64,000 nucleotides of DNA from Thermoanaerobaculum sp. (GCA_021154885.1 JAJKHS010000042.1:1-64000); one strand, 5' to 3'; shown: positions 1 through 64,000, counted from the stretch's first letter. Translations and numbers: made by a program. The notes: generated by a model from the sequence alone, not told the origin.

Positions 1-3
1 CCA

Positions 4-633
4 GTGGCAAGATATACCGGACCCGTCTGCCGGCTGTGCCGGCGCGAACGGATGAAGCTGTTCCTCAAGGGAGACCGCTGTTTCAAGGAGAAGTGCGCCG
101 TTGAGCGCCGCAACTTCCCGCCCGGCCAGCACGGCACGCGGCGCGGGCGGCGGACGCTCGGCTATGGCCTGCAGCTCCGCGAGAAGCAGAAGGTGAAGCG
201 CATCTACGGCGTGCTCGAGGCGCAGTTCCGCACTTATTTCGAGGAGGCCGACCGCCGCAAGGGCATCACCGGCGAGAACCTGCTGGTGATGCTGGAGAAG
301 CGGCTGGACAACGTCATCTACAGTCTGGGCTTCGCCGCCTCCCGGGCTCAGGCGCGGCAGTTCGTCCGCCATGGGCACGTGCAGGTGGACGGCCGCAAGA
401 TCACCATCCCCTCCTATCAGGTGAGGGCCGGGCAGGCGGTCGCGATCAAGGATGCCAGCCGCAAGAACCCGCTGATCCGGTCCAGCGTCGAGACGGCGCG
501 GGGTCGAGGCGTGCCGGAGTGGCTGGAGCTGGATGCGGAGAACACCACCGGCAAAGTGCTGCGCCTCCCCGTCCGCGAGGACATCAAGCTCCCCATTCAG
601 GAGCAGTTGATCGTCGAGCTCTACAGCCGCTGA
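4..633 (+). CDS. rpsD: 30S ribosomal protein S4
   Basis: Primary 16S rRNA-binding protein that nucleates small-subunit assembly. The 209-residue product has the usual S4 length and starts with GTG (MARYTGP...). The N-terminal domain keeps Cys9, Cys12, Cys26 and Cys31, the zinc-binding form of S4. The S4 RNA-binding domain lies at about 95-160 ([16 protein letters not shown]...). It heads a same-strand cluster rpsD-rpoA-rplQ with 33 and 23 nt gaps, the common end of the alpha operon. In many bacteria S4 represses this operon translationally, but I see no operator that I can assign. The other genes of the operon lie left of the window. Confidence 0.98.
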
Positions 634-666
634 TCGGGAGTCGAAACTCAGGGAAGGAGTTCCATT

Positions 667-1656
667 ATGCTTTGGAAAGGTTTTCAACGCCCCAAGCGCG
701 TTGAGGTCGATACGGAGACGCTGACCGGGACGTACGGCCGCTTCACCGCGCAGCCGTTCGAGCGCGGCTTCGCCACCACCATCGGCAACGCCCTGCGGCG
801 CTGCCTGCTGTCGTCCATCGAGGGCGCGGCCATCACCGCCGTGAACATCGAGGGCGTGCTGCACGAGTTCTCGTCGATCCCCGGCGTCCAGGAGGACGTC
901 ACCGACATCATCCTCAACCTCAAGCAGATGGCCATCACCCTCCACTCGGAGGAGGCGAAGGTCCTGTCCATCGACGTCCAGGGGCCGGGCACGGTGACGG
1001 CGGGCCACATGAACGAGGATCCGCAGGTCGAGATCTTCGACCCCAGCGTCCACATCGCCACCGTCAACGAGGAGGGCCGGCTCAAGCTGCAGGCCCAGAT
1101 CAAGAAGGGGCGCGGCTACGTTTCGGCCGACCGCAACTTCGACGAGTCCATGGGCATCGGCTGGATCCCGGTGGACTCGGCCCACAGCCCGGTGCGGCGG
1201 GTCAACTACCGGGTCGAGGCCGCCCGTCTGGGCCAGACCACGGACTACGAGCGCCTGATCCTCGAGATCTGGACCAATGGCACGGTGCGCCCCGAGGAGG
1301 CCGTGTCGCTCGCCGCCATGCTGCTCAAGGACCACCTCGGGATCTTCATCCAGACCGAGGAGAGCCTGCGCCACGACGGCGGCGAGCTGGGCCGCGAGGA
1401 GCTCGCCGGCCTCGACGCCCTGCTGGCCAAGAACATCGACGAGCTCGATCTGTCGGTGCGCTCGGCCAACTCGCTCAAGAACGCCAACATCCACACGCTC
1501 CGCGACCTGGTGCGCCGGACCGAGAAGGACATGCTGGAGACCAAGAACTTCGGCAAGAAGTCGCTGGAAGAGGTCCAGGAAGTCCTCGACAAGCTCGGTC
1601 TCTCCCTGGGAATGGACGTGCCGGAGCGCCCCTCCGGCGTCGGAGCTTCGGCCTGA
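667..1656 (+). CDS. rpoA: DNA-directed RNA polymerase alpha subunit
   Basis: Alpha subunit, which dimerises to scaffold RNA polymerase and contacts activators and UP elements through its C-terminal domain. The length of 329 is typical. The N-terminal dimerisation domain shows [17 protein letters not shown] (about residues 34-50). The alpha-CTD occupies the last 80 residues, with [13 protein letters not shown] and the helix-hairpin-helix region [12 protein letters not shown]. An AAGGAG ribosome site sits 6 nt before the ATG. It lies between rpsD and rplQ, the conserved order. Confidence 0.99.
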
Positions 1657-1679
1657 TCGGGGCCTGAGGAGAGAACGAC

Positions 1680-2225
1680 ATGCGTCACGCGGTCAAAGGC
1701 AGAAAGCTGGGGCGGACCTCCTCTCACCGGGAGGCCCTGTTCCGCAACCAGCTCCAGTCGCTGGTGGAGAAGGAGAAGATCGTCACCACCCTCCCCAAGG
1801 CCAAGGAGCTGCGCCCTATCGCCGAGAGAGTGATCACCCGGGGGAAGCACGGCACGCTCCACGACCGGCGCTGGGTGCTGCGCTGGGTGCTGAAGCGCGA
1901 GCTGGTCAAGAAGGTCTTCGACGACATCGCGCCGCGTTTCACGGAGCGGCCGGGCGGCTACCTGCGCATCGTCAAGCTCGGACCGCGTCAGGGTGACGGG
2001 GCCGAGATGGCGGTGCTCGAGCTGGTCGAGCGCGAGGCGGCCGCGGCGGAGGCCGAGCCGCCCAAGGAGCCCAAGAAGGCCCGGGAGCCGAAGCCCAAGA
2101 AGGAGGCCAAGGATTCCAAGGCCGATGCCAAGCCGAAGCGGGAGTCGAGGAAGGACACCCCCAAGAAGGTCTCGACCAAGAAGGAAGGCCGGGCCCAGGT
2201 CTCCAGCCCGAAGAAGAGCGTCTAG
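1680..2225 (+). CDS. rplQ: 50S ribosomal protein L17 with long basic C-terminal tail
   Basis: Large-subunit protein near the peptide exit tunnel. Residues 1-117 match the family from [17 protein letters not shown] to the LELVER end of the core. Residues 120-181 form a low-complexity extension rich in Lys, Glu, Ala and Pro. Bacterial L17 is usually about 115-130 residues, so roughly 60 residues are extra and probably disordered. GAGGAGAG precedes the ATG. It is the last gene of the cluster, and a strong hairpin starts 25 nt after its stop. Confidence 0.97.
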
Positions 2226-2249
2226 AAATCCCTACCCGAGAGATGAGAG

Positions 2250-2280
2250 AACGGCCGGCGCAAGCCGGCCGTTCGTGTTT
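2250..2280 (+). terminator. Intrinsic terminator after rplQ
   Basis: A 10-bp perfect stem (AACGGCCGGC, 2250-2259, with GCCGGCCGTT, 2264-2273) closes on a GCAA tetraloop and is followed by a T-rich tail (CGTGTTTC). It would end the rpsD-rpoA-rplQ transcript. Its position also argues against starting the next gene at 2243, because that start would place the hairpin inside the coding region. Confidence 0.8.
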
Positions 2281-2299
2281 CATCCTAGAATCGCGGCTG

Positions 2300-3496
2300 A
2301 TGGCCGCCGATTCCACGTCCCCCAAGCGTCCCAGGCTCGGCCGCAACGTCGTCGCCTTGGCCGCGGTGAGCTTTCTCACCGACGTGTCGAGCGACATGAC
2401 CTATCCGCTGTTGCCGGTTTTCCTGGCCAGCGTCCTGGGGGCCGGCGCCACGGCCGTGGGTGCCATCGAGGGGGCGGCCGAGACCACGGCGGCGCTCCTC
2501 AAGCTCGCCAGCGGCTGGTGGTCGGACCGCGTCTCGCGGCGCAAGCCGCTGGTGCTCGCGGGCTACACGCTCGCCTCCATCGTCCGGCCCCTGATCGGTC
2601 TCGCGCAGTCGGTGAGCCAGGTGCTGGCCATCCGGGTCACCGACCGGGTGGGCAAGGGGGTCCGCACCTCGCCGCGGGACGCCCTGATCGCTGACTCGGT
2701 CGATTCCGCCATCCGTGGCCGCGCCTTCGGCTTCCACCGCGCCGCCGACAATGCCGGCGCCATGGTGGGGCCGCTCCTCGCCTTTGCGATCCTGAAGTGG
2801 GGCGGGCTCCAGTTGCGCACCGTCTTCCTGCTCACCGCCATCCCCGGAGCGCTGGCGGTGCTGATGCTGTTTTTCGGCGTGCGCGAGGTGCCACGGGCGG
2901 CGCCCCGGAGCCAGGCGCCGCCGCTCGATTTGAAGACCCCTCTCGGGAAACGCTTCTGGGCCTTTCTCGGTGTCCTCCTCCTGTTCACCCTGGGCAACTC
3001 CACGGATGCTTTCCTGATCCTGCGGGCGGGTCAGCTCGGCGTCTCGACGGCCCTCATCCCCATCCTCTGGGCCCTGCTCAGCCTGGTCAAAGCCGTGGCC
3101 AGCACGCCCGGCGGAATCCTTTCGGACCGGGTCGGCAGGAAGCCCCTCATCGTCGCCGGCTGGCTCATCTATGCGACCGTCTACTTTGCCTTCGGCCGCG
3201 CCGGCCAGACTTGGCAGGCCTGGGCGCTCTTCGCCGTCTATGGCCTCTACTTCGGCTTGACCGAGGGGGTGGAGAAGGCGCTGGTGGCCGACCTCGTCCC
3301 GCAGGACCGGCGCGGCGCGGCCTTCGGCTGGTACAACCTCGCCTTGGGGATCGGCGCCCTGCCGGCCTCGCTCCTCTTCGGGTTCATCTGGGACCATTGG
3401 AGCTCGGCGCGGGCCTTCGACTTCGGCGCGCTCGTGGCCCTCGCCGCGGCGGCGGGGCTGGCCGTGGTGGCGCCGGGCCGGCGGACGGCCTCCTGA
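2300..3496 (+). CDS. MFS transporter
   Basis: Major facilitator superfamily permease of 398 residues with about 12 hydrophobic segments and a cytoplasmic half-way loop near REVPRAAPRSQAPP. The MFS signature between helices 2 and 3 is visible as GWWSDRVSRRKPLV, with a second copy in the C-terminal half (GGILSDRVGRKPLIV). An in-frame ATG at 2243 would add 19 residues that overlap the rplQ terminator, so I prefer 2300. The substrate cannot be read from the sequence. The gene faces the kinase gene, with stops one base apart. Confidence 0.85.
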   Translation: MAADSTSPKRPRLGRNVVALAAVSFLTDVSSDMTYPLLPVFLASVLGAGATAVGAIEGAAETTAALLKLASGWWSDRVSRRKPLVLAGYTLASIVRPLIGLAQSVSQVLAIRVTDRVGKGVRTSPRDALIADSVDSAIRGRAFGFHRAADNAGAMVGPLLAFAILKWGGLQLRTVFLLTAIPGALAVLMLFFGVREVPRAAPRSQAPPLDLKTPLGKRFWAFLGVLLLFTLGNSTDAFLILRAGQLGVSTALIPILWALLSLVKAVASTPGGILSDRVGRKPLIVAGWLIYATVYFAFGRAGQTWQAWALFAVYGLYFGLTEGVEKALVADLVPQDRRGAAFGWYNLALGIGALPASLLFGFIWDHWSSARAFDFGALVALAAAAGLAVVAPGRRTAS

Positions 3497-3497
3497 T

Positions 3498-6400
3498 TCA
3501 GCCGCCCCGGGCTTTCCTGGCGATGGCGCCGTAGCCCAGGCCGGCAGCCTCTTTCTGCAGCGCCGCGAGCCTGGCTCCGCCGTCGCCACCCTTCCCTTGG
3601 GCGGCCCGCTGCGCCAAGGCCAGCTCCGCCTGGAGTCGCACATCCAGCAGGCCGGCCCGGGCGGCCTGACCGGCGATGTTCCCCAGCACGGGCTCTTCGC
3701 TTCGGCCCAGTCGGGCGGCGGCAAGCTCGACGGTGAGGCGGGACTGGAGGTCCTGGTTGCCCTGGACGAGGGCCGAGGCGCGGCCGACGGCGTCCCGGGC
3801 CGCGGCGGCATTGCCGCGGGCGTCCTCGGCCTGGGCGGTGATCGCAAGGGCGCGGGCCTGATCGCTCACGGCTCCCTGGCGGCCCAGCTCCTCGGCGGCG
3901 GCACGGGCGAGGTCCGCGGCGCGCGCCGGATCGCCCAGGTCCAGCAGGACGCTGGCGAGGGCGAGCCGGCTCTCGGCCGAGGTTCCTTTTTCGCCGAGCC
4001 GGGTGCGCAGGGCGAGGGCCTCCTCGTGGCGCCGGCGGGCCTCGGCGGCGTTGCCTTCGCGGGCGAGCACCTCGCCCAAGCCGAAGAGCGAGTAGGCGGC
4101 GGCGCTCTTGTTGCCGGTCTGGCGGGCGAGGGTCAGGGCGGCGTCGAAATCCCCCCGGGCCGCGGCCAGCTCTCCCTGATCCAGGAGGACGGCGCCGAGG
4201 TTGTTGAGCGAGGCCACCTCGCCGATCTTCTGGCCGATCTCCCGCCGCATGGCGAGCGCCTCCTCATGCCGCTGGCGCGCCGCGGTCAGCTCCCCCTTGC
4301 GGCGCAGCACCACGCCGAGGTTGTCCAGGGCGTAGGCGGCGCCGCCCCGGTCCTGCTGTTCGCGGCGGATAGCGAGGGACTGCTCGAACAGCTTCGCCGC
4401 TTCGTCGAGCTCGCCCCGCCGCAGCAGCACGCCGGCGAGGTTGTTGAGGGCGTAGGCCTCGCCGCCGCGGCTGCCGATCTCATGGCTGATCGAGAGCACC
4501 TGCTCGTAGAGCTGGCGGGCGCGGTCCAGATCCCCCTGGCTCTTCAAGACCACGGCGATGTTGTTGAGGGCGCCGGCTTCGGCGCCGCGGTTGCCGATCT
4601 CGCGATAGGTGGCGAGCGCCTGCTCATAAAGACGGTCGGCGCCCGGCAGGTCGCCGCGGTCATAGAGGACGTTGGCGGCATGGGTGAGGGCCTCGGCCAC
4701 GCCCGCCCGGTCTCCCACCTGCTCGTGGAGCTTGCGCCCCGCCTCGCAGGCGGCGAGCGCCGCGTCCGGCTGCCCCAGGTTGCGCAGCGCCCGGCACTCC
4801 AGGAGGCGTCCTTGCGCCACCATCAGAGGCGCGCCCTGGGCCGCCCCGCGGGCCGCGGCACGGGCCGCCGAGGCCTGCTGCCGCTTGAAGTCCGCGCCGG
4901 CGCCCGCCGCCATCGCCTCGGCCAGGTCGATGCGGGGATCGTCCCGCGACGGCGCGGGGAGGGTGCGCAGGGCGGCAGTGGTGGCGAGGGCGTCCAACAC
5001 CCGGCCGGCGTCCGTCTGCACGGCGGCGAGGCGCAATCCGTAGTCGAGGTTGTCGGGGAACAGGGACCACAGCTTCCACCAGGTCTGGATGGCGTGGTCC
5101 CAGTCCTGGGTGACCTCGCGGTAGCGGCCCTCGATCAGCAGGCGCTCCTCGCGGGGGAGGTTGGCCGCGAGGTCGAAAGCCGCCTTGGCCTCGTCCCGTG
5201 CCTTGACGTCGTAGCCCAGGGCGTTCCACGCCGTGGCGAGGGCGGAGTGACTGAGGGCGTTGCCCGGCTCGGCCGCCACTGCCCGGGCCAGCAGGTCGCG
5301 GGCACCCACGGGATCGAAGAGGCGCAGCCGCTCGACCCCCTCGGAGTAGAGGCGGGCCGCCTCGGGGCTCGCCGGCAGGGCCGCACGCACTTCGCCATCG
5401 CCGGTATTGGCGCCCTCGTCCTCCACCCCCAACTGCCGGCGCAGACGCTTGCCCACCCGCGACACGAGATCGAAGAGTTGCCGCTCGCTGCCGGCTTCCG
5501 TCAAGGTGGTGGTCTCGCCTGCCCTGGTATCCTGCAGGCGGACGTCGAGGCGGATCTGCCGGCCCCCGGCCCCCCCGGCGCTGTCACCGCCGCCGAGGGC
5601 GACGTAGGAGCCGAGCACCACGGCATCGGAGCCCAGCAGGGTGCGCACCCGGCCGAGGGTGTCCCGGGCCAGGCTGTCGGCGGCTCCCAGGCCCAGCTCC
5701 ACCTTCGCCCGCGCCACGTTCTCGCCGGCGACCACGCGCAGACCGCCGCCCGCGCCCAGCTCGGTGGAGAGCATCTCGGACAGGGCGGACGACAGCCACG
5801 CCGTGCCGGGCTGGCCGGAGAGGTCCTTGAAGCCAAGAACGGCGACCGAGCGCCGGGGCGTGATGTCGGTGGCGGGCAGGGGGAGGTGACCCAGGGCCGC
5901 CGCCTGCTTCTCCCGCCACTGGCCGTAGCGCACCCAGCCTACGCCCACGGCGGCGAGGACCAGGGCCGCCAGGGCGGCGATCTGGAGCCGGCGCCGAGCA
6001 GCGCCGGGGCGGATAGGCGACGACGGCGGCGGGGACGGACGAGAGACCTCCGGCGCCGGCCGGGGGGTAAAGACGGTCGCCATCTCCACTGGCCGGTCGA
6101 GGGCGCGGATCACCTCGGGCGCGCTGGCGAAGCGGTCCGCCGGATCGCGCTCCAGGCAGCGCAGGATGGCCGCCTCCCAGCGCGGCTCGATGCCCGGCGC
6201 GTGAACCCGCGGCGGCACCGGCGCTTCCCGCAGCCGCTTGACCGCAGTCGACAGGGCGTTCTCCCCCAGGAAGGGGACGGTGCCGGTGAGCATCTCGTAG
6301 AGCACGATGCCGAAAGCGAAGATATCCGCTGCCGCCGTGATCTCGCCCCCGTCGACCTGCTCCGGCGCCAGGTAGGCGGGCGTGCCCACGACCCCGGCCG

Positions 6401-7286
6401 CGCCGGTCAGCGTGAGGGCCTGTCCGGCCGCGGGATCGGCGCCCGAATCCAGGCGAGCGAGGCCGAAGTCGGTGACCACCGCGCGAGGCCCGCGGCCGGC
6501 GTCGGCGCCCCGGCCCTCCACCAGCACCACGTTGCCCGGCTTCAGGTCGCGATGGACGACTCCCACCCGATGGGCGGCGTCGAGCGCCTCGGCGATCTGG
6601 CTGGCGATGGCCAGCGCCTCGCCGGGCAGCATGGGGCCGGCCCGGCGGAGCCGCTGCGAGAGCGTCTCGCCGGGCAGCAGCTCCATGGTGAGGAAGATGG
6701 TCGCCTCCGCCGAGCCCTCCTCCCGGTGGTGCGAGACGTCGAAGATCCGGCAGACGTTGGGGTGGGTCACCTTGCGGGCGAGTTGGATCTCGCGCCGGAA
6801 GCGCTCGACCGCCACGGCGTCCTGCGCCGCCTCCCAGCGCACGGTCTTCAGGGCCACCCGTCCTTTAAGCTCCAGGTCCTCCACCTCGAAGACCTCGCCC
6901 ATGCCGCCCCGGGCGATGAAGCGCACCACCCGGTAGCGGCCGGCGAGCAGCTCCCTGGGCGCGAAGCCGGGCTCGTCCGCGCCGCGCCGCCGCGCTGTGG
7001 AGGAGGCTACCGTGGCAGAAGGCGATCCGGCGACGCTCGCGCTCGCAGGCCCGGAGACGGGGAACGCGACGAAGGTCGGCGGGTTGGCGCCGATCGAGCC
7101 CACGGAGTTGGCCGGGTCCACCGGCGGCGCCCCAGGCCGCCGCACGCCGAACACCGTCTTGCACCCGGCGCACTGGAGGCGCAGCCGCGCCGGCATCTCC
7201 GAGGCCACGGAGAACCGCAGCCTCTGCCCGCAGCCGGGGCAGGGGACGGTGAACGACGACGGCGAGACCGAAGGGTGCTGGCTCAT
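3498..7286 (-). CDS. Ser/Thr protein kinase with zinc ribbon, TolB/FlgO-like domain and TPR array
   Basis: Receptor-like signalling kinase of 1262 residues. An N-terminal zinc ribbon has Cys16, Cys19, Cys39 and Cys42. The kinase domain follows (about 115-395), with the glycine loop (ARGGMGEVFEV), ALKTV lysine, HRDLKPGN catalytic loop, DFGLA and APEQ. One membrane helix lies near 435-455. The periplasmic part begins with a TolB/FlgO-like N-terminal domain (RSVAVLGFKDLSG...), which in related proteins precedes TPRs. It ends with many TPRs, among them repeats with LNNLGVVL-type helices. All catalytic residues are present, so it should be active. Substrates are unknown. It is divergent from the amidohydrolase gene. 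Confidence 0.93.
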   Translation of the reverse strand: MSQHPSVSPSSFTVPCPGCGQRLRFSVASEMPARLRLQCAGCKTVFGVRRPGAPPVDPANSVGSIGANPPTFVAFPVSGPASASVAGSPSATVASSTARRRGADEPGFAPRELLAGRYRVVRFIARGGMGEVFEVEDLELKGRVALKTVRWEAAQDAVAVERFRREIQLARKVTHPNVCRIFDVSHHREEGSAEATIFLTMELLPGETLSQRLRRAGPMLPGEALAIASQIAEALDAAHRVGVVHRDLKPGNVVLVEGRGADAGRGPRAVVTDFGLARLDSGADPAAGQALTLTGAAGVVGTPAYLAPEQVDGGEITAAADIFAFGIVLYEMLTGTVPFLGENALSTAVKRLREAPVPPRVHAPGIEPRWEAAILRCLERDPADRFASAPEVIRALDRPVEMATVFTPRPAPEVSRPSPPPSSPIRPGAARRRLQIAALAALVLAAVGVGWVRYGQWREKQAAALGHLPLPATDITPRRSVAVLGFKDLSGQPGTAWLSSALSEMLSTELGAGGGLRVVAGENVARAKVELGLGAADSLARDTLGRVRTLLGSDAVVLGSYVALGGGDSAGGAGGRQIRLDVRLQDTRAGETTTLTEAGSERQLFDLVSRVGKRLRRQLGVEDEGANTGDGEVRAALPASPEAARLYSEGVERLRLFDPVGARDLLARAVAAEPGNALSHSALATAWNALGYDVKARDEAKAAFDLAANLPREERLLIEGRYREVTQDWDHAIQTWWKLWSLFPDNLDYGLRLAAVQTDAGRVLDALATTAALRTLPAPSRDDPRIDLAEAMAAGAGADFKRQQASAARAAARGAAQGAPLMVAQGRLLECRALRNLGQPDAALAACEAGRKLHEQVGDRAGVAEALTHAANVLYDRGDLPGADRLYEQALATYREIGNRGAEAGALNNIAVVLKSQGDLDRARQLYEQVLSISHEIGSRGGEAYALNNLAGVLLRRGELDEAAKLFEQSLAIRREQQDRGGAAYALDNLGVVLRRKGELTAARQRHEEALAMRREIGQKIGEVASLNNLGAVLLDQGELAAARGDFDAALTLARQTGNKSAAAYSLFGLGEVLAREGNAAEARRRHEEALALRTRLGEKGTSAESRLALASVLLDLGDPARAADLARAAAEELGRQGAVSDQARALAITAQAEDARGNAAAARDAVGRASALVQGNQDLQSRLTVELAAARLGRSEEPVLGNIAGQAARAGLLDVRLQAELALAQRAAQGKGGDGGARLAALQKEAAGLGYGAIARKARGG

Positions 7287-7381
7287 TCCAGGGGCTTTGC
7301 CTTTATCTTACCCCGTCTCTTGCCGCTCGCAGCGGGTTTTGAGAGGATGGCGCGGCCGATCTACCCGAAGGAGCTCGAGCG

Positions 7382-9070
7382 ATGAAGAGGACGTGGCTGG
7401 CCCTGCTGCTCGTCGCCGCCTGTCTGGCGACCGCGACGAACGCGGCGGAGACGAAAGACAAGAAGCCGGAGGAGGCCAAGGCGAAGGCAGCCAAGGCCAA
7501 GGAAGAGACCGTCCTCCCCGCGCCGCCCCGCGCCGAGGGCGAAGGCCCCTTCCAGCGGCTCATCCTCCGCGGCGCGACGCTGATCGACGGCACGGGCGCG
7601 CCCCCCGTGGGACCGGTCGACATCGTCATCGAGAAGAACCGCATCGTCGACGTCGAGGTGGTGGGGAGCCCCGGGGTGGAGATCGACGCCAAGAAGCGGC
7701 CCAAGGCTGAAGCCGGGGACAAGGAGATCGACCTCCATGGGATGTTCGTGACGCCGGGTTTGATCGACATGCACGGCCACATCGGCGGCAAGGAGCAGGG
7801 CACGCCCGCCGAGTACGTCTTCAAGCTCTGGATGGGCCACGGCATCACCACCGTCCGCGATCCCGGCAGCCTCAACGGCGCCGACTGGACCCTGGATCAG
7901 AGAGCGAAGAGCGCCCGCAACGAGATCACGGCGCCCCGCATCAAGGCCTACGTCGTCTTCGGCCAAGGGCGGGAGGCGCCGTTCACCCGGCCCGAAGAGG
8001 GCCGCAAGTGGGTGGACGAGATCGCCGCCAAGGGGGCTGACGGCGTCAAGTTCTTCGGCTACCGGCCGGACATCATGCAGGCCGCTATCGACGAGATCAA
8101 GAAAAAGGGACTGCGCAGCGCCTGCCACCACGCCCAGATGGACGTCTCCCGGGTCAACGTCCTCACCTCCGCCCGCTGGGGGCTGACCAGCATGGAGCAT
8201 TGGTACGGGCTCCCCGAGGCCCTGTTCGCGGACCGCACCATCCAGGACTACCCCGTGGACTACAACTACGCCAACGAGGCGGACCGCTTCGGCGAGGCCG
8301 GCCGCCTGTGGAAACAGGCCGCGCCTCCCTACTCGCAGCGCTGGAACGAGGTGATGAACGAGCTCATCAGCCTCGACTTCACGATCGATCCCACCTTCAC
8401 GATCTATGAAGCAAGCCGCGACCTCGAGCGCGCCCGCCGCGCCGAATGGCACGACGAATACACCCTCCCTTCGCTCTGGGACTTCTACGCGCCCAACCGC
8501 CAGAACCACGGCGCCTACTGGTATTACTGGACCACCGAGAACGAGGTGGACTGGAAGAACAACTACCGCCTGTGGATGACCTTCGTCAACGAATACAAGA
8601 ACCGCGGCGGGCGGGTGACGGTCGGCTCGGACAGCGGCTTCATCTACAAGCTCTACGGCTTCGACTACATCCGTGAATTCGAGCTGCTGCGCGAGGCGGG
8701 CTTCCATCCCCTGGAGGTCATCCGCGCCGCCACGTTGAAAGGCGCCGAAGCCCTGGGGATGGACAAGGAGATCGGCACCGTCGAGCCGGGAAAGCTCGCT
8801 GACCTGGTCGTCCTGGAAGAGAACCCGATCGAAAACCTCGCCGTCTTCTACGGCACCGGCGTCGTCAAGGTGACAGCCAAGAACGAAGTCATCCGCACCG
8901 GCGGCGTCAAGTACACGATCAAAGACGGCATCGTCTACGATGCGAGAAAGCTCCTGGCCGACGTGCGGCGGATGGTCAAGGAAGCCAAGGACAAGGCGAA
9001 CCGGCCGGTGCTCTACCAGCCGGGATTGGCGCCGAAGACGGCGGAGAAGCCGAAGGGCTCAGAGCCCTGA
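7382..9070 (+). CDS. Secreted amidohydrolase-family metal-dependent hydrolase
   Basis: Exported hydrolase of 562 residues with a signal peptide (MKRTWLALLLVAACLATATNA). An Ala/Lys/Glu-rich linker precedes the amidohydrolase fold. Metal-ligand motifs of the superfamily are visible: MHGHIGG, a second His cluster (CHHAQMD) and a late Asp (GSDSGF). The C-terminal part carries the usual closing pattern (EIGTVEPGKLADLVVL). An AAGGAG site lies 8 nt before the ATG. The family includes imidazolonepropionase- and prolidase-like enzymes; the substrate cannot be named. It is divergent from the kinase gene, and the shared 95 bp must hold both promoters. Confidence 0.85.
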   Translation: MKRTWLALLLVAACLATATNAAETKDKKPEEAKAKAAKAKEETVLPAPPRAEGEGPFQRLILRGATLIDGTGAPPVGPVDIVIEKNRIVDVEVVGSPGVEIDAKKRPKAEAGDKEIDLHGMFVTPGLIDMHGHIGGKEQGTPAEYVFKLWMGHGITTVRDPGSLNGADWTLDQRAKSARNEITAPRIKAYVVFGQGREAPFTRPEEGRKWVDEIAAKGADGVKFFGYRPDIMQAAIDEIKKKGLRSACHHAQMDVSRVNVLTSARWGLTSMEHWYGLPEALFADRTIQDYPVDYNYANEADRFGEAGRLWKQAAPPYSQRWNEVMNELISLDFTIDPTFTIYEASRDLERARRAEWHDEYTLPSLWDFYAPNRQNHGAYWYYWTTENEVDWKNNYRLWMTFVNEYKNRGGRVTVGSDSGFIYKLYGFDYIREFELLREAGFHPLEVIRAATLKGAEALGMDKEIGTVEPGKLADLVVLEENPIENLAVFYGTGVVKVTAKNEVIRTGGVKYTIKDGIVYDARKLLADVRRMVKEAKDKANRPVLYQPGLAPKTAEKPKGSEP

Positions 9071-9119
9071 TCGCCGGGCTGGCGGGCGCGGGCGAAATCT
9101 GCCCGGCTCATCCGTCGCG

Positions 9120-9370
9120 CCCGGCAGCGCAGCCGCAGATTTGCCCGGCGCAACCGTTGATTTGACTGGCGCAGCCAAATTTTGAGTCAAAATTTCGGTG
9201 ATCTGACTTTTTTGGCGGAAATTTGCTCAGATCTCCCGGTGATTTGATCAAATCGGCCCGAATTTGCTCAGCGCATCCAATGCGCTGGATGGCGCGGCGC
9301 AGATTTGCTCAAAAATCCAAAAATTTGGATGGCGCAGCGGATGATTTGATCAGATCAACCGTTGCGCCGC
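9120..9370. repeat. AT-richer region of short palindromes and ATTTG repeats
   Basis: About 250 bp without a plausible gene. GATTTG or AATTTGCTC is repeated many times between GC-rich spacers of the GGCGCAGC type. At least three perfect palindromes occur: AAATTTTGA-g-TCAAAATTT at 9177-9195, GATTTGATCAAATC at 9241-9254 and ATCCAAAAATTTGGAT at 9315-9330. It lies between the amidohydrolase stop and the element at 9453. It could be decayed mobile DNA or a protein-binding array; nothing in the sequence decides this. Confidence 0.6.
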
Positions 9371-9452
9371 TTGCGCAGCTCCCGCCCATACCTTTCCGCG
9401 CATCTCGTGTCCGGGATTCGGTCCGGGATTCGCGACGCCGGAGGCACGAGTG

Positions 9453-9707
9453 GAGCGGACCGGCATCGCCGCATCGGAGACGACCCGCCGTCCCCGTGGC
9501 CTCCGAAACAATCTCGTATCGGGTCTGGGTCGTCTCTACGGAACCGCGGAGACGCGGCGAGCGACAGGGATTCCGGAGAGGCTGGGAGAAGCCGCTTCGC
9601 GAAGCCCCCGGAATCGCCATCCTTTTGCCCTCGCGAGACCGGTCCGTAGAGACGACCCAGACCCGTTACGATACCCGCGGCAGGCCACGGGGACGGCGGG
9701 TCGTCTC
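9453..9707 (-). repeat. Long palindromic element, copy A
   Basis: A roughly 255-bp element with long complementary arms. The left arm 9477-9542 (GAGACGACCCGCCGTCCCCG... to ...GTCGTCTCTACGGA) pairs with the right arm 9643-9707 over most of its length, around a centre that is partly self-complementary. No ORF in it looks real. Its minus strand aligns with copy B at 13553-13730. Arms built on GTAGAGACG with no coding capacity fit a REP- or MITE-like repeat. It ends 17 bp from the stop of the CHAT-STAND gene and could also terminate transcription. Confidence 0.7.
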
Positions 9708-9723
9708 TGGAGCGGGAGCCCCT

Positions 9724-12700
9724 TCAACCATCACCATCCGTGGAATCGGCCCCAGCCCTTATTTCCTGCACCAGCCGCCACACCTCCGCAATCGCCGCAT
9801 CCCCATCCGGCGCGCGCTTCGGAAGGCGCTCAAAAAGCTCGCGGAAGTGAACGCCGTCGATTTCCTCCACCCGGCGGGCGACCTCCTCGAACGGCGGGGG
9901 TGAGGGGGGCAGGGAAAAACGGGCGAGGTTTCGAAGCGCATTCCCCAACTGCCCTGAAGAAATCTGGAACCACATCGCACCGGCCACCAAGAGGTGGGCG
10001 AGTATCTCGTCAGGCAACGCCTGGGTCTGCGCCAGATAGTTCGTTAGGTTGTGGTGGCTGATGACACAGCCATGGAGATCCCCGACTTGATAGCTAATCC
10101 GCAGAGCCGATTTTTCGAAAGTCGCCGCTTCCGAGGGATTCCCCTCATCATCCTCCAGGGACGCCATGGCCGTGAAGGCTTTCCCCAGCATTTCAATATC
10201 GTGGTGTTCCTCGAAGACCCTCCGGCACGCCTCAAGCACCTCGCGAGCTTCTTGAAATCTTCGCAGCCGGAGCAAGGGGCCATGGTTGTTGAACGCGGTT
10301 CGCGCCAGCTCAACCTCGTCAGCTCCCCGTTGCTCCGTGATTCGCAGGATCTCGGCACCCAAGCTCAACGCATTCTCCCACCTTTCAAGCCCTATCGCGG
10401 ACTCTAGGCCGGCGTACAGCAGGCCTTCTCGGACGTTCCAGGGATTGACCGTCTCGTCCTCGCCGGGTGCTGGCAGATCTTCAAGCGATGGCAGCAGCCG
10501 CTCCACCTCGGCGAGAACCTCTTCATGCCTGCCCAGGGCGGCGAGCACGTGGAGACGCATCCCCTCATTGAGACGCTGCGACCAGGGCCCCAGGCCGGCC
10601 CCGCGGGTGAGCTCCGCCGCGCGTTCTATCACCTTCAGGGCCTCTTCGAAGCGGCCGGTTTCTAGGAGGAGGTTGGCCAAACGTCCGGCAGCGACAGAGC
10701 CTTGCTTGTGATCTCCCTCTTGCTCGCAAGTTTCCACCAATCTGCGGAGGATTGACTCGGCTTCACCGTCGCGACCCACCATCGACAGTGTCTCGGCCAG
10801 AAGGCTCAGGGCCTGCACGCCTTCCGGAGTCTTTTGGCTCGCTACTGCAATTTCGCGCAGGAAGGGCAGAGCCATGGCGAGGGTGCCAGGAGATTGGTCC
10901 CTATGGATCATATTTTCCAGGAGTCTCCCGGCCTCGTTCCATCGCATCGTCCGCAGTAGGTAAGGTGTACCTCTCTTCCCGGCCTCAACGACCATCCAGC
11001 CACCCCCCCGTATCTCGGTCTTGAGACCCTGCCGGGCCATGGCCCTCCAAAAATCCCCCAAATCCCAATCCACTGCTTCACACAACATCAAACCGCCTTC
11101 CCGGCGGCCTGTCTCGGCGACGGCAGGGTGAATGCGGACCACAGAATCTTCTGTCTCACCTTGTCCTTCTAGAATTGGCAGACGCTGAATCTCCAACAAG
11201 CCTGTAGCTCCGAGTGGCTCCAAGGAGGTGGTGAGACTGTATTCCGGCTCAGTGAGTGCTGCCACGGCTGCCGGTAAAGACTCTCGCAGGCGGTTGAGAA
11301 TAGATGGCCAGGTTACCCTGATGATCGTAGAAACTCGATCTTCCTCCTCCAGCCGGCAAAGCACGTGAAACAGCAGCTTGGCTGCATCCGACAGGTTGGC
11401 GGTGATGCCCACCGTCCAGGCTTCCAGGGTTTTCACGAAGGCAGCCGGACCTTGCTCGGTCTCGCCTTTTGTGAAGAAGCTGCTTCCCCCCAGTTTTTCT
11501 TCCGCGAGCTGCTGGTCGAGCGCGTCGGGACTGCTGCCCTCCAAGCCGTCGGCGAGCTCCAACAGCTTGGGATGACCTTGGGCGGCGGCGAGGATACGCT
11601 TGAGGCGCTCCTTGCCGGCGGTGGAGGCGAAGAGAAGCGAGAGGTTTGGCAACTCGCCGGCGAGGAGGACGCTCTCCGGGAGGCTCAGGGCGTGGATGGG
11701 CTCCAGAAGAAGGGCTGGATGATTCGCGAGGTCTGTGGGAACCACTCGCGAGGTGAGCACGATACGCGAAGCTCCCGTGTGATCGAGAAGGGTTTTGACC
11801 AAATCTCCCCATCGACTGTCGCGCCAGCCGCCGCTATTGGTCAGCAGGCTTTCCAGGTTATCTATCACGATCAGCGCAGCGGGTCCGTTCTGAAGCAGGC
11901 CCTTGAGACGCGGCAGGGCTTTGGAGCGCAGCTCTTGCGGATCGTCGAGCAGGCCCACGAGGGCGAGGCCGGGGAGTTGGCGTTCCAGATCAAGGGCGAA
12001 GTTGGTCAGAGCGTTGGCGATGTCCTGTCCCTGATCCGGAGCCTTGGACCAAGCGAGGCCGGGGAAGCGGCCTTTTTCGTGGCGCCAGGCCAGCTCCAGG
12101 GCGCAGGCGGTCTTGCCGGCTCCGGCCATGCCGTGGAAGAGGATGCCCCGATAATCGCTGTCCGGCGCCAAGGCTTGACTCGCTCGCAGCATCGGCAGGA
12201 GCCGGCCCACGAAGCGCTCCGGCGGCGGCGGAAAGCCTTGCATGCCGGTTTGCGGGGCTTCGAAGATGGGGCTTGTGCGCGGTACCGCGAAGGCGAGATC
12301 AGCCGCCCGGGGTCCGAAGAGGATGGGAGTGACGAGCGAGAGGGGCGGGGCCCAGGGCTCTTCGTCGGGATCGAGCACCTCCTCCAGGGCGGCCTGGAGA
12401 GCCGCCGGCAGCGGCTGGCTTTTTTCGAGCAGCATCTTGTAGAGGCTGAGGACCGCCTCGCGGGCGAAGGTGTCGCCCACGCTGTAGCGCATGGCCAGCA
12501 CGGCGCAGTCCAGGTCCTCGGCCAGGCTCTGACCCAGGCTCGGCAGGGACGAGGGCGCTCCCTCGGTTTTCATTTCCGTCACCGCGGCTTCTCGCGTCGG
12601 CTCGTCGAGGCCGATCTGCTGGCGCGCGACGGCGAGGGTGGCGGCTCCGGAGAGGCAGGAGGAGAGGGTGAGGAGCTTGAGGCGAGGTCTGGCCGGGCGG

Positions 12701-13443
12701 AGGAGCTTGGCGAGATCGTCGGCGTCGATGCGGTCGGCGTCGCCGCGCTCGTCTTCGAGCACGAGCTCGCCGCGGAGGCCGTGGCCGGAGAAGTGGATCA
12801 GGTCCCAGCCGGCGCCTTCGAGCAAGGCGTCCTTGAGGGTCTCCCGGGTGGCGCCGTACTGGAGCACCCGCAGCTCGACGGTGGCGGACCGCGTCTGCGC
12901 CAGGTTCTTGAGAAAGCGCTCCAGATCCACCCGCTCGCGCCTTAGGCTCAGTGGGTTCTGGCCATGGGGGAGGCTGAAGACGGCGAGCACGCGCAGCCGG
13001 TCCGAGGTGAGCTTTCCCCCCTTGGGCTCGGCGGCTCCGGCGAGCTGATAGACGAAGCGCACGCCGGCCTCGGCGAGCGGCTTGCCGTCCAGGTGAGCCA
13101 GCTCGAAGGGCCGCTGGAGCAGGATCTGCGCCTTCTCGGGGACGTGGACCCGCACCACGGTCGCCGGGAAGTCGAGCCGCTCACCGATCTTCGTCAGGAC
13201 CCCGCCGAAGACCTCGCGGCCCATCCACTCGCCGACCGTTTCGAGGCTCTCCTCAGGAGGGGTGTCCGGCGGGCGATTTTTGAGATACCCCGGCAGATCG
13301 AAGAACCCACGGGCCGCGGGAGCGGCGCGATCGAGCCTCACCTCGTGATCGCCCAGAAAGGCGCCGCGATCGTCCTGAAGCTCCCAGCGCCAGCGGGTTT
13401 CGTCGTGGAAGTCGGTGACGTGCAGTTGCAGGCCGGGGGGCAT
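9724..13443 (-). CDS. CHAT protease - STAND NTPase - TPR protein
   Basis: Cytoplasmic 1239-residue protein with no signal peptide or membrane helix. An N-terminal region is followed by a CHAT (caspase-like) domain at about 145-380, with catalytic His221 in HFSGHG and Cys263 in LSSCLSG. A STAND-type NTPase follows, with FVGR at 411-414, the P-loop GMAGAGKT at 438-445 and Walker B ALIVIDN around 524-529. The C-terminal 400 residues are helical TPR-like repeats. STAND proteins with protease effectors are known as pathogen- or phage-sensing switches, so a defence role is an inference. The two copies of the element at 9453 and 13553 bracket it. The C-terminal half is visibly less GC-rich than its neighbours. 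Confidence 0.9.
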   Translation of the reverse strand: MPPGLQLHVTDFHDETRWRWELQDDRGAFLGDHEVRLDRAAPAARGFFDLPGYLKNRPPDTPPEESLETVGEWMGREVFGGVLTKIGERLDFPATVVRVHVPEKAQILLQRPFELAHLDGKPLAEAGVRFVYQLAGAAEPKGGKLTSDRLRVLAVFSLPHGQNPLSLRRERVDLERFLKNLAQTRSATVELRVLQYGATRETLKDALLEGAGWDLIHFSGHGLRGELVLEDERGDADRIDADDLAKLLRPARPRLKLLTLSSCLSGAATLAVARQQIGLDEPTREAAVTEMKTEGAPSSLPSLGQSLAEDLDCAVLAMRYSVGDTFAREAVLSLYKMLLEKSQPLPAALQAALEEVLDPDEEPWAPPLSLVTPILFGPRAADLAFAVPRTSPIFEAPQTGMQGFPPPPERFVGRLLPMLRASQALAPDSDYRGILFHGMAGAGKTACALELAWRHEKGRFPGLAWSKAPDQGQDIANALTNFALDLERQLPGLALVGLLDDPQELRSKALPRLKGLLQNGPAALIVIDNLESLLTNSGGWRDSRWGDLVKTLLDHTGASRIVLTSRVVPTDLANHPALLLEPIHALSLPESVLLAGELPNLSLLFASTAGKERLKRILAAAQGHPKLLELADGLEGSSPDALDQQLAEEKLGGSSFFTKGETEQGPAAFVKTLEAWTVGITANLSDAAKLLFHVLCRLEEEDRVSTIIRVTWPSILNRLRESLPAAVAALTEPEYSLTTSLEPLGATGLLEIQRLPILEGQGETEDSVVRIHPAVAETGRREGGLMLCEAVDWDLGDFWRAMARQGLKTEIRGGGWMVVEAGKRGTPYLLRTMRWNEAGRLLENMIHRDQSPGTLAMALPFLREIAVASQKTPEGVQALSLLAETLSMVGRDGEAESILRRLVETCEQEGDHKQGSVAAGRLANLLLETGRFEEALKVIERAAELTRGAGLGPWSQRLNEGMRLHVLAALGRHEEVLAEVERLLPSLEDLPAPGEDETVNPWNVREGLLYAGLESAIGLERWENALSLGAEILRITEQRGADEVELARTAFNNHGPLLRLRRFQEAREVLEACRRVFEEHHDIEMLGKAFTAMASLEDDEGNPSEAATFEKSALRISYQVGDLHGCVISHHNLTNYLAQTQALPDEILAHLLVAGAMWFQISSGQLGNALRNLARFSLPPSPPPFEEVARRVEEIDGVHFRELFERLPKRAPDGDAAIAEVWRLVQEIRAGADSTDGDG

Positions 13444-13552
13444 GGCTATGGGGCTCCGGGTTTGGGGCTCCCGGGATTATCGCATGAGAGACTGGTCTTG
13501 CTGGGTCGCGACGCTGTAGGTCGGGGAGGATCGGAGCGACATCGCCGCGTTG

Positions 13553-13730
13553 GAGACGCCCCGCCGTCCCCGTGGCCTGCCGAGGATCTCGTAGCGGGTC
13601 TGGGGCGTCTCTACGGACCGGTCTCGCGATGCAAAGGATGGCGATTCCGGAGCCTTGCGAAGCGGAATCTCCCAACCTCTCCGGAACCTCTGTCTCTGGC
13701 CGGGTCTCCGAAGCGGCGATGCCGGTCCGA
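13553..13730 (+). repeat. Long palindromic element, copy B
   Basis: Within the 322-bp gap between the CHAT-STAND and lipase genes. It starts GAGACGCCCCGCCGTCCCCG and contains GGGGCGTCTCTACGGACCGG, then a small hairpin (GATTCCG...CGGAATC). It ends GGTCTCCGAAGCGGCGATGC. It matches the minus strand of copy A along its length but lacks roughly 90 bp that copy A has near its far end. The two copies are therefore inverted relative to each other. No gene is seen in the rest of the gap. Confidence 0.7.
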
Positions 13731-13765
13731 TCGACTCACATCTCCGGCGTCGGGTCTCTGAATCG

Positions 13766-14632
13766 TTACCGAGCTGTCGAAGCCGCCTGATGCCTCAGAG
13801 CGTAGACGTAGTTGATCGGTGCGTGATCGGCGAGGTCCCGAACCGCCGCGTTGCCCCATTTCCAAGTCTCGTGCAGGATGTATTCCTCGCGTGCCGTCCC
13901 ACGATCCTGGCGAATGACATCCTTCGTGGCGCCCGGCTTGATCTCTCCAAGTTGGTCGATGTAGACGGGCGCCTCCTGGTTCACGTGCACGAAACCGATC
14001 GGCGGCGGCAGACGGGTGACGACGTCGCAGCAATCGACGTACCGTGAAATGTCGAACCCCGACAGGGTGTTGACAAAGCCGGAGTCCCCGACTCGTGGCG
14101 AGCCGAAGGTGACGAGCTTCACGGGCTTCCTCAGGCTCGCCGCGAGAGTGCCCAGGGCCGCACCCAGACTGTGACCGGTGAAGAGCAGACGCCCCGGATG
14201 CGCCTGGAGCCAGGAGTCCAAATCGGACCAGATCAGATCCAAATACTTCTTGAACCCTTCGTGGACTCTGCCCCCGGCTGCCCAGGGCGTCGGCAAGGTG
14301 TTCAAATTGTGCGCCATATCGGTGGGGTCATCCTCCTCTGTGCCCCGAAACGCGACCACGGCGGTTTGTGACCGGGGACTCCAGGCTGCAAAAGCCTGGG
14401 ACCCGCCCTGGTTGAACCAGGCGACCTCGTCGAATCCGACAGACTGGAGGGCGCTCCGCGCCTCTTGCTCCTCGTCCGGGACGCTCTCGAAATGCTTGTA
14501 GACGAGCAGCGAGCATTCCGCGCAGAGCAGGTCGTCCGGGAGGCCTTCCTTGACGGGAAAGAAATCGTGGGTCAGGTGGGGTCGATAAAGGGCGTCGCGA
14601 GTGGGGTCGTAAGGGACTGTGCGGTTCGGCAT
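13766..14632 (-). CDS. Class 3 lipase-like alpha/beta hydrolase
   Basis: A 288-residue protein of the lipase_3 family. The nucleophile elbow is FTGHSLGAAL, preceded by the oxyanion segment VVAFRGTEE and followed by the typical FGSPRVGD strand. The catalytic Asp is probably in CDVVTRLPP and the His in DHAPINYVYAL or nearby. The ORF is open 207 nt further upstream, but that extension is Arg/Gly-rich and unlike protein. The ATG at 14632 has an AAAGGA ribosome site and starts MPNRTVPYDP. No signal peptide is visible. It is the last gene of the sigma/CHAT/subtilase cluster, 59 nt after the 79-residue orphan. Confidence 0.85.
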   Translation of the reverse strand: MPNRTVPYDPTRDALYRPHLTHDFFPVKEGLPDDLLCAECSLLVYKHFESVPDEEQEARSALQSVGFDEVAWFNQGGSQAFAAWSPRSQTAVVAFRGTEEDDPTDMAHNLNTLPTPWAAGGRVHEGFKKYLDLIWSDLDSWLQAHPGRLLFTGHSLGAALGTLAASLRKPVKLVTFGSPRVGDSGFVNTLSGFDISRYVDCCDVVTRLPPPIGFVHVNQEAPVYIDQLGEIKPGATKDVIRQDRGTAREEYILHETWKWGNAAVRDLADHAPINYVYALRHQAASTAR

Positions 14633-14691
14633 CGCCAGATCCTTTCCAGTCTGCCAGGGTTTTTCCCATTGTAACACCACTCCTCGACGCC

Positions 14692-14931
14692 CTAAGCCTC
14701 CTTCACCTGCCGCAGGTGCGGGACCGCGGCGACGGCGGTGGCGTCCCGGCTGTCGACGGCCACTCTCGCCCGCGGCCGCTCGAAGCGATAGCGCTTGCCT
14801 GTCACCGGACCCACGGCTGTCAAACCCGTGGCGCCGCAATACTCGAATTGGACCAGGGGCGCTCCGTTACTCGCGGTCGCGTTCTGATGAGAGGACAGAG
14901 TCGACATCCTCAGTTTTCCGCAACAGCTCAT
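14692..14931 (-). CDS. Small orphan protein, 79 residues
   Basis: Not recognised as a named family. The core has the pattern FEYCGATGLTAVGPVTGKRY followed by an RF-x4-RARVAVDSRDA segment and VPHLRQV. I recall similar small proteins with a TGxxYRF motif and a VDxRDA motif, but of unknown function. It is probably a compact beta-rich domain. The ATG at 14931 has a strong AAGGAGG site 6 nt upstream. Its first 65 bases overlap the end of the DUF1360-like gene, so the two are translationally coupled. The N-terminal 20 residues look unstructured. Confidence 0.65.
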   Translation of the reverse strand: MSCCGKLRMSTLSSHQNATASNGAPLVQFEYCGATGLTAVGPVTGKRYRFERPRARVAVDSRDATAVAAVPHLRQVKEA

Positions 14932-15253
14932 CTGAAACCTCCTTGTCTTCGACGAAAGTGGCTGGAGATGCCGCCAGCCGCGGCGTAATGCGTTCGATCA
15001 GGATCGCCGCGGCCGAGAGAGCGAACCAGAGGAGACAGCGCGTGCTCCAATCCTGCCCGATGAGAAGGGCGACCGGAATCGCGATCCACAGGCTCAGGCA
15101 ATAAAAGCAGTCGAGCAGCGTGCCCCAGAATCCATCTCCCAGGCTCCGCCGGAAACGGACCAGGATGTCGCCGGGGCCGTCTTCCGCCGCGAGCAGGTGC
15201 GTGATGCGCCAGACGCACAGAACGCCCAGCGCGAACTTGAATGGATCCGACAT
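14867..15253 (-). CDS. DUF1360-like membrane protein
   Basis: A 128-residue protein with two or three hydrophobic segments (ALGVLCVWRITHLL; LWIAIPVALLIG; LLWFALSAAAILI) and the segment DCFYCLSLW between them. The WRxTxL start, acidic DGPGD stretch, TLLDCFYC and following membrane helix match my memory of DUF1360, a family of unknown function. The charged C-terminal tail (residues 100-128) is probably cytoplasmic. GGAG precedes the ATG by about 10 nt. It lies 51 nt downstream of the frameshifted orphan gene and overlaps the 79-residue gene, consistent with one operon. Confidence 0.7.
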   Translation of the reverse strand: MSDPFKFALGVLCVWRITHLLAAEDGPGDILVRFRRSLGDGFWGTLLDCFYCLSLWIAIPVALLIGQDWSTRCLLWFALSAAAILIERITPRLAASPATFVEDKEVSDELLRKTEDVDSVLSSERDRE

Positions 15254-15304
15254 CGGCCGAGTCTCCGGGGCGCCCCGGCTGGAGCCGGGACGCCCCGCGA
15301 TCTT

Positions 15305-16385
15305 TCACTTCTTGGGTGCCGCCACGAGACAGAACCCGACGAACTTGCTGTTGTTTTCCCAGCCGCCGACGCAGGATACGATCGTGCGATCGGAGGTGCT
15401 GAGCTGGATCGTGTAGCCGCACGGATCGAGGCGCGTCGGGGCCGCCGTATTGAACGTCCAAGTCCCGGACTGCCCGGTGGTCGGGATCGCGGGATAGGAC
15501 CTGGAGTTGGTCGCCAGACCGTCGATCGTGAAGCGGCCCGAGCCGCCATCCGGAATCGGCTCCGCCGTGAGGGCGAGACTGCTGAAGTGCTCGTCGCTGA
15601 CGCTGTAGCTGCCATGGAGCAGGTCGCCCACCTGGAAGGTGCCGCAGTTGAGGATGTCGGTGAGCACCGGTCCCACGCCGCCGCGCTGATAGCCGGTGAT
15701 CTGGAAGTCCGTGACGTTGGGAACCGCCTGATCGAGATCGACGATGACGTTCTGCCGCGTCGAGCCGTCGGCGACGCACAGCACCGTGCCGGCGACGTAC
15801 GGAGTCAGGGTCACGGGATCCAGGGCTTCGATCCGGATCTCGCAGAGCCCGGTCTTGTCGCCCGAATTCCAGACGGCGAGCAGTCTGGAGGGGGACACCG
15901 TCCGCCAGCCGAAGCCGGGAACCGGCGGGGCCTCCTGGTAGACGTAATAATCGCCGGCTTCCACGTGCTGCGTGACGTTCGTGCTCGTCGGCAGCCCGCC
16001 GCCGATCTGCTCGTCGAGCGTGAGGCCAAAGTCATTGTTCAGGAATTGCGGTGAGCCGCCCGGCCACTGCTGCACGGAGATCCGGTAGCGCGGCTGGCGG
16101 CCGGCGTCAGCACGTTCGGCGCTCCGGGTATATGACCGAAGATCGCCACCGCGCCGCCGAAGGGCCGCTCTCCCGACGCGAAACCGGTCGTCTGATCGAT
16201 GTTGCAGACGGCGATCCCGCAGAGGTTCTGGATGTAGTGCGTGTAGTCGCCCGTGATCGCCGAAGCTCCGGGATAGACGTGAACGCGTGTCTCCAGCCGA
16301 TTGCCCCATGGTTGGGGTTTTGCAGGATCAGGGCTCTGAACTGGGTCCGCTCGAGCTCTAGCTTCGATGGTTTCACGGTTGGCAT
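15305..16385 (-). pseudogene. Orphan protein interrupted by two frameshifts
   Basis: One gene read in three frames. The ATG at 16385 has an AAGGAG site 7 nt upstream and begins MPTVKPSKLELERTQFRALI. Around 16300 the sensible frame changes and continues ETRVHVYPGASAITGDYTHY and on to GHIPGAPNVLTPAAS. Around 16100 it changes again to PRYRISVQQWPGG and stays open to the stop at 15305. The joined product would be about 360 residues, with many beta-strand-like segments and no signal peptide. The FRAL-x3-NPN start resembles other uncharacterised bacterial proteins I recall. Either two assembly errors or a recent pseudogene would explain it; preserved coding character in every segment favours errors or very recent loss. 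Confidence 0.7.
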
Positions 16386-16439
16386 ACGCTTACTCCTTAT
16401 GACAGGTTTTCTGCTATGCGGCGGTGCTCGCCCATGAAA

Positions 16440-16470
16440 GGGCTTCGCCGGCGGCTGTGGTTTTCTGACA
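16440..16470 (-). promoter_or_regulatory. ECF-type promoter candidate upstream of the orphan gene
   Basis: On the minus strand TGTCAGAAAA (16470-16461), then a 13-nt spacer, then CGAAGCCC (from 16447). It is one of four sites in this cluster with the same spacing. The predicted transcript start near 16433 leaves a leader of about 48 nt before the ATG at 16385. That is close to the leader predicted for the subtilase gene. Confidence 0.55.
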
Positions 16471-16501
16471 ATGAAGATGAGATTCGACGGCTGGCGGAAC
16501 G

Positions 16502-16540
16502 AAAAAGAGCGCCGGCTGGCGGAATCCGCGGACCGGCGCT
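16502..16540 (-). terminator. Intrinsic terminator between two promoter-like sites
   Basis: On the minus strand AGCGCCGG (16540-16533) pairs with CCGGCGCT (16515-16508) and an inner GCGGA/TCCGC stem. CTTTTT follows directly. It lies downstream of the promoter-like site at 16645-16614 and upstream of the one at 16470-16440, so it would end a transcript of only about 105 nt. Confidence 0.65.
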
Positions 16541-16608
16541 TGAGTGGGAGGCCGAGACGCTGACCGGGGAAAGCACCTCAGGTATCGTCCCCCGGTTCGT
16601 CTCTCTTA
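16502..16608 (-). ncRNA. Candidate small RNA from the ECF-type promoter
   Basis: The interval between the promoter-like site at 16645-16614 and the terminator at 16540-16502 would give an RNA of about 105 nt. No convincing short ORF with a ribosome site is present; the first ATG is followed at once by TAA. The call rests only on the promoter pattern plus the terminator. Confidence 0.35.
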
Positions 16609-16613
16609 CATTG

Positions 16614-16645
16614 AGGCTTTCGCTGCCGAGCGCCGGTTTCTGACA
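16614..16645 (-). promoter_or_regulatory. ECF-type promoter candidate, intergenic
   Basis: On the minus strand TGTCAGAAAC (16645-16636), 13-nt spacer, CGAAAGCCT (16622-16614). The two boxes match those upstream of the subtilase gene exactly through CGAAAGCCT, while the spacers differ. This separates it from chance similarity of the surroundings. Confidence 0.6.
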
Positions 16646-16691
16646 AGACTGACAAGACGAACGTTGCCGGCGCTCCGCGAACCGACGAAGA

Positions 16692-16723
16692 GCGCCGGCC
16701 GGTGAGCGTTCACCGGCCGGCGC
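16692..16723 (-). terminator. Hairpin after the subtilase gene
   Basis: A perfect 14-bp stem (GCGCCGGCCGGTGA at 16692-16705 with its complement at 16710-16723) around a 4-nt loop, 15 bases after the subtilase stop. The tail on the minus strand is CTTCGTCGG and not a clear T-run, so it may be a Rho-type or weak terminator. The rest of the 352-bp gap 16386-16737 holds two more GAGCGCCGG-type hairpins and the promoter-like sites listed here. Confidence 0.6.
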
Positions 16724-16737
16724 GAAGACGGGGATGG

Positions 16738-18867
16738 TCAGTCAGGCTGGGGATCGACGTACACCGGGTTCTGCACGGAGTAGGTAGTTCCTCCCACCGT
16801 CACCTCGAAGTTGAGAGTGGCCGTGCACCCCACCAGCGAGTCGCCGTTGCCGACCTCCTTCACACCCAGGAGGTGGGTGCTGTTCGCGGCGTTCATCAGG
16901 TCGTCCTTGGGAATTGCGTAGGTCATTCTTTCGACGAAGCTGTCGCCGGAGTAGCGATCGACGTCCAGGGTGACGCTGTCGATGCTGATTCCTGGCGCTT
17001 GCCACTCCGGATCGATCACAACGGCGAGGACGTAGCCCTGCGGTGTTGCCGGCGTTGCTCCGAAGTGCAGAGAGGTTGCTGGCGGGGGAACGAACGTGCA
17101 GTTCGGGCAGGGATTCACTTCCGGCTGGGGAGCGACCCAGCGCTGGCTCACCATGTCGGGCAAGAGGTACAAGGGGCAAGCGTCGGAGACGCCCCCTTGG
17201 ATGGCAAAGAATTTGGGAGCCGGATCGGACGCTGACCCGCAAGCCGTCGGCAAGGTGGTCGTCTCGAGCGCAGGCAGAGGAGAGATTTGAGGGTTGCCGG
17301 AGACGAGGACCGACAAATCTGCAGCTTTGTTGGGTTCCCAGGGCTGACAGCTCGGGATCGCACATCCCCCCCCGCCTGCGCATGCCTGTTGGACCGCCCG
17401 GCAGAGCGACAGCCGCCTCAGATGGGGAGCCTTCACCAGGTGGGAGAGAGGCCACAGGTTCTTCCAGGCGTAGTAGTCCGCGCGGACGGGCAGGCCGTCG
17501 CCCGACTGGCTGATCAGATTCATCACTTCGGCCGGCGGGAGCTCCGGCCGCAGGTACCAGGCCACGGCGGCAATGGAGGAGACGACGGCTGCGGAGACCG
17601 AAGTGCCGGTGTACATGGCCGTGGGTTCGTCCGAGCTGCCGGTAGGCGTCGTAATCGCGTGATCCCCGAAGGCGACGCGCTGCGGCAGCCCTCCTTGACG
17701 ATAGTTGGGCAGCGGCAGGCCCTGCCAATCCACCCCGCCCACGGCGTAGACCGGCTTCGGGCCGAGAGCGAACGGCAGGCACGAGGGGGGGCGCAGCTCC
17801 CACCCCGCGGGCAGCAGGGGCCCTTTGGATTCCTCGCCGCCCCGGCGATTGCCCGCGGCGGCGATCACCAGCGCCCCGCTGCGGCGGGCGTATTGGAGGG
17901 CGTAGTAGACGAGCTGTGTATCCGGCTTGAGCTTCGAGACCTTTTTGATGTCGAGCTCATGGAGCTTCTTGCCCTGCCTGTCGACCGAGAGCTCGTCCCA
18001 GCCGACCGAGAGGTTGAGGACCAGGTGCTGCTTCGAGCCCGACTGCCGCCAGGTCCAGACCTCCCGCGTGATCGCCGCAGCGAGATCTTCCACCAGGCCG
18101 AGGTGGCCTCCCTGGCTGTTGGTGTTGGCTCCCGGGAGCGGAAGGTCCCGGTTCGAGTAGCGCAGAGCGAGCCGGGTCGCAAACTCGCTCGGACAGGGGT
18201 AAACAGTTTTGCATGCCAGTTCCTGAGCCTGGTGCACGAGCGAGTAGCCGTGCTTGGAGGGGGCGGAAGAGTGCGGTACGCCCTCATGGTCCGGCTCCGT
18301 ATCGATGAAGACCAGGCGGACCGGCGGCTTACCGGGGGGAAGGGAGAAATTCGGAGGCATTCCAGAGGTCTGGTCCAGGAAATGCTGGGCAAGGATCGAC
18401 ACCGGGTCGCCGGCCGGAACCAGGGCCATCCGGCTCCCGGCGGGCTTCTCCAATCCGGCGGGCGGCGGGCTCGGGAAACTCGGGGCCGAGCCGGAGTGCT
18501 TCCTGTAGGTGCAGAACCGATCGAGCTCTTTCAGCAGGGGCTCGGTGGCCATCGCTCGGCGCAGCTTGATCTCCAACTGCTTGTCACGGTACGGGTCAGG
18601 CTGTTCGTTGGGTGGGCGCAGCGTCTGCACCAGCCAAGTGTCGGCAGTGTCCCAGCCGGCAACCTGCGGGCAGCGGTCGACACCCTTTTTCCGGGTGGCG
18701 ACCACCTGCCAGTCCACCTCGGCGCTCTCCAGGACGTACTTCTCCTTACGATCTTGCTTCTTCTGAGCTTTGAATCCGTTCTTTTCCAACTGCGGGGCGG
18801 CGTGGCTGGAGGTGGTCCATCCCAGCACGGCCAAGACTAAGGAACAGAGGATCATAGGGGATCGCAT
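16738..18867 (-). CDS. Secreted S8 (subtilisin-like) serine peptidase
   Basis: Exported peptidase of 709 residues with signal peptide MRSPMILCSLVLAVLGWTTSSHA. The subtilase triad is readable: Asp189 in VFIDTEP, His206 in SKHGYSLV and Ser423 in YTGTSVSAA, with the oxyanion Asn340 in AAAGN. The catalytic domain covers about 180-465. The C-terminal 240 residues are Cys- and Pro-rich and end in a beta-sandwich-like segment (SIDSVTLDVDRYSGDSF...), perhaps for binding. An AGGAGG site precedes the ATG. The separate promoter-like site at 18952-18920 suggests its own transcript within the sigma regulon. Confidence 0.9.
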   Translation of the reverse strand: MRSPMILCSLVLAVLGWTTSSHAAPQLEKNGFKAQKKQDRKEKYVLESAEVDWQVVATRKKGVDRCPQVAGWDTADTWLVQTLRPPNEQPDPYRDKQLEIKLRRAMATEPLLKELDRFCTYRKHSGSAPSFPSPPPAGLEKPAGSRMALVPAGDPVSILAQHFLDQTSGMPPNFSLPPGKPPVRLVFIDTEPDHEGVPHSSAPSKHGYSLVHQAQELACKTVYPCPSEFATRLALRYSNRDLPLPGANTNSQGGHLGLVEDLAAAITREVWTWRQSGSKQHLVLNLSVGWDELSVDRQGKKLHELDIKKVSKLKPDTQLVYYALQYARRSGALVIAAAGNRRGGEESKGPLLPAGWELRPPSCLPFALGPKPVYAVGGVDWQGLPLPNYRQGGLPQRVAFGDHAITTPTGSSDEPTAMYTGTSVSAAVVSSIAAVAWYLRPELPPAEVMNLISQSGDGLPVRADYYAWKNLWPLSHLVKAPHLRRLSLCRAVQQACAGGGGCAIPSCQPWEPNKAADLSVLVSGNPQISPLPALETTTLPTACGSASDPAPKFFAIQGGVSDACPLYLLPDMVSQRWVAPQPEVNPCPNCTFVPPPATSLHFGATPATPQGYVLAVVIDPEWQAPGISIDSVTLDVDRYSGDSFVERMTYAIPKDDLMNAANSTHLLGVKEVGNGDSLVGCTATLNFEVTVGGTTYSVQNPVYVDPQPD

Positions 18868-18919
18868 AAGTCTTTCCTCCTGGGTGCGGCAGATTCCATC
18901 AACTGCCGCTATTCCGAGT

Positions 18920-18952
18920 TAGGCTTTCGCACCCGGAGAGATGTTTCTGACA
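18920..18952 (-). promoter_or_regulatory. ECF-type promoter candidate for the subtilase gene
   Basis: On the minus strand TGTCAGAAAC (18952-18943), 13-nt spacer, CGAAAGCCTA (18929-18920). It sits in the short gap between the CHAT gene stop and the subtilase ATG. The expected leader is about 48 nt. Of the four sites this one and 16645-16614 agree best. Confidence 0.6.
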
Positions 18953-18966
18953 AGGGGTGGCGAAGG

Positions 18967-21693
18967 TCAGGGCTCGAGCAGGCGGAAGCTCATGCAGTCG
19001 GCTTTCGGATCTCTGTGGCGGCAGGTGAGCTCGGCGCGCTGGAGCTGGAGCGCCAGGTCCGTTTCCTCCCCGGGACGCCAGCCGCGGTACAGATCGAGCA
19101 GGAGGTCCCGGGCGACCTTGTCGTCGACCTGCCGGGTGGCGGCAATCACTGCTCGGGAGCCGGCGAGGAGGAAGGCGTTGGCGAGGCCGATTCCCTCGGC
19201 AGGAGCTTCCTCCGAAGAGCGGCTGGTGTCGCAGGCGGAGAGCACGACCCACCGCGGCACCCGGCGAAGCATCAGGATGTCGCCCGGTATGAGCCGTGAG
19301 CCGTTCGCCAGCGGAAGGGCGCTGTCCCAGCCGGCGAAGCTCGCGTCATAGTTTCCGTGACCGGCATAGTGGAAGAGGTCGGCCTGCGGCAGCGCTTGGG
19401 TCAGAGCCGCAGAGCTGGCCGCCGGGCCGTCGAGCTGTTTCAGGGTCCAGCCGCGGCCCCAGTTGCCGATCGCGGCACTGACGGCCTGCGCCTCCTCCTG
19501 CGCCGCTGGCAGGTACCCCAGGTCACTCTGCGGATTGGAGACGAGGAGGGCCGCGGACCGTGACGACGGGGGGGACTTCGGGGGACGCGGCAGGTCGAGG
19601 CCGTAGATCACGGGGTGCCGGGCGAGCAACAGCTCCCCGTCCAGAGGCAGGGCGTGAAAGTCCACGGACCGCAAGACGCCATAGGGCAGCACCCGGATCC
19701 TCCCGGCGCGGGCAATGGCTTTGCGAAACGGCGCCAGTATCAGGGCGGAGAGCGCCTCGTTCCCGGGCAGAGGGGACGGCATCTCGAAGCGGCTGACCTC
19801 GATGGGGCGCCCGTGCGCGGCGGCGAAACCTACCCAGCCTTCCGGCAACGGGTGATAGGCCAGAATGACCTCGTCCCGCCCTGGGGGGGAGAGGCTGCTC
19901 TCCCACAGGGACTCAAGGCCCTTGACGCGGGTGATCGCGCGGTCGAGGTCCTTGCGGGCCTCGGCGAGCTCCTGAGCCCTGCTCTTGCGGGCGCGTTGCC
20001 TCTCGTCTTTGGGGAGCTTTGCGTCCTCGGCCTCTTGGCGGCGCCGTTCCCAATAGCGCGACAGCGCATCATCCCACTCCTTCTGCTCCTCTGGCGTGAG
20101 CCGGCGGTCGCGGATCGCGAGCTGGCGCAGCAGCCGGGACCGGGCTTGCCGCGTCAGAGCGAAGGCGCGTCGCCACTGCCTGCTCTCCAGGAGCAGCTCG
20201 AGGTACAGCCGGGTGGCCCCCTCCCGCTGGGCAACCACGGTGTCGCGCCCCTCGTCCACCGGAGCGTGCCGGCTCTGCTCGTCGATGAGACGGTCCGCCT
20301 TGGCCAGCGCGGCGAGCGCCTCGCGCCGCTGGCCCAGCTTTAGCCTTGCGCGAGCCCGGCCGAACGCGGCGCGGAAGCGTCCTTCGAGCGACAGGGAGCT
20401 CTCGGCGATCCCTGCCAACTCGTCGTAGAGTCGCAGCGCACGCTTCGGCTCCCCTTTAGTGATCGCCTCCCGCGCCTCGAGATCGAGCGCCCAGAGGCGC
20501 TGCCGCAGGGTCGCCTGGGAGAGGAGCGGCCGGGCCTGCTCCAGCGCGTTGCGGAATTCGCGCTCTCGGCCGGCCTGCAGATGGGCGAGCGCCAGGTTGA
20601 GGAGGCCGTTGAGCCGTTCGGGTTGGCAGCCATTTTTCTGGTTTTCGAAGATGGCCTGCGCTGTCGTCAGCTCCGGCGTTGGATCGCTCGCGCTCTCGCC
20701 CGCTTCGTGCCGCAGCAGCCGCGCCCAGGCCTCGTTGGCCAACAGCACTCCTTGATCGCAGGGCTTTTTTTCGGGAAGGCTTTTGAGCAGCCTAGCAAAG
20801 AGCTTCTCGGCGTACTGCGAGCGGCCGAGGTCCTGATAAAGGCGGGCGAGGACCTGCTCGGCGTCCCACTGGTAATCTGAGTTGCCGATGCGCTCGGCGA
20901 GATTTGCCGCCTTTTGTAGCTGCTCCAAGGCTGAGCGGTAGTCACCGACCTGGCCTGCGAGCAGGCCCTGATTGTAGGCCACAAGGCATTTTGCCCCTCC
21001 CGGGGCCTCGACGGGGAGCTTCAGCGCGAGGAGCTGTCGCGCATCGCTGAAGAGGCCCTGGTCCAGGTAGCGCTTGGCCAGCAACGTGGCTTTATCCACC
21101 TCGCAGCTCACGCAGTGCTCGGCGCGATCTGCTGCCATCCCTTGCTCGAAGTAGGCCACGGCCTTGGCGTCCTGCCCCGCGATCAGGGCGAGCTGGCGCA
21201 GGATGAGACCCTTCTGCCTGGGGGAGGCCGTGCTCAGGAGCTTCTCCAGCCGCAGCCGGGCCGCATCCGTCTGGCCCTTGGACTGGAGCTCTTTGACCTC
21301 ATCGAACCACTGCGGGACCTCCGGACGAGCCACGGAGAGGGACCACGCAGGCCCGCACGCGCCCTCCGGCTGGCACAGCCGGACCGTGAGCGGTGCGGCT
21401 CGCTGCGGAAACCTGAGAAGGAAGCGGCGGCCCTCGGCGATCCCCTGGCCTCTGGCGTCGACGATCCGGCTCCCGAACCGGATTTCCACTTTGAAGTCGG
21501 GTACGGCTTTCACCCAGAGTCTGAGCTTGCGATCGGGCCTGAGCGGGCAGACCGGCCCCGGAACGTAGACCGCCCAACAGCCGCTGTACTCAACCTCCGG
21601 AGCCGGGGGTGCGGGGGCGGTCGCTCTGGAGCGGGCACCGCAGGCGAGCAGGATGCCGGCGAGCCCCAGGAGAAAACCGTGACGCCCTGTCAT
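18967..21693 (-). CDS. TPR-CHAT lipoprotein (caspase-like peptidase)
   Basis: A 908-residue protein with a lipoprotein-type leader (GLAGILLACG; lipobox Cys near 18). An Ig-like N-terminal part (about 30-130) leads into a long TPR region (about 130-560). A coiled charged segment follows, then a C-terminal CHAT domain with catalytic His near 779 in HYAGHGNYD and Cys near 821 in VVLSACDTS. With a signal peptide the peptidase would act outside the cytoplasm. Its ATG overlaps the stop of the anti-sigma-like gene by 4 bases, so the two are coupled. Sigma, anti-sigma and CHAT in this order suggest that sensing is tied to proteolysis; that link is an inference. Confidence 0.9.
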   Translation of the reverse strand: MTGRHGFLLGLAGILLACGARSRATAPAPPAPEVEYSGCWAVYVPGPVCPLRPDRKLRLWVKAVPDFKVEIRFGSRIVDARGQGIAEGRRFLLRFPQRAAPLTVRLCQPEGACGPAWSLSVARPEVPQWFDEVKELQSKGQTDAARLRLEKLLSTASPRQKGLILRQLALIAGQDAKAVAYFEQGMAADRAEHCVSCEVDKATLLAKRYLDQGLFSDARQLLALKLPVEAPGGAKCLVAYNQGLLAGQVGDYRSALEQLQKAANLAERIGNSDYQWDAEQVLARLYQDLGRSQYAEKLFARLLKSLPEKKPCDQGVLLANEAWARLLRHEAGESASDPTPELTTAQAIFENQKNGCQPERLNGLLNLALAHLQAGREREFRNALEQARPLLSQATLRQRLWALDLEAREAITKGEPKRALRLYDELAGIAESSLSLEGRFRAAFGRARARLKLGQRREALAALAKADRLIDEQSRHAPVDEGRDTVVAQREGATRLYLELLLESRQWRRAFALTRQARSRLLRQLAIRDRRLTPEEQKEWDDALSRYWERRRQEAEDAKLPKDERQRARKSRAQELAEARKDLDRAITRVKGLESLWESSLSPPGRDEVILAYHPLPEGWVGFAAAHGRPIEVSRFEMPSPLPGNEALSALILAPFRKAIARAGRIRVLPYGVLRSVDFHALPLDGELLLARHPVIYGLDLPRPPKSPPSSRSAALLVSNPQSDLGYLPAAQEEAQAVSAAIGNWGRGWTLKQLDGPAASSAALTQALPQADLFHYAGHGNYDASFAGWDSALPLANGSRLIPGDILMLRRVPRWVVLSACDTSRSSEEAPAEGIGLANAFLLAGSRAVIAATRQVDDKVARDLLLDLYRGWRPGEETDLALQLQRAELTCRHRDPKADCMSFRLLEP

Positions 21694-22517
21694 GGCGAGG
21701 CGCGGGGTTTGACCCTCAAATCTTTGAAGACCGCCTGCCAGTCGGCGTCCCGGAACCGACCGGCTTGCAACTCGGCTTGAAGCTCCTGGACAGACGGGAT
21801 TCTGCCTTTCCGGCCGACGACGATCCAGATCCTCCAGTCTCCTGCGGGAAGCTGGATCTCCTTGCCCAGCGTGCCCTCCAGAGACACGGTCCCCTTGGGG
21901 TCGACGCGGGGCTCCGACGTCCAGGGAAGGAGATCCCTTTTACCCGAGAGAGAGCTGAGAAAGGCGCGTGCCTCTACACCTTGGACGGCCGTGTCCGGAG
22001 TTGCCGTGAGCGTTAATGGCGAGCCGGGGCTGAGCTTCGGCAACCCGCTCTGCTGACTGGGCTCGCTTCCCCGGTTGGTCTGGTCGCCCTTCAGATCGGC
22101 CATTTCGTAATTGGGTATCCGCGGTTGCTCCGGCCCCCGCACCAGGAAGAACACCCCCGCCGCCACCGCTGCCGCAAAGCCCACCCAGACCTCGGCTCTG
22201 TGGATCATCCGCCGAAAGGGGAGGACGCGAGGGCGCGGCTCCTGCGGCTTGGGGCTCGGCGCTTCGGTGGTCCGCTCGGCGTTGATCGCGTTCACCACCC
22301 GGGCCTGGAAATCAGCGCCCAGCGGCCGGAAGGCCTCGTAGGCTTCCCGAGCCTCGGGGGAGGACTCGCCGAGGGCCTTCAGCTCCGCGTCCTCCTCGGC
22401 GGTCAGCGTTCCGGCGGCCAGACGGTCCCAGCGGTCGTCGAGGCTTGCCCGCTCGGCGTCGTGCTGCTGCCGCGCCAGATCTCCCAGCTCACTCAAGAGT
22501 CGATCATCCATATTCAT
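21690..22517 (-). CDS. Anti-sigma-factor-like single-pass membrane protein
   Basis: A 275-residue protein with a cytoplasmic N-terminal part of about 110 residues, rich in acidic and Leu positions (WDRLAAGTLTAEEDAELKAL is typical of anti-sigma N-termini). One membrane helix follows near 112-128 (WVGFAAAVAAGVFFLV), then an extracytoplasmic beta-rich domain to the end (WRIWIVVGRKG...). No zinc-binding HxxxCxxC is visible. The second ATG at 22511 has a better-placed G-rich site than the ATG at 22517. It lies directly after the sigma gene, the usual arrangement for sigma/anti-sigma pairs. Confidence 0.75.
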   Translation of the reverse strand: MNMDDRLLSELGDLARQQHDAERASLDDRWDRLAAGTLTAEEDAELKALGESSPEAREAYEAFRPLGADFQARVVNAINAERTTEAPSPKPQEPRPRVLPFRRMIHRAEVWVGFAAAVAAGVFFLVRGPEQPRIPNYEMADLKGDQTNRGSEPSQQSGLPKLSPGSPLTLTATPDTAVQGVEARAFLSSLSGKRDLLPWTSEPRVDPKGTVSLEGTLGKEIQLPAGDWRIWIVVGRKGRIPSVQELQAELQAGRFRDADWQAVFKDLRVKPRASP

Positions 22518-22523
22518 CCCCCG

Positions 22524-23162
22524 CTATGTCTTTCGTGCCGAGGCCCCGGTTCCTGACATTTCGGCCAGGAGCTTCTGGGCCAGGCGGCGCAGGCGGCTGC
22601 GCCAGGCGTAGACGGCGTCGGCGGAGAGGCCGCTCGCCGTCTGGACCTCCGTCTGCGACAGCTCCTGGACGAAGAGGAGCTGGAACAGCCGGCAGCCCAG
22701 CGGGCTCAGCTCCTCCCGTAGCCGGTCGAGCAGGCGGGACAGGTGCTCGCGGCTGGCGGTGACCTCTTCCGGATCGCTCTCAGGGGTCGCGGTCGTGAGC
22801 TCGTCCTCGGTGAAGGAGGGGTCCTCCTTCCAGGGGTTCCGCCGGCCGCTGCGCAGGAACGACAACACCTGGCGTTCCGCCACCAGCCCGACGAAGTTCT
22901 CCAGCGAGAGGCCCCGCTCGGCTTGCCAGGAGCGCAGGACGTGGGCGTCCCGGTTGAAGAGCGCGAGGAAGACCTCCTGGCTCTGGTCCTCGACCTCCTG
23001 GCGCAGGTCGCGTCCGCCGGCGAGGAGCGACCGGCGGGCCAGCAGGGTGCGGGCCACGCGGGCCTGGATCACCGGCGTCAGCGCGGCCACCAGCCGGGCG
23101 AGACCGGTCTGCTCACCAGCCAGGGCTCGCTGGACCAGACCCGCAGTGTCCTCAGGATTCAT
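22524..23162 (-). CDS. ECF-like RNA polymerase sigma factor
   Basis: A 212-residue sigma-70-family protein with sigma2- and sigma4-like halves. Region 2 lies around LRQEVEDQSQEVFLALF and the following Trp/Phe-rich helix (SLENFVGLVAERQVLSFLR). Region 4 has a helix-turn-helix reading LSQTEVQTASGLSADAVYAW. Region 3 is absent, as in ECF factors. It is the first gene of the minus-strand cluster, with the anti-sigma-like gene 6 nt after its stop. It probably reads the TGTCAGRAAM-N13-CGAAAGMC sites listed here. Confidence 0.85.
   Translation of the reverse strand: MNPEDTAGLVQRALAGEQTGLARLVAALTPVIQARVARTLLARRSLLAGGRDLRQEVEDQSQEVFLALFNRDAHVLRSWQAERGLSLENFVGLVAERQVLSFLRSGRRNPWKEDPSFTEDELTTATPESDPEEVTASREHLSRLLDRLREELSPLGCRLFQLLFVQELSQTEVQTASGLSADAVYAWRSRLRRLAQKLLAEMSGTGASARKT
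22526..22558 (-). promoter_or_regulatory. ECF-type promoter candidate before the anti-sigma gene
   Basis: On the minus strand TGTCAGGAAC (22558-22549), 13-nt spacer, CGAAAGACAT (22535-22526). It includes the GGAAC box typical of ECF promoters. It overlaps the last codons of the sigma gene and would give a nearly leaderless transcript, so it is the weakest of the four by position although it fits by sequence. Confidence 0.4.
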
Positions 23163-23202
23163 GCTTTGCAGCCGGCAGAAAGTTTCCTCTTTATTTCAGT
23201 AT

Positions 23203-23231
23203 AGGACAAAAGCGGACGGCGGGGGTATACT
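23203..23231 (+). promoter_or_regulatory. Sigma-70-like promoter for the patatin gene
   Basis: TATACT at 23226-23231 with AGGACA 17 nt upstream (23203-23208). The minus-35 box matches only 4 of 6 consensus bases. It is 35 nt before the patatin-like ATG and lies in the 104-bp divergent gap shared with the sigma gene. Confidence 0.4.
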
Positions 23232-23266
23232 TGTTTTAAATTCAAGAAAAGGGAGGAGGGAGAAGC

Positions 23267-26116
23267 ATGCCCCGCTTGGCGAGCTCCCGCGAGGTGATCC
23301 CGCTCTATGAGGTGCTCTTTGCGGAGTACGAGAGCCAGAAGATCGAGCCGCCGCTCCCGGAAGGCTACCTGGCAGGCCTGCGCGCCCGGTACGAGGCGGA
23401 CGTCGCCGCCATCGCCGATCCCGAAGAGCGGGCCGCGCGCGCCGCGCGGATGAGCTCCGAGCTGCTCAAGGAGTTCTACCGCTGGGTGCACCGTAACCAG
23501 GTCGGGCGCTCGGCACTCTGCTTTTCCGGCGGCGGCATCCGCAGCGCCACGTTCGGGCTCGGGATCGTGCAGGGCCTCGCGCGCCGCAAGCTGCTCGGCG
23601 CCTTCGACTTCCTCTCCACGGTCTCGGGTGGCGGCTATCTCGGGAGTTGGCTGTCAGCCTGGATCCATCGCGCGGGGCTCGCCAGCGTGGAGGAGGAGCT
23701 CCGCCGGCGGCCCGAGCAGCCGTTGAGCCCGGAGCCGGAGCCGGTCCGGCATCTGCGCAACTACAGCCGCTACATGAGCCCCAAGGCGGGGCTTCTCTCG
23801 GCGGACACCTGGACCCTGGTGGGGATCTTCCTGCGCAACCTGCTCCTCAACTGGCTGGTGCTGCTGCCGATGATGGCTGCCGTGCTGACGTTCCCTCGCT
23901 TCAGCACGGCGGCCGTCCTCGAGGTGAACGCCCTGCCGTCCCATCTTCAGGAGCGGGTGAGCAACTGGGTGCTGGGAGTGGCGGTGGTGCTGGGCTGGCT
24001 GGTGATCGCCTATATCATCGCCAACCGCCCCAGCCTGACCGACACCCAGCCGCCGCGGAGCCGTTTCCCGCTCCGGTTCAGGAGCCAGGGATGGTTCCTG
24101 GTCCTGTGCCTGCTGCCGCTCTGGATCCTGGCCGTCGCCGTCACGGCCTACTGGGCCTGGACCACCCTGTTGTTCACGATCTTCGGTTACGAGATCCCGG
24201 TCTGGCTGGCCTTCGTCCTGTTCGGCGCCATCCTTGGCTTCGGCGGCTTCCTCGTGTCGCGGATCTGGGTGCGCGAGCCGGCGCCGCTCGAGGGGCTGCT
24301 GGTCATCGCCACCGGCGCCCTGGGAGGCCTGTTCTGCCGGCTCGTGGCGTCGGATCTCTATCCCGTCCTCACCGTCATGCCGGCGACGGAGCTCTACATC
24401 TGCATCGGCGCTCCCCTGTTCCTGAGCATGTTCCTGCTGGCGGCCACGATCTTCATCGGGCTGTCGAGCTACTTCACGAGCGACGCGGACCGGGAGTGGT
24501 GGGCGCGCTTCGGCTCCTGGGTCCTCATCCTCATCGTCGCGCGGAGCGTCCTGAGCCTCCTGGTGCTCTTCGGGCCCGTGGCGCTGGTCGAGTACGGGCC
24601 CGCCTGGCTGACGTCCCTGGGCGGCCTCTCGGGCCTCGTCACCCTGCTGCTGGGCGGCAGCGCGAAGACCGCCGTGACCCGGAAGCCGGGGGAGGAGGAG
24701 AGCAAGGGCTCCGTCGTGTCGAGGCTCGCGCTGAGCCTCGCGGCACCGCTCTTCGCCCTGTTCATCATCGTGCTGCTGTCGCTGGGCACCAGCCTGCTCC
24801 TGAGGCTGTGGCCGGCTGACCGGTGTCTCTTCGATCCCAAGGCTCATTCCCACTTCTGGTGTATCCAGCAGCCGCTGGGCAGCGGCATTCACAACCTTGT
24901 CCAAGTGATCCACCATTCGCCCTCGTGGCTGTTGCTCCTGGTCACGGCCGGCCTTCTCGCCGTCAGCACGGCGATGGGCTACTGCGTCAACATCAACCGT
25001 TTCTCTCTTCACGCCGCGTATCGCGACCGGTTGATCCGCGCCTATCTCGGGGCCTCCCGCCGCAAAGCCGAGAGGAAGCCGAACCCGTTCACCGGCTTCG
25101 ACGAGAAGGACAACCTGCAGATGCGCGAGCTGCGGGGCAACCGGCCCTTTCCCGTGCTCAACCTGACGCTCAACCTGGTGGGGGGCAAGGACCTGGCCTG
25201 GCAGGACCGCAAGGCCGAGCCGTTCACGGTGACCCCGCTGCACGCCGGGAACTGGTGCCTGGGATACCGGGACGCGGCCCGCTACGCCGCCAGCAGACGC
25301 CTCAAGCGGGCCATCACGCTCGGCACCGCCGCCGCCATCTCGGGCGCCGCGGCGAGTCCCAACATGGGCTATCACTCGTCGCCGGTGGTGACTTTTTTGC
25401 TCGCCCTTTTCAACATCCGGCTGGGCTGGTGGCTCGGCAATCCAGGACCTCACGGCGACTCGACGTTCGATACTCCCGGGCCCCGGTTCGCGCCGGAGCC
25501 GCTGATCGCCGAGGCCTTCGGCCTGACCGACGACACGAGCCCCTACGTCTATCTCTCCGACGGCGGCCACTTCGAGAATCTCGGGCTCTATGAGATGGTG
25601 CTGCGGCGCTGCCGTTACGTCGTGGTTAGCGATGCCGGAGCAGACTCGGACTTCTCCTTCGAGGACCTGGGAAACGCGATCGGTAAGATTCGTATCGACC
25701 TCGGGGTGCCGATCCGCTTCGAGAAGATCGCCATGCGCCCGCGGGCCGTGGGCGAGGCCTTCGACCTGGGAGAGCTCCCCTCGCCGCCGCTGCCCTACTA
25801 CGCCGTCGGCAGGATCGGCTACTCGTGTGTCGACTATCTCGATACGCCGGGCGATCTGGGACCCGAGGCGGACGGCTTCCTGATCTACATCAAGGCCTCG
25901 CTCAACGGCACCGAGCCGGTCGACGTCTTCCACTACGCGAAGGCGCACCCGGCCTTTCCCCATGAGTCGACGGCCAACCAGCTCTACAGCGAGTCGCAGT
26001 TCGAAAGCTACCGCGAGCTCGGCGCCAACGCCATCAACAGCCTGATGCCGAGCGCACCGGTTGCGCCCACGCTCGCCCAGCTCTTCGCGGACCTGAAAGT
26101 GCCGGACCCGTTCTGA
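23267..26116 (+). CDS. Multi-pass membrane patatin-like phospholipase
   Basis: A 949-residue protein in which a patatin hydrolase is split by a membrane domain. The oxyanion loop SGGGIRSATFGLG and the nucleophile segment STVSGGGYLGSW occur at about 86-130. About 8-10 hydrophobic helices follow between about 185 and 585. The catalytic Asp lies in LSDGGHFENLG (about residue 765), followed by VSDAGADSDF. The Ser-Asp dyad is complete. It probably cleaves membrane lipids at the inner membrane. GGGAGGAGGG precedes the ATG. It is divergent from the sigma gene, so co-regulation with the cluster is possible but not shown. Confidence 0.88.
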   Translation: MPRLASSREVIPLYEVLFAEYESQKIEPPLPEGYLAGLRARYEADVAAIADPEERAARAARMSSELLKEFYRWVHRNQVGRSALCFSGGGIRSATFGLGIVQGLARRKLLGAFDFLSTVSGGGYLGSWLSAWIHRAGLASVEEELRRRPEQPLSPEPEPVRHLRNYSRYMSPKAGLLSADTWTLVGIFLRNLLLNWLVLLPMMAAVLTFPRFSTAAVLEVNALPSHLQERVSNWVLGVAVVLGWLVIAYIIANRPSLTDTQPPRSRFPLRFRSQGWFLVLCLLPLWILAVAVTAYWAWTTLLFTIFGYEIPVWLAFVLFGAILGFGGFLVSRIWVREPAPLEGLLVIATGALGGLFCRLVASDLYPVLTVMPATELYICIGAPLFLSMFLLAATIFIGLSSYFTSDADREWWARFGSWVLILIVARSVLSLLVLFGPVALVEYGPAWLTSLGGLSGLVTLLLGGSAKTAVTRKPGEEESKGSVVSRLALSLAAPLFALFIIVLLSLGTSLLLRLWPADRCLFDPKAHSHFWCIQQPLGSGIHNLVQVIHHSPSWLLLLVTAGLLAVSTAMGYCVNINRFSLHAAYRDRLIRAYLGASRRKAERKPNPFTGFDEKDNLQMRELRGNRPFPVLNLTLNLVGGKDLAWQDRKAEPFTVTPLHAGNWCLGYRDAARYAASRRLKRAITLGTAAAISGAAASPNMGYHSSPVVTFLLALFNIRLGWWLGNPGPHGDSTFDTPGPRFAPEPLIAEAFGLTDDTSPYVYLSDGGHFENLGLYEMVLRRCRYVVVSDAGADSDFSFEDLGNAIGKIRIDLGVPIRFEKIAMRPRAVGEAFDLGELPSPPLPYYAVGRIGYSCVDYLDTPGDLGPEADGFLIYIKASLNGTEPVDVFHYAKAHPAFPHESTANQLYSESQFESYRELGANAINSLMPSAPVAPTLAQLFADLKVPDPF

Positions 26117-26342
26117 GCGGCGGATCGGCGGAGAAACAGAGCCGGCATTGAATATCCAAATAAACTGTCGACTGTGAAAGCGCTTCGCGAAGCCCGGCCG
26201 GGGCGGGGCGTGCTTGACCTTGAAGGATCGGGAGGGAAAAACTTCTCGGTAACTTCCTGAAAGGAACTGTATCCCGGCAGCACAAAACCCGGCCCTTCAT
26301 CCTGGTAATACTCGCTTCTTTGCTTGCCACCTCGGCGGCTCA

Positions 26343-26518
26343 GCTCGAGCTACTTCCAGCCCGGCGGCGACGGCCTGCTGATCGTCTGGGACGAGGGCAA
26401 CCTGAGCGGCTACACCGGCGCCTGCGCGGGCGGCACCGCGGACGACCGCTCTTCCTCCTCGACGACGAGCTTGCCCCCGATCGTGGCCAGCACGAGCGGC
26501 ATGCCCGAGTTCTTCTGA
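26343..26518 (+). pseudogene. Possible 3' remnant of a phosphoesterase gene
   Basis: In the 432-bp gap after the patatin gene one frame reads SSYFQPGGDGLLIVWDEGN. This resembles the late part of alkaline/acid phosphatase-type phosphoesterases (GLLIVxWDE), and then degenerates. There is no start, and the upstream part is missing. The remainder of the gap shows nothing I can support. Confidence 0.35.
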
Positions 26519-26548
26519 AGACGAAGGCTCGATCCCTCAGGGACGGCT

Positions 26549-27202
26549 TCAGGGCCGCCCCTGAGGCTCCTCTGCGAGGCGACGGAAAACCACGCGGACA
26601 CTCAGGATCGCCAGCAGCCAGCCGGTGACGGCGTCCAGGACATGATGCTGGTGGGTCAGGACGGTGGCGGCGGCGATCAGGAACGCCCACGACCAGAGGA
26701 CGGCTTTGGCCGCTCCCGGCGCGCGCGGAGAGAAAGCCGCCACGCAGACGACGCCGAGCGCGACGTGCAGCGAAGGCGCGAGATTGTAGGTGAGGTTCAG
26801 GTCGTCGGCGACGTGAAAGAGTCCCGCCCACATCCCCAACGCCTCTTCGCGGGGCGGTGCGAAAGCCAACTGCGCGGGAAAGGCGAGGAATGCGATCCCG
26901 CCGCAGGCGATGACGAAGAAGATCGTCCAGGCCACGGCGCGGAATTCGCGGCGGGTCCGCAGGACGAACGGCGCCAGGAAAAACAGGCCGTAGATCGACA
27001 TGTAAAAAATCGTCATCGCCGGCACGAGCGGGATGCGGAGCTCCGCGGCGAAGTGCACCGGCACGCGAAAGCTGCGGCGGGCGGTCAGCGCGTCCGCTCC
27101 GGCGTAGACGAGTCCGAACCAGGCGGTGGTGGCGAGCGACAGCAGCGCCGCGTAGCGCAGGTGCGCCCAGCCGGGCCAGGCGAGAAAAGGTTCCCGCCTC
27201 AT
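26549..27202 (-). CDS. PAP2-superfamily membrane phosphatase or phosphotransferase
   Basis: A 217-residue membrane protein with about six helices. PAP2 motifs are present: APSLHVAL (C2-like PSxH) and THQHHVLDAVTG (C3-like HxxxD). The first motif (KxxxxxxRP) is not clear, which is usual for the inositol-phosphorylceramide-synthase-like branch. It would remove or transfer phosphate on lipid head groups at the membrane. The ATG overlaps the stop of the alpha/beta-hydrolase gene by 4 bases, so the two act as a translationally coupled pair. Confidence 0.75.
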   Translation of the reverse strand: MRREPFLAWPGWAHLRYAALLSLATTAWFGLVYAGADALTARRSFRVPVHFAAELRIPLVPAMTIFYMSIYGLFFLAPFVLRTRREFRAVAWTIFFVIACGGIAFLAFPAQLAFAPPREEALGMWAGLFHVADDLNLTYNLAPSLHVALGVVCVAAFSPRAPGAAKAVLWSWAFLIAAATVLTHQHHVLDAVTGWLLAILSVRVVFRRLAEEPQGRP

Positions 27203-28188
27203 TGCAGGGCCTCACCCAGATATTGCAGGATCGCCGCGATCAGCTCGCGAACGCCGGTCTTCGGCTGCAGATAATGGTCGGCGCCCCAGATGGGATAGAC
27301 CAGCCCCGGCAGGGCGCAGACGTCCGCCAGGACCAGGCCGCCGTCGTTGGGACCGAGGGGTGCGAGCCGCTGATGACAGCGCCTCGCGATGCCGCGGACC
27401 AGGTGCTCCTGAAGGGGAAAGCCGACGATGCTGATCAATCGGAGGTGTGCGGGGAGGCGCAATGGAAAAGCGAGCGGTTGGCCGGCGCCGTGGCGCAGGT
27501 CGCGGAGGAAGGTCGGGCTTTGACCGCGGAGCCGACAGTAGAGGCGGTTCAGCATTGGGGCCAATCTCCAGGAGAGCAGCCACTCCGCCATGGGCGTGCC
27601 GTCGAGGATGCCGCACAGGTTGATCCACGCCGCCACGTTTGCGAACGCGCGCTCCGCGCCGGGCTCGGCGAGCGCCATCTTCACGTCCGCGCCGCCCTTG
27701 CTCAACGAGGCCAGGATCATCGGCCGCGCAGGCTGCTGCGTCAGCCAATCGATCAGGATTCTCGCGTTCTCCTGTACTCCGCCGGTGCTGGCGATGGGCA
27801 CGGTCTCCGTCGGGCAGCCGAGCCGCTCGGCCTGCTCGCGGAGGACGCGTCCGTCCGCGCCGGAGCCCGGGTTCTCGCGATAGAAAGCTCCCGGGACGAC
27901 GACGAGCACCGCGTCCGAGCTCCAGGAGGACGGCGCCGGCTGCGCGCAGATCTCCGCGATGCGGCGGAGCAGGGCTTCCAGGATGCCATGGCCCAGGGCC
28001 GTTTCGAAAAATAGGATCTGTTCGTTGAAATAGAGCGCCTGGAGCTGGTTGTAGCGCAGGCGTTGCGCGGCCGTGAGCTCGCGGTACGACGGCGTGTGGA
28101 AGAGCGGCGTGAGCTCCTCGGGCATGAAGGGCCTCCCCGAGTCGACGGGCAGGTCTTCAAGGATGGGAGCCGTGGCGACGGCGTTCAT
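27199..28188 (-). CDS. Alpha/beta-hydrolase-like protein with AurF-like N-terminal segment
   Basis: A 329-residue protein. Residues 25-65 (LFHTPSYRELTAAQRLRYNQ followed by LQALYFNEQILFFE) resemble the start of AurF-type diiron oxygenases, yet the rest lacks the four-helix ligands. The remainder looks like an alpha/beta hydrolase: a VLVVVPGAFY strand, a nucleophile-like LASLSKGGADV elbow and a late IWGADHYL segment that could hold the catalytic His. No signal peptide is seen. Coupling to the PAP2 gene suggests lipid-related chemistry. Function uncertain. Confidence 0.6.
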   Translation of the reverse strand: MNAVATAPILEDLPVDSGRPFMPEELTPLFHTPSYRELTAAQRLRYNQLQALYFNEQILFFETALGHGILEALLRRIAEICAQPAPSSWSSDAVLVVVPGAFYRENPGSGADGRVLREQAERLGCPTETVPIASTGGVQENARILIDWLTQQPARPMILASLSKGGADVKMALAEPGAERAFANVAAWINLCGILDGTPMAEWLLSWRLAPMLNRLYCRLRGQSPTFLRDLRHGAGQPLAFPLRLPAHLRLISIVGFPLQEHLVRGIARRCHQRLAPLGPNDGGLVLADVCALPGLVYPIWGADHYLQPKTGVRELIAAILQYLGEALQ

Positions 28189-28239
28189 TGCGGTGCCCTC
28201 CCTGCGTCAGCGATTTCGACTCGGGATTGTACCGCAAAT

Positions 28240-28329
28240 CTTCGGAGTAACTATGCCAAGAAGGGCGGCAAGGAGAGCTCGAACTGCCAGCTCAAGGCCC
28301 CGGACGACATCGACCGCCTGCGCCGTTGA
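28240..28329 (+). pseudogene. Possible C-terminal gene remnant
   Basis: The frame ending at 28329 reads AKKGGKESSNCQLKAPDDID then RLRR and stop, which looks protein-like. Upstream the frame has no plausible start and runs through the promoter side of the hydrolase gene. It may be the tail of a lost gene. Weak evidence. Confidence 0.25.
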
Positions 28330-28397
28330 GTCAGGGCCTTGATCGTCTTTTCTTCATGGTTTCTCCTCGTTGGCGATGGTAGTGCACCGAGCTCGGG

Positions 28398-28697
28398 TCA
28401 CTCGCAGATCGGCGGGCAGGAGCCGTCGACCTGGAAGTCGTACTGCGTATCCTGCCGGGCCTGGGTATCGCCGCTGCAGTAGGTGCTGCCGTCGCAGTCG
28501 GTCGTGCACTCGCCGTCGGCGGACCAGTAATCGATGCAGGGGCGCAGACCACGGGGGCCGACGGGCTCACCGCAGGAGATGTGGTGCTGGTAATAGGTCA
28601 CAGTCCTCGCCTTCGGGTAGAAGCAGGCGGCGTAGACGGCGGGGACGCCGAGGGCCAGGCAGCCCAGGGCGACGAGCAGGCGTGCGAGGTGTTTCAT
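28398..28697 (-). CDS. Small secreted Cys-rich protein
   Basis: A 99-residue protein with signal peptide (MKHLARLLVALGCLALGVPAVYA), then a 76-residue mature part with eight Cys and a TVTYYQHHISCG start. This recalls small bacterial secreted proteins of the DUF6289 kind, which carry a YY-x-DA-type start and several Cys. Function unknown; probably disulfide-stabilised. AAAGGAGAT lies before the ATG. It stands alone between divergent and convergent neighbours. Confidence 0.6.
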   Translation of the reverse strand: MKHLARLLVALGCLALGVPAVYAACFYPKARTVTYYQHHISCGEPVGPRGLRPCIDYWSADGECTTDCDGSTYCSGDTQARQDTQYDFQVDGSCPPICE

Positions 28698-28905
28698 GGC
28701 GATCTCCTTTCACAGGTGGATGGAGGGTCCTATCCTGAGATGCGCGGAAGGCGGCGCGGCCTCGTCATCCTCGGCACTGGCGGGATTGACGCGGGCCGAA
28801 GATCGGCGTACGCTGTTTATAGCGAAATGACATATCCTGACCGTGCCGGCCTCAGGAGCCGCTCCGAACGAAAGCAGCAATCTGACAGTGAGGGAGGGAG
28901 AAAAG

Positions 28906-29850
28906 ATGGGAAGCCATCGCCGCCGCGTCGTCGGGTTCAATATTGTGCTGCCGGTCCTGCTTGCGGCCTCGTGGCTCGGGGCGGCGCCGCTCCGGGCCAG
29001 CGTCGTGGACGCCTGCCCCTTTGGGGGGATCGCGCGCGAGAGCCTGGCGCGCGGGATTGTCGTGCCGAAGTTCGAGGGCACCAACCTGCGGACGGTCCAA
29101 CTCCAGTACGGATCGTACACGGCCGGCACGTACCGCATCACGGCCACGGTCCGGCGTGGCAGCTTCGACGGCCCGCTCGTCGGGTCGCCGCAGACCGCCT
29201 ACGTCTTCCTCGTGCCCTACAACATGAGCGTGGCGGCTCCCGTCACCTTCGATTTCGGCGGCGCGCCGGTGAACGAGAACGACGTGCTCACCATCACCCA
29301 GACCGTCAGTGGCCCGGGCGACGTGTTCTTCGACGGCGGCATGGGAACGTCGGCGGTGGACCCGGCGCCACCGCTTCCCATGGTCGAAGCCTATGAGACC
29401 GAGGACACCGCGCCGCCTCTTTCGACCTACCGGAAGGCTCGCGTTGGCCTCACCCTCACCCAGGACGACCTGAGCGGCGGGTGCCTCCCGAGCGCCACCG
29501 CGTTGTGCATCGACAACGTCCCGGGTGACCGGCGCTTCGAGGTCACGATGGACTTCGACCATGCGCCCTCGCTCCATGGTCCGGCCTTTGCCGTTTCCAC
29601 GGCTGCGCTGGGCGTCACCAACGGCGGGCTGTTCTGGTTCTTCAGCCAGCGCAACCCGGAGATGCTGGTCAAGGTCCTCAACGCCTGCAGCGTCAACCAG
29701 CGGTTCTGGGTCTTCTTCACGGCCGGCACCGACGTCGGCTTCACCGTGCATGTGCGCGACACCGTGACGGGGCAGGTCAAGACCTACGTCAACGCCGACA
29801 ACACCCCGGCCCTGCCCCTCCAGGACACGGACGCCTTCGTCTGTCCATAA
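28906..29850 (+). CDS. Secreted protein with group-specific C-terminal domain
   Basis: A 314-residue protein. The frame is open from 28843, but the ATG at 28906 follows GGGAGGGAGAAAAG and starts a signal peptide (NIVLPVLLAASWLGAAPLRAS). The N-terminal half is beta-rich with no family I can name. The last 120 residues follow a layout I know from many exported Thermoanaerobaculia-type proteins: CIDNVPGDRRFEVTMDF, then GGLFWFFSQRNPEMLVKVLN, then FWVFFTAGTDVGFTVHVRDT and a final TxAF-like end. The role of that domain is unknown. Confidence 0.65.
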   Translation: MGSHRRRVVGFNIVLPVLLAASWLGAAPLRASVVDACPFGGIARESLARGIVVPKFEGTNLRTVQLQYGSYTAGTYRITATVRRGSFDGPLVGSPQTAYVFLVPYNMSVAAPVTFDFGGAPVNENDVLTITQTVSGPGDVFFDGGMGTSAVDPAPPLPMVEAYETEDTAPPLSTYRKARVGLTLTQDDLSGGCLPSATALCIDNVPGDRRFEVTMDFDHAPSLHGPAFAVSTAALGVTNGGLFWFFSQRNPEMLVKVLNACSVNQRFWVFFTAGTDVGFTVHVRDTVTGQVKTYVNADNTPALPLQDTDAFVCP

Positions 29851-29862
29851 GGTTTTCGGCTC

Positions 29863-29890
29863 AAAGAAAAAACCCCGGCGGCCGCCGGGG
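29863..29890 (-). terminator. Terminator shared by convergent genes
   Basis: The 18-base palindrome CCCCGGCGGCCGCCGGGG at 29873-29890 is flanked by AAAGAAAAAA on the plus strand (29863-29872). That gives a strong T-run for the minus-strand gene that ends at 29920. It lies between two convergent stops and can serve both. Confidence 0.85.
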
Positions 29891-29919
29891 CTTCTCGCTC
29901 ACGTTAGGCCTGCGTTCGC

Positions 29920-30774
29920 TTATCTCGTCTTGACGCACGCCTTCGCGGCGTTCGACCATTCGTACTGGTATCCATAACCGCCGGTGCCGATGAACGGAGT
30001 GGGCGACCAGGCGCACTTGTCGTCGGCTTCGCTGCCGCTGCGGTCAAACCAGGCATTCAATTGCTGGTCGGTGACGGCCTCGCGCGTCTCGTGACAGACG
30101 AAGTGCTCCTGATTCTGCACGTCCGTCCAGCCCGAGACCTGGCAGCCGCTGCAGCTTGGATAGGGCTCCACGGAGTATTTCACGGCGGTGGCGCCACTGC
30201 CAAAGAAGTTGTGATAGGCGCAGTATCCGACGCTCGTTCCGCCGCACGAGGTCCTCCCACCGTTCGAAGAAAACGAGGTGCGCGGAAGGAAGACCTCGTA
30301 GATCGTGCTGTAGTCGACGGTATGGGTCGTCAGATAGCGCTGGACTTCGGCCTGAACGTTGGCGTCGGTGACGTTGGCTGGCGGCGTCGAGGAGTCGAAC
30401 CAGTCGGCCGTTCCTGTGCCGAGGTTCGACAGTTGAATGAACTGGGTGCCGCTTCCCAGGTTCTGGGAATACTGCGTGATGACGTTGTACTCGGGGGTCG
30501 TGCCGAACTGGTTTCGGAAGGCGATCAACGTCTGGGCGTATTGGAAATCGGGAGAGGTGGGATCGCTGAAGCTCGGTCCCCAGAAGATGTCGACCACCTT
30601 GGCCACGGGGATCACGGGTCCACTCGTGTGATAGGTCAGGTTCGAGGAGCCGAAAATGATTTTTTGTGTGCCGCGCAAAGGGAAGAAATGGCCCGAGCCT
30701 GCTTGAGGAGGAGCTTGCGCCGAGAGCCCTGCTGCGAACGACGCTAAGAAGAGCGTGACCAGCAATTTTTTCAT
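29920..30774 (-). CDS. Secreted EXORDIUM-like protein with HETREAVTD motif
   Basis: A 284-residue exported protein with signal peptide MKKLLVTLFLASFAAGLSAQ. The ATG at 30774 has an AAAGGA site; the frame stays open far upstream only because it runs antisense to the PTS gene. Motifs VVDIFWGPSF, VGYCAYHNFFG, KYSVEPYPSCSGC and CHETREAVTDQQLNAWFD fit the EXORDIUM/phosphate-induced family, where HExxEAVTDP is conserved. HExxE is zincin-like, but catalysis has not been shown for the family to my knowledge. The role is probably at the cell surface or outside. Followed by a strong terminator. Confidence 0.65.
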   Translation of the reverse strand: MKKLLVTLFLASFAAGLSAQAPPQAGSGHFFPLRGTQKIIFGSSNLTYHTSGPVIPVAKVVDIFWGPSFSDPTSPDFQYAQTLIAFRNQFGTTPEYNVITQYSQNLGSGTQFIQLSNLGTGTADWFDSSTPPANVTDANVQAEVQRYLTTHTVDYSTIYEVFLPRTSFSSNGGRTSCGGTSVGYCAYHNFFGSGATAVKYSVEPYPSCSGCQVSGWTDVQNQEHFVCHETREAVTDQQLNAWFDRSGSEADDKCAWSPTPFIGTGGYGYQYEWSNAAKACVKTR

Positions 30775-30987
30775 TGGCCCTATCCTTTCGTGTTGAGGCA
30801 ATTTTTTGCGCTGCCATCTGCGATATGGCTGGGGTGGCGTATACACCCCTTTGGGGAGGGCTGTCAACGGGGAGAGCCTCTGACCCGGGGCGGCCGTGCG
30901 GTGGGATAGACTTCTGCCGGGACGCTCGTCCGCCACCCGTCTCGCGGGCCGGGCGGCCGAGAGGCAGAGCCGCTCAGGGAGTCCGAC

Positions 30988-33477
30988 ATGCTCCAGCTCG
31001 AAGCCGCGAACATCCAGGTGGGAGCCCGGGTCGCGTCGAAGGAACAAGCCATCCGTCAGGTCGCGGAGCTGCTCGTCCGCTCTGGCTGCATCGCACCGGC
31101 CTATGCCGACAGCATGCTGGCGCGGGAGCAGGTGGCCAACACGTACCTCGGCAAGGGCGTCGCCATTCCGCACGGTCTGCCTCAGGACCGGGGGTTGATC
31201 CAGCGTACGGGCATCGCCGTGCTCCAGGTGCCCGGCGGGGTGTCCTGGCAGCCGGGCGACACGGCGCGGATCGTCGTCGGGATCGCAGCCCGGTCCGACG
31301 AGCACCTCGACGTCCTCAGCAACCTCACCGGCCTGCTGTATGACGACGACAGGGTCGCACGGCTGGCGGTCACCCGGGATCCGGAGGAGATCCTCGCGGC
31401 GCTGAGCGCGCCGCGCGCCGAGGCCGTGCCCACGGCCGGCGACCCGGGGGATTTCGCGCGCTCGGTCGAGGCCACGGTGGCCGGAGCGCACGGTTTGCAC
31501 GCGCGGCCGGCGACGGCTTTCGTCGAGGCCGCCAAGCGGTTCCAGGCCGAGGTGATGGTGCGCCACGGCGCGAAGACGGCCAACGGCAAGAGCCTGGCCG
31601 CGCTGCTGAGCCTCGGCGTCAAGGCGAACGGCAAGGTGAGGATCTCGGCGCAGGGGCCGGACGCCGGGGCCGCCCTCGCGGCGCTGAAGCACGTGATCGA
31701 GGAGGTCGAGGAGGAGGAGGCCTTCCTGGCCGGCCCCACGCATGGGTGGGCGCCGCGCTCGACCGGCAACACCACGACGGTGCCGGGGCTGGCCGCGTCG
31801 CCGGGCCTCGCCATCGGGCCCGTGCGCCTGCTGCGCCAGAGACGGATCGTCGTCGAGCAGACCGCCAGGGACCCCGGCCGGGAGCGCGAGCGGCTGCGCG
31901 AGGCGATCGCCACGGCGCGGGCCGAGCTCCAGGAGCTGTATCAGGACGTCAAAGAGAAGTCCGGAGAGGCCGGCGCGGCCATCTTCCGCGCCCACGCCGA
32001 GTTCCTCTCCGATCCCGACCTGATCGCGCCGGCCGAGCAGGGGGTCGCGCAGGGACAGAGCGCCGGCTGGGCTTGGCAGCAGACGATCGCAGCGGCGGTG
32101 GAGTCGCTGCAGAAACTGGACGATCCGCTGCTGGCCGGCCGCGCGACGGACCTGCGCGACGTGGGCACGCGGGTGCTGCGGCGGCTGGCAGGGCCGGCGG
32201 GTGTCGTGGCAGAGGCGCCGGAGCTGCCGCGGGAGCCTGTCATCCTGCTGGCGGAGGACCTGACGCCTTCCGACGCCGCGGGGCTGGACCCGGCGCACGT
32301 GCTGGGCTTCTGCACGGCCGGGGGCGGGCCGACCTCGCACGCGGCGATCATCGCGCGCTCGCTGGGGATTCCGGCCGTGGTCGGCGTCGGGCCGGCGGTG
32401 ATGCATCAGCCCGAGGGCGTGACGGCGGTTCTCGACGGCGACAACGGCGTGCTTTACATCGACCCCAGCGAAGAGGACGTCGGCGCGGCGCGCGCGGCGC
32501 AGAGCTCGCTCGCCAGCCTGCGCGACGCCGAGCACCGGACGCGGTACGAGCCGGCGCTCACCACCGACGGCGTGCGCATCGAGGTGGTCGCCAACACCGG
32601 TCTGGCGAAGGAGGCCGCCCAGGCCGTGGAAGCGGGCGGCGAAGGTATTGGCCTGATGCGCAGTGAGTTCCTTTTCCTCGAACGCGACACGCCGCCTTCC
32701 GAAGCCGAGCAATACGAGGCGTACAGGCAGGCGGTCGAGGCCCTGCATGGGCTGCCCCTGATCGTCCGCACGCTGGACATCGGCGGCGACAAGGCCGTGC
32801 CCTACCTCGATATGCCGGCCGAAGAGAACCCTTTTCTGGGCGTGCGCGGCATCCGGCTCTGCCTCGCCCATCCCGAGCTGTTCCGGACGCAATTGCGGGC
32901 GATCTTTCGCGCCGCCGCGCATGGGCCGGTGAAGATCATGTATCCGATGATCGCCACGGTGGCGGACCTGCGCGACGCGCGGGCGATCACCGAGGAGGTC
33001 CGGCAGGAGCTGGGGGCCGGGAGGCTCGAGGCGGGGATCATGATCGAGGTGCCCTCGGCGGTGATCATGGCGTCTGAATTGGCGGAGCAGGCCGATTTCT
33101 TTTCGATCGGCACCAACGACCTGACGCAGTACGTGCTGGCCATGGACCGCGGCAATCCGCAACTGGCCCGGCAGGCCGACGGGCTGCATCCGGCGGTGCT
33201 GCGCATGATCGATCAGACGGTGCGCGCCGCGGCCGGCAAGAAAGCCTGGGTCGGCGTGTGCGGCGGCGTGGCGGGCGATCCGCTGGGCGCCGTGATCCTC
33301 ATCGGGCTGGGAGTGACCGAGCTGAGCGTCAGCATCCCGAGCATCGCGGCGATCAAGGCCAGGGTACGCGGCGTCTCCATGCGGGACGCGCAGAACCTGG
33401 CCCGGCGGGCTCTGGCGTGCGACAGCGCCGAGGCGGTGCGCGGCCTGGTGGAAGGCGGAGCGAGGGCCGCCTCGTGA
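30988..33477 (+). CDS. fruB: Fused PTS protein EIIA(Fru)-HPr-Enzyme I
   Basis: Cytoplasmic phosphotransferase of 829 residues that passes phosphate from PEP to a sugar permease. The EIIA domain covers 1-140 with His62 in AIPHGLP. HPr covers about 158-245 with His171 in GLHARPA and an NGKSL regulatory-Ser region. Enzyme I runs from about 262 to the end, with the phospho-His segment GGGPTSHAAIIAR and the PEP-site signature SIGTNDLTQYVLAMDRGN. All three phosphorylation sites are intact. The next gene, fruK, overlaps by 4 bases but is truncated, and no EIIBC permease is in the window. Confidence 0.95.
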   Translation: MLQLEAANIQVGARVASKEQAIRQVAELLVRSGCIAPAYADSMLAREQVANTYLGKGVAIPHGLPQDRGLIQRTGIAVLQVPGGVSWQPGDTARIVVGIAARSDEHLDVLSNLTGLLYDDDRVARLAVTRDPEEILAALSAPRAEAVPTAGDPGDFARSVEATVAGAHGLHARPATAFVEAAKRFQAEVMVRHGAKTANGKSLAALLSLGVKANGKVRISAQGPDAGAALAALKHVIEEVEEEEAFLAGPTHGWAPRSTGNTTTVPGLAASPGLAIGPVRLLRQRRIVVEQTARDPGRERERLREAIATARAELQELYQDVKEKSGEAGAAIFRAHAEFLSDPDLIAPAEQGVAQGQSAGWAWQQTIAAAVESLQKLDDPLLAGRATDLRDVGTRVLRRLAGPAGVVAEAPELPREPVILLAEDLTPSDAAGLDPAHVLGFCTAGGGPTSHAAIIARSLGIPAVVGVGPAVMHQPEGVTAVLDGDNGVLYIDPSEEDVGAARAAQSSLASLRDAEHRTRYEPALTTDGVRIEVVANTGLAKEAAQAVEAGGEGIGLMRSEFLFLERDTPPSEAEQYEAYRQAVEALHGLPLIVRTLDIGGDKAVPYLDMPAEENPFLGVRGIRLCLAHPELFRTQLRAIFRAAAHGPVKIMYPMIATVADLRDARAITEEVRQELGAGRLEAGIMIEVPSAVIMASELAEQADFFSIGTNDLTQYVLAMDRGNPQLARQADGLHPAVLRMIDQTVRAAAGKKAWVGVCGGVAGDPLGAVILIGLGVTELSVSIPSIAAIKARVRGVSMRDAQNLARRALACDSAEAVRGLVEGGARAAS

Positions 33478-33593
33478 CGTCCCGCCCATCGGTCGTGACG
33501 GTCACCCTCAACCCGGCGATCGATCAGACGTTGAGCATCCCCGGCTTTGCCGCGGGCCGGGTGAACCGTATCACCGACAGCCGCGCCGACCCG
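33474..33593 (+). pseudogene. fruK: 5' fragment of 1-phosphofructokinase
   Basis: The GTG at 33474 overlaps the fruB stop. The frame reads SVVTVTLNPAIDQTLSIPGF and AAGRVNRITDSRADP, the start of a PfkB-family 1-phosphofructokinase. Similarity ends at about 33593, where the family would continue GGKGINVA. The frame then runs into unrelated sequence antisense to the MFS gene. About 40 of the usual 310 residues remain, so this is a deletion or rearrangement junction. Confidence 0.75.
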
Positions 33594-33621
33594 TGCTGGT
33601 CCGTGTTCTTCAGAGGCTTTG

Positions 33622-34887
33622 CTACCGCAACCGGCGCAGCGGTGAGGCGAGGAGCCAGAACGTCGAAAGGACGACTCCGGTGGCCGCGAGCGCGAGGGTG
33701 GAGCGCACCCCGATCGCTGCGGCGAGAGAGCCTCCGATCAGCGCGCCAATCGGCCAGATGCCGCGTGCCAGGAGCTGCATGCCGGCGTTGACGCGGCCCA
33801 GCACCTGCTCCGGCGCCACCTGCTGGCGCAGGGTGAGCTCGTTAATGTAATAGATCATGAATGCCATGTCGCCGAAGAGCTGCGGCACCATGAGACAGGC
33901 GACGGCGAAGGCTGGGGCCATCCCGGGCGTCCCGGCCAGCGGAATGAGGAGACTGGTGAGGCCCTGGACGAGCGAGCTGGCGACGAAGGTGGCGCCGAGA
34001 CCGAACCGCTGTACGATGCGTGGCGCCACGACGGAGCCAATCATGGCGCCCACGCCACCCAACGCGATCACGAAGCCGAGCACCACCGGACGCAGGTGCA
34101 GGATCTGGATCGCATAGAGAACGTAAAGCGGGCCTAAAAACCCCATGAAGAGGAACAGGGTCGCCGAGCGGAGGGCGAGCGGGCGCAGCGCTGGATTTCC
34201 GAAGATGAAACGGATTCCGGCGAGCGTCTCCGCCAGGAGATGCTCCGGCTCGCGGCGCACCGGCGGCGGTTCCGGTTTGCGGATCAGCAGGACCATCAGC
34301 GCCGAAAACAGGAAGGAGACCGCGTCGAAGAGGATGGCGATCGGCGCGGTGATGAGCTGCACCAGGACGCCGGTCAGCCCCGGCCCGGCGATCTCCGCGA
34401 TCGAGCTGCTCAGCGCCAGCTTGCTGTTGCCTTCGAGGATCTGGTCGCGGTCGACGAGCGCGGGCAGGTACGACTGGTAGGCGACGTCGAAGAAGACGGT
34501 CAGGATTCCCGCCAGCGCGGCGACGGCGTAGAGCTGGCCCATCGACAGCACGCCGGCGACGGCGGCCACGGGAACGGAGGCGAGGATCGCGGCGCGGCCG
34601 AGGTCGGCGGCGATCAGGATCGGACGGCGGCGCAGGCGGTCGACCCAGACGCCGGCGAGCAGCCCGAAGACCAGGACCGCGGCGCCGCCGAGAGCGGTGA
34701 GGAACCCCATCTGCACGGTGCCCGCGTGCAGCACGAGCACGGCGGCCAGCGGGAGCCCTTCGCGAGTGATGCGCGAGCCCAGCTCGGAGATGGTCTGGCC
34801 GCTCCACAGCTTGACGAAATCCGGGTTCGCCCACAGCCCGGGAAGGCGAGGGGCGAGGGCCGGCTCGGTGGTGGCGGAGTCACGCAT
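33622..34887 (-). CDS. MFS transporter, MFS_3 / EntS-like
   Basis: A 421-residue permease with about 12 membrane helices. It starts LWANPDFVKLWSGQTISELG, the characteristic beginning of the MFS_3 (transmembrane secretion effector) group. The GVWVDRLRRRPILI loop between helices 2 and 3 fits the superfamily signature. Relatives export siderophores, macrolides and peptides. Its 3' end abuts the truncated fruK, so it may have arrived with the rearrangement. It is 3 kb from the lanthipeptide genes, so an export role there is possible but not supported by operon structure. Confidence 0.8.
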   Translation of the reverse strand: MRDSATTEPALAPRLPGLWANPDFVKLWSGQTISELGSRITREGLPLAAVLVLHAGTVQMGFLTALGGAAVLVFGLLAGVWVDRLRRRPILIAADLGRAAILASVPVAAVAGVLSMGQLYAVAALAGILTVFFDVAYQSYLPALVDRDQILEGNSKLALSSSIAEIAGPGLTGVLVQLITAPIAILFDAVSFLFSALMVLLIRKPEPPPVRREPEHLLAETLAGIRFIFGNPALRPLALRSATLFLFMGFLGPLYVLYAIQILHLRPVVLGFVIALGGVGAMIGSVVAPRIVQRFGLGATFVASSLVQGLTSLLIPLAGTPGMAPAFAVACLMVPQLFGDMAFMIYYINELTLRQQVAPEQVLGRVNAGMQLLARGIWPIGALIGGSLAAAIGVRSTLALAATGVVLSTFWLLASPLRRLR

Positions 34888-34930
34888 TCGGGATCGTCCG
34901 GCACCAGTCTAGAGTAGAACGGTCGCGGAG

Positions 34931-35380
34931 GTGCCATTGAAGCACGTCTCCCTTCTCTCGGCGGTCTTCCTGGCGGTGGTCTTCGTCTTCGCCGGGAGCG
35001 ACAAGATTTTTCATTTCGACGGCTTCGTCAACGCCCTGTCGAGCTATGCCGTGGTGCCCGCCGCGGTGGCCCGGTATCTGGCGCTGCCGGTCGTGCTGAG
35101 CGAGCTCTGGGTCGGCTTGGGGCTGCTGATTCCGCGCTGGCGGCGGACCGCCGCGCTCGCCGCCGCCGTGCTGCTGGCCGTTTTCACCGTCGCCCTGATC
35201 GGTAATCTCTACTTTTCTCCCGGCAGTATCTGCGGCTGCTGGTTCACCCTCACCCTGGGCCGCAGCACGCGCCTGCACGTGCTGCAGAACGTGGTCCTCC
35301 TGGCGCTTGCCGTGTCGGTTTGGCTCGATGATCGCGCGATGCCCAGGCTCCGGGATGAACCTTTGCACGGCGGGACATGA
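34931..35380 (+). CDS. MauE/DoxX-like membrane protein
   Basis: A 149-residue protein with four membrane helices. It starts at GTG (MPLKHVSLLSAVFLAVVFVF); a TTG two codons later is an alternative. FVFAGSDKIFHFDGF and LSELWVGLGLLIPRWRR match the MauE/DoxX pattern, and a CGCW motif lies in the third loop. MauE is needed for disulfide-rich methylamine dehydrogenase light chain maturation; relatives are linked to thiol chemistry at the membrane. A Cys-rich secreted peptide gene follows after 52 nt and a propeller gene after that, which supports a shared role. Confidence 0.7.
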   Translation: MPLKHVSLLSAVFLAVVFVFAGSDKIFHFDGFVNALSSYAVVPAAVARYLALPVVLSELWVGLGLLIPRWRRTAALAAAVLLAVFTVALIGNLYFSPGSICGCWFTLTLGRSTRLHVLQNVVLLALAVSVWLDDRAMPRLRDEPLHGGT

Positions 35381-35432
35381 CACACCCTGTGCCCTCGATC
35401 GCGGGTCCGCTCTTTCAGGAAAGGAGACTCTG

Positions 35433-35630
35433 ATGGACAAGGTCCGCGTTGCACTGAAGACCTGTTTGTTCCTGCTGGCGCTGGTCGTCACCGCTCTCGC
35501 GGCGATGCCCGACACCGCCAGCAGCCAGGGTAGCTGCTGCCTCGCCAGGGATTGCTTCGGCGGCAGGTTCGCCTGCGGCACCTGCACCGAGAACGGCCAA
35601 CTCATTCACTGCTCCACGTCGATCCGGTAG
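35433..35630 (+). CDS. Small secreted Cys-rich peptide
   Basis: A 65-residue precursor. The ATG at 35433 has AAAGGAG 7 nt upstream; the frame is open earlier but not protein-like. A signal peptide of about 32 residues ends near TASSQG. The mature part of about 33 residues holds six Cys (SCCLARDC..., FACGTC..., HC). It contains no Trp, so it cannot carry a tryptophan-derived quinone like MauA. It sits between the MauE-like and propeller genes. Function unknown. Confidence 0.6.
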   Translation: MDKVRVALKTCLFLLALVVTALAAMPDTASSQGSCCLARDCFGGRFACGTCTENGQLIHCSTSIR

Positions 35631-35657
35631 CACCGCTGCGGCCCCGATCGAGGGTGT

Positions 35658-36743
35658 GTGACGATGCCGCGCGAGAGGACGTTCTTCCTGGTGCTCGCGA
35701 CGCTGATCGTGGCCGGCGTCGCGGTGGGCCATTTCGGCGATGGCCGGCGCGAGGTGCAGCCGGCGTTGCGCTTACAGCCCCAGTCGCAGAAAAAACACGC
35801 GCGGAGCTGGCAGGAGCGCTCCTTCGTCAAGACGATGGTGATCGCCCCTGCCGCGGGGGTGCGGCTCGCAAGACCGGTCAGCCTGAAGGAGGACCGCTCC
35901 GGGGACGTGCTGGTCCTCGACTGGTCCGACGCCAGCGTGCGGCGGTTCTCGCCCAGCGGGCGGCCGGGGGTCTCCTACCATCTCCCTCCTGGCACGGCGG
36001 GCGGCAACCCGGAGGACTTCGACGTCGACGCCGCCGGCAACGTCTGGATCTGCTATCACGACGCCGGCACCGTGGCGAGCTTCGAGCCGGGAGGGAGGCT
36101 GCGCAAGACCTGGCACCTCGCGAGCAACCCGCACCGCGTTATCTTTGCGGGGTCTGCGGGGTCTGCGGGGTCTGCGGGAGAGGGGGGTCTGGTGGTCTTC
36201 GCGGCGGACGCCGGGCGGGACCTGTTCGCTCGCTACTCGGCGCAGGGCGAGCTCGTGGGCGGCTTCGGCCGGCTGCTCGCGGGCGGCTCGCAGGACCTGC
36301 TGACGCTCGACGGCGACGTGGCGCGCGATGGTCGCGATGATGCCGGAGGCTTCGTCTACGCCGCGGCGCACACCGGTCTGCTCGCCTCATACACCCTGAA
36401 CGGCGAGCCGCGCTTCCTGGTGCGGACGATCGATCCCGTGGCACTGCCGAAGATCGTCGCGGCCTCCGGTGGCTCGCAAAAGATCGCTCCGGGCTCACCG
36501 CTGGCGGCGCTGACGGTCAGCGTTTCCGGCGGGTTGATCCATGTTCTGGCAGACCTGCCGTCGCTCCAGGGCGGATCCAGCCGGGCGTTCGACGTTTACG
36601 ACAATCGCGACGGCAGCTATCTCTATTCGGTTCACACTCCGGAGCCGACCGCGTTCGCCCTGGTGGCTGGCGACCGCGTGTACACCATCCGGGACGACGT
36701 GGTGACGCGGTGGCGGATGCTGGGGCCCGGCTCCCCACGGTAG
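35658..36743 (+). CDS. Exported or membrane-anchored beta-propeller-like protein
   Basis: A 361-residue protein with an N-terminal hydrophobic anchor (TFFLVLATLIVAGVAVGHF). NHL/6-bladed-propeller-like repeats follow (for example DVLVLDWSDASVRRFSPSG, EDFDVDAAGNVWICYHDAG). No enzyme motif can be assigned. A GSAGSAGSAG stretch comes from a 9-bp triplication at 36149. The GTG at 35658 and ATG at 35664 are both possible starts. It ends the MauE / Cys-rich peptide / propeller set and is convergent with a second small Cys-rich gene. Confidence 0.6.
   Translation: MTMPRERTFFLVLATLIVAGVAVGHFGDGRREVQPALRLQPQSQKKHARSWQERSFVKTMVIAPAAGVRLARPVSLKEDRSGDVLVLDWSDASVRRFSPSGRPGVSYHLPPGTAGGNPEDFDVDAAGNVWICYHDAGTVASFEPGGRLRKTWHLASNPHRVIFAGSAGSAGSAGEGGLVVFAADAGRDLFARYSAQGELVGGFGRLLAGGSQDLLTLDGDVARDGRDDAGGFVYAAAHTGLLASYTLNGEPRFLVRTIDPVALPKIVAASGGSQKIAPGSPLAALTVSVSGGLIHVLADLPSLQGGSSRAFDVYDNRDGSYLYSVHTPEPTAFALVAGDRVYTIRDDVVTRWRMLGPGSPR
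36149..36175 (+). repeat. 9-bp tandem repeat, three copies
   Basis: GGGGTCTGC is repeated exactly three times inside the propeller gene and keeps the frame (Gly-Ser-Ala units). Such repeats change copy number by slippage without frameshift. Confidence 0.85.
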
Positions 36744-36758
36744 CCGGGGAACCGGGCC
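36724..36758. terminator. Hairpin between convergent genes
   Basis: GGCCCGGCTCCCC pairs with GGGGAACCGGGCC with one mismatch, loop ACGGTAGCC. It overlaps the propeller stop and lies before the stop of the minus-strand gene at 36767. No clear T-run. Confidence 0.6.
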
Positions 36759-36766
36759 GTCTCACT

Positions 36767-37033
36767 TCAGAAGGCGCAGGGAGAAGCGCGGAAGCAGCCG
36801 GTCCCCGTCGTCACCCACTGACAGTTCTGGCAGGTCTGCCGGTCGCCCGGCCGGCTCGGGAGTCGGGGGTCGCCGCAGCAGGCGATCGAGGTCAGGACGA
36901 CCCGGGTCGCGCCGTTGGTACAGGCACAGGCGGACGTCAGCGACGGGGTGAGCGCGAGGCAGGTCAGGACGACGGCCAACACCATGAGGGTCAGCCGGCG
37001 CAGGGAGAAGAGACGGTGGGTGCTCACGGACAT
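36767..37033 (-). CDS. Small secreted Cys-rich protein
   Basis: An 88-residue precursor. The ATG at 37033 has AAAGGAG 9 nt upstream; an earlier in-frame ATG would overlap that site. Signal peptide to about residue 36 (VLTCLALTPSLTSA). The mature part begins CACTNG, has eight Cys (CC, CQNC and others) and ends SPCAF. No known family. It lies downstream of the lanthipeptide-locus genes on the same strand and convergent with the MauE cassette, so it could belong to either. Confidence 0.55.
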   Translation of the reverse strand: MSVSTHRLFSLRRLTLMVLAVVLTCLALTPSLTSACACTNGATRVVLTSIACCGDPRLPSRPGDRQTCQNCQWVTTGTGCFRASPCAF

Positions 37034-37105
37034 ATCAGTTTCTCCTTTCATTGGTCCTTCCTACCTTCAAGGTGCTGGATGGACGACGATGCGAGCCGCG
37101 CGGGA

Positions 37106-38227
37106 TCAGACCCGCCACAGGGTCGGCGTGAGCTTCTCGCGGATGCGCGGGTCGTTGATCCAGGAGCAGCCGTTGATCGGCTTCGTCAGCTCGCCGACGT
37201 TGGTCCGCGTGCCGGCGTAGACTCCTCCCTGATTCGTGAACCGTTCCACGACACATTCGAAGAAGACCGTCGTCGCGGCATAGAGCAGGGCCGCGTAGGT
37301 GGTGTCGTCGATCTCTCCCGCGGCGAACGCGGCGTCGATGGCCGCGAAGGTGGCGGCGATGATCTCCTGGCGGAAGATGGGGAATTTATCCGGGTTGAAG
37401 GGATAGGTGCTGTGCTTGGAGCGGGAGAGACCGAGGATGACGTGCTGGCCGGCGGGCACGGGATTGGCGGGCGGAATGTAGCCGCTGTGATCGAAGGGCA
37501 GGACGCCCTCGTGTGCCGCCAGATAGAAATCATAGGCCTTGTAGGCCGCCGCGTCGCTCGAGTAGCTGCTGCCTGATGCCGGCGCGCCGACCAGCACGGC
37601 TGAGCGCTCCTCGTCGAAGTCGTGGGAGCCGAGGCCGTCGATGGAGAGGCCGAGGGCGGGCAGGAGGACCTTGCAGAGCGTCGAGACGGAGAGACCCTCG
37701 TCGCGGTTCCACACCGTGAGGTAATCGATCTGCAGGTATCCGAACCCGTTCTTGATCCCCAGAGGAGTCACCCGGTAGTGGCTGATCGGCGGCGTGGCCT
37801 GGCCGAGAGTGGCGATGGCGAGGGTGCTCTGATCCTTGAACGTGGCGAACACGTCAGGGTCGCCCGCGGAAACGAAATAGAACGGTGTGAACGCGTTGGC
37901 GAGGCGCCGCTCGAACTTGTCGGGCAGACGGTCCAGATCCTCGTCGGTAGCATCGGGAGCGGCGGCTCCGAGGGCGTCCGCCGACAGGGCCAGGGGGGTG
38001 CTCGGCAGGACGTCGGCTTTGGCGATCCGGGTCAAGCCGGTCGACGTCTGGGGCGAGATCTTGACGTTGACGATCTGCTGGGGTGAGCCCAGACGCGAGC
38101 GCACCTGCTGGAAGGCCTGGTCGCGCTTGGCGGTCGCGAGATTGTCATAGGCGGTTTTGCTCTCCGGCTTGGCGCCACGGACGGCGCCGGCCGGTTTGAC
38201 GATCGTGGGGGTGGGAAGCGGGCTCAT
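37106..38227 (-). CDS. Orphan protein downstream of lanM
   Basis: A 373-residue protein of no family I recognise. The start at 38227 (MSPLPTPTIVKPAG) has AGGAG upstream. The first 90 residues look disordered (Pro/Ala/Lys). The core begins LPDKFERRLANAFTPFYFVS and continues with alternating hydrophobic strands and YLQIDYLTVWNRDEG, which faintly recalls Vps62-like eukaryotic/bacterial proteins. No signal peptide and no membrane helix. It follows lanM by 80 nt on the same strand, so it may be part of the lanthipeptide operon. Function unknown. Confidence 0.6.
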   Translation of the reverse strand: MSPLPTPTIVKPAGAVRGAKPESKTAYDNLATAKRDQAFQQVRSRLGSPQQIVNVKISPQTSTGLTRIAKADVLPSTPLALSADALGAAAPDATDEDLDRLPDKFERRLANAFTPFYFVSAGDPDVFATFKDQSTLAIATLGQATPPISHYRVTPLGIKNGFGYLQIDYLTVWNRDEGLSVSTLCKVLLPALGLSIDGLGSHDFDEERSAVLVGAPASGSSYSSDAAAYKAYDFYLAAHEGVLPFDHSGYIPPANPVPAGQHVILGLSRSKHSTYPFNPDKFPIFRQEIIAATFAAIDAAFAAGEIDDTTYAALLYAATTVFFECVVERFTNQGGVYAGTRTNVGELTKPINGCSWINDPRIREKLTPTLWRV

Positions 38228-38307
38228 CGCGAAATCTCCTGGATTGGCGGGCGACGAGGTTGTCGTCCGGCAAGCAGATTGATCCCGCAATTCGCGGTTC
38301 GGGTTAG

Positions 38308-41300
38308 TCAGCCAGGCGTCTCCAGCAGCAGCACGGAGGGCACGCGGTCCGGCCAGGCGGCGCGGAGCAGCCCGTAGCCGATGCCGGCGAGGCCGGTCAT
38401 GAGGCCGAGGCTCTCGGTCTTCGGGTTGGTGCCGCAGCGCAGGCCGCCGTTTTCGATCCGCGTCAGGATGCGGGCGGCCAGCCGGCCGGCTTCGGCCGTC
38501 AGCTCTTCGTCCTTCAGAACGCGGCCGGCCTCTCGTACGAGCTCAAGGTTGCCGAGGTCGCCGTGGCAGAGGCATTGGCTGCCGCCGAAGCCATCGGCCA
38601 GGGTGGCGCGGACCGCGGCGCGGATCTCGGAAATCATCTCCGAATCGTCCAAGTACGGCAGGGTGCCGATGCGCCCGAGCCCGATGCCCGGCGCGCCGTG
38701 GCACCAGGCGTAGAGGAAATCCCGCGCCTCTTCCGGGGTCTTGTGGCTCGCCCGCAGATCGGGCCAGTTGTCGCGCCCGGCATTGAACCAGCTCCGCTCG
38801 TACCGCAGGGCGTCCCCGGCCGCGGCGCGGAACCGCTCGTCACCCGTGGCGTGAGCGAGCCGGGCGAGGACCCAGGCGATGCCGGCCGTGCCGTGGCTGA
38901 AGCCGGTGAGCGGCAGGGGCTCGCCGCCGTTCGGCCAGCCGAGACCGCGCTCGCCGGCGACGGCGCAGGCGAGGAGGCGCTCGCCGCAGCGCACCGCGAC
39001 GTCCAGGACAGCCGGTGACGGGCGATGCGGATGGAGGGCCAGGAGGGCGGCCAAGGCTCCCGCAGAGCCGGCGATGAGGTCGAACGACGTGTCGCTCTCG
39101 ATGCCGGGCGCCCTGCGCGTCGCCAACTCCTCCGCGGCGTCGAGCAACCCGGGCTCTCTCCACAACAGTCCCAGGTGAGTGAGGGTATAGACGAGCCCTC
39201 CCCAGCCGTTGTAGGCGCCGGCGTGCACCAGCGCCTCGGGATCGGCCGCGAGCCGCTGGCGGACCGTGCTCAGGGCGAGCCGGGCGAGCCGCTCGTAGCG
39301 CTCCTCGCCCGCCAGGCGGGCGAGGTGAGCGAGGAAGAGGGCCAGGCCGGAGAGGCCGTTGTAGAGGTCGACGGGCATGGGCTCCAGGAGCCAGCCGTCG
39401 GGCCTCAGGTCGAGCTGGAACCAGGTCACGATCTCCCCCTGCTCGATGGCCAGTTGCGCCAGCCGGTCGCCGATCTGCCGGGCCAGCTCCAGGAAGCGCT
39501 CGGGGCCGGCGGGGCCGGCTTCCGGCAGGCTCAGGGCGGGCCAGGCGAGCGGCGTGTCGAGCGAGCGGGTGGCCTCGATCGAGGCCTGGAGCAGCCAGCT
39601 CTGCCGGCCGAGGTCGTCCTCGTCCATCGCCCGCAGCCGGGCCCGCACCAGTTCCAGCCCCGGAGCGGCGAAGAAGCCCTCGATCCGCTCGCCCCCGGGG
39701 TGGAGGAGGTCGGTGGAGGTGGAGAGGGTCTCTAAGCGGGGAATGTCGCCGGCGGCGAGGTCCCGCTGCTCGGCCCGCAACGCCCGCCGGAAGGGCGGAT
39801 ACACCACCGCGTCCAGCCATAGCCGGTCGTAGAGGCGATCGCGGTCGAGGGCGCTCTGCAGATAGTCGGGATGATGGGCCACGTGCAGCAGATGGGCGTA
39901 GACGCCGGTGCCGCGCAGCAGGGCGCGTATCGGCAGCCCGGCGAAGGGCGCCAGCGGCCCGTCGGGCGCGAGCAGCTCCTCGCGGTGGCGGCAGAGCAGC
40001 CGGTACATGGCGCCAAAGCCGCGCTGCACGGGCTCGCCGTGCTCCCACAGCGCGAGCGGCTCGCCGCGCAGGGTCGGCAGGTGGGGGCCGGCCGCCAATG
40101 CCGTTTCATGCCGGGCCCAGCGCATCTCGTCCGTGCCGTCGCCGGCGATCCGCTTCAGGGTGAGCTTCTGGCCGCCCGCCGCCCCCATGCCGCTCAGGTC
40201 GAGCCCGGCTTCGGCGGCGGTGGCCCCGAAACGGCGGGGGAGCAGGCCGCTGTTCAGCACCGTGTGGGCCGTGGGCAGGTAGCCGGGACCGCTGGCGGAC
40301 TGCGCGTTGCGCGCGGGCTGGAACAGGGTCTCGAGGTCGATCGGCACCGGGTGCTCGCCCTCGGCGATCAGGTTCTCGTGATGGAAGTCGGTGGCCTCCA
40401 GGGCGTAGAAGAGGGCGACCCAGACCCCCTGCCGCTCGTGGAAACGCGTCACCTCGTCCGGCGTCGCGCAGGGACGGTGGGGGACGTGCTCCACCCAGCC
40501 GTAAGCGCCCCGGTCCAGGACCGTCAGCACGCGGAGCGGCGGCTCGGCCCCGCGCTCGTCGAGCCAGGCGATCAACGTCTGGAAGTGGCGGTCGACGGCC
40601 AGGGACTTGGGCTTGTAGACGATCCGCAACCCGGAGGCGAAGGCGAGGACCGCCACGGCGCGTCCGCCGGCGTGACGATCGCTGAGGCCGGTCTCGGCGG
40701 CGATCATAGGACCCGGATCGGCCCCGGCGAAGAACAGGCGGACGATCTCGTCGCGGTCCGCCGCCAAGCGCTGCATCATCTCCAGGCTCGTCTCGACCCA
40801 CTGCTCGGCGTGGCGGCAGGCGTCGCGGGCCAGGACGGGGTAGCGCCGGAGGATCTCCAGGACGTGACCGGGCTGGCGCAGGCTGGCGACGAAGCTCTGG
40901 AACCGCTCCTCCGGGGTCTCGCCCGTGAGCTTCCCCTCGAGGCGGCTGGCGTGGAGCTCCAGGGCGAGAGCCCGTTCGCTCGCCCAGCGGAGCCGCTTGA
41001 TCAGCGTCGAAAGGAGCGCGGCGGCCACGGGCTCCGCGTCGACGCTCCCTGGAGCTCCGGCGGTGATTCGACGCAGCCCGGCCAGCACGCGGGCGTGGGC
41101 ATCGGCGATCAGGGGGCGCAGCAGCTCCAACACGCCGAGACCGTCCTCAATCTCGGCGGGGAGAGGGACGAGGGGCTGGGAGAAGGTCCGCGCCAGACGC
41201 TGCAGCCAGGGCGGCCGGCCTCCCGCGCGCCGTTGCAGGCTCATTGCAGGCTCGGCCAGGAGGCGCAGGAAGCGCTCCGGCGTCAGACTGTCCAGGGCGA

Positions 41301-41496
41301 GGCGCTCGGCGAACAGCCGGTCGTCGAGCAGCTCGGCCTCGCTGCGCCAGCGGCTCGCCTTGCGCGCGGCGCGCTCGCTCCGTTCCGGGGCAGGGGCGTC
41401 GTCGGGGCCGGTGTCCGGCAGGGCCGCTCGTTCCGCGAGCGTCAGGGCCTCGCACCATTCAGGGGCGTCGAAGATCTCGGGCATGGCTGTCGTCAT
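38308..41496 (-). CDS. lanM: Type 2 lanthipeptide synthetase LanM
   Basis: Bifunctional cytoplasmic enzyme of 1062 residues that dehydrates Ser/Thr of the precursor through phosphorylation and elimination, then closes lanthionine rings. The N-terminal dehydratase (DUF4135) covers about 130-620, with the kinase-like VYKPKSLAVD segment and HHENLIAEG...IDLETL. The C-terminal LanC-like cyclase covers about 690-1050. Its zinc ligands Cys932 (WCHGAPG), Cys977 and His978 (CLCHGDLG) are intact. The precursor gene lies 72 nt upstream. There is a second in-frame ATG five codons in. Confidence 0.95.
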   Translation of the reverse strand: MTTAMPEIFDAPEWCEALTLAERAALPDTGPDDAPAPERSERAARKASRWRSEAELLDDRLFAERLALDSLTPERFLRLLAEPAMSLQRRAGGRPPWLQRLARTFSQPLVPLPAEIEDGLGVLELLRPLIADAHARVLAGLRRITAGAPGSVDAEPVAAALLSTLIKRLRWASERALALELHASRLEGKLTGETPEERFQSFVASLRQPGHVLEILRRYPVLARDACRHAEQWVETSLEMMQRLAADRDEIVRLFFAGADPGPMIAAETGLSDRHAGGRAVAVLAFASGLRIVYKPKSLAVDRHFQTLIAWLDERGAEPPLRVLTVLDRGAYGWVEHVPHRPCATPDEVTRFHERQGVWVALFYALEATDFHHENLIAEGEHPVPIDLETLFQPARNAQSASGPGYLPTAHTVLNSGLLPRRFGATAAEAGLDLSGMGAAGGQKLTLKRIAGDGTDEMRWARHETALAAGPHLPTLRGEPLALWEHGEPVQRGFGAMYRLLCRHREELLAPDGPLAPFAGLPIRALLRGTGVYAHLLHVAHHPDYLQSALDRDRLYDRLWLDAVVYPPFRRALRAEQRDLAAGDIPRLETLSTSTDLLHPGGERIEGFFAAPGLELVRARLRAMDEDDLGRQSWLLQASIEATRSLDTPLAWPALSLPEAGPAGPERFLELARQIGDRLAQLAIEQGEIVTWFQLDLRPDGWLLEPMPVDLYNGLSGLALFLAHLARLAGEERYERLARLALSTVRQRLAADPEALVHAGAYNGWGGLVYTLTHLGLLWREPGLLDAAEELATRRAPGIESDTSFDLIAGSAGALAALLALHPHRPSPAVLDVAVRCGERLLACAVAGERGLGWPNGGEPLPLTGFSHGTAGIAWVLARLAHATGDERFRAAAGDALRYERSWFNAGRDNWPDLRASHKTPEEARDFLYAWCHGAPGIGLGRIGTLPYLDDSEMISEIRAAVRATLADGFGGSQCLCHGDLGNLELVREAGRVLKDEELTAEAGRLAARILTRIENGGLRCGTNPKTESLGLMTGLAGIGYGLLRAAWPDRVPSVLLLETPG

Positions 41497-41516
41497 TTCG
41501 CGAAGAGGGCGAAGGT

Positions 41517-41546
41517 GGCGGGCGGACCTGACGAGGCCCGCCCGCC
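41517..41546 (-). terminator. Hairpin between lanA and lanM (attenuator-like)
   Basis: GGCGGGCGG (41517-41525) pairs perfectly with CCGCCCGCC (41538-41546) in the 72-nt gap. Without a strong T-run, partial read-through is likely, giving more precursor than synthetase mRNA, as known for other lanthipeptide operons. Confidence 0.6.
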
Positions 41547-41568
41547 CAGGATGATCAGGGGAAACGGC

Positions 41569-41793
41569 TTATGGGCACTGCTGGCCCGGCTTGACGCAGG
41601 AGCCCACGAAGGTGGTGCAGTCCGAGAAAACAGCCGTGGTCCGCAGACCGCCGGTGATGATGCGCAGGGCGGAGTCGTCCACCATCGCGAATCCGGCGGG
41701 GTTCTCTGGCAGGCTGGCTCGCTGCTCCTCGGTGAGGCTGTTGCGGTATTCCTCGTCACGCCAGGCACGAACCACGTCGACGTTCTTATGCAT
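41569..41793 (-). CDS. lanA: Mersacidin-type class II lanthipeptide precursor
   Basis: A 74-residue precursor with AAAGGAG 8 nt before the ATG. The leader (1-49) has the mersacidin/lichenicidin family pattern DVVRAWRDEEYRNSL and LPENPAG, and ends in the double-glycine site ITGG (48-49). The 25-residue core has Cys59, Cys66 and Cys73, and Thr52, Thr53, Ser57, Thr60, Thr61 and Ser65 as possible ring partners. Up to three (methyl)lanthionine bridges are possible. The next gene is lanM. No LanT peptidase-transporter is found in the window, so leader removal and export must be supplied elsewhere. Activity is unknown. Confidence 0.92.
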   Translation of the reverse strand: MHKNVDVVRAWRDEEYRNSLTEEQRASLPENPAGFAMVDDSALRIITGGLRTTAVFSDCTTFVGSCVKPGQQCP

Positions 41794-42047
41794 TTCGTTC
41801 TCCTTTAAAACTCATTGTGGGACCACAGGTAGAGACTCCAGGCGGCAGGTCCCGTCTCCGCTCCAGAGGTTGCAGATCGTTTCGCACGGCGCATTCCCCA
41901 ACAACGAAGGTCCGGATGGATTTCCCTCATCGCTCCTCTATGAGAGTGCTCCGAGCAGGGAAAAGCGAGGCGAGCCGCAGGCTTCGGCGTTCTGGCCCAC
42001 AGTGCTATCTTCGCCGCCGCTGATCTTATCGAGGGGGAGAACAGGAC

Positions 42048-43718
42048 ATGGCGTCGGATATCGAAATCGCGCAGCAGGCCAGGCTCGACCGCATCTCCGC
42101 CGTTGCCGCCCGGCTGGGAATTCCTGAAGAGCATCTCGAGCCCTATGGCCACACCAAGGCCAAGGTGTCGCTCGGCTACGTCGACAGTCTCGCGGAGCGC
42201 CCGGACGGCAGGCTGATCCTGGTGACGGCGATGACGCCCACCCCGGCCGGCGAAGGCAAGACCACGACGACCGTGGGTCTCGGGGACGCCCTGAACCATC
42301 TTGGCAAGAGGGCGGCGATCTGCCTGCGCGAGCCATCGCTCGGGCCGGTATTCGGCATGAAGGGGGGCGCCGCCGGCGGCGGCTACGCGCAGGTCGTCCC
42401 CATGGAGGATATCAACCTTCACTTCACCGGCGACTTCGGCGCCATCGCCCTCGCCAACAACCTGCTGGCGGCGATGCTGGACAATCACGTCCACTGGGGC
42501 CACGAGCCCGCCGTCGACGTGCGGCGGATCGCGTGGCGGCGGGTCGCCGACATGAACGACCGGGCGCTGCGCGACATCGTCGTCGGCCTCGGCGGTGCCG
42601 GCAACGGCTTTCCGCGCCAGGACGGCTTCGACATCGTGGCCGCCTCGGAGGTGATGGCGATCCTCTGCCTCGCCACCTCGCTGGCCGACCTCAAGCAGCG
42701 CTTGGGCAACATCGTCGTGGCTTCCACCCGCGACCGCCAGCCGATCCGTGCCCGCGACCTCGAGGCCCAAGGGGCGATGGCCGTGCTGCTCAAGGACGCC
42801 ATCAAGCCCAACCTGGTGCAGACGCTGGAGAACAACCCGGCCTTCGTCCACGGCGGGCCGTTCGCCAACATCGCCCACGGCTGCAACTCGGTGATCGCCA
42901 CGCGGACGGCGTTGAAGCTCGCCGACTACGTGGTCACCGAGGCCGGCTTCGGGGCCGATCTGGGGGGCGAGAAGTTCGTCGACATCAAGTGCCGCAAGGC
43001 GGGGCTGCGGCCGGCCGCGGCCGTGGTCGTGGCCACGGTCCGCGCCCTCAAGTACCATGGCGGCGTGGAGCTGAAAAACCTCGGCCGCGAGGACCTGGCG
43101 GCGCTGGAGAGGGGTCTCGCCAACCTGGAGCGCCACGTCGAGAACGTGCAGCAGTGCTACGGCATCCCCTGCGTGGTGGCGATCAATCGCTTCACGTCCG
43201 ACACCGCCGCGGAGCTGGCGCTGATCGCGTCGCGGATGGCACAGAGGAGCGTGCCCGCGGCCGTGGCCAACCATTGGGCCGAGGGCGGCCGGGGCGCCAC
43301 GGACCTGGCGCGGCTCGTGGTCGAGCTCTGCGAGCGGGCCCCGGGCGTCCAGTTCGTCTACGAGGACGACGATCCGCTCTGGGAGAAGATGGAGAAGATC
43401 GCCAGCAAGGTCTATCGCGCGTCGGCGGTCAATGCGGACCCCAAGGTGCGGGAGCAGATCGCCCGGCTGCAGGAGGAAGGCTATGGGCGGTATCCCGTCT
43501 GCGTGGCCAAGACACAGTATTCCTTCTCGACCGACCCGCATCTTCGCGGCGCTCCGGCGAGCCACACGATCCACGTGCGCGAGGTGCGCCTGGCCGCGGG
43601 CGCCGAGTTCGTGGTGATGATCTGCGGCGACATGCTGACCATGCCCGGCCTGCCCAAGGCGCCCTCGGCCCGCCTGATCGACGTCGGCGAGGACGGCAGG
43701 GTGGTCGGGCTGTTCTGA
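42048..43718 (+). CDS. fhs: Formate-tetrahydrofolate ligase
   Basis: ATP-dependent enzyme (556 residues, normal length) that makes 10-formyl-THF from formate and THF in one-carbon metabolism. The P-loop-like [18 protein letters not shown] lies near residues 65-82. Conserved [14 protein letters not shown] and the C-terminal [13 protein letters not shown] are visible. GAGGGGGAGAACAGG precedes the ATG. The 254-bp gap to lanA, transcribed divergently, must hold its promoter; I see no convincing boxes. No other one-carbon gene is adjacent. Confidence 0.97.
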
Positions 43719-43817
43719 AACGGGGTACCGGTGGAAACACCGCGGCGGCTCTATGCGTTACCATCTTCGTAGACGGCTCCCCGCCGTCCCCGACGTGAAA
43801 GGAGGGGAGAGGGAGAG

Positions 43818-44393
43818 ATGGACACGGTCTTGAGTCTCCTCATCGGCCTCGGCCTCGCCGCCGCCTGCGGCTTCCGGGTCTTCGTCCCCCTGCTCATCAT
43901 GAGCCTGGCCTCGCGGGCGCAGGTCGGCCATCTCGCCCTGGGTCCGCACTTCGCCTGGATCGGCTCGACGCCGGCGCTCATCGCCTTCTCGGTCGCGACC
44001 GTGCTGGAGATCGCCGGCTACTACATCCCCTGGGTGGACAACCTGCTGGACACGGTGGCGACGCCGACCGCCATCGTCGCCGGCATCCTGGTGACGGCCT
44101 CGGCGGTCACCGACATGAGCCCGTTCCTCAAGTGGACGCTGGCCGTGCTGGCCGGCGGCGGCACGACGGCGGTGTTCCAGGGGATCACGGCCACGGCCCG
44201 GCACATCTCCTCCTTCACCACCGGCGGGCTGGGCAACCCCGTGCTGGCGACGGCTGAGGCCGGCGGCTCGGCGCTCCTCGCCGTGCTCGCCATCACCGTG
44301 CCGGTGGTGGCTTTCCTGTGCGTGGTGTGGCTGATCTGGTTCGGGGTGAGGAAGCTGCTGTTCCGGCGGCCGCCCACCCCGCGGGCGGCCTGA
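43818..44393 (+). CDS. DUF4126 family membrane protein
   Basis: A 191-residue protein with about five membrane helices. It begins LSLLIGLGLAAACGFRVFVP, the recognisable start of DUF4126, and has EIAGYYIPWVDNLLD and the Gly/Thr-rich GGGTTAVFQG. Function unknown; the family is often near envelope genes. A long purine-rich GAAAGGAGGGGAG lies before the ATG. The lipoprotein gene follows after 16 nt, probably one operon. Confidence 0.85.
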   Translation: MDTVLSLLIGLGLAAACGFRVFVPLLIMSLASRAQVGHLALGPHFAWIGSTPALIAFSVATVLEIAGYYIPWVDNLLDTVATPTAIVAGILVTASAVTDMSPFLKWTLAVLAGGGTTAVFQGITATARHISSFTTGGLGNPVLATAEAGGSALLAVLAITVPVVAFLCVVWLIWFGVRKLLFRRPPTPRAA

Positions 44394-44409
44394 AGCGCCG
44401 AGGCGCCAC

Positions 44410-45549
44410 GTGAAACGACCGGCCACACTCCTCTTGACGATGCTCCCGGCCCTGCTGGCGCTGGGCTGCGCCTCCCGCGGTCCGCTCGACTCGCCGGAGC
44501 TGGCGCGTGCCCTGCGCTCGCGGGGGATCGATCCGCACTCGCTGGTGGTGCCGTTCGAGATCACGGACGAGATGCGGACCTGGGTCCATCAGCAGGTGCC
44601 GGACACGACGCCAGCCGCGGGGCGGCTCGATCAGCTCCTGGCGGCCCTGGTGGATCCCTTCCGCCTCAAGCTCGAATACGAGCCGGGCCACACGGCGACC
44701 GCGCGCGAGGCCTTCGAAAGCCGCAAGGCGAACTGCCTGGCCTTCACCAGTCTGTTCGTCGGGATGGCGCGGGAGTTGGGTGTCCCGGCCTTCTACCTCG
44801 ACGTGGACGACATCGAGAGGTTCGAGAAGGATGGCGACCTGATGGTGGTCTCGGGGCACGTCAGCGGCGGCTACGACACCGGCGGCGGCAAGGTGAAGAT
44901 CCTCGACTTCACCCCCTCGACCCAGCCCGGGTACCACCGCATCCGCCCGCTTTCGGACTTGCGGGCCGTCGCTCTCTACTACTCGAACCGCGGTGCCGAG
45001 ATGATCCGCGCCGGCCGTGGCGAGGAGGCCCTCTCCTGGCTGCGGCGGGCGGTGGTGATCGATCCCGACTTGAGCGGCGCCTGGGTCAACCTGGGCGTCG
45101 GTCTGCGTCGCGCGGGCGACCTGGCCGGTGCCGAGGCCGCCTATCGCAAGGCCCTGGAGGTGAACCCCGAAGCGGCCGCCGCGTACACCAATCTCGCCGC
45201 GCTGCTGCGGGCCCGCGGGCACGACGCCGAAGCCGGGGACCTCCTCGCCCTGGCGGCCCGCGCCGACGGCCGCAATCCCTTCAGCTACATCGCGCTGGGC
45301 GACTTTTCCCTCGCCCATGGACGGCTGGAGGAGGCCCGGCGCTTCTATCAGAAGGCGTTGCGGCTGAACCGCGACGACGCCGAGGTCTACGCGGCCCTGG
45401 GGATGGTGGCCCTGGCCGGCGGCAACCACGGCGAGGCCCGGCGCTGGCTGCACAAGGCCGAGGCGCGGAATCGCCAGAACGAGCGCGTGCGTCAGCTCGG
45501 CGAACGCCTCGCCGCGGCAGGGAGCAAGGGCAAAGCGGAGGGAAGCTGA
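44410..45549 (+). CDS. Transglutaminase-like TPR lipoprotein
   Basis: A 379-residue lipoprotein with lipobox LLALGCAS (Cys near 20). The transglutaminase-like core at about 90-180 shows FESRKANCLAFTSLFVG, with the active-site-like Cys followed by VKILDFTP. The His is probably in SGHVSGGYD. Three to four TPRs follow (LGVGLRRAGDLAGAEAAYRK and similar). Relatives occur with envelope assembly or peptidase genes. The N-terminal fold may be a peptidase or only a binding domain. Downstream of the DUF4126 gene. Confidence 0.75.
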   Translation: MKRPATLLLTMLPALLALGCASRGPLDSPELARALRSRGIDPHSLVVPFEITDEMRTWVHQQVPDTTPAAGRLDQLLAALVDPFRLKLEYEPGHTATAREAFESRKANCLAFTSLFVGMARELGVPAFYLDVDDIERFEKDGDLMVVSGHVSGGYDTGGGKVKILDFTPSTQPGYHRIRPLSDLRAVALYYSNRGAEMIRAGRGEEALSWLRRAVVIDPDLSGAWVNLGVGLRRAGDLAGAEAAYRKALEVNPEAAAAYTNLAALLRARGHDAEAGDLLALAARADGRNPFSYIALGDFSLAHGRLEEARRFYQKALRLNRDDAEVYAALGMVALAGGNHGEARRWLHKAEARNRQNERVRQLGERLAAAGSKGKAEGS

Positions 45550-45645
45550 AGCAAGGACTTCAAGGACACCAGGGACATCAAGGACACCGCCAAGGCAGAG
45601 TATTCCTCGTCCTTGAAGTCCCTGCAGTCCTTGAAGTCCTTGCTT
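45549..45645. repeat. Long imperfect hairpin built of GGACTTCAAGGAC units
   Basis: A 19-bp perfect stem (45549-45567 with 45627-45645), continued inward by a 15-bp stem with one mismatch. The arms are repeats of GGACWTCAAGGAC. It lies between the lipoprotein stop and the hydantoinase start and can stop transcription or stabilise the 3' end. Confidence 0.75.
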
Positions 45646-45688
45646 TCCCCGCAGGCCCCTACGCTGTCTCCATCGCGGGAGAACACTA

Positions 45689-47917
45689 GTGACCGCCCTC
45701 TGGCGCATCTGGGCCGACACCGGCGGCACGTTCACCGACTGCCTGGCCGTGGATCCCGCAGGGCGCCTCCACCGCGCCAAGGTGCTGTCCACCAGCGCCG
45801 TGCGCGGCCGGATCGCGGCGCGGAAGGCCGCGGACGCCGCGGACACAGTACGGATCGAGCCCGGCTGGCCGGTCCCCGCCGGGTTCTTCCGCGGCTTCGC
45901 TTTCCGCCTCCTGGGAGAGGACGCGGCGCCCCTCGCGGTCCTGGATTGGGAGCCGGACGGGCGCCGGCTACGCCTCGCCGCGCCGCTGCCGCCGGGCGAT
46001 CTCGCCGGCGTCACCTGCGAGCTGCGCTCGCCCGAGGAGGCGCCGGTGCTGGCGGCCCGGCTGGTGACCGGCACGCCCCTCGATGCCGAGCTGCCTCCCA
46101 TCGCCATGCGCCTCGCCACGACCCGTGGCACCAACGCCTTGCTGGAGCGCAAGGGCGCCGCCACAGCCCTCTTCATCACCCGCGGTTTTGCCGACCTGCC
46201 GCGCATCGGGACGCAGCAGCGGCCGGACCTTTTTGCCCTGGAGATCGTGCGGCCCGAGCCTCTCTACCGGGAGGTCGTGGAGGTCCCCGAGCGGCTGACG
46301 GCGGACGGCTCCGTGCTGCTACCGCTGGACGCCGAGGCCCTGCGGGAGACTGTCCGTCGGCTCTTGGACGGCGGGATCGAGTCCGTTGCCGTGGCCCTCC
46401 TGCACGCCTATCGCAACCCCTGCCATGAGGAGGAGCTGGGCGAGCTGCTGCGCGCCGCGGGCTGCCGCCACGTTTCCCTCTCCTCGCGGCTCGCGCCCCT
46501 CATCAAGCTCCTGCCGCGGGTTGAGACGGCGGTGGTGGACGCCTATCTCTCGCCCCTCCTGGAGCGCTACCTCGCCGGCGTGGCCGAGGCGCTGGGGCCC
46601 GGTTCGCTGCACGTCATGACCAGCGCCGGCGGCCTGGTGCGGGCGGGCTCCTTCCGCGCCAAGGATGGCCTCCTCTCCGGCCCCGCCGGCGGCGTGGTGG
46701 GGGCGGCGCTGGCGGGGCGGCGCTCCGGCTTTGGCCGCGTCATCGCCTTCGACATGGGCGGCACGAGCACCGACGTGGCCCGCTGGGACGGCGATTTCGA
46801 ATACCTCTTCGAGCACCGCGTGGGGGACGCCCACCTCGTGGCCCCCGCCCTCGCCATCGAGAGCGTGGCGGCGGGCGGCGGCTCCATCTGCTCCTTCGAC
46901 GGCGCGCAGCTCAAGGTGGGGCCTGAGAGTGCCGGCGCGTGGCCCGGCCCCGCCTGCTACGGCGCGGGCGGTCCTCTCACCCTGACCGACGTCAACCTCA
47001 TCCTGGGGCGGCTCGACCCGGAGCGCTTCGAGATCCCCCTGGTCCCCGCGGCCGCGTCGGCGGTGCTGGCCCGCCTGCGGAAGGAGATGGGGGAGCGGGA
47101 CCCCGGCCCGGAGGCCGTGCTCGCCGGCCTGCTGGAGATCGCCGACGAGCGCATGGCCGAGGCCATCCGTGGCATTTCACTGCGCCGCGGCTACGACCCG
47201 GCGGACCACGCCTTGGTGGCCTTCGGCGGCGCCGGCGCCCAGCACGCCTGCGCCGTGGCCCGGCTGCTGGGGATCGGCTCCGTGGTGGTGCCGGCCGACG
47301 CCGGCCTGCTCTCGGCCCTGGGGCTGGGCGCCGCGGTGGTGGAGCGCTTCGCCCAGCGGCAGGTGCTGGAGCCGCTGGAGAGGGTCCGGGGCCGGCTGGC
47401 CGGCTGGCTCGCGGAGCTGGGACGGGAGGCCGCGGCGGCGGTGGAGACCGAGGGGATCGCGCCGGAGGAGATCGAGGTCCGGCGCCGCCTCCTCAACCTC
47501 CGCTTCGCCGGCCAGGAGGCGTCGCTCGCCGTCGAGTATGAGGGGGACGAAGCCGTCGAGCCCGCCTTTGGCGCCGCTTACCGCGAGATCTACGGCTACG
47601 CCCCCGAGGGACGGGCGATCGAGCTGGAGTCCGTTCGCGTGGTCGCCTCCTCGCGGGCTTCGGGGGACGCCGCCGCGCCGGCCCCCGCTCCCGATTCCCA
47701 GCCCGCTCAGCCTGCCGGGGCTCGCCGCTGCTGGACGGGCACCGGCTGGCGGGAGGTCCCATTCTTCGACCGCTCCGCGCTCAGCCCCGGCGACGCCTTC
47801 GCGGGGCCGTGCCTGGTGTTCGAGAGCCACAGCGCGACCTTCGTGGCGGAGGGATGGGGAGGCCGGGTGGACGGCGCGGACAATCTGGTTCTCGCTTCGG
47901 CCCGTGCTGTAGAGTGA
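45689..47917 (+). CDS. hyuA: Hydantoinase/5-oxoprolinase subunit A
   Basis: ATP-dependent ring-opening hydrolase subunit of 742 residues. The N-terminal ASKHA nucleotide-binding motif is WADTGGTFTDCLAVD, with a second motif FDMGGTSTDVARW near 355 and AFGGAGAQHACAVA near 515. It starts at GTG. The partner B subunit is at 57592, about 9.7 kb away on the same strand. Whether the substrate is 5-oxoproline, a hydantoin or another lactam cannot be told. Its stop overlaps the next gene's GTG. Confidence 0.9.
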   Translation: MTALWRIWADTGGTFTDCLAVDPAGRLHRAKVLSTSAVRGRIAARKAADAADTVRIEPGWPVPAGFFRGFAFRLLGEDAAPLAVLDWEPDGRRLRLAAPLPPGDLAGVTCELRSPEEAPVLAARLVTGTPLDAELPPIAMRLATTRGTNALLERKGAATALFITRGFADLPRIGTQQRPDLFALEIVRPEPLYREVVEVPERLTADGSVLLPLDAEALRETVRRLLDGGIESVAVALLHAYRNPCHEEELGELLRAAGCRHVSLSSRLAPLIKLLPRVETAVVDAYLSPLLERYLAGVAEALGPGSLHVMTSAGGLVRAGSFRAKDGLLSGPAGGVVGAALAGRRSGFGRVIAFDMGGTSTDVARWDGDFEYLFEHRVGDAHLVAPALAIESVAAGGGSICSFDGAQLKVGPESAGAWPGPACYGAGGPLTLTDVNLILGRLDPERFEIPLVPAAASAVLARLRKEMGERDPGPEAVLAGLLEIADERMAEAIRGISLRRGYDPADHALVAFGGAGAQHACAVARLLGIGSVVVPADAGLLSALGLGAAVVERFAQRQVLEPLERVRGRLAGWLAELGREAAAAVETEGIAPEEIEVRRRLLNLRFAGQEASLAVEYEGDEAVEPAFGAAYREIYGYAPEGRAIELESVRVVASSRASGDAAAPAPAPDSQPAQPAGARRCWTGTGWREVPFFDRSALSPGDAFAGPCLVFESHSATFVAEGWGGRVDGADNLVLASARAVE

Positions 47918-48435
47918 TTTCCGTGGATGTGGACCTCGACCTCAGCGGCCGGCGGCGGGACGACCCCGTGCCCGGCTATGCCCTGCGGCTGCGGCCCACG
48001 GTCCGCATCTGCTCGTTCCAGTTGGGGACGGTCGTGCTCTTCGCGGTCCTGTGCTGGGCCGTAACTCGTCAGGGCGGGGGGATTCCGGGCCTGCCCGCGC
48101 TGCCTGCGGCCGTGCCTCTGGTCCTGAGCCTCCTGGGCGCGGCGCTGATCCTGCTCTCCTCGCGGTTCCGGTCCACCCCCGTCCGCCGGGTCATCCCGCG
48201 CTCGCCCGCTCTGCCGGTCAACGCGGACGCCGTGCTCGCGGCCTACAAGCGGGGCACGCTCCTGAGCTTCGCCATCCTGGAATTCGCCGCCCTGTTCGGG
48301 ATCGGGGTCGCGGTGACCTCGGGTTTCGCGACCTACGGCATCGTCCTCTGCATCGCCAGCGCGCTCGCGATGCTCACCCGCTGGCCCCGGGCGTCCGAGG
48401 TGGACCGCCTGGTCCGGGGGCGCGCCACACCGTGA
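47914..48435 (+). CDS. Small membrane protein, 173 residues
   Basis: Not recognised. Starts at the GTG overlapping the hyuA stop (MISVDVDLDLSG). Four hydrophobic segments lie at about 32-48, 55-75, 110-130 and 133-150. The loop between helices 2 and 3 is basic. No motif. It overlaps the following membrane gene by one base, so the two are probably coupled and related in role. Confidence 0.6.
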   Translation: MISVDVDLDLSGRRRDDPVPGYALRLRPTVRICSFQLGTVVLFAVLCWAVTRQGGGIPGLPALPAAVPLVLSLLGAALILLSSRFRSTPVRRVIPRSPALPVNADAVLAAYKRGTLLSFAILEFAALFGIGVAVTSGFATYGIVLCIASALAMLTRWPRASEVDRLVRGRATP

Positions 48436-48854
48436 TGGACCGCTCCCGGCGGCGACTTCAGATCGTCTGTGGCACCACGGCTCTGAGCGTCGTGGTGGTG
48501 AACGTCGTCCTCACGGTCCTCTGGCTCTCCGGCTCGCTGCCGCCCAAGCCTCAGCCGCAAGCCGGGCCACTGGCGCTCTTCGCCGTCTCCCTGGTGCTCC
48601 TCGTGGCCGCGCCCGCGGTCAAGAGAGCGATCCTCAAGCGCTACGAGGCGGAGGGATTCGACGGTGATCGCGACCGTTTCCTGATCGCTCTGAGCACGGC
48701 CACGATCGTCGCCTTCGCCCTCCGCGAAGTCGCGGGCCTCCTCGGCTTCGTGCTCGCTCTGTTGACCGGCAATCCCTGGTGGAGCTGGGGCCTGGGCGGC
48801 GCGGCGCTGCTGGCGATGTTCGTGGATCGGCCCGTGGATCAGGGGCCGAAGTAG
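48435..48854 (+). CDS. Small membrane protein, 139 residues
   Basis: Not recognised. Starts MDRSRRRLQIVCGTTALSVV (ATG at 48435; GTG one codon earlier possible). About four hydrophobic segments, with a charged middle loop (KRYEAEGFDGDRD). The layout parallels its upstream neighbour, suggesting an ancient duplicate. The last 16 bases overlap the end of the convergent retropepsin gene. Confidence 0.6.
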   Translation: MDRSRRRLQIVCGTTALSVVVVNVVLTVLWLSGSLPPKPQPQAGPLALFAVSLVLLVAAPAVKRAILKRYEAEGFDGDRDRFLIALSTATIVAFALREVAGLLGFVLALLTGNPWWSWGLGGAALLAMFVDRPVDQGPK

Positions 48855-49279
48855 AAGTGGTTGGTCCGGGGATCAAGGGCGAAGCGCATGGAGGCGAGGA
48901 GACCCGAATAGCCTAGGAAGGTGCGGCCGGAGGGCCAGTCGGGCGAGATGAAAAAGGTGCCGTGCTTTTCCAGCGCGATCCCGTCATCAGCCAGGAAGGT
49001 GACGAGCAGCTTCGCCAAGATCCCTTCAATTCGACCGAAACGAGTATGGAGCGTGGTTCTCTGCCCATCCAGATCCAGCAGTCCCAAGCTTTTCGCAACC
49101 AGGGGATCCAAGACTGACCAAGCGGCTCCGGTGTCGATCTGAGCATAGATATTGGATTCGCTTCGACCCTCAAGTTGGATCTTCACGAAGACCTTGGCCG
49201 TGGATTCCGGAGCCTCCTTCAAGGTATCGCGGAACAACGATCGACCGCAGGAGAAGTCGAGAGCTCCCAGCTTGAACAT
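48839..49279 (-). CDS. Retropepsin-like aspartic protease, copy 1
   Basis: A 146-residue single-domain protein. The active-site segment is AQIDTGAAWSVLD (Asp near 49), followed by a GRIEG and FLGYSGLLASM pattern. The size fits a monomer that dimerises like retroviral proteases. It has no signal peptide. It lies 9 nt after a DUF5678 gene. A close paralogue is at 49795-50232. The target is unknown. Confidence 0.75.
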   Translation of the reverse strand: MFKLGALDFSCGRSLFRDTLKEAPESTAKVFVKIQLEGRSESNIYAQIDTGAAWSVLDPLVAKSLGLLDLDGQRTTLHTRFGRIEGILAKLLVTFLADDGIALEKHGTFFISPDWPSGRTFLGYSGLLASMRFALDPRTNHFYFGP

Positions 49280-49288
49280 ATTTCGTGG

Positions 49289-49672
49289 TCAGTCAATGTA
49301 GTGAAGCATTGGGCGGCGCTTCGGCTTGTTTCTCTCCAAGGAGGAGAAAACGTCCTGCAGAGAGGCTGAATGCGCCAGCAGCTCACTGCCTACAAGAGCG
49401 ACCCACTGTCCTCGGTAGGCTTCTGAGTGTTCTGTGATCCAGCGGAATTCTGGAGTCCGATCAAAATCGCATTCCACATCAGGGTTCGGACGGCCCTTCG
49501 TCTCAGTCAGCACACTCTCCCAGCCGGAGAGATCCTCGTCGTGGTCTCCCTTCTCCAGAGCCTCGGCCAGCAGCAGTCGGGCTCCCCCGACCATGTCGGA
49601 CTCGACGAGCTCGCGGATCCTGTCGCTGTAGCTTTGCGTCTCCGGTTCGGCTTTCCTGAGTGGCTGGCCCAT
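49289..49672 (-). CDS. DUF5678-domain protein, copy 1
   Basis: A 127-residue protein. The C-terminal 55 residues match DUF5678: FRWITEHSEAYRGQWVALVG, then SELLAHSASLQDV. The N-terminal half is charged and helical (ESDMVGGARLLLAEALEKGD). Function unknown. It precedes the retropepsin gene by 9 nt and is nearly identical in layout to copy 2 (50244-50627). A possible function is as partner or regulator of the protease, as an inference from pairing only. Confidence 0.7.
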   Translation of the reverse strand: MGQPLRKAEPETQSYSDRIRELVESDMVGGARLLLAEALEKGDHDEDLSGWESVLTETKGRPNPDVECDFDRTPEFRWITEHSEAYRGQWVALVGSELLAHSASLQDVFSSLERNKPKRRPMLHYID

Positions 49673-49794
49673 TTCGTTCCCCCGCCTTTCCTCCTGGAGA
49701 TAATACCTCAGCTCGGGGTCTGCGCGCCAGTCTCCGTCCGCCGAGTCGAAATCGCTGGGGGAGAGTATGCGGTGAATCGACCATGGTGAGTCCG

Positions 49795-50232
49795 TCAGGG
49801 GCCGAAGTAGAAGTGGTTCGCTTGGGGATCGAGAGCGAAGCGCATGGAGGCGAGGAGGCCCGAATAGCCGAGGAATGTGCGGCCTGGGGGCCAGTCGGGG
49901 CAGATGAAAAAGGTACCTTCTGTGTCGAAAGGTACGCCATCATCGGCCAGGAATCGGACCGGGAGACGAGCCAGAATTCCAGATTTGCGTCCGAGTCGGG
50001 TATCCAACCCAATCCGCTCTCCGTCGAGGTCCAGATACCCGTGTCGTTTCGCGACCAAGGGATCGAGGACCGACCAAGCTGAGCCAGTGTCGATCTGAGC
50101 CCAAAAAACAGACTCGGTATGCTCAAGAGAGATCTTGACGAAGATTTTAGCCGTAGGCTCGGCAGCCTCCTTCAGAAAATCAAGGTACCGAGAACGACCG
50201 CAGGTGAAATCCTCCTGCTCCAGTCTGAGCAT
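49795..50232 (-). CDS. Retropepsin-like aspartic protease, copy 2
   Basis: A 145-residue paralogue of the 48839-49279 gene. AQIDTGSAWSVLD and FLGYSGLLASM are kept, while the middle (DGERIGLDTRLGRKSG) differs. The frame is open upstream to 50361, but the ATG at 50232 aligns with the start of copy 1 (MLRLEQEDFTCGRS against MFKLGALDFSCGRS). The divergence of the two copies suggests an old duplication with different targets. Confidence 0.75.
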   Translation of the reverse strand: MLRLEQEDFTCGRSRYLDFLKEAAEPTAKIFVKISLEHTESVFWAQIDTGSAWSVLDPLVAKRHGYLDLDGERIGLDTRLGRKSGILARLPVRFLADDGVPFDTEGTFFICPDWPPGRTFLGYSGLLASMRFALDPQANHFYFGP

Positions 50233-50243
50233 GAGTGATAGGT

Positions 50244-50627
50244 CTAGTCGATGTAGTGAACCATGGGGCGGCGGGGCGGCTTGTTCGCTTCGAGGACGGC
50301 CATCACCTCGTCTAGCGATGCGGAGTGGGCGAGAAGCTGGTCTCCCAAGAGGGCGACCCACTGGCCTTTGTAAGGATCGCTCTTCTCCCTGATCCAGGTG
50401 ATCTCTGGAGTCCGATCAAAGTCGAGCGCCACCTCAGGGTTCCGCCGACCCTTCGTCTTGGCTAACACCCTCTCCCATCTGGAGAGATCCTCTCCATGAT
50501 CTCCCCTCTCCAGAGCTTCGGCCAACAGCCGCCGGGCTCCTTCGACGCGATCGGCCTCAACCAGCTCGCGAATCCTCTCGCGGTAGCTGCGAGTCTCTGG
50601 TTCGGCTTTCCTCAGTGGCTGGCCCAT
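50244..50627 (-). CDS. DUF5678-domain protein, copy 2
   Basis: A 127-residue paralogue of the 49289-49672 gene with the same N-terminal MGQPLRKAEPET and C-terminal YKGQWVALLGDQLLAHSASL. It lies 43 nt after galK and 11 nt before retropepsin copy 2, so it may be read from the galactose operon promoter. Confidence 0.7.
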   Translation of the reverse strand: MGQPLRKAEPETRSYRERIRELVEADRVEGARRLLAEALERGDHGEDLSRWERVLAKTKGRRNPEVALDFDRTPEITWIREKSDPYKGQWVALLGDQLLAHSASLDEVMAVLEANKPPRRPMVHYID

Positions 50628-50670
50628 TTGATCCCCCGATGGTCCCCGCTTTCCTCCTGGACATAATACC

Positions 50671-51846
50671 TCAGCTCGGGGTCTGCGCGCCAGTCTCCGT
50701 CCGTCGAGTCAAAATGGTCTCGGGTGAGTACGCGGGCACCATCACTGTCGCCTGCTTCCCGATCTCCTCGCCATATCTCTTCGCGATCCGCTCGCCGGCT
50801 TCGCGGGCGGCTCCGCGGCGGGTGACGACGACGATGGAGCCTCCGAAGCCGCCGCCGGTGAGGCGGGCGCCGAAGACGCCCGGCTCTTCCTTGGCCAGCT
50901 CGACGAGGCGGTCGATCTCGGGGATGGAGACCTCGTAGTCGTTGCGCAGCGATTCGTGGGAGGCGTCGAGGAGCTTGCCGAGGCGCGGCAGGTCGCGCTC
51001 GCGCAGGGCCGCCACGGCGGAGCGGACGCGGGCGTTCTCGGTGATGACGTGCCGGGCCCGGCGGTCCAGCGGCTCGGGGAGGGTGCCCAGGCGCCAGAGG
51101 TCCTGGAGGCCCACGTCCCGGAGCTGCGGCACGCTCAGCAGCTCGGCCGCGGCCTCGCACTCGCGGCGGCGGGTGCGGTACTCGCTGGTGGCGTTGCGGT
51201 GGGAGACCCCCGAGTTGATCACCAGCAGCTCGGCCTGCGCCGGCAGCGGCACCTTCTCGTAGTGCAGGCTGCGGGTGTCGAGGTACAGGGCCGTGGTTTC
51301 GTCGGCCAGGTTCGACGCCATCTGGTCCATGATCCCCACCGGCGCGCCCACGAAGTCGTTCTCCGCCTTCTGGCCGGCGAGTGCCAGGCGCAGGTCGTCG
51401 AGGTCCAGGTGGTACGCCTCGCGCAGGGCGCGCAGCACGGCCACTTCCAGCGCCGCGCTGGAGGAGAGCCCGCTGCCCAGCGGCACGTCGGACTCGACGC
51501 GCAGGTCGAAGCCGCCCAGGGTGTACCCGGCGTGGCGCAGCACCTCGGTGATCCCCTGCACGTAGTCGATCCAGCCGTGGCCGGGCTCCTCCTCGCCCAG
51601 CCGGTACTCTTCGACCTCCGGCGTCTCCCTATCCGCGGAATCGCCGAAATTGGCGCTCCAGGCCCGCACCCGCGGCTCCTCCCGCTTCGCCAGCTCCACC
51701 CGCGTCCGCTGCGGGATGGCGAGGGGCAGCACGAAGCCGCCGCTGTAATCGGTGTGCTCGCCGATGAGGTTCACCCGCCCCGGAGCGTCGGTGTGGATCT
51801 CGGGAGCGCGGCCGAAGAGACCGGCGAAGGACGTCTCGTCACTCAA
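50671..51846 (-). CDS. galK: Galactokinase
   Basis: Leloir-pathway kinase (GHMP family, 391 residues) that makes galactose-1-phosphate. Motifs: galactokinase signature GRVNLIGEHTDYSGG, GHMP ATP loop PLGSGLSSSAALE and C-terminal LTGGGFGGSIVV. The catalytic Asp is probably in VGIMDQMASN. The last 20 residues (PAYSPETILTRRTETGAQTP) are unlike the family and fall in the duplicated segment. The gene overlaps the galT stop by 8 bases. Confidence 0.95.
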   Translation of the reverse strand: MSDETSFAGLFGRAPEIHTDAPGRVNLIGEHTDYSGGFVLPLAIPQRTRVELAKREEPRVRAWSANFGDSADRETPEVEEYRLGEEEPGHGWIDYVQGITEVLRHAGYTLGGFDLRVESDVPLGSGLSSSAALEVAVLRALREAYHLDLDDLRLALAGQKAENDFVGAPVGIMDQMASNLADETTALYLDTRSLHYEKVPLPAQAELLVINSGVSHRNATSEYRTRRRECEAAAELLSVPQLRDVGLQDLWRLGTLPEPLDRRARHVITENARVRSAVAALRERDLPRLGKLLDASHESLRNDYEVSIPEIDRLVELAKEEPGVFGARLTGGGFGGSIVVVTRRGAAREAGERIAKRYGEEIGKQATVMVPAYSPETILTRRTETGAQTPS

Positions 51847-52927
51847 GCTTCACCTCCACGGCCCGCAGCTCCTGGACCTTCTCCTCCGGCAGGGTGTCCG
51901 CCGTGAAAGCTCCGGCGCCGAGCTCGCTGCCGGCCAGGTACTTGAGGCGCCCGGGCATGCGGTAGGCGGGGTAGAACTCGACGTGCAGGTGCGCCTCCGG
52001 GTGCGGCTCGCCGTCCGTGGGCGCCTGGTGGAAGACCATGACGTAGGGGAAGGGCTTGCTCCACAGGCCGTCGTACTTGAGAAGCACGGTCTTCAAGGCG
52101 CGGGCGAAGTCGACGCGCTCGGGCGCGTCGAGGTCCGCCACCGAGGGGGCGGGCCGGCGGGGGGCGATCCACACCTCGTAGGAGTAGCGGGCGAAGGCGG
52201 GCATCCAGGCCACCGCCTGATCGCCGGTGTAGAGGGTCCGCCGTCCGTCCGCGAGCTCGCGGACGATCAGGTCCTCCAGCAGGCCGTTCCCATGCCCGGC
52301 CAGCCATGCCCGCTGCTGCTCCAGCTCCCGGGCCGGAATCGGCGGCACGAAGGGGTAGGCGTAGATCTGGCCATGAGGGTGGTGGAGCGTGACGCCCACC
52401 TCCACCCCCCGGTTCTCGAAGGGCATGACGTAGTCGATGTCATCCCGCGCTCCCAGCTTGCGGTAGCGGTCCGCCCAGACCTCCAGGAGCAGCTCCAGGT
52501 GATCGAGCGGCAGCGCCCCGAGCGAGGACGACGGATCCTGGGTGAAGACCACCACCTCGCAGGCCCCCTTGCCCGGCCGGGTGGGGACGATCGACGGCGG
52601 CGCCGGCACCTCGGCCCGCTCGGTCAAGGTGGGGAAGCGGTTCTCGAACACCGCCACGTCGTAGTCGCCGGCCGGCAGCTCGGTGGGGTGGGCGGGGTCG
52701 GTGGTGGGAGCCAGAGGGTTGTACTCCGGCGGGGGTAGGAAGGTACGGTTCTGCCGGTGGCTGGCGTAGGCCACCCACTCGCCGCGCAAGGGGTGCCAGC
52801 GCAGATGGGTCTTGGTGCCGGGCGGCTCCGTGCCCGGGCTGGTGGCCTGCAGGCCCTCGGGGATGGGCCGGCGCGAGTAGAGGACGAGCGCGCGTCCGTC
52901 CGGCTTGGTGAGGCTCCTCTCGTACAT
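51839..52927 (-). CDS. galT: Galactose-1-phosphate uridylyltransferase
   Basis: Transfers UMP from UDP-glucose to galactose-1-phosphate (362 residues). The active-site [10 protein letters not shown] is intact, and the N-terminal [19 protein letters not shown] is typical. It sits between the GH2 gene (9-nt gap) and galK (overlap), forming a galactoside-use operon: cleavage by GH2, then GalK and GalT. No galE or transporter is adjacent. Confidence 0.96.
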
Positions 52928-52936
52928 CCGTGGGCC

Positions 52937-54802
52937 TCAATCGTCTGGAGCGTGGGGGTCGTGCCGCGTGCCGGCGCCGCCGATTCCGGCCGCCGCCTGA
53001 CTCGGGTGGATCGGCACGGCCTCCCCGCGCGTCGCGGCGGCCATTTCTTCCAGGGGGAACTTGGGGGTGCGGTCCGCCCGCAGCAGACCGTTGGCCTCCT
53101 GGTAGGTGTCGGCGAACTGCGTGTAGCAGAACCCGGAGAAGAGGTGGAGTGAATTCACCACCGTGAGCAGCTCCCGGTAACGCTCGGCGAGGTCCTCCTC
53201 GCTCTGGGCGCGCGAGTACCCCCAGGCGCCCTTCTCCTTGGATTCGGTGATGCCGCCGAATTCGGTGAGAATCACGGGCAGGGCATCTTGCACGTGCTCC
53301 TCGAGCACCAGGAGGCGGCCGCCGGGGCGCTCCTGCTTGAGGAGTCGCGGGAGGATGTCCTCGGCGTGGTAACGGGTGGAGATCCGCTCCGGGTTCCCGT
53401 CGTAGTCATGGATGCCGATGACGTCCGTCGCGATGCTCTCCCAGCCGTCGTTGCCGATCACCGGCCGCGTCGGGTCGAGCGTCTTGTTGAGATGGTAGAG
53501 CGCGCGCACCCAGTGGCGCTCGGCCAGATTGTCCGGCAGGTTGGGCACCCCCCAGGATTCGTTGAAGGGGACCCAGGAGATGATGCAGGGGTGGCTGAGG
53601 TCGCGGCGCACCGCCTCCATCCACTCGCGGGTCAGGCGCTGGATGGAGCGCTTGTTGAAGCGGTAGGCGCTCGGCATCTCCTCCCAGACCAGCAGCCCCA
53701 GGCGGTCCGCCCAGTAGAGGTAGCGCGGGTCCTCGATCTTCTGGTGCTTGCGCACGCCGTTGAAGCCCATCTCCTTGGCGAGCTCCACGTCGCGCCGCAG
53801 GGCGTCGTCGTCGGGCGGCGTCATGCCGCTCTCGGGCCAGTAGCCCTGATCGAGCACGAAGCGCAGGAAGTAGGGGCGGCCGTTGAGCACCAGGCGGTTG
53901 CCCTGCACGGCGATGGAGCGCAGCGCCGTGTAGCTCTTCACCTCGTCCAGCAACTCGCCGCGGTCGGCCCAGAGCTGGAGCTGGGCCTCGATCAGGGTGG
54001 GCTTCTGCGGGCTCCACAGCAGCTCGTTGCGGAAGTCGTCGACGCCGGGGTCCGACAGCGCGATGCGGCGGTGGACCTCGCCGGCCACCACGGTGTAGGT
54101 GTCGTCGGCAATGAGCTGGCCATTGGCCCGCAGCTTGACGCCGAGCCGCAGCCGCTCCCGGGGATCTCCCTCCATCCAGGCCTCGAAGCCCAGCTCCCAG
54201 CGCTCCAGGCTGGGGGTCCAGCGCACGCTCCCGATCCAGGTGGAGGGAACCTTCTCCAGCCACACCGTCTGCCAGATGCCGGTGGTGCGCGGATACCAGA
54301 TGGAATGGGGCTCGAGCTGCCAGTCCTGCTTGCCGCGCGGCTTGGAGAGGTCCGCCGGATCGTCGTCCGCCCGCACCACGAGGGTCTGGACACCCGGGAC
54401 GAGAAGATCGGTGACGTCCAGCGTGAAGGGCGTGTAGCCCCCTTCGTGACAGCCCGCGAGGGAGCCGTTGACCCACACCGTGGCGGCCCAGTCCACGGCG
54501 CCGAAGTGGAGGAGCAGGCGCTCGCCCCGCCGCAGGCCCGGCGCCTCGAACGTGCGGCTGTACCAGACCCGGCTATAGAAGCCCGTGTCGCCGATGCCGC
54601 TGGCCGGGGTCTCCGGCGAGAAGGGGACGAGGATGGTGGCGTTCCAGTCCACCTCTTTGGGCAGCCGCCAGCGGGCCTTGGGATCGAGGGCGAACTCCCA
54701 CGGGCCGTTGAGCGAGGTCCAGGAGGAGCGCTCCAGCAGCGGGCGAGGGTGGCCGTGGCCAGTTTCATCGAGCGGAGTTTTGGGTGAATGTCGTCGGGCC
54801 AT
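52937..54802 (-). CDS. Glycoside hydrolase family 2 enzyme
   Basis: A 621-residue GH2 hydrolase. The N-terminal sugar-binding domain (LNGPWEFALDP, WYSRTFEAPG, HFGAVDWAATVWVNG) is followed by the Ig-like domain and a TIM barrel. The acid/base is in SWVPFNESWG and the nucleophile in VILTEFGGITES. It has no signal peptide, so it acts in the cytoplasm. Context with galT and galK suggests beta-galactosidase activity; the sequence alone also allows glucuronidase or mannosidase. Confidence 0.92.
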   Translation of the reverse strand: MARRHSPKTPLDETGHGHPRPLLERSSWTSLNGPWEFALDPKARWRLPKEVDWNATILVPFSPETPASGIGDTGFYSRVWYSRTFEAPGLRRGERLLLHFGAVDWAATVWVNGSLAGCHEGGYTPFTLDVTDLLVPGVQTLVVRADDDPADLSKPRGKQDWQLEPHSIWYPRTTGIWQTVWLEKVPSTWIGSVRWTPSLERWELGFEAWMEGDPRERLRLGVKLRANGQLIADDTYTVVAGEVHRRIALSDPGVDDFRNELLWSPQKPTLIEAQLQLWADRGELLDEVKSYTALRSIAVQGNRLVLNGRPYFLRFVLDQGYWPESGMTPPDDDALRRDVELAKEMGFNGVRKHQKIEDPRYLYWADRLGLLVWEEMPSAYRFNKRSIQRLTREWMEAVRRDLSHPCIISWVPFNESWGVPNLPDNLAERHWVRALYHLNKTLDPTRPVIGNDGWESIATDVIGIHDYDGNPERISTRYHAEDILPRLLKQERPGGRLLVLEEHVQDALPVILTEFGGITESKEKGAWGYSRAQSEEDLAERYRELLTVVNSLHLFSGFCYTQFADTYQEANGLLRADRTPKFPLEEMAAATRGEAVPIHPSQAAAGIGGAGTRHDPHAPDD

Positions 54803-55000
54803 GCCGCCCGATGTGGCTGCAAGAGACGAGCCAGGGTCCTGGTCACCCCGATGCGGTAGAGGTGACCCAGCAGGACCTCCCAGAGCGGCGAGGATGCCGA
54901 GGGCCTCCTCGCCGCCTCCCTGGTCTATCTCCTGCTCCTGCCCCGGTGGACGCTTCAGCGGTTCTATGAGCGAGTTGGCGCCCCAGGAAACACCAACGAG

Positions 55001-55460
55001 CTAAGTCCTTGCAGAGTATCCAACATCGCTGGCGATCTGCTGCGTATATTTGTAGTTGCAGGCACTATCCGCAGACATCGTCCAGTTGAAGATGCCAGCG
55101 AGCCCCTGATACTGCGACGGAGTCGGACAGATGGGGGTGCACCCCTCGGTGTTGATGCCCCAGGCAATCTGGTTCAAGGGATATCCCAAGTCTGTGAAAT
55201 CGTTCGGTAAGGAGCCCCCATAGCACTGAGCGTTGATGAGATCGAAGCAGCCCATATTGGTTTTGTCGACCTGTGCGCTTCCGCCTGCCGGGGTGATCGT
55301 CAGAAAATAGGGCTTGCCGTCGGCAGCGCTGGCAGAATCGAGGGCGCTACAAAGGTTTTGGATGACGGCATCGAAGTCAGGCTGGCTGATGAAACCGGAA
55401 GCCCCACCGATGCTTTCGTCGTCGATGTCGAAGCCGTCCAATTGGTACTGCCCTGCTCAT
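55001..55460 (-). pseudogene. Broken GH18 glycosidase gene
   Basis: An ATG at 55460 has AAAGGAG upstream, but its frame stops soon. One base-frame over, after an in-frame stop, the sequence reads YQLDGFDIDDESIG, the GH18 catalytic signature DGxDxDxE. It continues for 146 residues (AWGINTEGCTP, LAGIFNWTMSAD) to the stop at 55001. The first 100 or so residues of the barrel are missing, and the ribosome site leads into the wrong frame. A deletion between the start and the catalytic strand explains both. What remains could not fold as an active barrel. Confidence 0.65.
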
Positions 55461-55618
55461 GGTATTTTCTCCTTTATCTTCTCGTTTCTACCGCACATGA
55501 GAACGCTAGGCTCTCGCTGAGCCGATGGGCCGGCGACGGAGCCGCCGACCCAGGACCTCATACCTGGACTAGATCGTCGAAGCCAACTGGCCAGCCACTC
55601 GACTGCCGCCGATGCGTG

Positions 55619-56734
55619 TCAGATGGCCTGACCGGCGGGTAGAACGTTGACGCCCAGGACGATGGGAATATCGGGTGCGCTGGTGATCGCCAGAGTCATC
55701 TGGCCTTGCTCGTTGAAGCTGGGGTTCGTGTCGCTGCTGGTGCCGCTACTGGTGATGTAGAACGGCCACAGGCCGGCGCTCGAGTTGCTCTGGATCGTTT
55801 GCTGGTCAGCCGTGCTGAACATCGCCTGGGAGCTGACTTGAACGTTCATCGACGAGGCCACGATGAGATTCGCGGCGAACCGCTGCATGGAACCGTCCGG
55901 CCCGAACATGTTCTGCCAATTTAACGTCGAGCTCGAATTCCAGGGAAGACCACTCTGATGGTTGAATGCATCGGCCAAGGCCGCTGAGCTGAACCAAGGT
56001 CCAGGGGACGGAGCGAACGTGAGGACATGGGCGAAGGAGACGGTAACGACGACCTCGTTTGCGGCGAACAATTGGCTCTGCGCAGTTGTGGTGTTACTGT
56101 TGCTCCATAGCCCGAAGAGACCGGAGTTCGTTCCATTCGTCCAGGAGTTTGAAATGTCGGAGTTCATGCTGTTGTTGCTAAAGTCAAACTGAAGGGAGGC
56201 CGAGGCTGCAAGTAGGTTGCTGAGGTCTTGAAAACCCAAGGACCAGTCGGGCTGCTTGCCGGTAAAGGCATCCATCTCCAACTGTGCCGAGGTGATTGGA
56301 TCGAGAACCATCGCGGAGAGATCCGAAGAGCCGATGTCAGCAACCGACGGAAAGTGAACTGACGCCCAGTCTAAGAATATCTCCGGAAGCTCCCTTGGGG
56401 TGGGCGTTGGGGTCACGGTAGGAAGGAAAGCCTGCCATGCGGCAAAAGGAGCGGGCCCGAGATCCTGCTGGAACGTATTTGGCGCTCCTTGCAGGGCGCT
56501 AAGTAGAGCGCTGTATTCGTTGAAGAAATTGTTGAGGTTGCTGAAGATGAGGTTTTGGGTTAGCGAAAAGGGTGGTATGTTATTTAAGAAAGACCAGAGG
56601 ATTTGGTCCTCCTTCGGCCCGGGGATGAGTGGGCTCGACGGTTGAAGTATCTGAAAGGGGCTCCCTGGAGGGAAGCCGAGTCCCTGGGAATAGGCGTTGT
56701 AGAAGCCATTCTGAAGGTTGATGAACGCGTCCAT
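55619..56734 (-). CDS. Orphan protein, 371 residues, low-GC gene
   Basis: Not recognised. The ATG at 56734 (MDAFINLQNGFYNAYSQGLG) has GAAAGGAG upstream; an earlier start at 56758 overlaps that site. No signal peptide. The protein is rich in Asn, Ser, Thr, Gln and Phe, with segments such as FSNNSMNSDISNSWTNG and AGLWPFYITSSG, and is probably beta-rich. I vaguely recall similar Ser/Asn-rich proteins in fungi and soil bacteria. Codon and base use are visibly AT-richer than the neighbours, suggesting transfer. It lies between two other orphan or broken genes on the same strand. Confidence 0.6.
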   Translation of the reverse strand: MDAFINLQNGFYNAYSQGLGFPPGSPFQILQPSSPLIPGPKEDQILWSFLNNIPPFSLTQNLIFSNLNNFFNEYSALLSALQGAPNTFQQDLGPAPFAAWQAFLPTVTPTPTPRELPEIFLDWASVHFPSVADIGSSDLSAMVLDPITSAQLEMDAFTGKQPDWSLGFQDLSNLLAASASLQFDFSNNSMNSDISNSWTNGTNSGLFGLWSNSNTTTAQSQLFAANEVVVTVSFAHVLTFAPSPGPWFSSAALADAFNHQSGLPWNSSSTLNWQNMFGPDGSMQRFAANLIVASSMNVQVSSQAMFSTADQQTIQSNSSAGLWPFYITSSGTSSDTNPSFNEQGQMTLAITSAPDIPIVLGVNVLPAGQAI

Positions 56735-56922
56735 AAAATCTCCTTTCGTGGTTGTCAATACGTTCTGAAACTGGGCAGTGGCACGGTAACGCCAGCCCTG
56801 GCACTCAGTTAACTCCTCTAAAACGGTGCAGCTCTACTCTCACCCATTCAGGAGGTCCCCAGGTTGAAGCTCATGAGCGCCGCCCAGCGCCGAAGCGCCG
56901 GGCGGCATCTCGGGATGCTCTA

Positions 56923-57288
56923 TCAGGCGGTCGCGGCCTTCGGATAATCGAGCTTCTTGGAGGAGGAGCCGGCGCCGATCACCTCGATCCCCTTGGTGCC
57001 GTAGTGCGTCAGATAGGTGTGGAGCGTCGTCGGGGGGACGACGGGTCCGAGGCCGGCGTTTTTCGGCCAGTCGGGACGGATCTTGGTCTCGATGACGAGG
57101 TAGGGGAAATACTCCACCGGCTCGTTCCCGGGCTCTCCGGGCTGGATGGTCAATCGCCAGTTGAAGCCGGAGCTCTGGGCCACCACCTCCAGGAGGGTTC
57201 TCGGGCCGCCGAGAACGAGGTAACTAAACAGGCTCGCCGAGTCGACCTGCGCCAGACGAGTCAGATCCGCAAGATTGACAGTGCTCAT
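56923..57288 (-). CDS. Orphan protein, 121 residues
   Basis: Not recognised. AAGGAGAAATCAGTC precedes the ATG. No signal peptide or membrane helix. Begins MSTVNLADLTRLAQVDSASL. Contains VIETKIRPDWPKNAG and ends in a Lys/Ala tail. Probably a small alpha/beta domain. It is the first of three minus-strand genes (121 aa, 371 aa, GH18 remnant) with similar ribosome sites. Hence perhaps an operon that is decaying. Confidence 0.55.
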   Translation of the reverse strand: MSTVNLADLTRLAQVDSASLFSYLVLGGPRTLLEVVAQSSGFNWRLTIQPGEPGNEPVEYFPYLVIETKIRPDWPKNAGLGPVVPPTTLHTYLTHYGTKGIEVIGAGSSSKKLDYPKAATA

Positions 57289-57591
57289 GACTGATTTCTC
57301 CTTGCCTTGAAGGGCGGTTTTTTCGGTTGAGCTTGGGCCCGTGCGGCAGGAGACAAAGGCAAGGCGTGTGCCAGGCTTGGAAAAATCCGTAGGGCGGAGG
57401 GAAAACAGGATGAAAAGATTTTATTCCGTATCCCTTCGTCCACAGCCGGTATGGACGGTCGGATACAGCGGCGCCGTCGTCCAGCCTGCGTCACAGTTGT
57501 CCGCACCTGGATCCGTTCGGCTACACTGTGTTCGTTGCGGACCTGATTCAGGAGGCCTGTCATCCCGACCCCAGCCCCCCGCCCCGAAGCC
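57289..57591. other. Divergent intergenic region before hyuB
   Basis: About 300 bp between the 121-residue orphan and hyuB. It must carry promoters for both, but I see no convincing boxes. The only clear signal is AGGAGG at 57550-57555. Confidence 0.4.
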
Positions 57592-59154
57592 GTGCAGCTC
57601 GAGCTGTTCACCCATCGCTTCGCCGCCATCGCGCGGCAGATGGGGGAGCGGCTCCAGCGCACGGCCGTCTCCACCAACGTCAAGGAGCGGCTCGACTTCT
57701 CGTGCGGCCTGCTCGATACGGCCGGCGAGCTGGTGGTCAACGCGCCCCACATCCCCGTCCATCTCGGCGCTCTCGGGCTCTGCGTCCGGCGGCTGCGCGA
57801 GACGATCGCCATGGAGCCGGGGGACGTGATCGTCACCAATCACCCTGCCTTCGGCGGCTCCCACCTGCCGGACGTGACGGTGGTGACGCCCGTGTTTTCG
57901 GCGGCGGGGGCAGACGGCGACCTCCTCGGCTACGTGGCCAGCCGCGCCCATCACGCGGAGATCGGGGGGATCCGTCCCGGCTCCATGCCGCCGGGCGCAC
58001 GACGGCTGCTCGAAGAGGGGGTGGTGATCGCGCCCACGCACCTCGTCCGCCGGGGCGAGCCGCGCTGGGACGCGGCCCGCCGGCTGCTGCTGGAGGCGCC
58101 GTACCCCACCCGGGCTGTGGAGGAGAACCTGGCCGACCTGCGGGCCGCGGTGGCGGCGAACCACCGGGGGGCTGAGGCGCTGATGATCCTCGCCGCCGAG
58201 CACGGACGGGAGACCGTCCTGCACTACATGGCCGCCCTCAAGGCGCGGGCCGAGGAGCGCCTGCGCGCCGCCCTGGCCCGCCTCCCGGCCCGCAGCTACA
58301 CGGCCCTGGAGCGGCTGGACGACGGCGCGCCCATCGCCGTGCGCATCGACGTCGGCGATGTCGCAAACATTGGCGCCGACCCCATCGTCACCGTCGACTT
58401 CGCGGGCACGGCCGGAGTCCACCCGGGGAACCTCAACGCGCCGCCGGCCGTGGTGCGCAGCGCCATCCTCTACGTCCTGCGACTGCTCATCGCCGAGCCG
58501 CTGCCGCTCAACGAGGGGATCCTGCGGGCGGTGGACATTCGCATTCCGCCGGGGATGCTGAACCCGCCCTTCCCCGACGATCCCGCTGAGGCGCCGGCCG
58601 TGGTGGGCGGCAACGTGGAGACCAGCCAGCGCGTGGTGGACACGCTGGTGAAGGCGCTGAGGCTCCTCGCCTGCGGCCAGGGGACGATGAACAACCTCCT
58701 CTTCGGCAATCCACGCTTCGGCTTCTACGAGACGGTCTGCGGCGGCTCCGGGGCGGGGCCGGGGTTCCACGGCACCAGCGGCGTCCATATTCACATGACG
58801 AACACGCGGATCACCGATCCGGAGGTCCTGGAGCACCGCTACCCCGTGCGCCTGGAGCGCTTTGCCCTACGCCCCGGCTCGGGTGGCGCCGGCCGCTGGC
58901 ACGGCGGCGACGGCGTGGTGCGCGAGCTGACCTTCCTGGAGCCCATGTCCCTCTCCCTTCTCACCCAGCACCGGGTCGAGGCGCCATACGGGGTGGCGGG
59001 AGGCTCCCCCGGCGAGCGCGGACGCCAGCGCCTGGTGCGGGCCACGGGCGAGGTGGAAGAGCTCGCTTCCCTCGACGGCCGCGAGGTCGGGCCGGGGGAC
59101 CGGCTGATCCTGGAGACGCCGGGGGGCGGAGGGTGGGGGAGGGCGGAAGAGTGA
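57592..59154 (+). CDS. hyuB: Hydantoinase/5-oxoprolinase subunit B
   Basis: Partner subunit of ATP-dependent hydantoinase/oxoprolinase (520 residues). Family landmarks: [54 protein letters not shown] and the C-terminal [18 protein letters not shown]. The GTG at 57592 lacks a ribosome site. AGGAGG lies at 57550-57555, and 6 nt later is ATC at 57562, which is in frame and would add 10 residues. The true start may be that rare codon, or a sequence error has hidden it. The A subunit is 9.7 kb upstream. Confidence 0.9.
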
Positions 59155-59161
59155 AGGTCTG

Positions 59162-59641
59162 TCACCTCCGCCGCTGCCGCAACGCTTCATACACCCCCAG
59201 CGCCACCGCCGTCGAGAGGTTGAGCGAGCGCAGCTCCGGGTCGGCCATGGGGATGCGCACCAGGCGGTCGCGGTGGCGGTCGCGGATCTCGGAGGCGAGG
59301 CCCACGCTCTCCTTGCCGAAGATCAGCACCGTCCGCTCCGGGTAGTCGACACTCCAGTATTCCCGCTCGGCCTCGGCGCTGAAGAGGAACGGCTCGCCCA
59401 GGGCGGGCAGGTGCGCCGCGAATTCGCTCCAGGAGTCCCACACGAAGGGGTTGACCCGCGGCCAGTAGTCCAGCCCGGCGCGGCGCACCTGCCGCTCGCC
59501 GAGGAAGAACCCCAGGGGCCGGACGAGGTGGAGCTGCGCGCCGGCGGCCAGACAGGTGCGGCCGGCGTTGCCGGTGTTCCAGTGGATCTCCGGCTCCACG
59601 AGGACGACGTGGAGCTGAGGACGGGATGCGTCTGCGGACAT
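59162..59641 (-). CDS. trmL: tRNA (cytidine/uridine-34 2'-O)-methyltransferase
   Basis: SPOUT-class methyltransferase (159 residues) that methylates the wobble ribose of tRNA-Leu. Motifs: [18 protein letters not shown] at the start, FGKESVGLA (motif 2) and the C-terminal [19 protein letters not shown] (motif 3 of the SAM knot). Full length. Convergent with hyuB, 7 nt between stops. Confidence 0.93.
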
Positions 59642-59809
59642 GCGTTGGCAGTCTAGCAGGGCGGCGTGCCCCCCATAGGCTCTAACTTTGCTGCCAAGTC
59701 AGCAGCTTCCACCAGGACCTGACTTGACAAGGCGCAACCCTGGGCGGCGACTCTGGTCCCGTCCGTGAGGTCTGCAAGCTCCTCCCCAGTCCCTGCGACC
59801 TCGGCAGGA

Positions 59810-60080
59810 GCCATCGCTGGCCCGGCAGCAGTCATCGCTGGCCTGGCAGCGGTCATCGCTGCCATGGCAGCAGTCGTCGCTGGCTCGGCAGCAGTCGTCG
59901 CTGGCTTGGCAGCAGCCGTCGCTGGCTCGGCAGCAGTCGTCGCTGGCTTGGCAGCAGCCGTCGCTGGCTCGGCAGCGGTCATCGCTGCCATGGCAGCAGT
60001 CGTCGCTGGCTCGACAGCAGTCGTCGCTGGCTCGACAGCAGCCATCGCTGTCTCGACAGCAGCCATCGCTGGCTCGGCAA
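59810..60080. repeat. 21-bp tandem repeat array, about 13 copies
   Basis: The unit is close to GTCGTCGCTGGCTCGGCAGC plus A, with TCATC, CCTGG and GCCAT variants. Both strands are open across it: the minus strand gives 7-residue EPATTAA-type repeats and the plus strand AVVAGSA-type repeats. Neither reading looks like a real gene. It fills most of the 494-bp gap between trmL and the small membrane gene, and nothing else is seen there. Confidence 0.85.
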
Positions 60081-60135
60081 GGCCCAGCCCAGACCCCCCG
60101 GGAACGATCCCCGCGGTCCCTGCGTCTACAATGGG

Positions 60136-60429
60136 ATGGTGATTACGATCGAAGTCCTCATCTCCTTCGTCTGTCTCGCCAGCCTGATCGTGATCCTCCT
60201 CGAAGCCTCGCGGGTGGGCGGGCTCCGGCGCCGGTTGCCCATCGCCCTCTGGGCCTTCACTCTCCTGCTCCTGGCGGCTCTCGCCCTGCTGCGGGTGGTG
60301 GTGAACCTCGACGCCTGGAGCGACGGGCGGATCCTCTCGGCCTCCATGGGGGTCTGCAACTTCCTCTTCGGCAGCGCGCTGCTGGTGCGCTGGCTGTTCC
60401 GGACGCCGCCCTCGTCCGGCGGTCGATGA
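60136..60429 (+). CDS. Small membrane protein, 97 residues
   Basis: Not recognised. Three hydrophobic segments (ITIEVLISFVCLASLIVILL; LWAFTLLLLAALALLRVVV; NFLFGSALLVRWLF). It starts at ATG 60136. No motif. Its stop lies 7 nt from that of the convergent exported-protein gene. Confidence 0.55.
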   Translation: MVITIEVLISFVCLASLIVILLEASRVGGLRRRLPIALWAFTLLLLAALALLRVVVNLDAWSDGRILSASMGVCNFLFGSALLVRWLFRTPPSSGGR

Positions 60430-60436
60430 GGATCGC

Positions 60437-61087
60437 CTACTTCAGGACGACGTCGATCTCGCCCACGCCACAGTCCACCTTCACCTTGGAGCGGCCCGTC
60501 CCCTTGTCCCAGCTCAGCTCCTTGCTCACCAGCCCGGAGCTCTGGTACCGCCGGCCGGCCGCGATCAGGCTGGCCTCGCCGACGCCCGTGTCGAGGTCCA
60601 CGGAGGCGATGGCCTCCTTGGGCAGGTCGACGTTGACCTGGCCCACTCCGAGGTCGAGGGTGAGGTCGCCCGCGATGCCGTGGACGTTCATCTCGCCCAC
60701 CCCGAGCTCGGCCTTGAGCGCCAGATCGCGCGGCACGGTGATCCGCGCCACGATCTGGAGGTTCTTGGACCCGTGCCATTTGGGGAACCTCTTCATCTCG
60801 ATCTTGAAGACGTCGCCGGAGTTGTCGTAGACCAGCTTGAGATCGTGCGCCGCGTCCGCGCAGCGCCCCGTCTTCTCCCGGCATTTCACTTTCACGTCCA
60901 GGCCCACCTGGTCGCCGGCCCCGGGATCGACGTGGAGTTCGGCGACGGGGAAGTCGAGATGGACCTTGTGGGCCTTGGCGATCGGGATCTGCTGGCGGAA
61001 CGAACGGACGACCTCGTCCGCGCCGGCGGCACCGGCGGCTATCACCGGCAGCAGGGCGGCGGCAAGGATCAGGGCGATTTTCTTCAT
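60437..61087 (-). CDS. Exported adhesin-like beta-helix protein (DUF4097-like)
   Basis: A 216-residue protein with signal peptide MKKIALILAAALLPVIAAG and GAGGAG 10 nt before the ATG. The C-terminal half repeats a beta pattern (ELGVGEMNVHGIAGDLTLDL, GVGQVNVDLP, GVGEASLIA, GVGEIDVVL), as in DUF4097/toast-rack proteins. It is probably cell-surface. Role unknown. The long open frame upstream of 61087 is antisense to the metallopeptidase gene and is not used. Confidence 0.75.
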   Translation of the reverse strand: MKKIALILAAALLPVIAAGAAGADEVVRSFRQQIPIAKAHKVHLDFPVAELHVDPGAGDQVGLDVKVKCREKTGRCADAAHDLKLVYDNSGDVFKIEMKRFPKWHGSKNLQIVARITVPRDLALKAELGVGEMNVHGIAGDLTLDLGVGQVNVDLPKEAIASVDLDTGVGEASLIAAGRRYQSSGLVSKELSWDKGTGRSKVKVDCGVGEIDVVLK

Positions 61088-61183
61088 GGTATTTCTCCTC
61101 TCTGACTTATTACGAGAGGGAGCGCTCCAGGGTTCCAGGACCACGGCACCGATCTTGCGGCATCCCCGTGCGGAGGATTCGCC

Positions 61184-62215
61184 TTGGACCCGTCGCTGCC
61201 CACATTCCAGGAATCGCCCCCGGGAGACCGTCCGATCCGCGACCTCGGCCTGCGGATCGAGGGCACGGAGCTCGAGCCGGTGATCGCCGAGTTCGAGCGC
61301 GAGTTGGAGACCGCGGGCCTCCGCCGGGTGCGCCCCCGCTTCTACCTCTCGACCGAATGGGGAGTGCCCTTCGGGACGGTGGCCATCGCGATCCCCTTCT
61401 ACCTTGCGCGGCCGGACCTCGCGGCGCTGCACGCCGAGCGCACGGGCCTGGTGGAGGGGCACGGCCGCCGCGACCTGCTGCGCTACCTGCGCCACGAGAT
61501 GGGGCACGTCGTCAATTACGCCTACCGCCTCTACGATCGGGAGGACTGGGTGCGCACCTTCGGACCCATCACCCGGCCCTACCGGGAGGAATACAGCCCC
61601 GAGCCGTTCAGCCGGCTCTTCGTCCGTCACCTGCCGGGCTGGTACGCCCAGAAACATCCGGACGAGGACTGGGCCGAGACCTTCGCCGTGTGGATGACTC
61701 CCGGCCTCGACTGGCGCGCCGAGTACGCCGGCTGGAGCGAGGCCCTGGCCAAGCTGGAGTATTGCGACGCCGTGACGGGCGAGTTGCGCGACGTCGAGCC
61801 GCTGGTGTCGGACGAGGAGCTGGACGAGCCCGTCTCCGAGATCCCCTACACGCTGGAGCAGTACTACCGCGGCGCGGAGCTGGACCCCGGCGAATTTCCT
61901 CCCGGGCTCGATGGCGCCCTGCGCTCCATCTTCGAGGACTGGGGCCGGCCCGAGGACCTCTCGACGGACGCCCCGCGCCGTCCTGCCTCCGAGCTCATCC
62001 GCCGTCTCGGCCGCGACCTGCCGGCGGACGTCTTCCGCTGGACCGGCCACTTCCCCGAGCGCACCCGCCTGCTGCTGCGCCACCTCGCCGAGCGGGCCGA
62101 CGCTCTGGAGCAGGTGTACCCCGAGGACCGGGAAATGCCAGCCGTCATCGCTCTGACGACCTTCGTGACGGCTCTGGCGATGAACCATGTACGGAAGGGG
62201 AGCTACCTGGCCTAG
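61184..62215 (+). CDS. Putative zinc metallopeptidase
   Basis: A 343-residue protein with a zincin HExxH motif, RHEMGHVVNYAYRLY (about residue 106). A downstream DEDWAETFAVWM could supply the third ligand, the arrangement of the putative zinc-binding metallopeptidase family found in soil bacteria. No signal peptide. It starts at TTG (61184), supported by GGAGGA 6 nt upstream; no ATG is nearby. The last 70 bases overlap the convergent efflux gene. Confidence 0.75.
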   Translation: MDPSLPTFQESPPGDRPIRDLGLRIEGTELEPVIAEFERELETAGLRRVRPRFYLSTEWGVPFGTVAIAIPFYLARPDLAALHAERTGLVEGHGRRDLLRYLRHEMGHVVNYAYRLYDREDWVRTFGPITRPYREEYSPEPFSRLFVRHLPGWYAQKHPDEDWAETFAVWMTPGLDWRAEYAGWSEALAKLEYCDAVTGELRDVEPLVSDEELDEPVSEIPYTLEQYYRGAELDPGEFPPGLDGALRSIFEDWGRPEDLSTDAPRRPASELIRRLGRDLPADVFRWTGHFPERTRLLLRHLAERADALEQVYPEDREMPAVIALTTFVTALAMNHVRKGSYLA

Positions 62216-64000
62216 AAGCCCGCCGCCCTTGCGTCAGGTTGAACAGCACCGGCATGACGCCCAGCACCAGGGGCAACTGCACGATCAAGCCGGAGATGAT
62301 GGCGATCGCCAGCGGTTGCTGCATCTCAGAGCCTTGCCCGAGGGCGAAGGCGAGCGGCAGCAGGGTCAGGATGGCGGCCAGCGTCGTCATCGTGATGGGA
62401 CGCATGCGGTTCTGACCGGCGGCGATGAGCGATTCTCGCCGGCTCATCGACGGCGCCAGCTCCTGCTGTTCGGAAAAGTAGAAGATGGCAACCTCGGTGA
62501 CGATGCCGATGATCATGGTCATGCCCATGATGGCCGAGATGTTGAGATCGATATGGGTGACCCAGAGCCCGATGAACACCGCGCTGACCGCGAGCAACGC
62601 GGTGGTGAGGATCGACAGCGCCAGGGTGAAGCTCTCGTACAGGAAGAGCAGCAGCACGAACACCAGCACCGCCGCGGCGGCGAACACGATCATCAGTCCC
62701 TTGAAGGCGATCTGCTGCTGCTGATAGAGCCCGCCCAACTGGTACGTCACTCCCTTCGGCACGGCCCCGGGCTGCGCCAGGGCGGTCACGACGTCGCCTA
62801 CCGTGGAGCCCATGTCGCGGCCGCTGATGCGTGCGGTCACCGCCACCATCTGCCGGAGGTTTTCGCGGTCGATCTCCGGCTGGCCGGCGACCGGCTCGAG
62901 TGTCGCGACGCGCCGCAGTGGGAAGAGGTGCCCGTCGGGTGCGCGCAGAGTCAGCTTGTCGACGTCGCTGTCCGTCGAGCGCAGCGCGGGCGGGATCCAC
63001 ACCCGCACGCCCACCATCTTGACCCCCTGAGCGATCTGCGTGGTGACGGTACCGTTCAGATTGTCGTTGAGCGCCTTGGTGACGGCATCCGCGTCCATGC
63101 CTTCCGTCGCGGTCCTGACCCGGCCGACGTGGATCATCAGCGCATCTCCCGCCGGGTTGATGCCGTTGAGGACCGAGACGATGCCGGGGATCTTCGCGAT
63201 CCGATCCGCCACGCTCTGAGCGACAGCGGGCAGTTGCGCCGGGTTGTCCGCGAAGAGCTTGATCTCGACCGGCTGCGGCACCGCGGTCAGGTCGCCGATG
63301 AGGTCCTCCATGAGCTGGGCCATCTCGACGCTCAGCCCGGGGACTTGGGCTTCGATGCGGGAGCGGACGTCTTCCATGACCACGGTGACAGGGCGGCGCG
63401 GCCCGGACTTCAGGCGGACGAAGAAGTCGCCGTGATTGGCCTCCGACAGCCCGCCGCCCAGCCCGACGCCGGTACGGCGAGAGTAGGTGTCGACGTCGGG
63501 AACGGCGGTGATGATGCTCTCGACCTGGCGCAGCAGCCGGTCGGTCTCCGACAGCGCCGTCCCCGGCGCGCTGCGATAGTCGAGCACGAAGCCCCCCTCG
63601 TCCATCGCCGGCATGAAGCCGGAGCCGGCGGCGCGAAAAGCGATCCAGCCCACGATCAGAAGCGGCGCGAGCAGGACGAGCACCAGCGCCGGATAGCGCA
63701 ACAGAAGACCGAGCAGTCCGGCATAGCGCGCATGCAGCCAGGTGGTGATCCGGCCGCCCTCTTCCTGGTTGGCATCCTTCTCGGTGAGCAGACGATCGGC
63801 GAGGATCGGCACCGCCAGCCAGGTGATCAGGAAGGAGATGAACAGTCCTGCCGCCATGGTGATCGAAAGCGCCTTGAAGAAAGCGCCGGTGACGCCGCTC
63901 AGGAAAGCCAGCGGCGCGAAGATCACCAGGGTGGAGGCGCTCGAGCCGGCGAGCGGCCGGATGAATTCGCGCGCCGCGTCCATCACCTGCTCCTTGCCGT
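62145..64000 (-). CDS. RND efflux pump, C-terminal part (cut by window end)
   Basis: At least 618 residues of an inner-membrane RND transporter; the N-terminal part lies beyond 64000. Visible: the end of the first membrane block (FISFLITWLAVPILADRLL), the second periplasmic loop (GFMPAMDEGGFVLDYRSAPG, a heavy-metal/multidrug-type DEG motif) and the final helices (IMGMTMIIGIVTEVAIFYFS, MRPITMTTLAAILTLLPLA). MDEG and the short loop fit CusA/CzcA-like or related pumps. Substrate not determinable without the missing part. Its 3' end overlaps the metallopeptidase gene. Confidence 0.9.
   Translation of the reverse strand, partial: GKEQVMDAAREFIRPLAGSSASTLVIFAPLAFLSGVTGAFFKALSITMAAGLFISFLITWLAVPILADRLLTEKDANQEEGGRITTWLHARYAGLLGLLLRYPALVLVLLAPLLIVGWIAFRAAGSGFMPAMDEGGFVLDYRSAPGTALSETDRLLRQVESIITAVPDVDTYSRRTGVGLGGGLSEANHGDFFVRLKSGPRRPVTVVMEDVRSRIEAQVPGLSVEMAQLMEDLIGDLTAVPQPVEIKLFADNPAQLPAVAQSVADRIAKIPGIVSVLNGINPAGDALMIHVGRVRTATEGMDADAVTKALNDNLNGTVTTQIAQGVKMVGVRVWIPPALRSTDSDVDKLTLRAPDGHLFPLRRVATLEPVAGQPEIDRENLRQMVAVTARISGRDMGSTVGDVVTALAQPGAVPKGVTYQLGGLYQQQQIAFKGLMIVFAAAAVLVFVLLLFLYESFTLALSILTTALLAVSAVFIGLWVTHIDLNISAIMGMTMIIGIVTEVAIFYFSEQQELAPSMSRRESLIAAGQNRMRPITMTTLAAILTLLPLAFALGQGSEMQQPLAIAIISGLIVQLPLVLGVMPVLFNLTQGRRASRPGSSPSVHGSSPEPSRRSSER

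Follow-up and report, generated by a model that had tools for sequence, protein, structure and literature searches.

The genes that the initial annotation had named between positions 13766 and 23162 of the window, the whole 64-kb stretch of DNA analysed here, are all present on the minus strand, where they overlap or are separated by short gaps. The first is an ECF-type sigma factor of 212 amino acids (22524 to 23162). A profile search matched it to TIGR02937 over residues 44 to 197 (E=3e-10) at 40.0 bits, just under the cut-off of 42.9, and a PDB search matched the sigma profile to the solved ECF sigma factor 9isn (E=8e-6); Sigma70 regions 2 and 4 are assigned on these two matches, the former below cut-off. 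Next comes a transmembrane anti-sigma-like protein of 275 amino acids (21690 to 22517), a place after the sigma gene that is conserved among relatives. AlphaFold2 modelling (13 sequences; mean pLDDT 82) and hydropathy divide this protein into an N-terminal helical domain, a transmembrane helix at residues 107 to 126, and a C-terminal Ig-like beta-sandwich at residues 137 to 269. It gave just one weak match to an anti-sigma HMM (E=0.037), database searches with the helical domain returned no match proving sigma binding, and a structure search with the model retrieved only generic beta-sandwiches through the C-terminal domain, which is uninformative for the helical domain.

The third gene encodes a TPR-CHAT lipoprotein of 908 amino acids (18967 to 21693) with the lipobox LLAC, and inspection reveals a lipobox on many other CHAT proteins of this kind that are not fused to an anti-sigma partner. 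Its AlphaFold2 model (mean pLDDT 86.7) consists of a beta domain at residues 34 to 122, a TPR region at 128 to 597, and a CHAT protease domain at 605 to 908. The CHAT domain matches PF12770 at E=1.6e-30 (107 bits against a cut-off of 24), with TPR also present, and the His/Cys dyad expected of a CHAT protease, H779 and C821, is invariant in both alignments that we made; H775 is also kept, in 17 of 17 sequences of the first alignment (A3). The fourth gene (16738 to 18867) encodes a subtilase of 709 amino acids that is predicted to be exported and matches PF00082 (E=9e-10). The S8 triad of D189, H206, and S423 is invariant in 14 sequences, as is N340, so that the catalytic residues of both proteases are retained.

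The remaining genes lie downstream. The orphan coding region (15305 to 16385) had been described as frameshifted once, and a frame-wise coding score instead places two changes of frame, near 16310 and near 16100, which leads us to reject a single frameshift event; the region is either a broken gene or an assembly error. It is followed by a small membrane protein (14867 to 15253) whose designation as DUF1360-like is marginal (PF07098, E=7.6e-4, 19.9 bits against a 21-bit gathering cut-off), by a 79-residue open reading frame (14692 to 14931) without a family match in profile searches, and by a class 3 lipase (13766 to 14632; PF01764, Lipase_3, E=1.5e-19), which most likely starts at 14632 to give 288 amino acids, a correction to the initial annotation.

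The comparison with relatives shows that only part of this block stays together across genomes. Of 149 genomes in the class, 11 have homologues of the sigma factor (E<=1e-12), mostly 47–65% identical, and the identical 11 have homologues of the subtilase (E<=1e-20). When the sigma profile was run against 396 genomes from across the phylum, it matched only in the window's own order; more distant matches lie in records named as a proteobacterium, Myxococcales, and an unassigned bacterium, and these genomes carry further copies. When gene order at related loci was established from gene calling and six-frame profile searches, the succession of sigma, anti-sigma, CHAT, and subtilase was kept at all intact sigma loci of the Acidobacteriota, where the remaining genes were absent. 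In G024 and G027 the gene set is divided across contig ends (C114 and C13), G498 has the same gene order at two loci, G039 has a CHAT-subtilase pair with no sigma gene nearby (L064), and one locus (L087) has a sigma-anti-sigma pair without CHAT. The anti-sigma protein, used as a search anchor over the genome contigs, found no relatives, probably owing to fast divergence of the protein.

The orphan, the DUF1360-like gene, the 79-residue gene, and the lipase have no counterpart at any other locus of the module. Homologues of the C-terminal part of the orphan were found in 2 of 148 other genomes, away from the module locus, and those of the lipase are scattered over eight other genomes, one of which carries the module, on another contig; no promoter motif of the kind described below stands beside the lipase or orphan homologues in relatives. 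According to the initial annotation, seven or eight genes make up a single system; we reject a single conserved system of that size because the downstream genes are not common to the other loci. The result comes close to the outcome that the initial annotation had named as speaking against its proposal, with only sigma, anti-sigma, and CHAT kept together, the exception being that the subtilase also belongs to the core. What remains is a regulatory module of four genes that is real and conserved and carries cargo specific to the lineage; the genes downstream of it look replaceable.

In G501, which has several copies, sigma and CHAT and, at most loci, anti-sigma and subtilase remain linked despite altered order or strand, which argues for joint function; at L172, L174, L175, and L177, the subtilase and anti-sigma matches are weak or come from the gene-call search only, and the anti-sigma match is missing at L177. 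In G030, the anti-sigma and CHAT proteins are fused in both copies (L070 and L071) into single polypeptides of 1159 or 1195 amino acids with a transmembrane segment near the N terminus, an arrangement that, provided the helical domain lies in the cytoplasm, would put the CHAT domain on the outer side of that membrane, the inner one. A search with the fused protein returned no PDB sequence match.

The shared promoter pattern that had been noticed across the block is real and strong, and it supports co-regulation across both the block and its relatives. The motif TGTCAGAAA-N14-CGAA, in full TGTCAG(A/G)(A/C)A-N14-CGAA, has four sites in the window, all of them within the block and all on the minus strand as predicted sigma-dependent promoters: P1 (22528 to 22559), inside the 3' end of the sigma gene and upstream of anti-sigma-CHAT; P2 (18922 to 18953), upstream of the subtilase; and P3a (16615 to 16646) and P3b (16440 to 16471), both upstream of the orphan. 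A position matrix scores them at 26.9, 31.6, 37.6, and 34.3 bits, respectively, with no other site in the 64 kb above 8.2, values that describe the motif and are no independent test, as the matrix was partly built from the sites it scored. Better support comes from pattern counts, both genome-wide (given below) and in the window, where TGTCAGAAN{8,24}CGAA occurs three times and 0.04 occurrences would be expected, and since the pattern was first seen in the window, its recurrence in other genomes weighs most. The lipase, the DUF1360-like gene, and the 79-residue gene have no motif site of their own in the window and could belong to the regulon solely if transcription from the orphan's promoter reads through into them.

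At related loci the motif recurs with its spacing unchanged: it precedes the subtilase at L025, L062, L065, and L069 and the anti-sigma gene, at the P1 junction, at L063 and L091. A version one base shorter lies before the sigma gene and a divergent subtilase at L072, and weaker versions are found at the P1 junction (L055, L056, and L059) and before the subtilase (L057 and L070). In the whole 8.2-Mb genome that contains the window (G000), the strict motif has seven sites, four of them in the block, with 0 in a backward control; two genus mates that do not have the module contain no strict site, and in the module-bearing G024, G030, and G089 there is none either, only weaker variants. All three strict sites of G003 lie inside the cluster, upstream of two subtilases and of a transthyretin-like protein, and additional subtilases follow the motif in both G003 and G028. 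The three remaining sites of G000 stand before genes for a vWA-domain protein, an FG-GAP protein, and a poly-gamma-glutamate-hydrolase-like protein, and one G000 site stands upstream of a gene that is followed by TIR-AAA_35 and AAA_35-WD40 genes. Taken together, the placement and recurrence of the motif point to autoregulation by the window's sigma factor, which would recognize it.

Comparison with known systems places the module close to several of them. Foldseek ranked DdvA (8rot, 8rw5) first for the CHAT model and Craspase Csx29 next, while VIA-align scored Csx29 best (Z 30.5), with DdvA at Z 26.1 and separase at about 26; 638 residues align with residues 320 to 991 of DdvA at an rmsd of 6.0 and 16% identity, and since the TPR-CHAT arrangement is common to several families, the fold match alone is no proof of descent. 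DdvA is a membrane anti-sigma factor of Myxococcus xanthus whose partner is the ECF sigma factor DdvS, and DdvS reportedly controls mainly a type III-B CRISPR-Cas operon. The anti-sigma-like protein at 21690 to 22517 shares with DdvA an N-terminal helical domain, one transmembrane segment, and a C-terminal part that is presumably extracytoplasmic, and the window's CHAT protein shares its TPR-CHAT fold. In contrast to DdvA, which unites anti-sigma and TPR-CHAT in one polypeptide, the two are separate genes here and at most loci and are fused only in G030; furthermore, the CHAT protein here has its own lipobox, and the subtilase is a fixed fourth partner. No CRISPR-Cas target appeared among the motif sites here, where those genes behind the seven strict sites of G000 that were scanned by Pfam are not cas genes. 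In the RseA/DegS/RpoE system, a single-pass anti-sigma factor has its periplasmic part cleaved on envelope signals, and the likeness to it is in logic only, with CHAT and subtilase here replacing the PDZ-trypsin protease.

The type III-E Craspase branch (Csx29, Csx30, and CASP-sigma), in which Csx29 cleaves the sigma inhibitor Csx30 (PMC10028731), likewise joins a TPR-CHAT protease to a sigma inhibitor and an ECF sigma factor. Unlike in Craspase, the parts are predicted to be membrane-bound or exported, a subtilase is present, and the window genes that were scanned include no Cas7-11 (gRAMP) or other RNA-guided effector. CalpL, CalpT, and CalpS form a similar three-part switch of protease, anti-sigma, and ECF sigma, in which CalpL cleaves the anti-sigma CalpT (PMC11417357); CalpL differs in being an intracellular Lon-type protease of another fold that is gated by cA4. 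ECF54 sigma factors are reported to have subtilase, CHAT, and carboxypeptidase-domain proteins as conserved neighbours and were described without an anti-sigma factor (PMC8999054); CHAT and subtilase are in conserved context here as well, whereas an anti-sigma-like transmembrane protein, the putative sigma-binding partner, is found at all intact Acidobacteriota sigma loci. With one feature of DdvA and one of ECF54 failing in this way, the module is best regarded as a variant near both and a member of neither. The earlier remark that no known system with this composition comes to mind was too strong in view of DdvA, a transmembrane CHAT anti-sigma factor, and of ECF54 with its CHAT and subtilase neighbours (PMC8999054), and our literature search found no paper describing this four-gene set.

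We favour, at a probability of roughly 0.6, an envelope circuit in which proteases gate an ECF sigma factor, one that resembles DdvS/DdvA, split over two genes and supplied with a dedicated subtilase. The four genes would probably constitute a surface-facing alarm circuit that activates its own promoters and those of a species-specific, mostly exported set of proteins. The sigma factor would be held by the single-pass membrane anti-sigma protein, with its C-terminal beta-sandwich in the periplasm, and the TPR-CHAT lipoprotein, on the same side of the membrane, may use its TPR and beta domains to sense a ligand. CHAT, alone or with the subtilase, would then cleave the anti-sigma protein or alter its conformation, as is thought for DdvA or Csx29/Csx30, and the subtilase could be the cascade's second protease or else its first output. 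The freed sigma factor would transcribe anti-sigma-CHAT, the subtilase, and lineage-specific, mostly exported proteins from TGTCAGAAA-N14-CGAA promoters, the regulon here presumably comprising the unit from the orphan to the lipase and the vWA, FG-GAP, and poly-gamma-glutamate-hydrolase-like genes elsewhere in the genome. The G030 fusion and DdvA favour CHAT as a part of the switch. Three points count against the envelope circuit: the helical domain of the anti-sigma protein has no database match proving sigma binding, G024, G030, and G089 carry the module with weaker motif variants only, and CHAT is a separate lipoprotein in the window, which may be sorted to either the inner or the outer membrane.

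A bolder version, which we regard as rather unlikely, is that the module is related to the Craspase sigma branch but faces outward and works without CRISPR, and is possibly ancestral to the DdvA and Csx29/Csx30 switches; in it, a two-protease cascade at the surface, in which CHAT either switches on the subtilase or works alongside it, releases the ECF sigma factor and fires a lineage-specific exported arsenal at competitors, predators, or phage. The coupling of CHAT proteases to ECF sigma and anti-sigma factors is in any event a theme wider than CRISPR, and the module gives a starting point for tracing how Craspase and DdvA signalling arose and for learning what CHAT domains in the periplasm respond to. 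The split, subtilase-containing form with its clear promoters also makes the regulon predictable and testable.

It is possible, though we consider it doubtful, that the proteases are simply outputs, with an ordinary ECF/anti-sigma envelope-stress pair driving CHAT and subtilase as quality-control or attack enzymes and the signal reaching the anti-sigma protein in some other way, for instance by ligand binding directly to the beta-sandwich. The motif precedes both the subtilase and the anti-sigma-CHAT unit, which makes both proteases predicted members of the regulon, and the additional subtilases behind the motif in G003 and G028, the CHAT-subtilase pair of L064, and the sigma-anti-sigma pair of L087 are all consistent with such an arrangement. 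However, positive feedback would equally put the proteases in the regulon, and the fusion in both G030 copies, together with DdvA being itself an anti-sigma factor with CHAT, suggests that CHAT belongs to the switch.

The protease-gated envelope circuit also has to be weighed against the earlier suggestion of a self-destruct or antiphage abortive system in which CHAT, subtilase, and lipase attack their own cell when triggered. CHAT proteases do occur in phage-defence signalling (PMC10028731, PMC11417357), and the TIR-AAA_35 and AAA_35-WD40 genes near one regulon site of G000 would fit. Yet export is predicted for the catalytic parts, which would face outward, the lipase does not travel with the module, PADLOC returned weak matches only (BovA, E=1.4e-4; subtilase, 0.008), and multiple copies are retained at stable loci, unlike what a suicide device would lead one to expect, all of which makes this suggestion improbable. 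The identical gene order within one order of bacteria might also reflect nothing more than a shared ancestral operon with no joint function. This explanation is very hard to reconcile with the several rearranged G501 loci, at which the genes are still adjacent after changes of order or strand, and with the promoter sites, which recur at the same junctions.

The sigma gene adjoins a divergently oriented gene encoding a 949-aa patatin-like membrane protein (window 23267-26116, plus strand), which has no counterpart at the remaining module loci. Immediately downstream of the lipase gene, on the minus strand, lies a gene for a 1239-aa CHAT - AAA/NB-ARC-like - TPR protein (window 9724-13443); the predicted promoter motif was not found before this gene, and its product is outside the conserved module.

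Partial sets occur in other genomes. CHAT and subtilase genes are paired in one (G039, contig C58; L064 8835-13729), with sigma, anti-sigma and motif all absent near the pair, and a Myxococcales record (L087 3480-4942) encodes a related sigma along with an anti-sigma-like TM protein, neither of them adjoined by CHAT or subtilase. A single 11.4-Mb genome, G501, harbors ~7 paralogous, rearranged versions of the module (L090, L168, L170, L172, L174, L175 and L177), a natural source for mix-and-match tests of specificity.

The window's own genome is unusually rich in matches to the CHAT protein, with 19 in all (L001-L019); leaving aside the module copy, these run mostly through the CHAT region. 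Elsewhere in this genome (contig C144; L128 2088-8834), a motif site lies upstream of a gene for an exported poly-gamma-glutamate-hydrolase-like protein, and TIR-AAA_35 and AAA_35-WD40 genes come next, an arrangement possibly tying the predicted regulon to STAND/TIR effectors.
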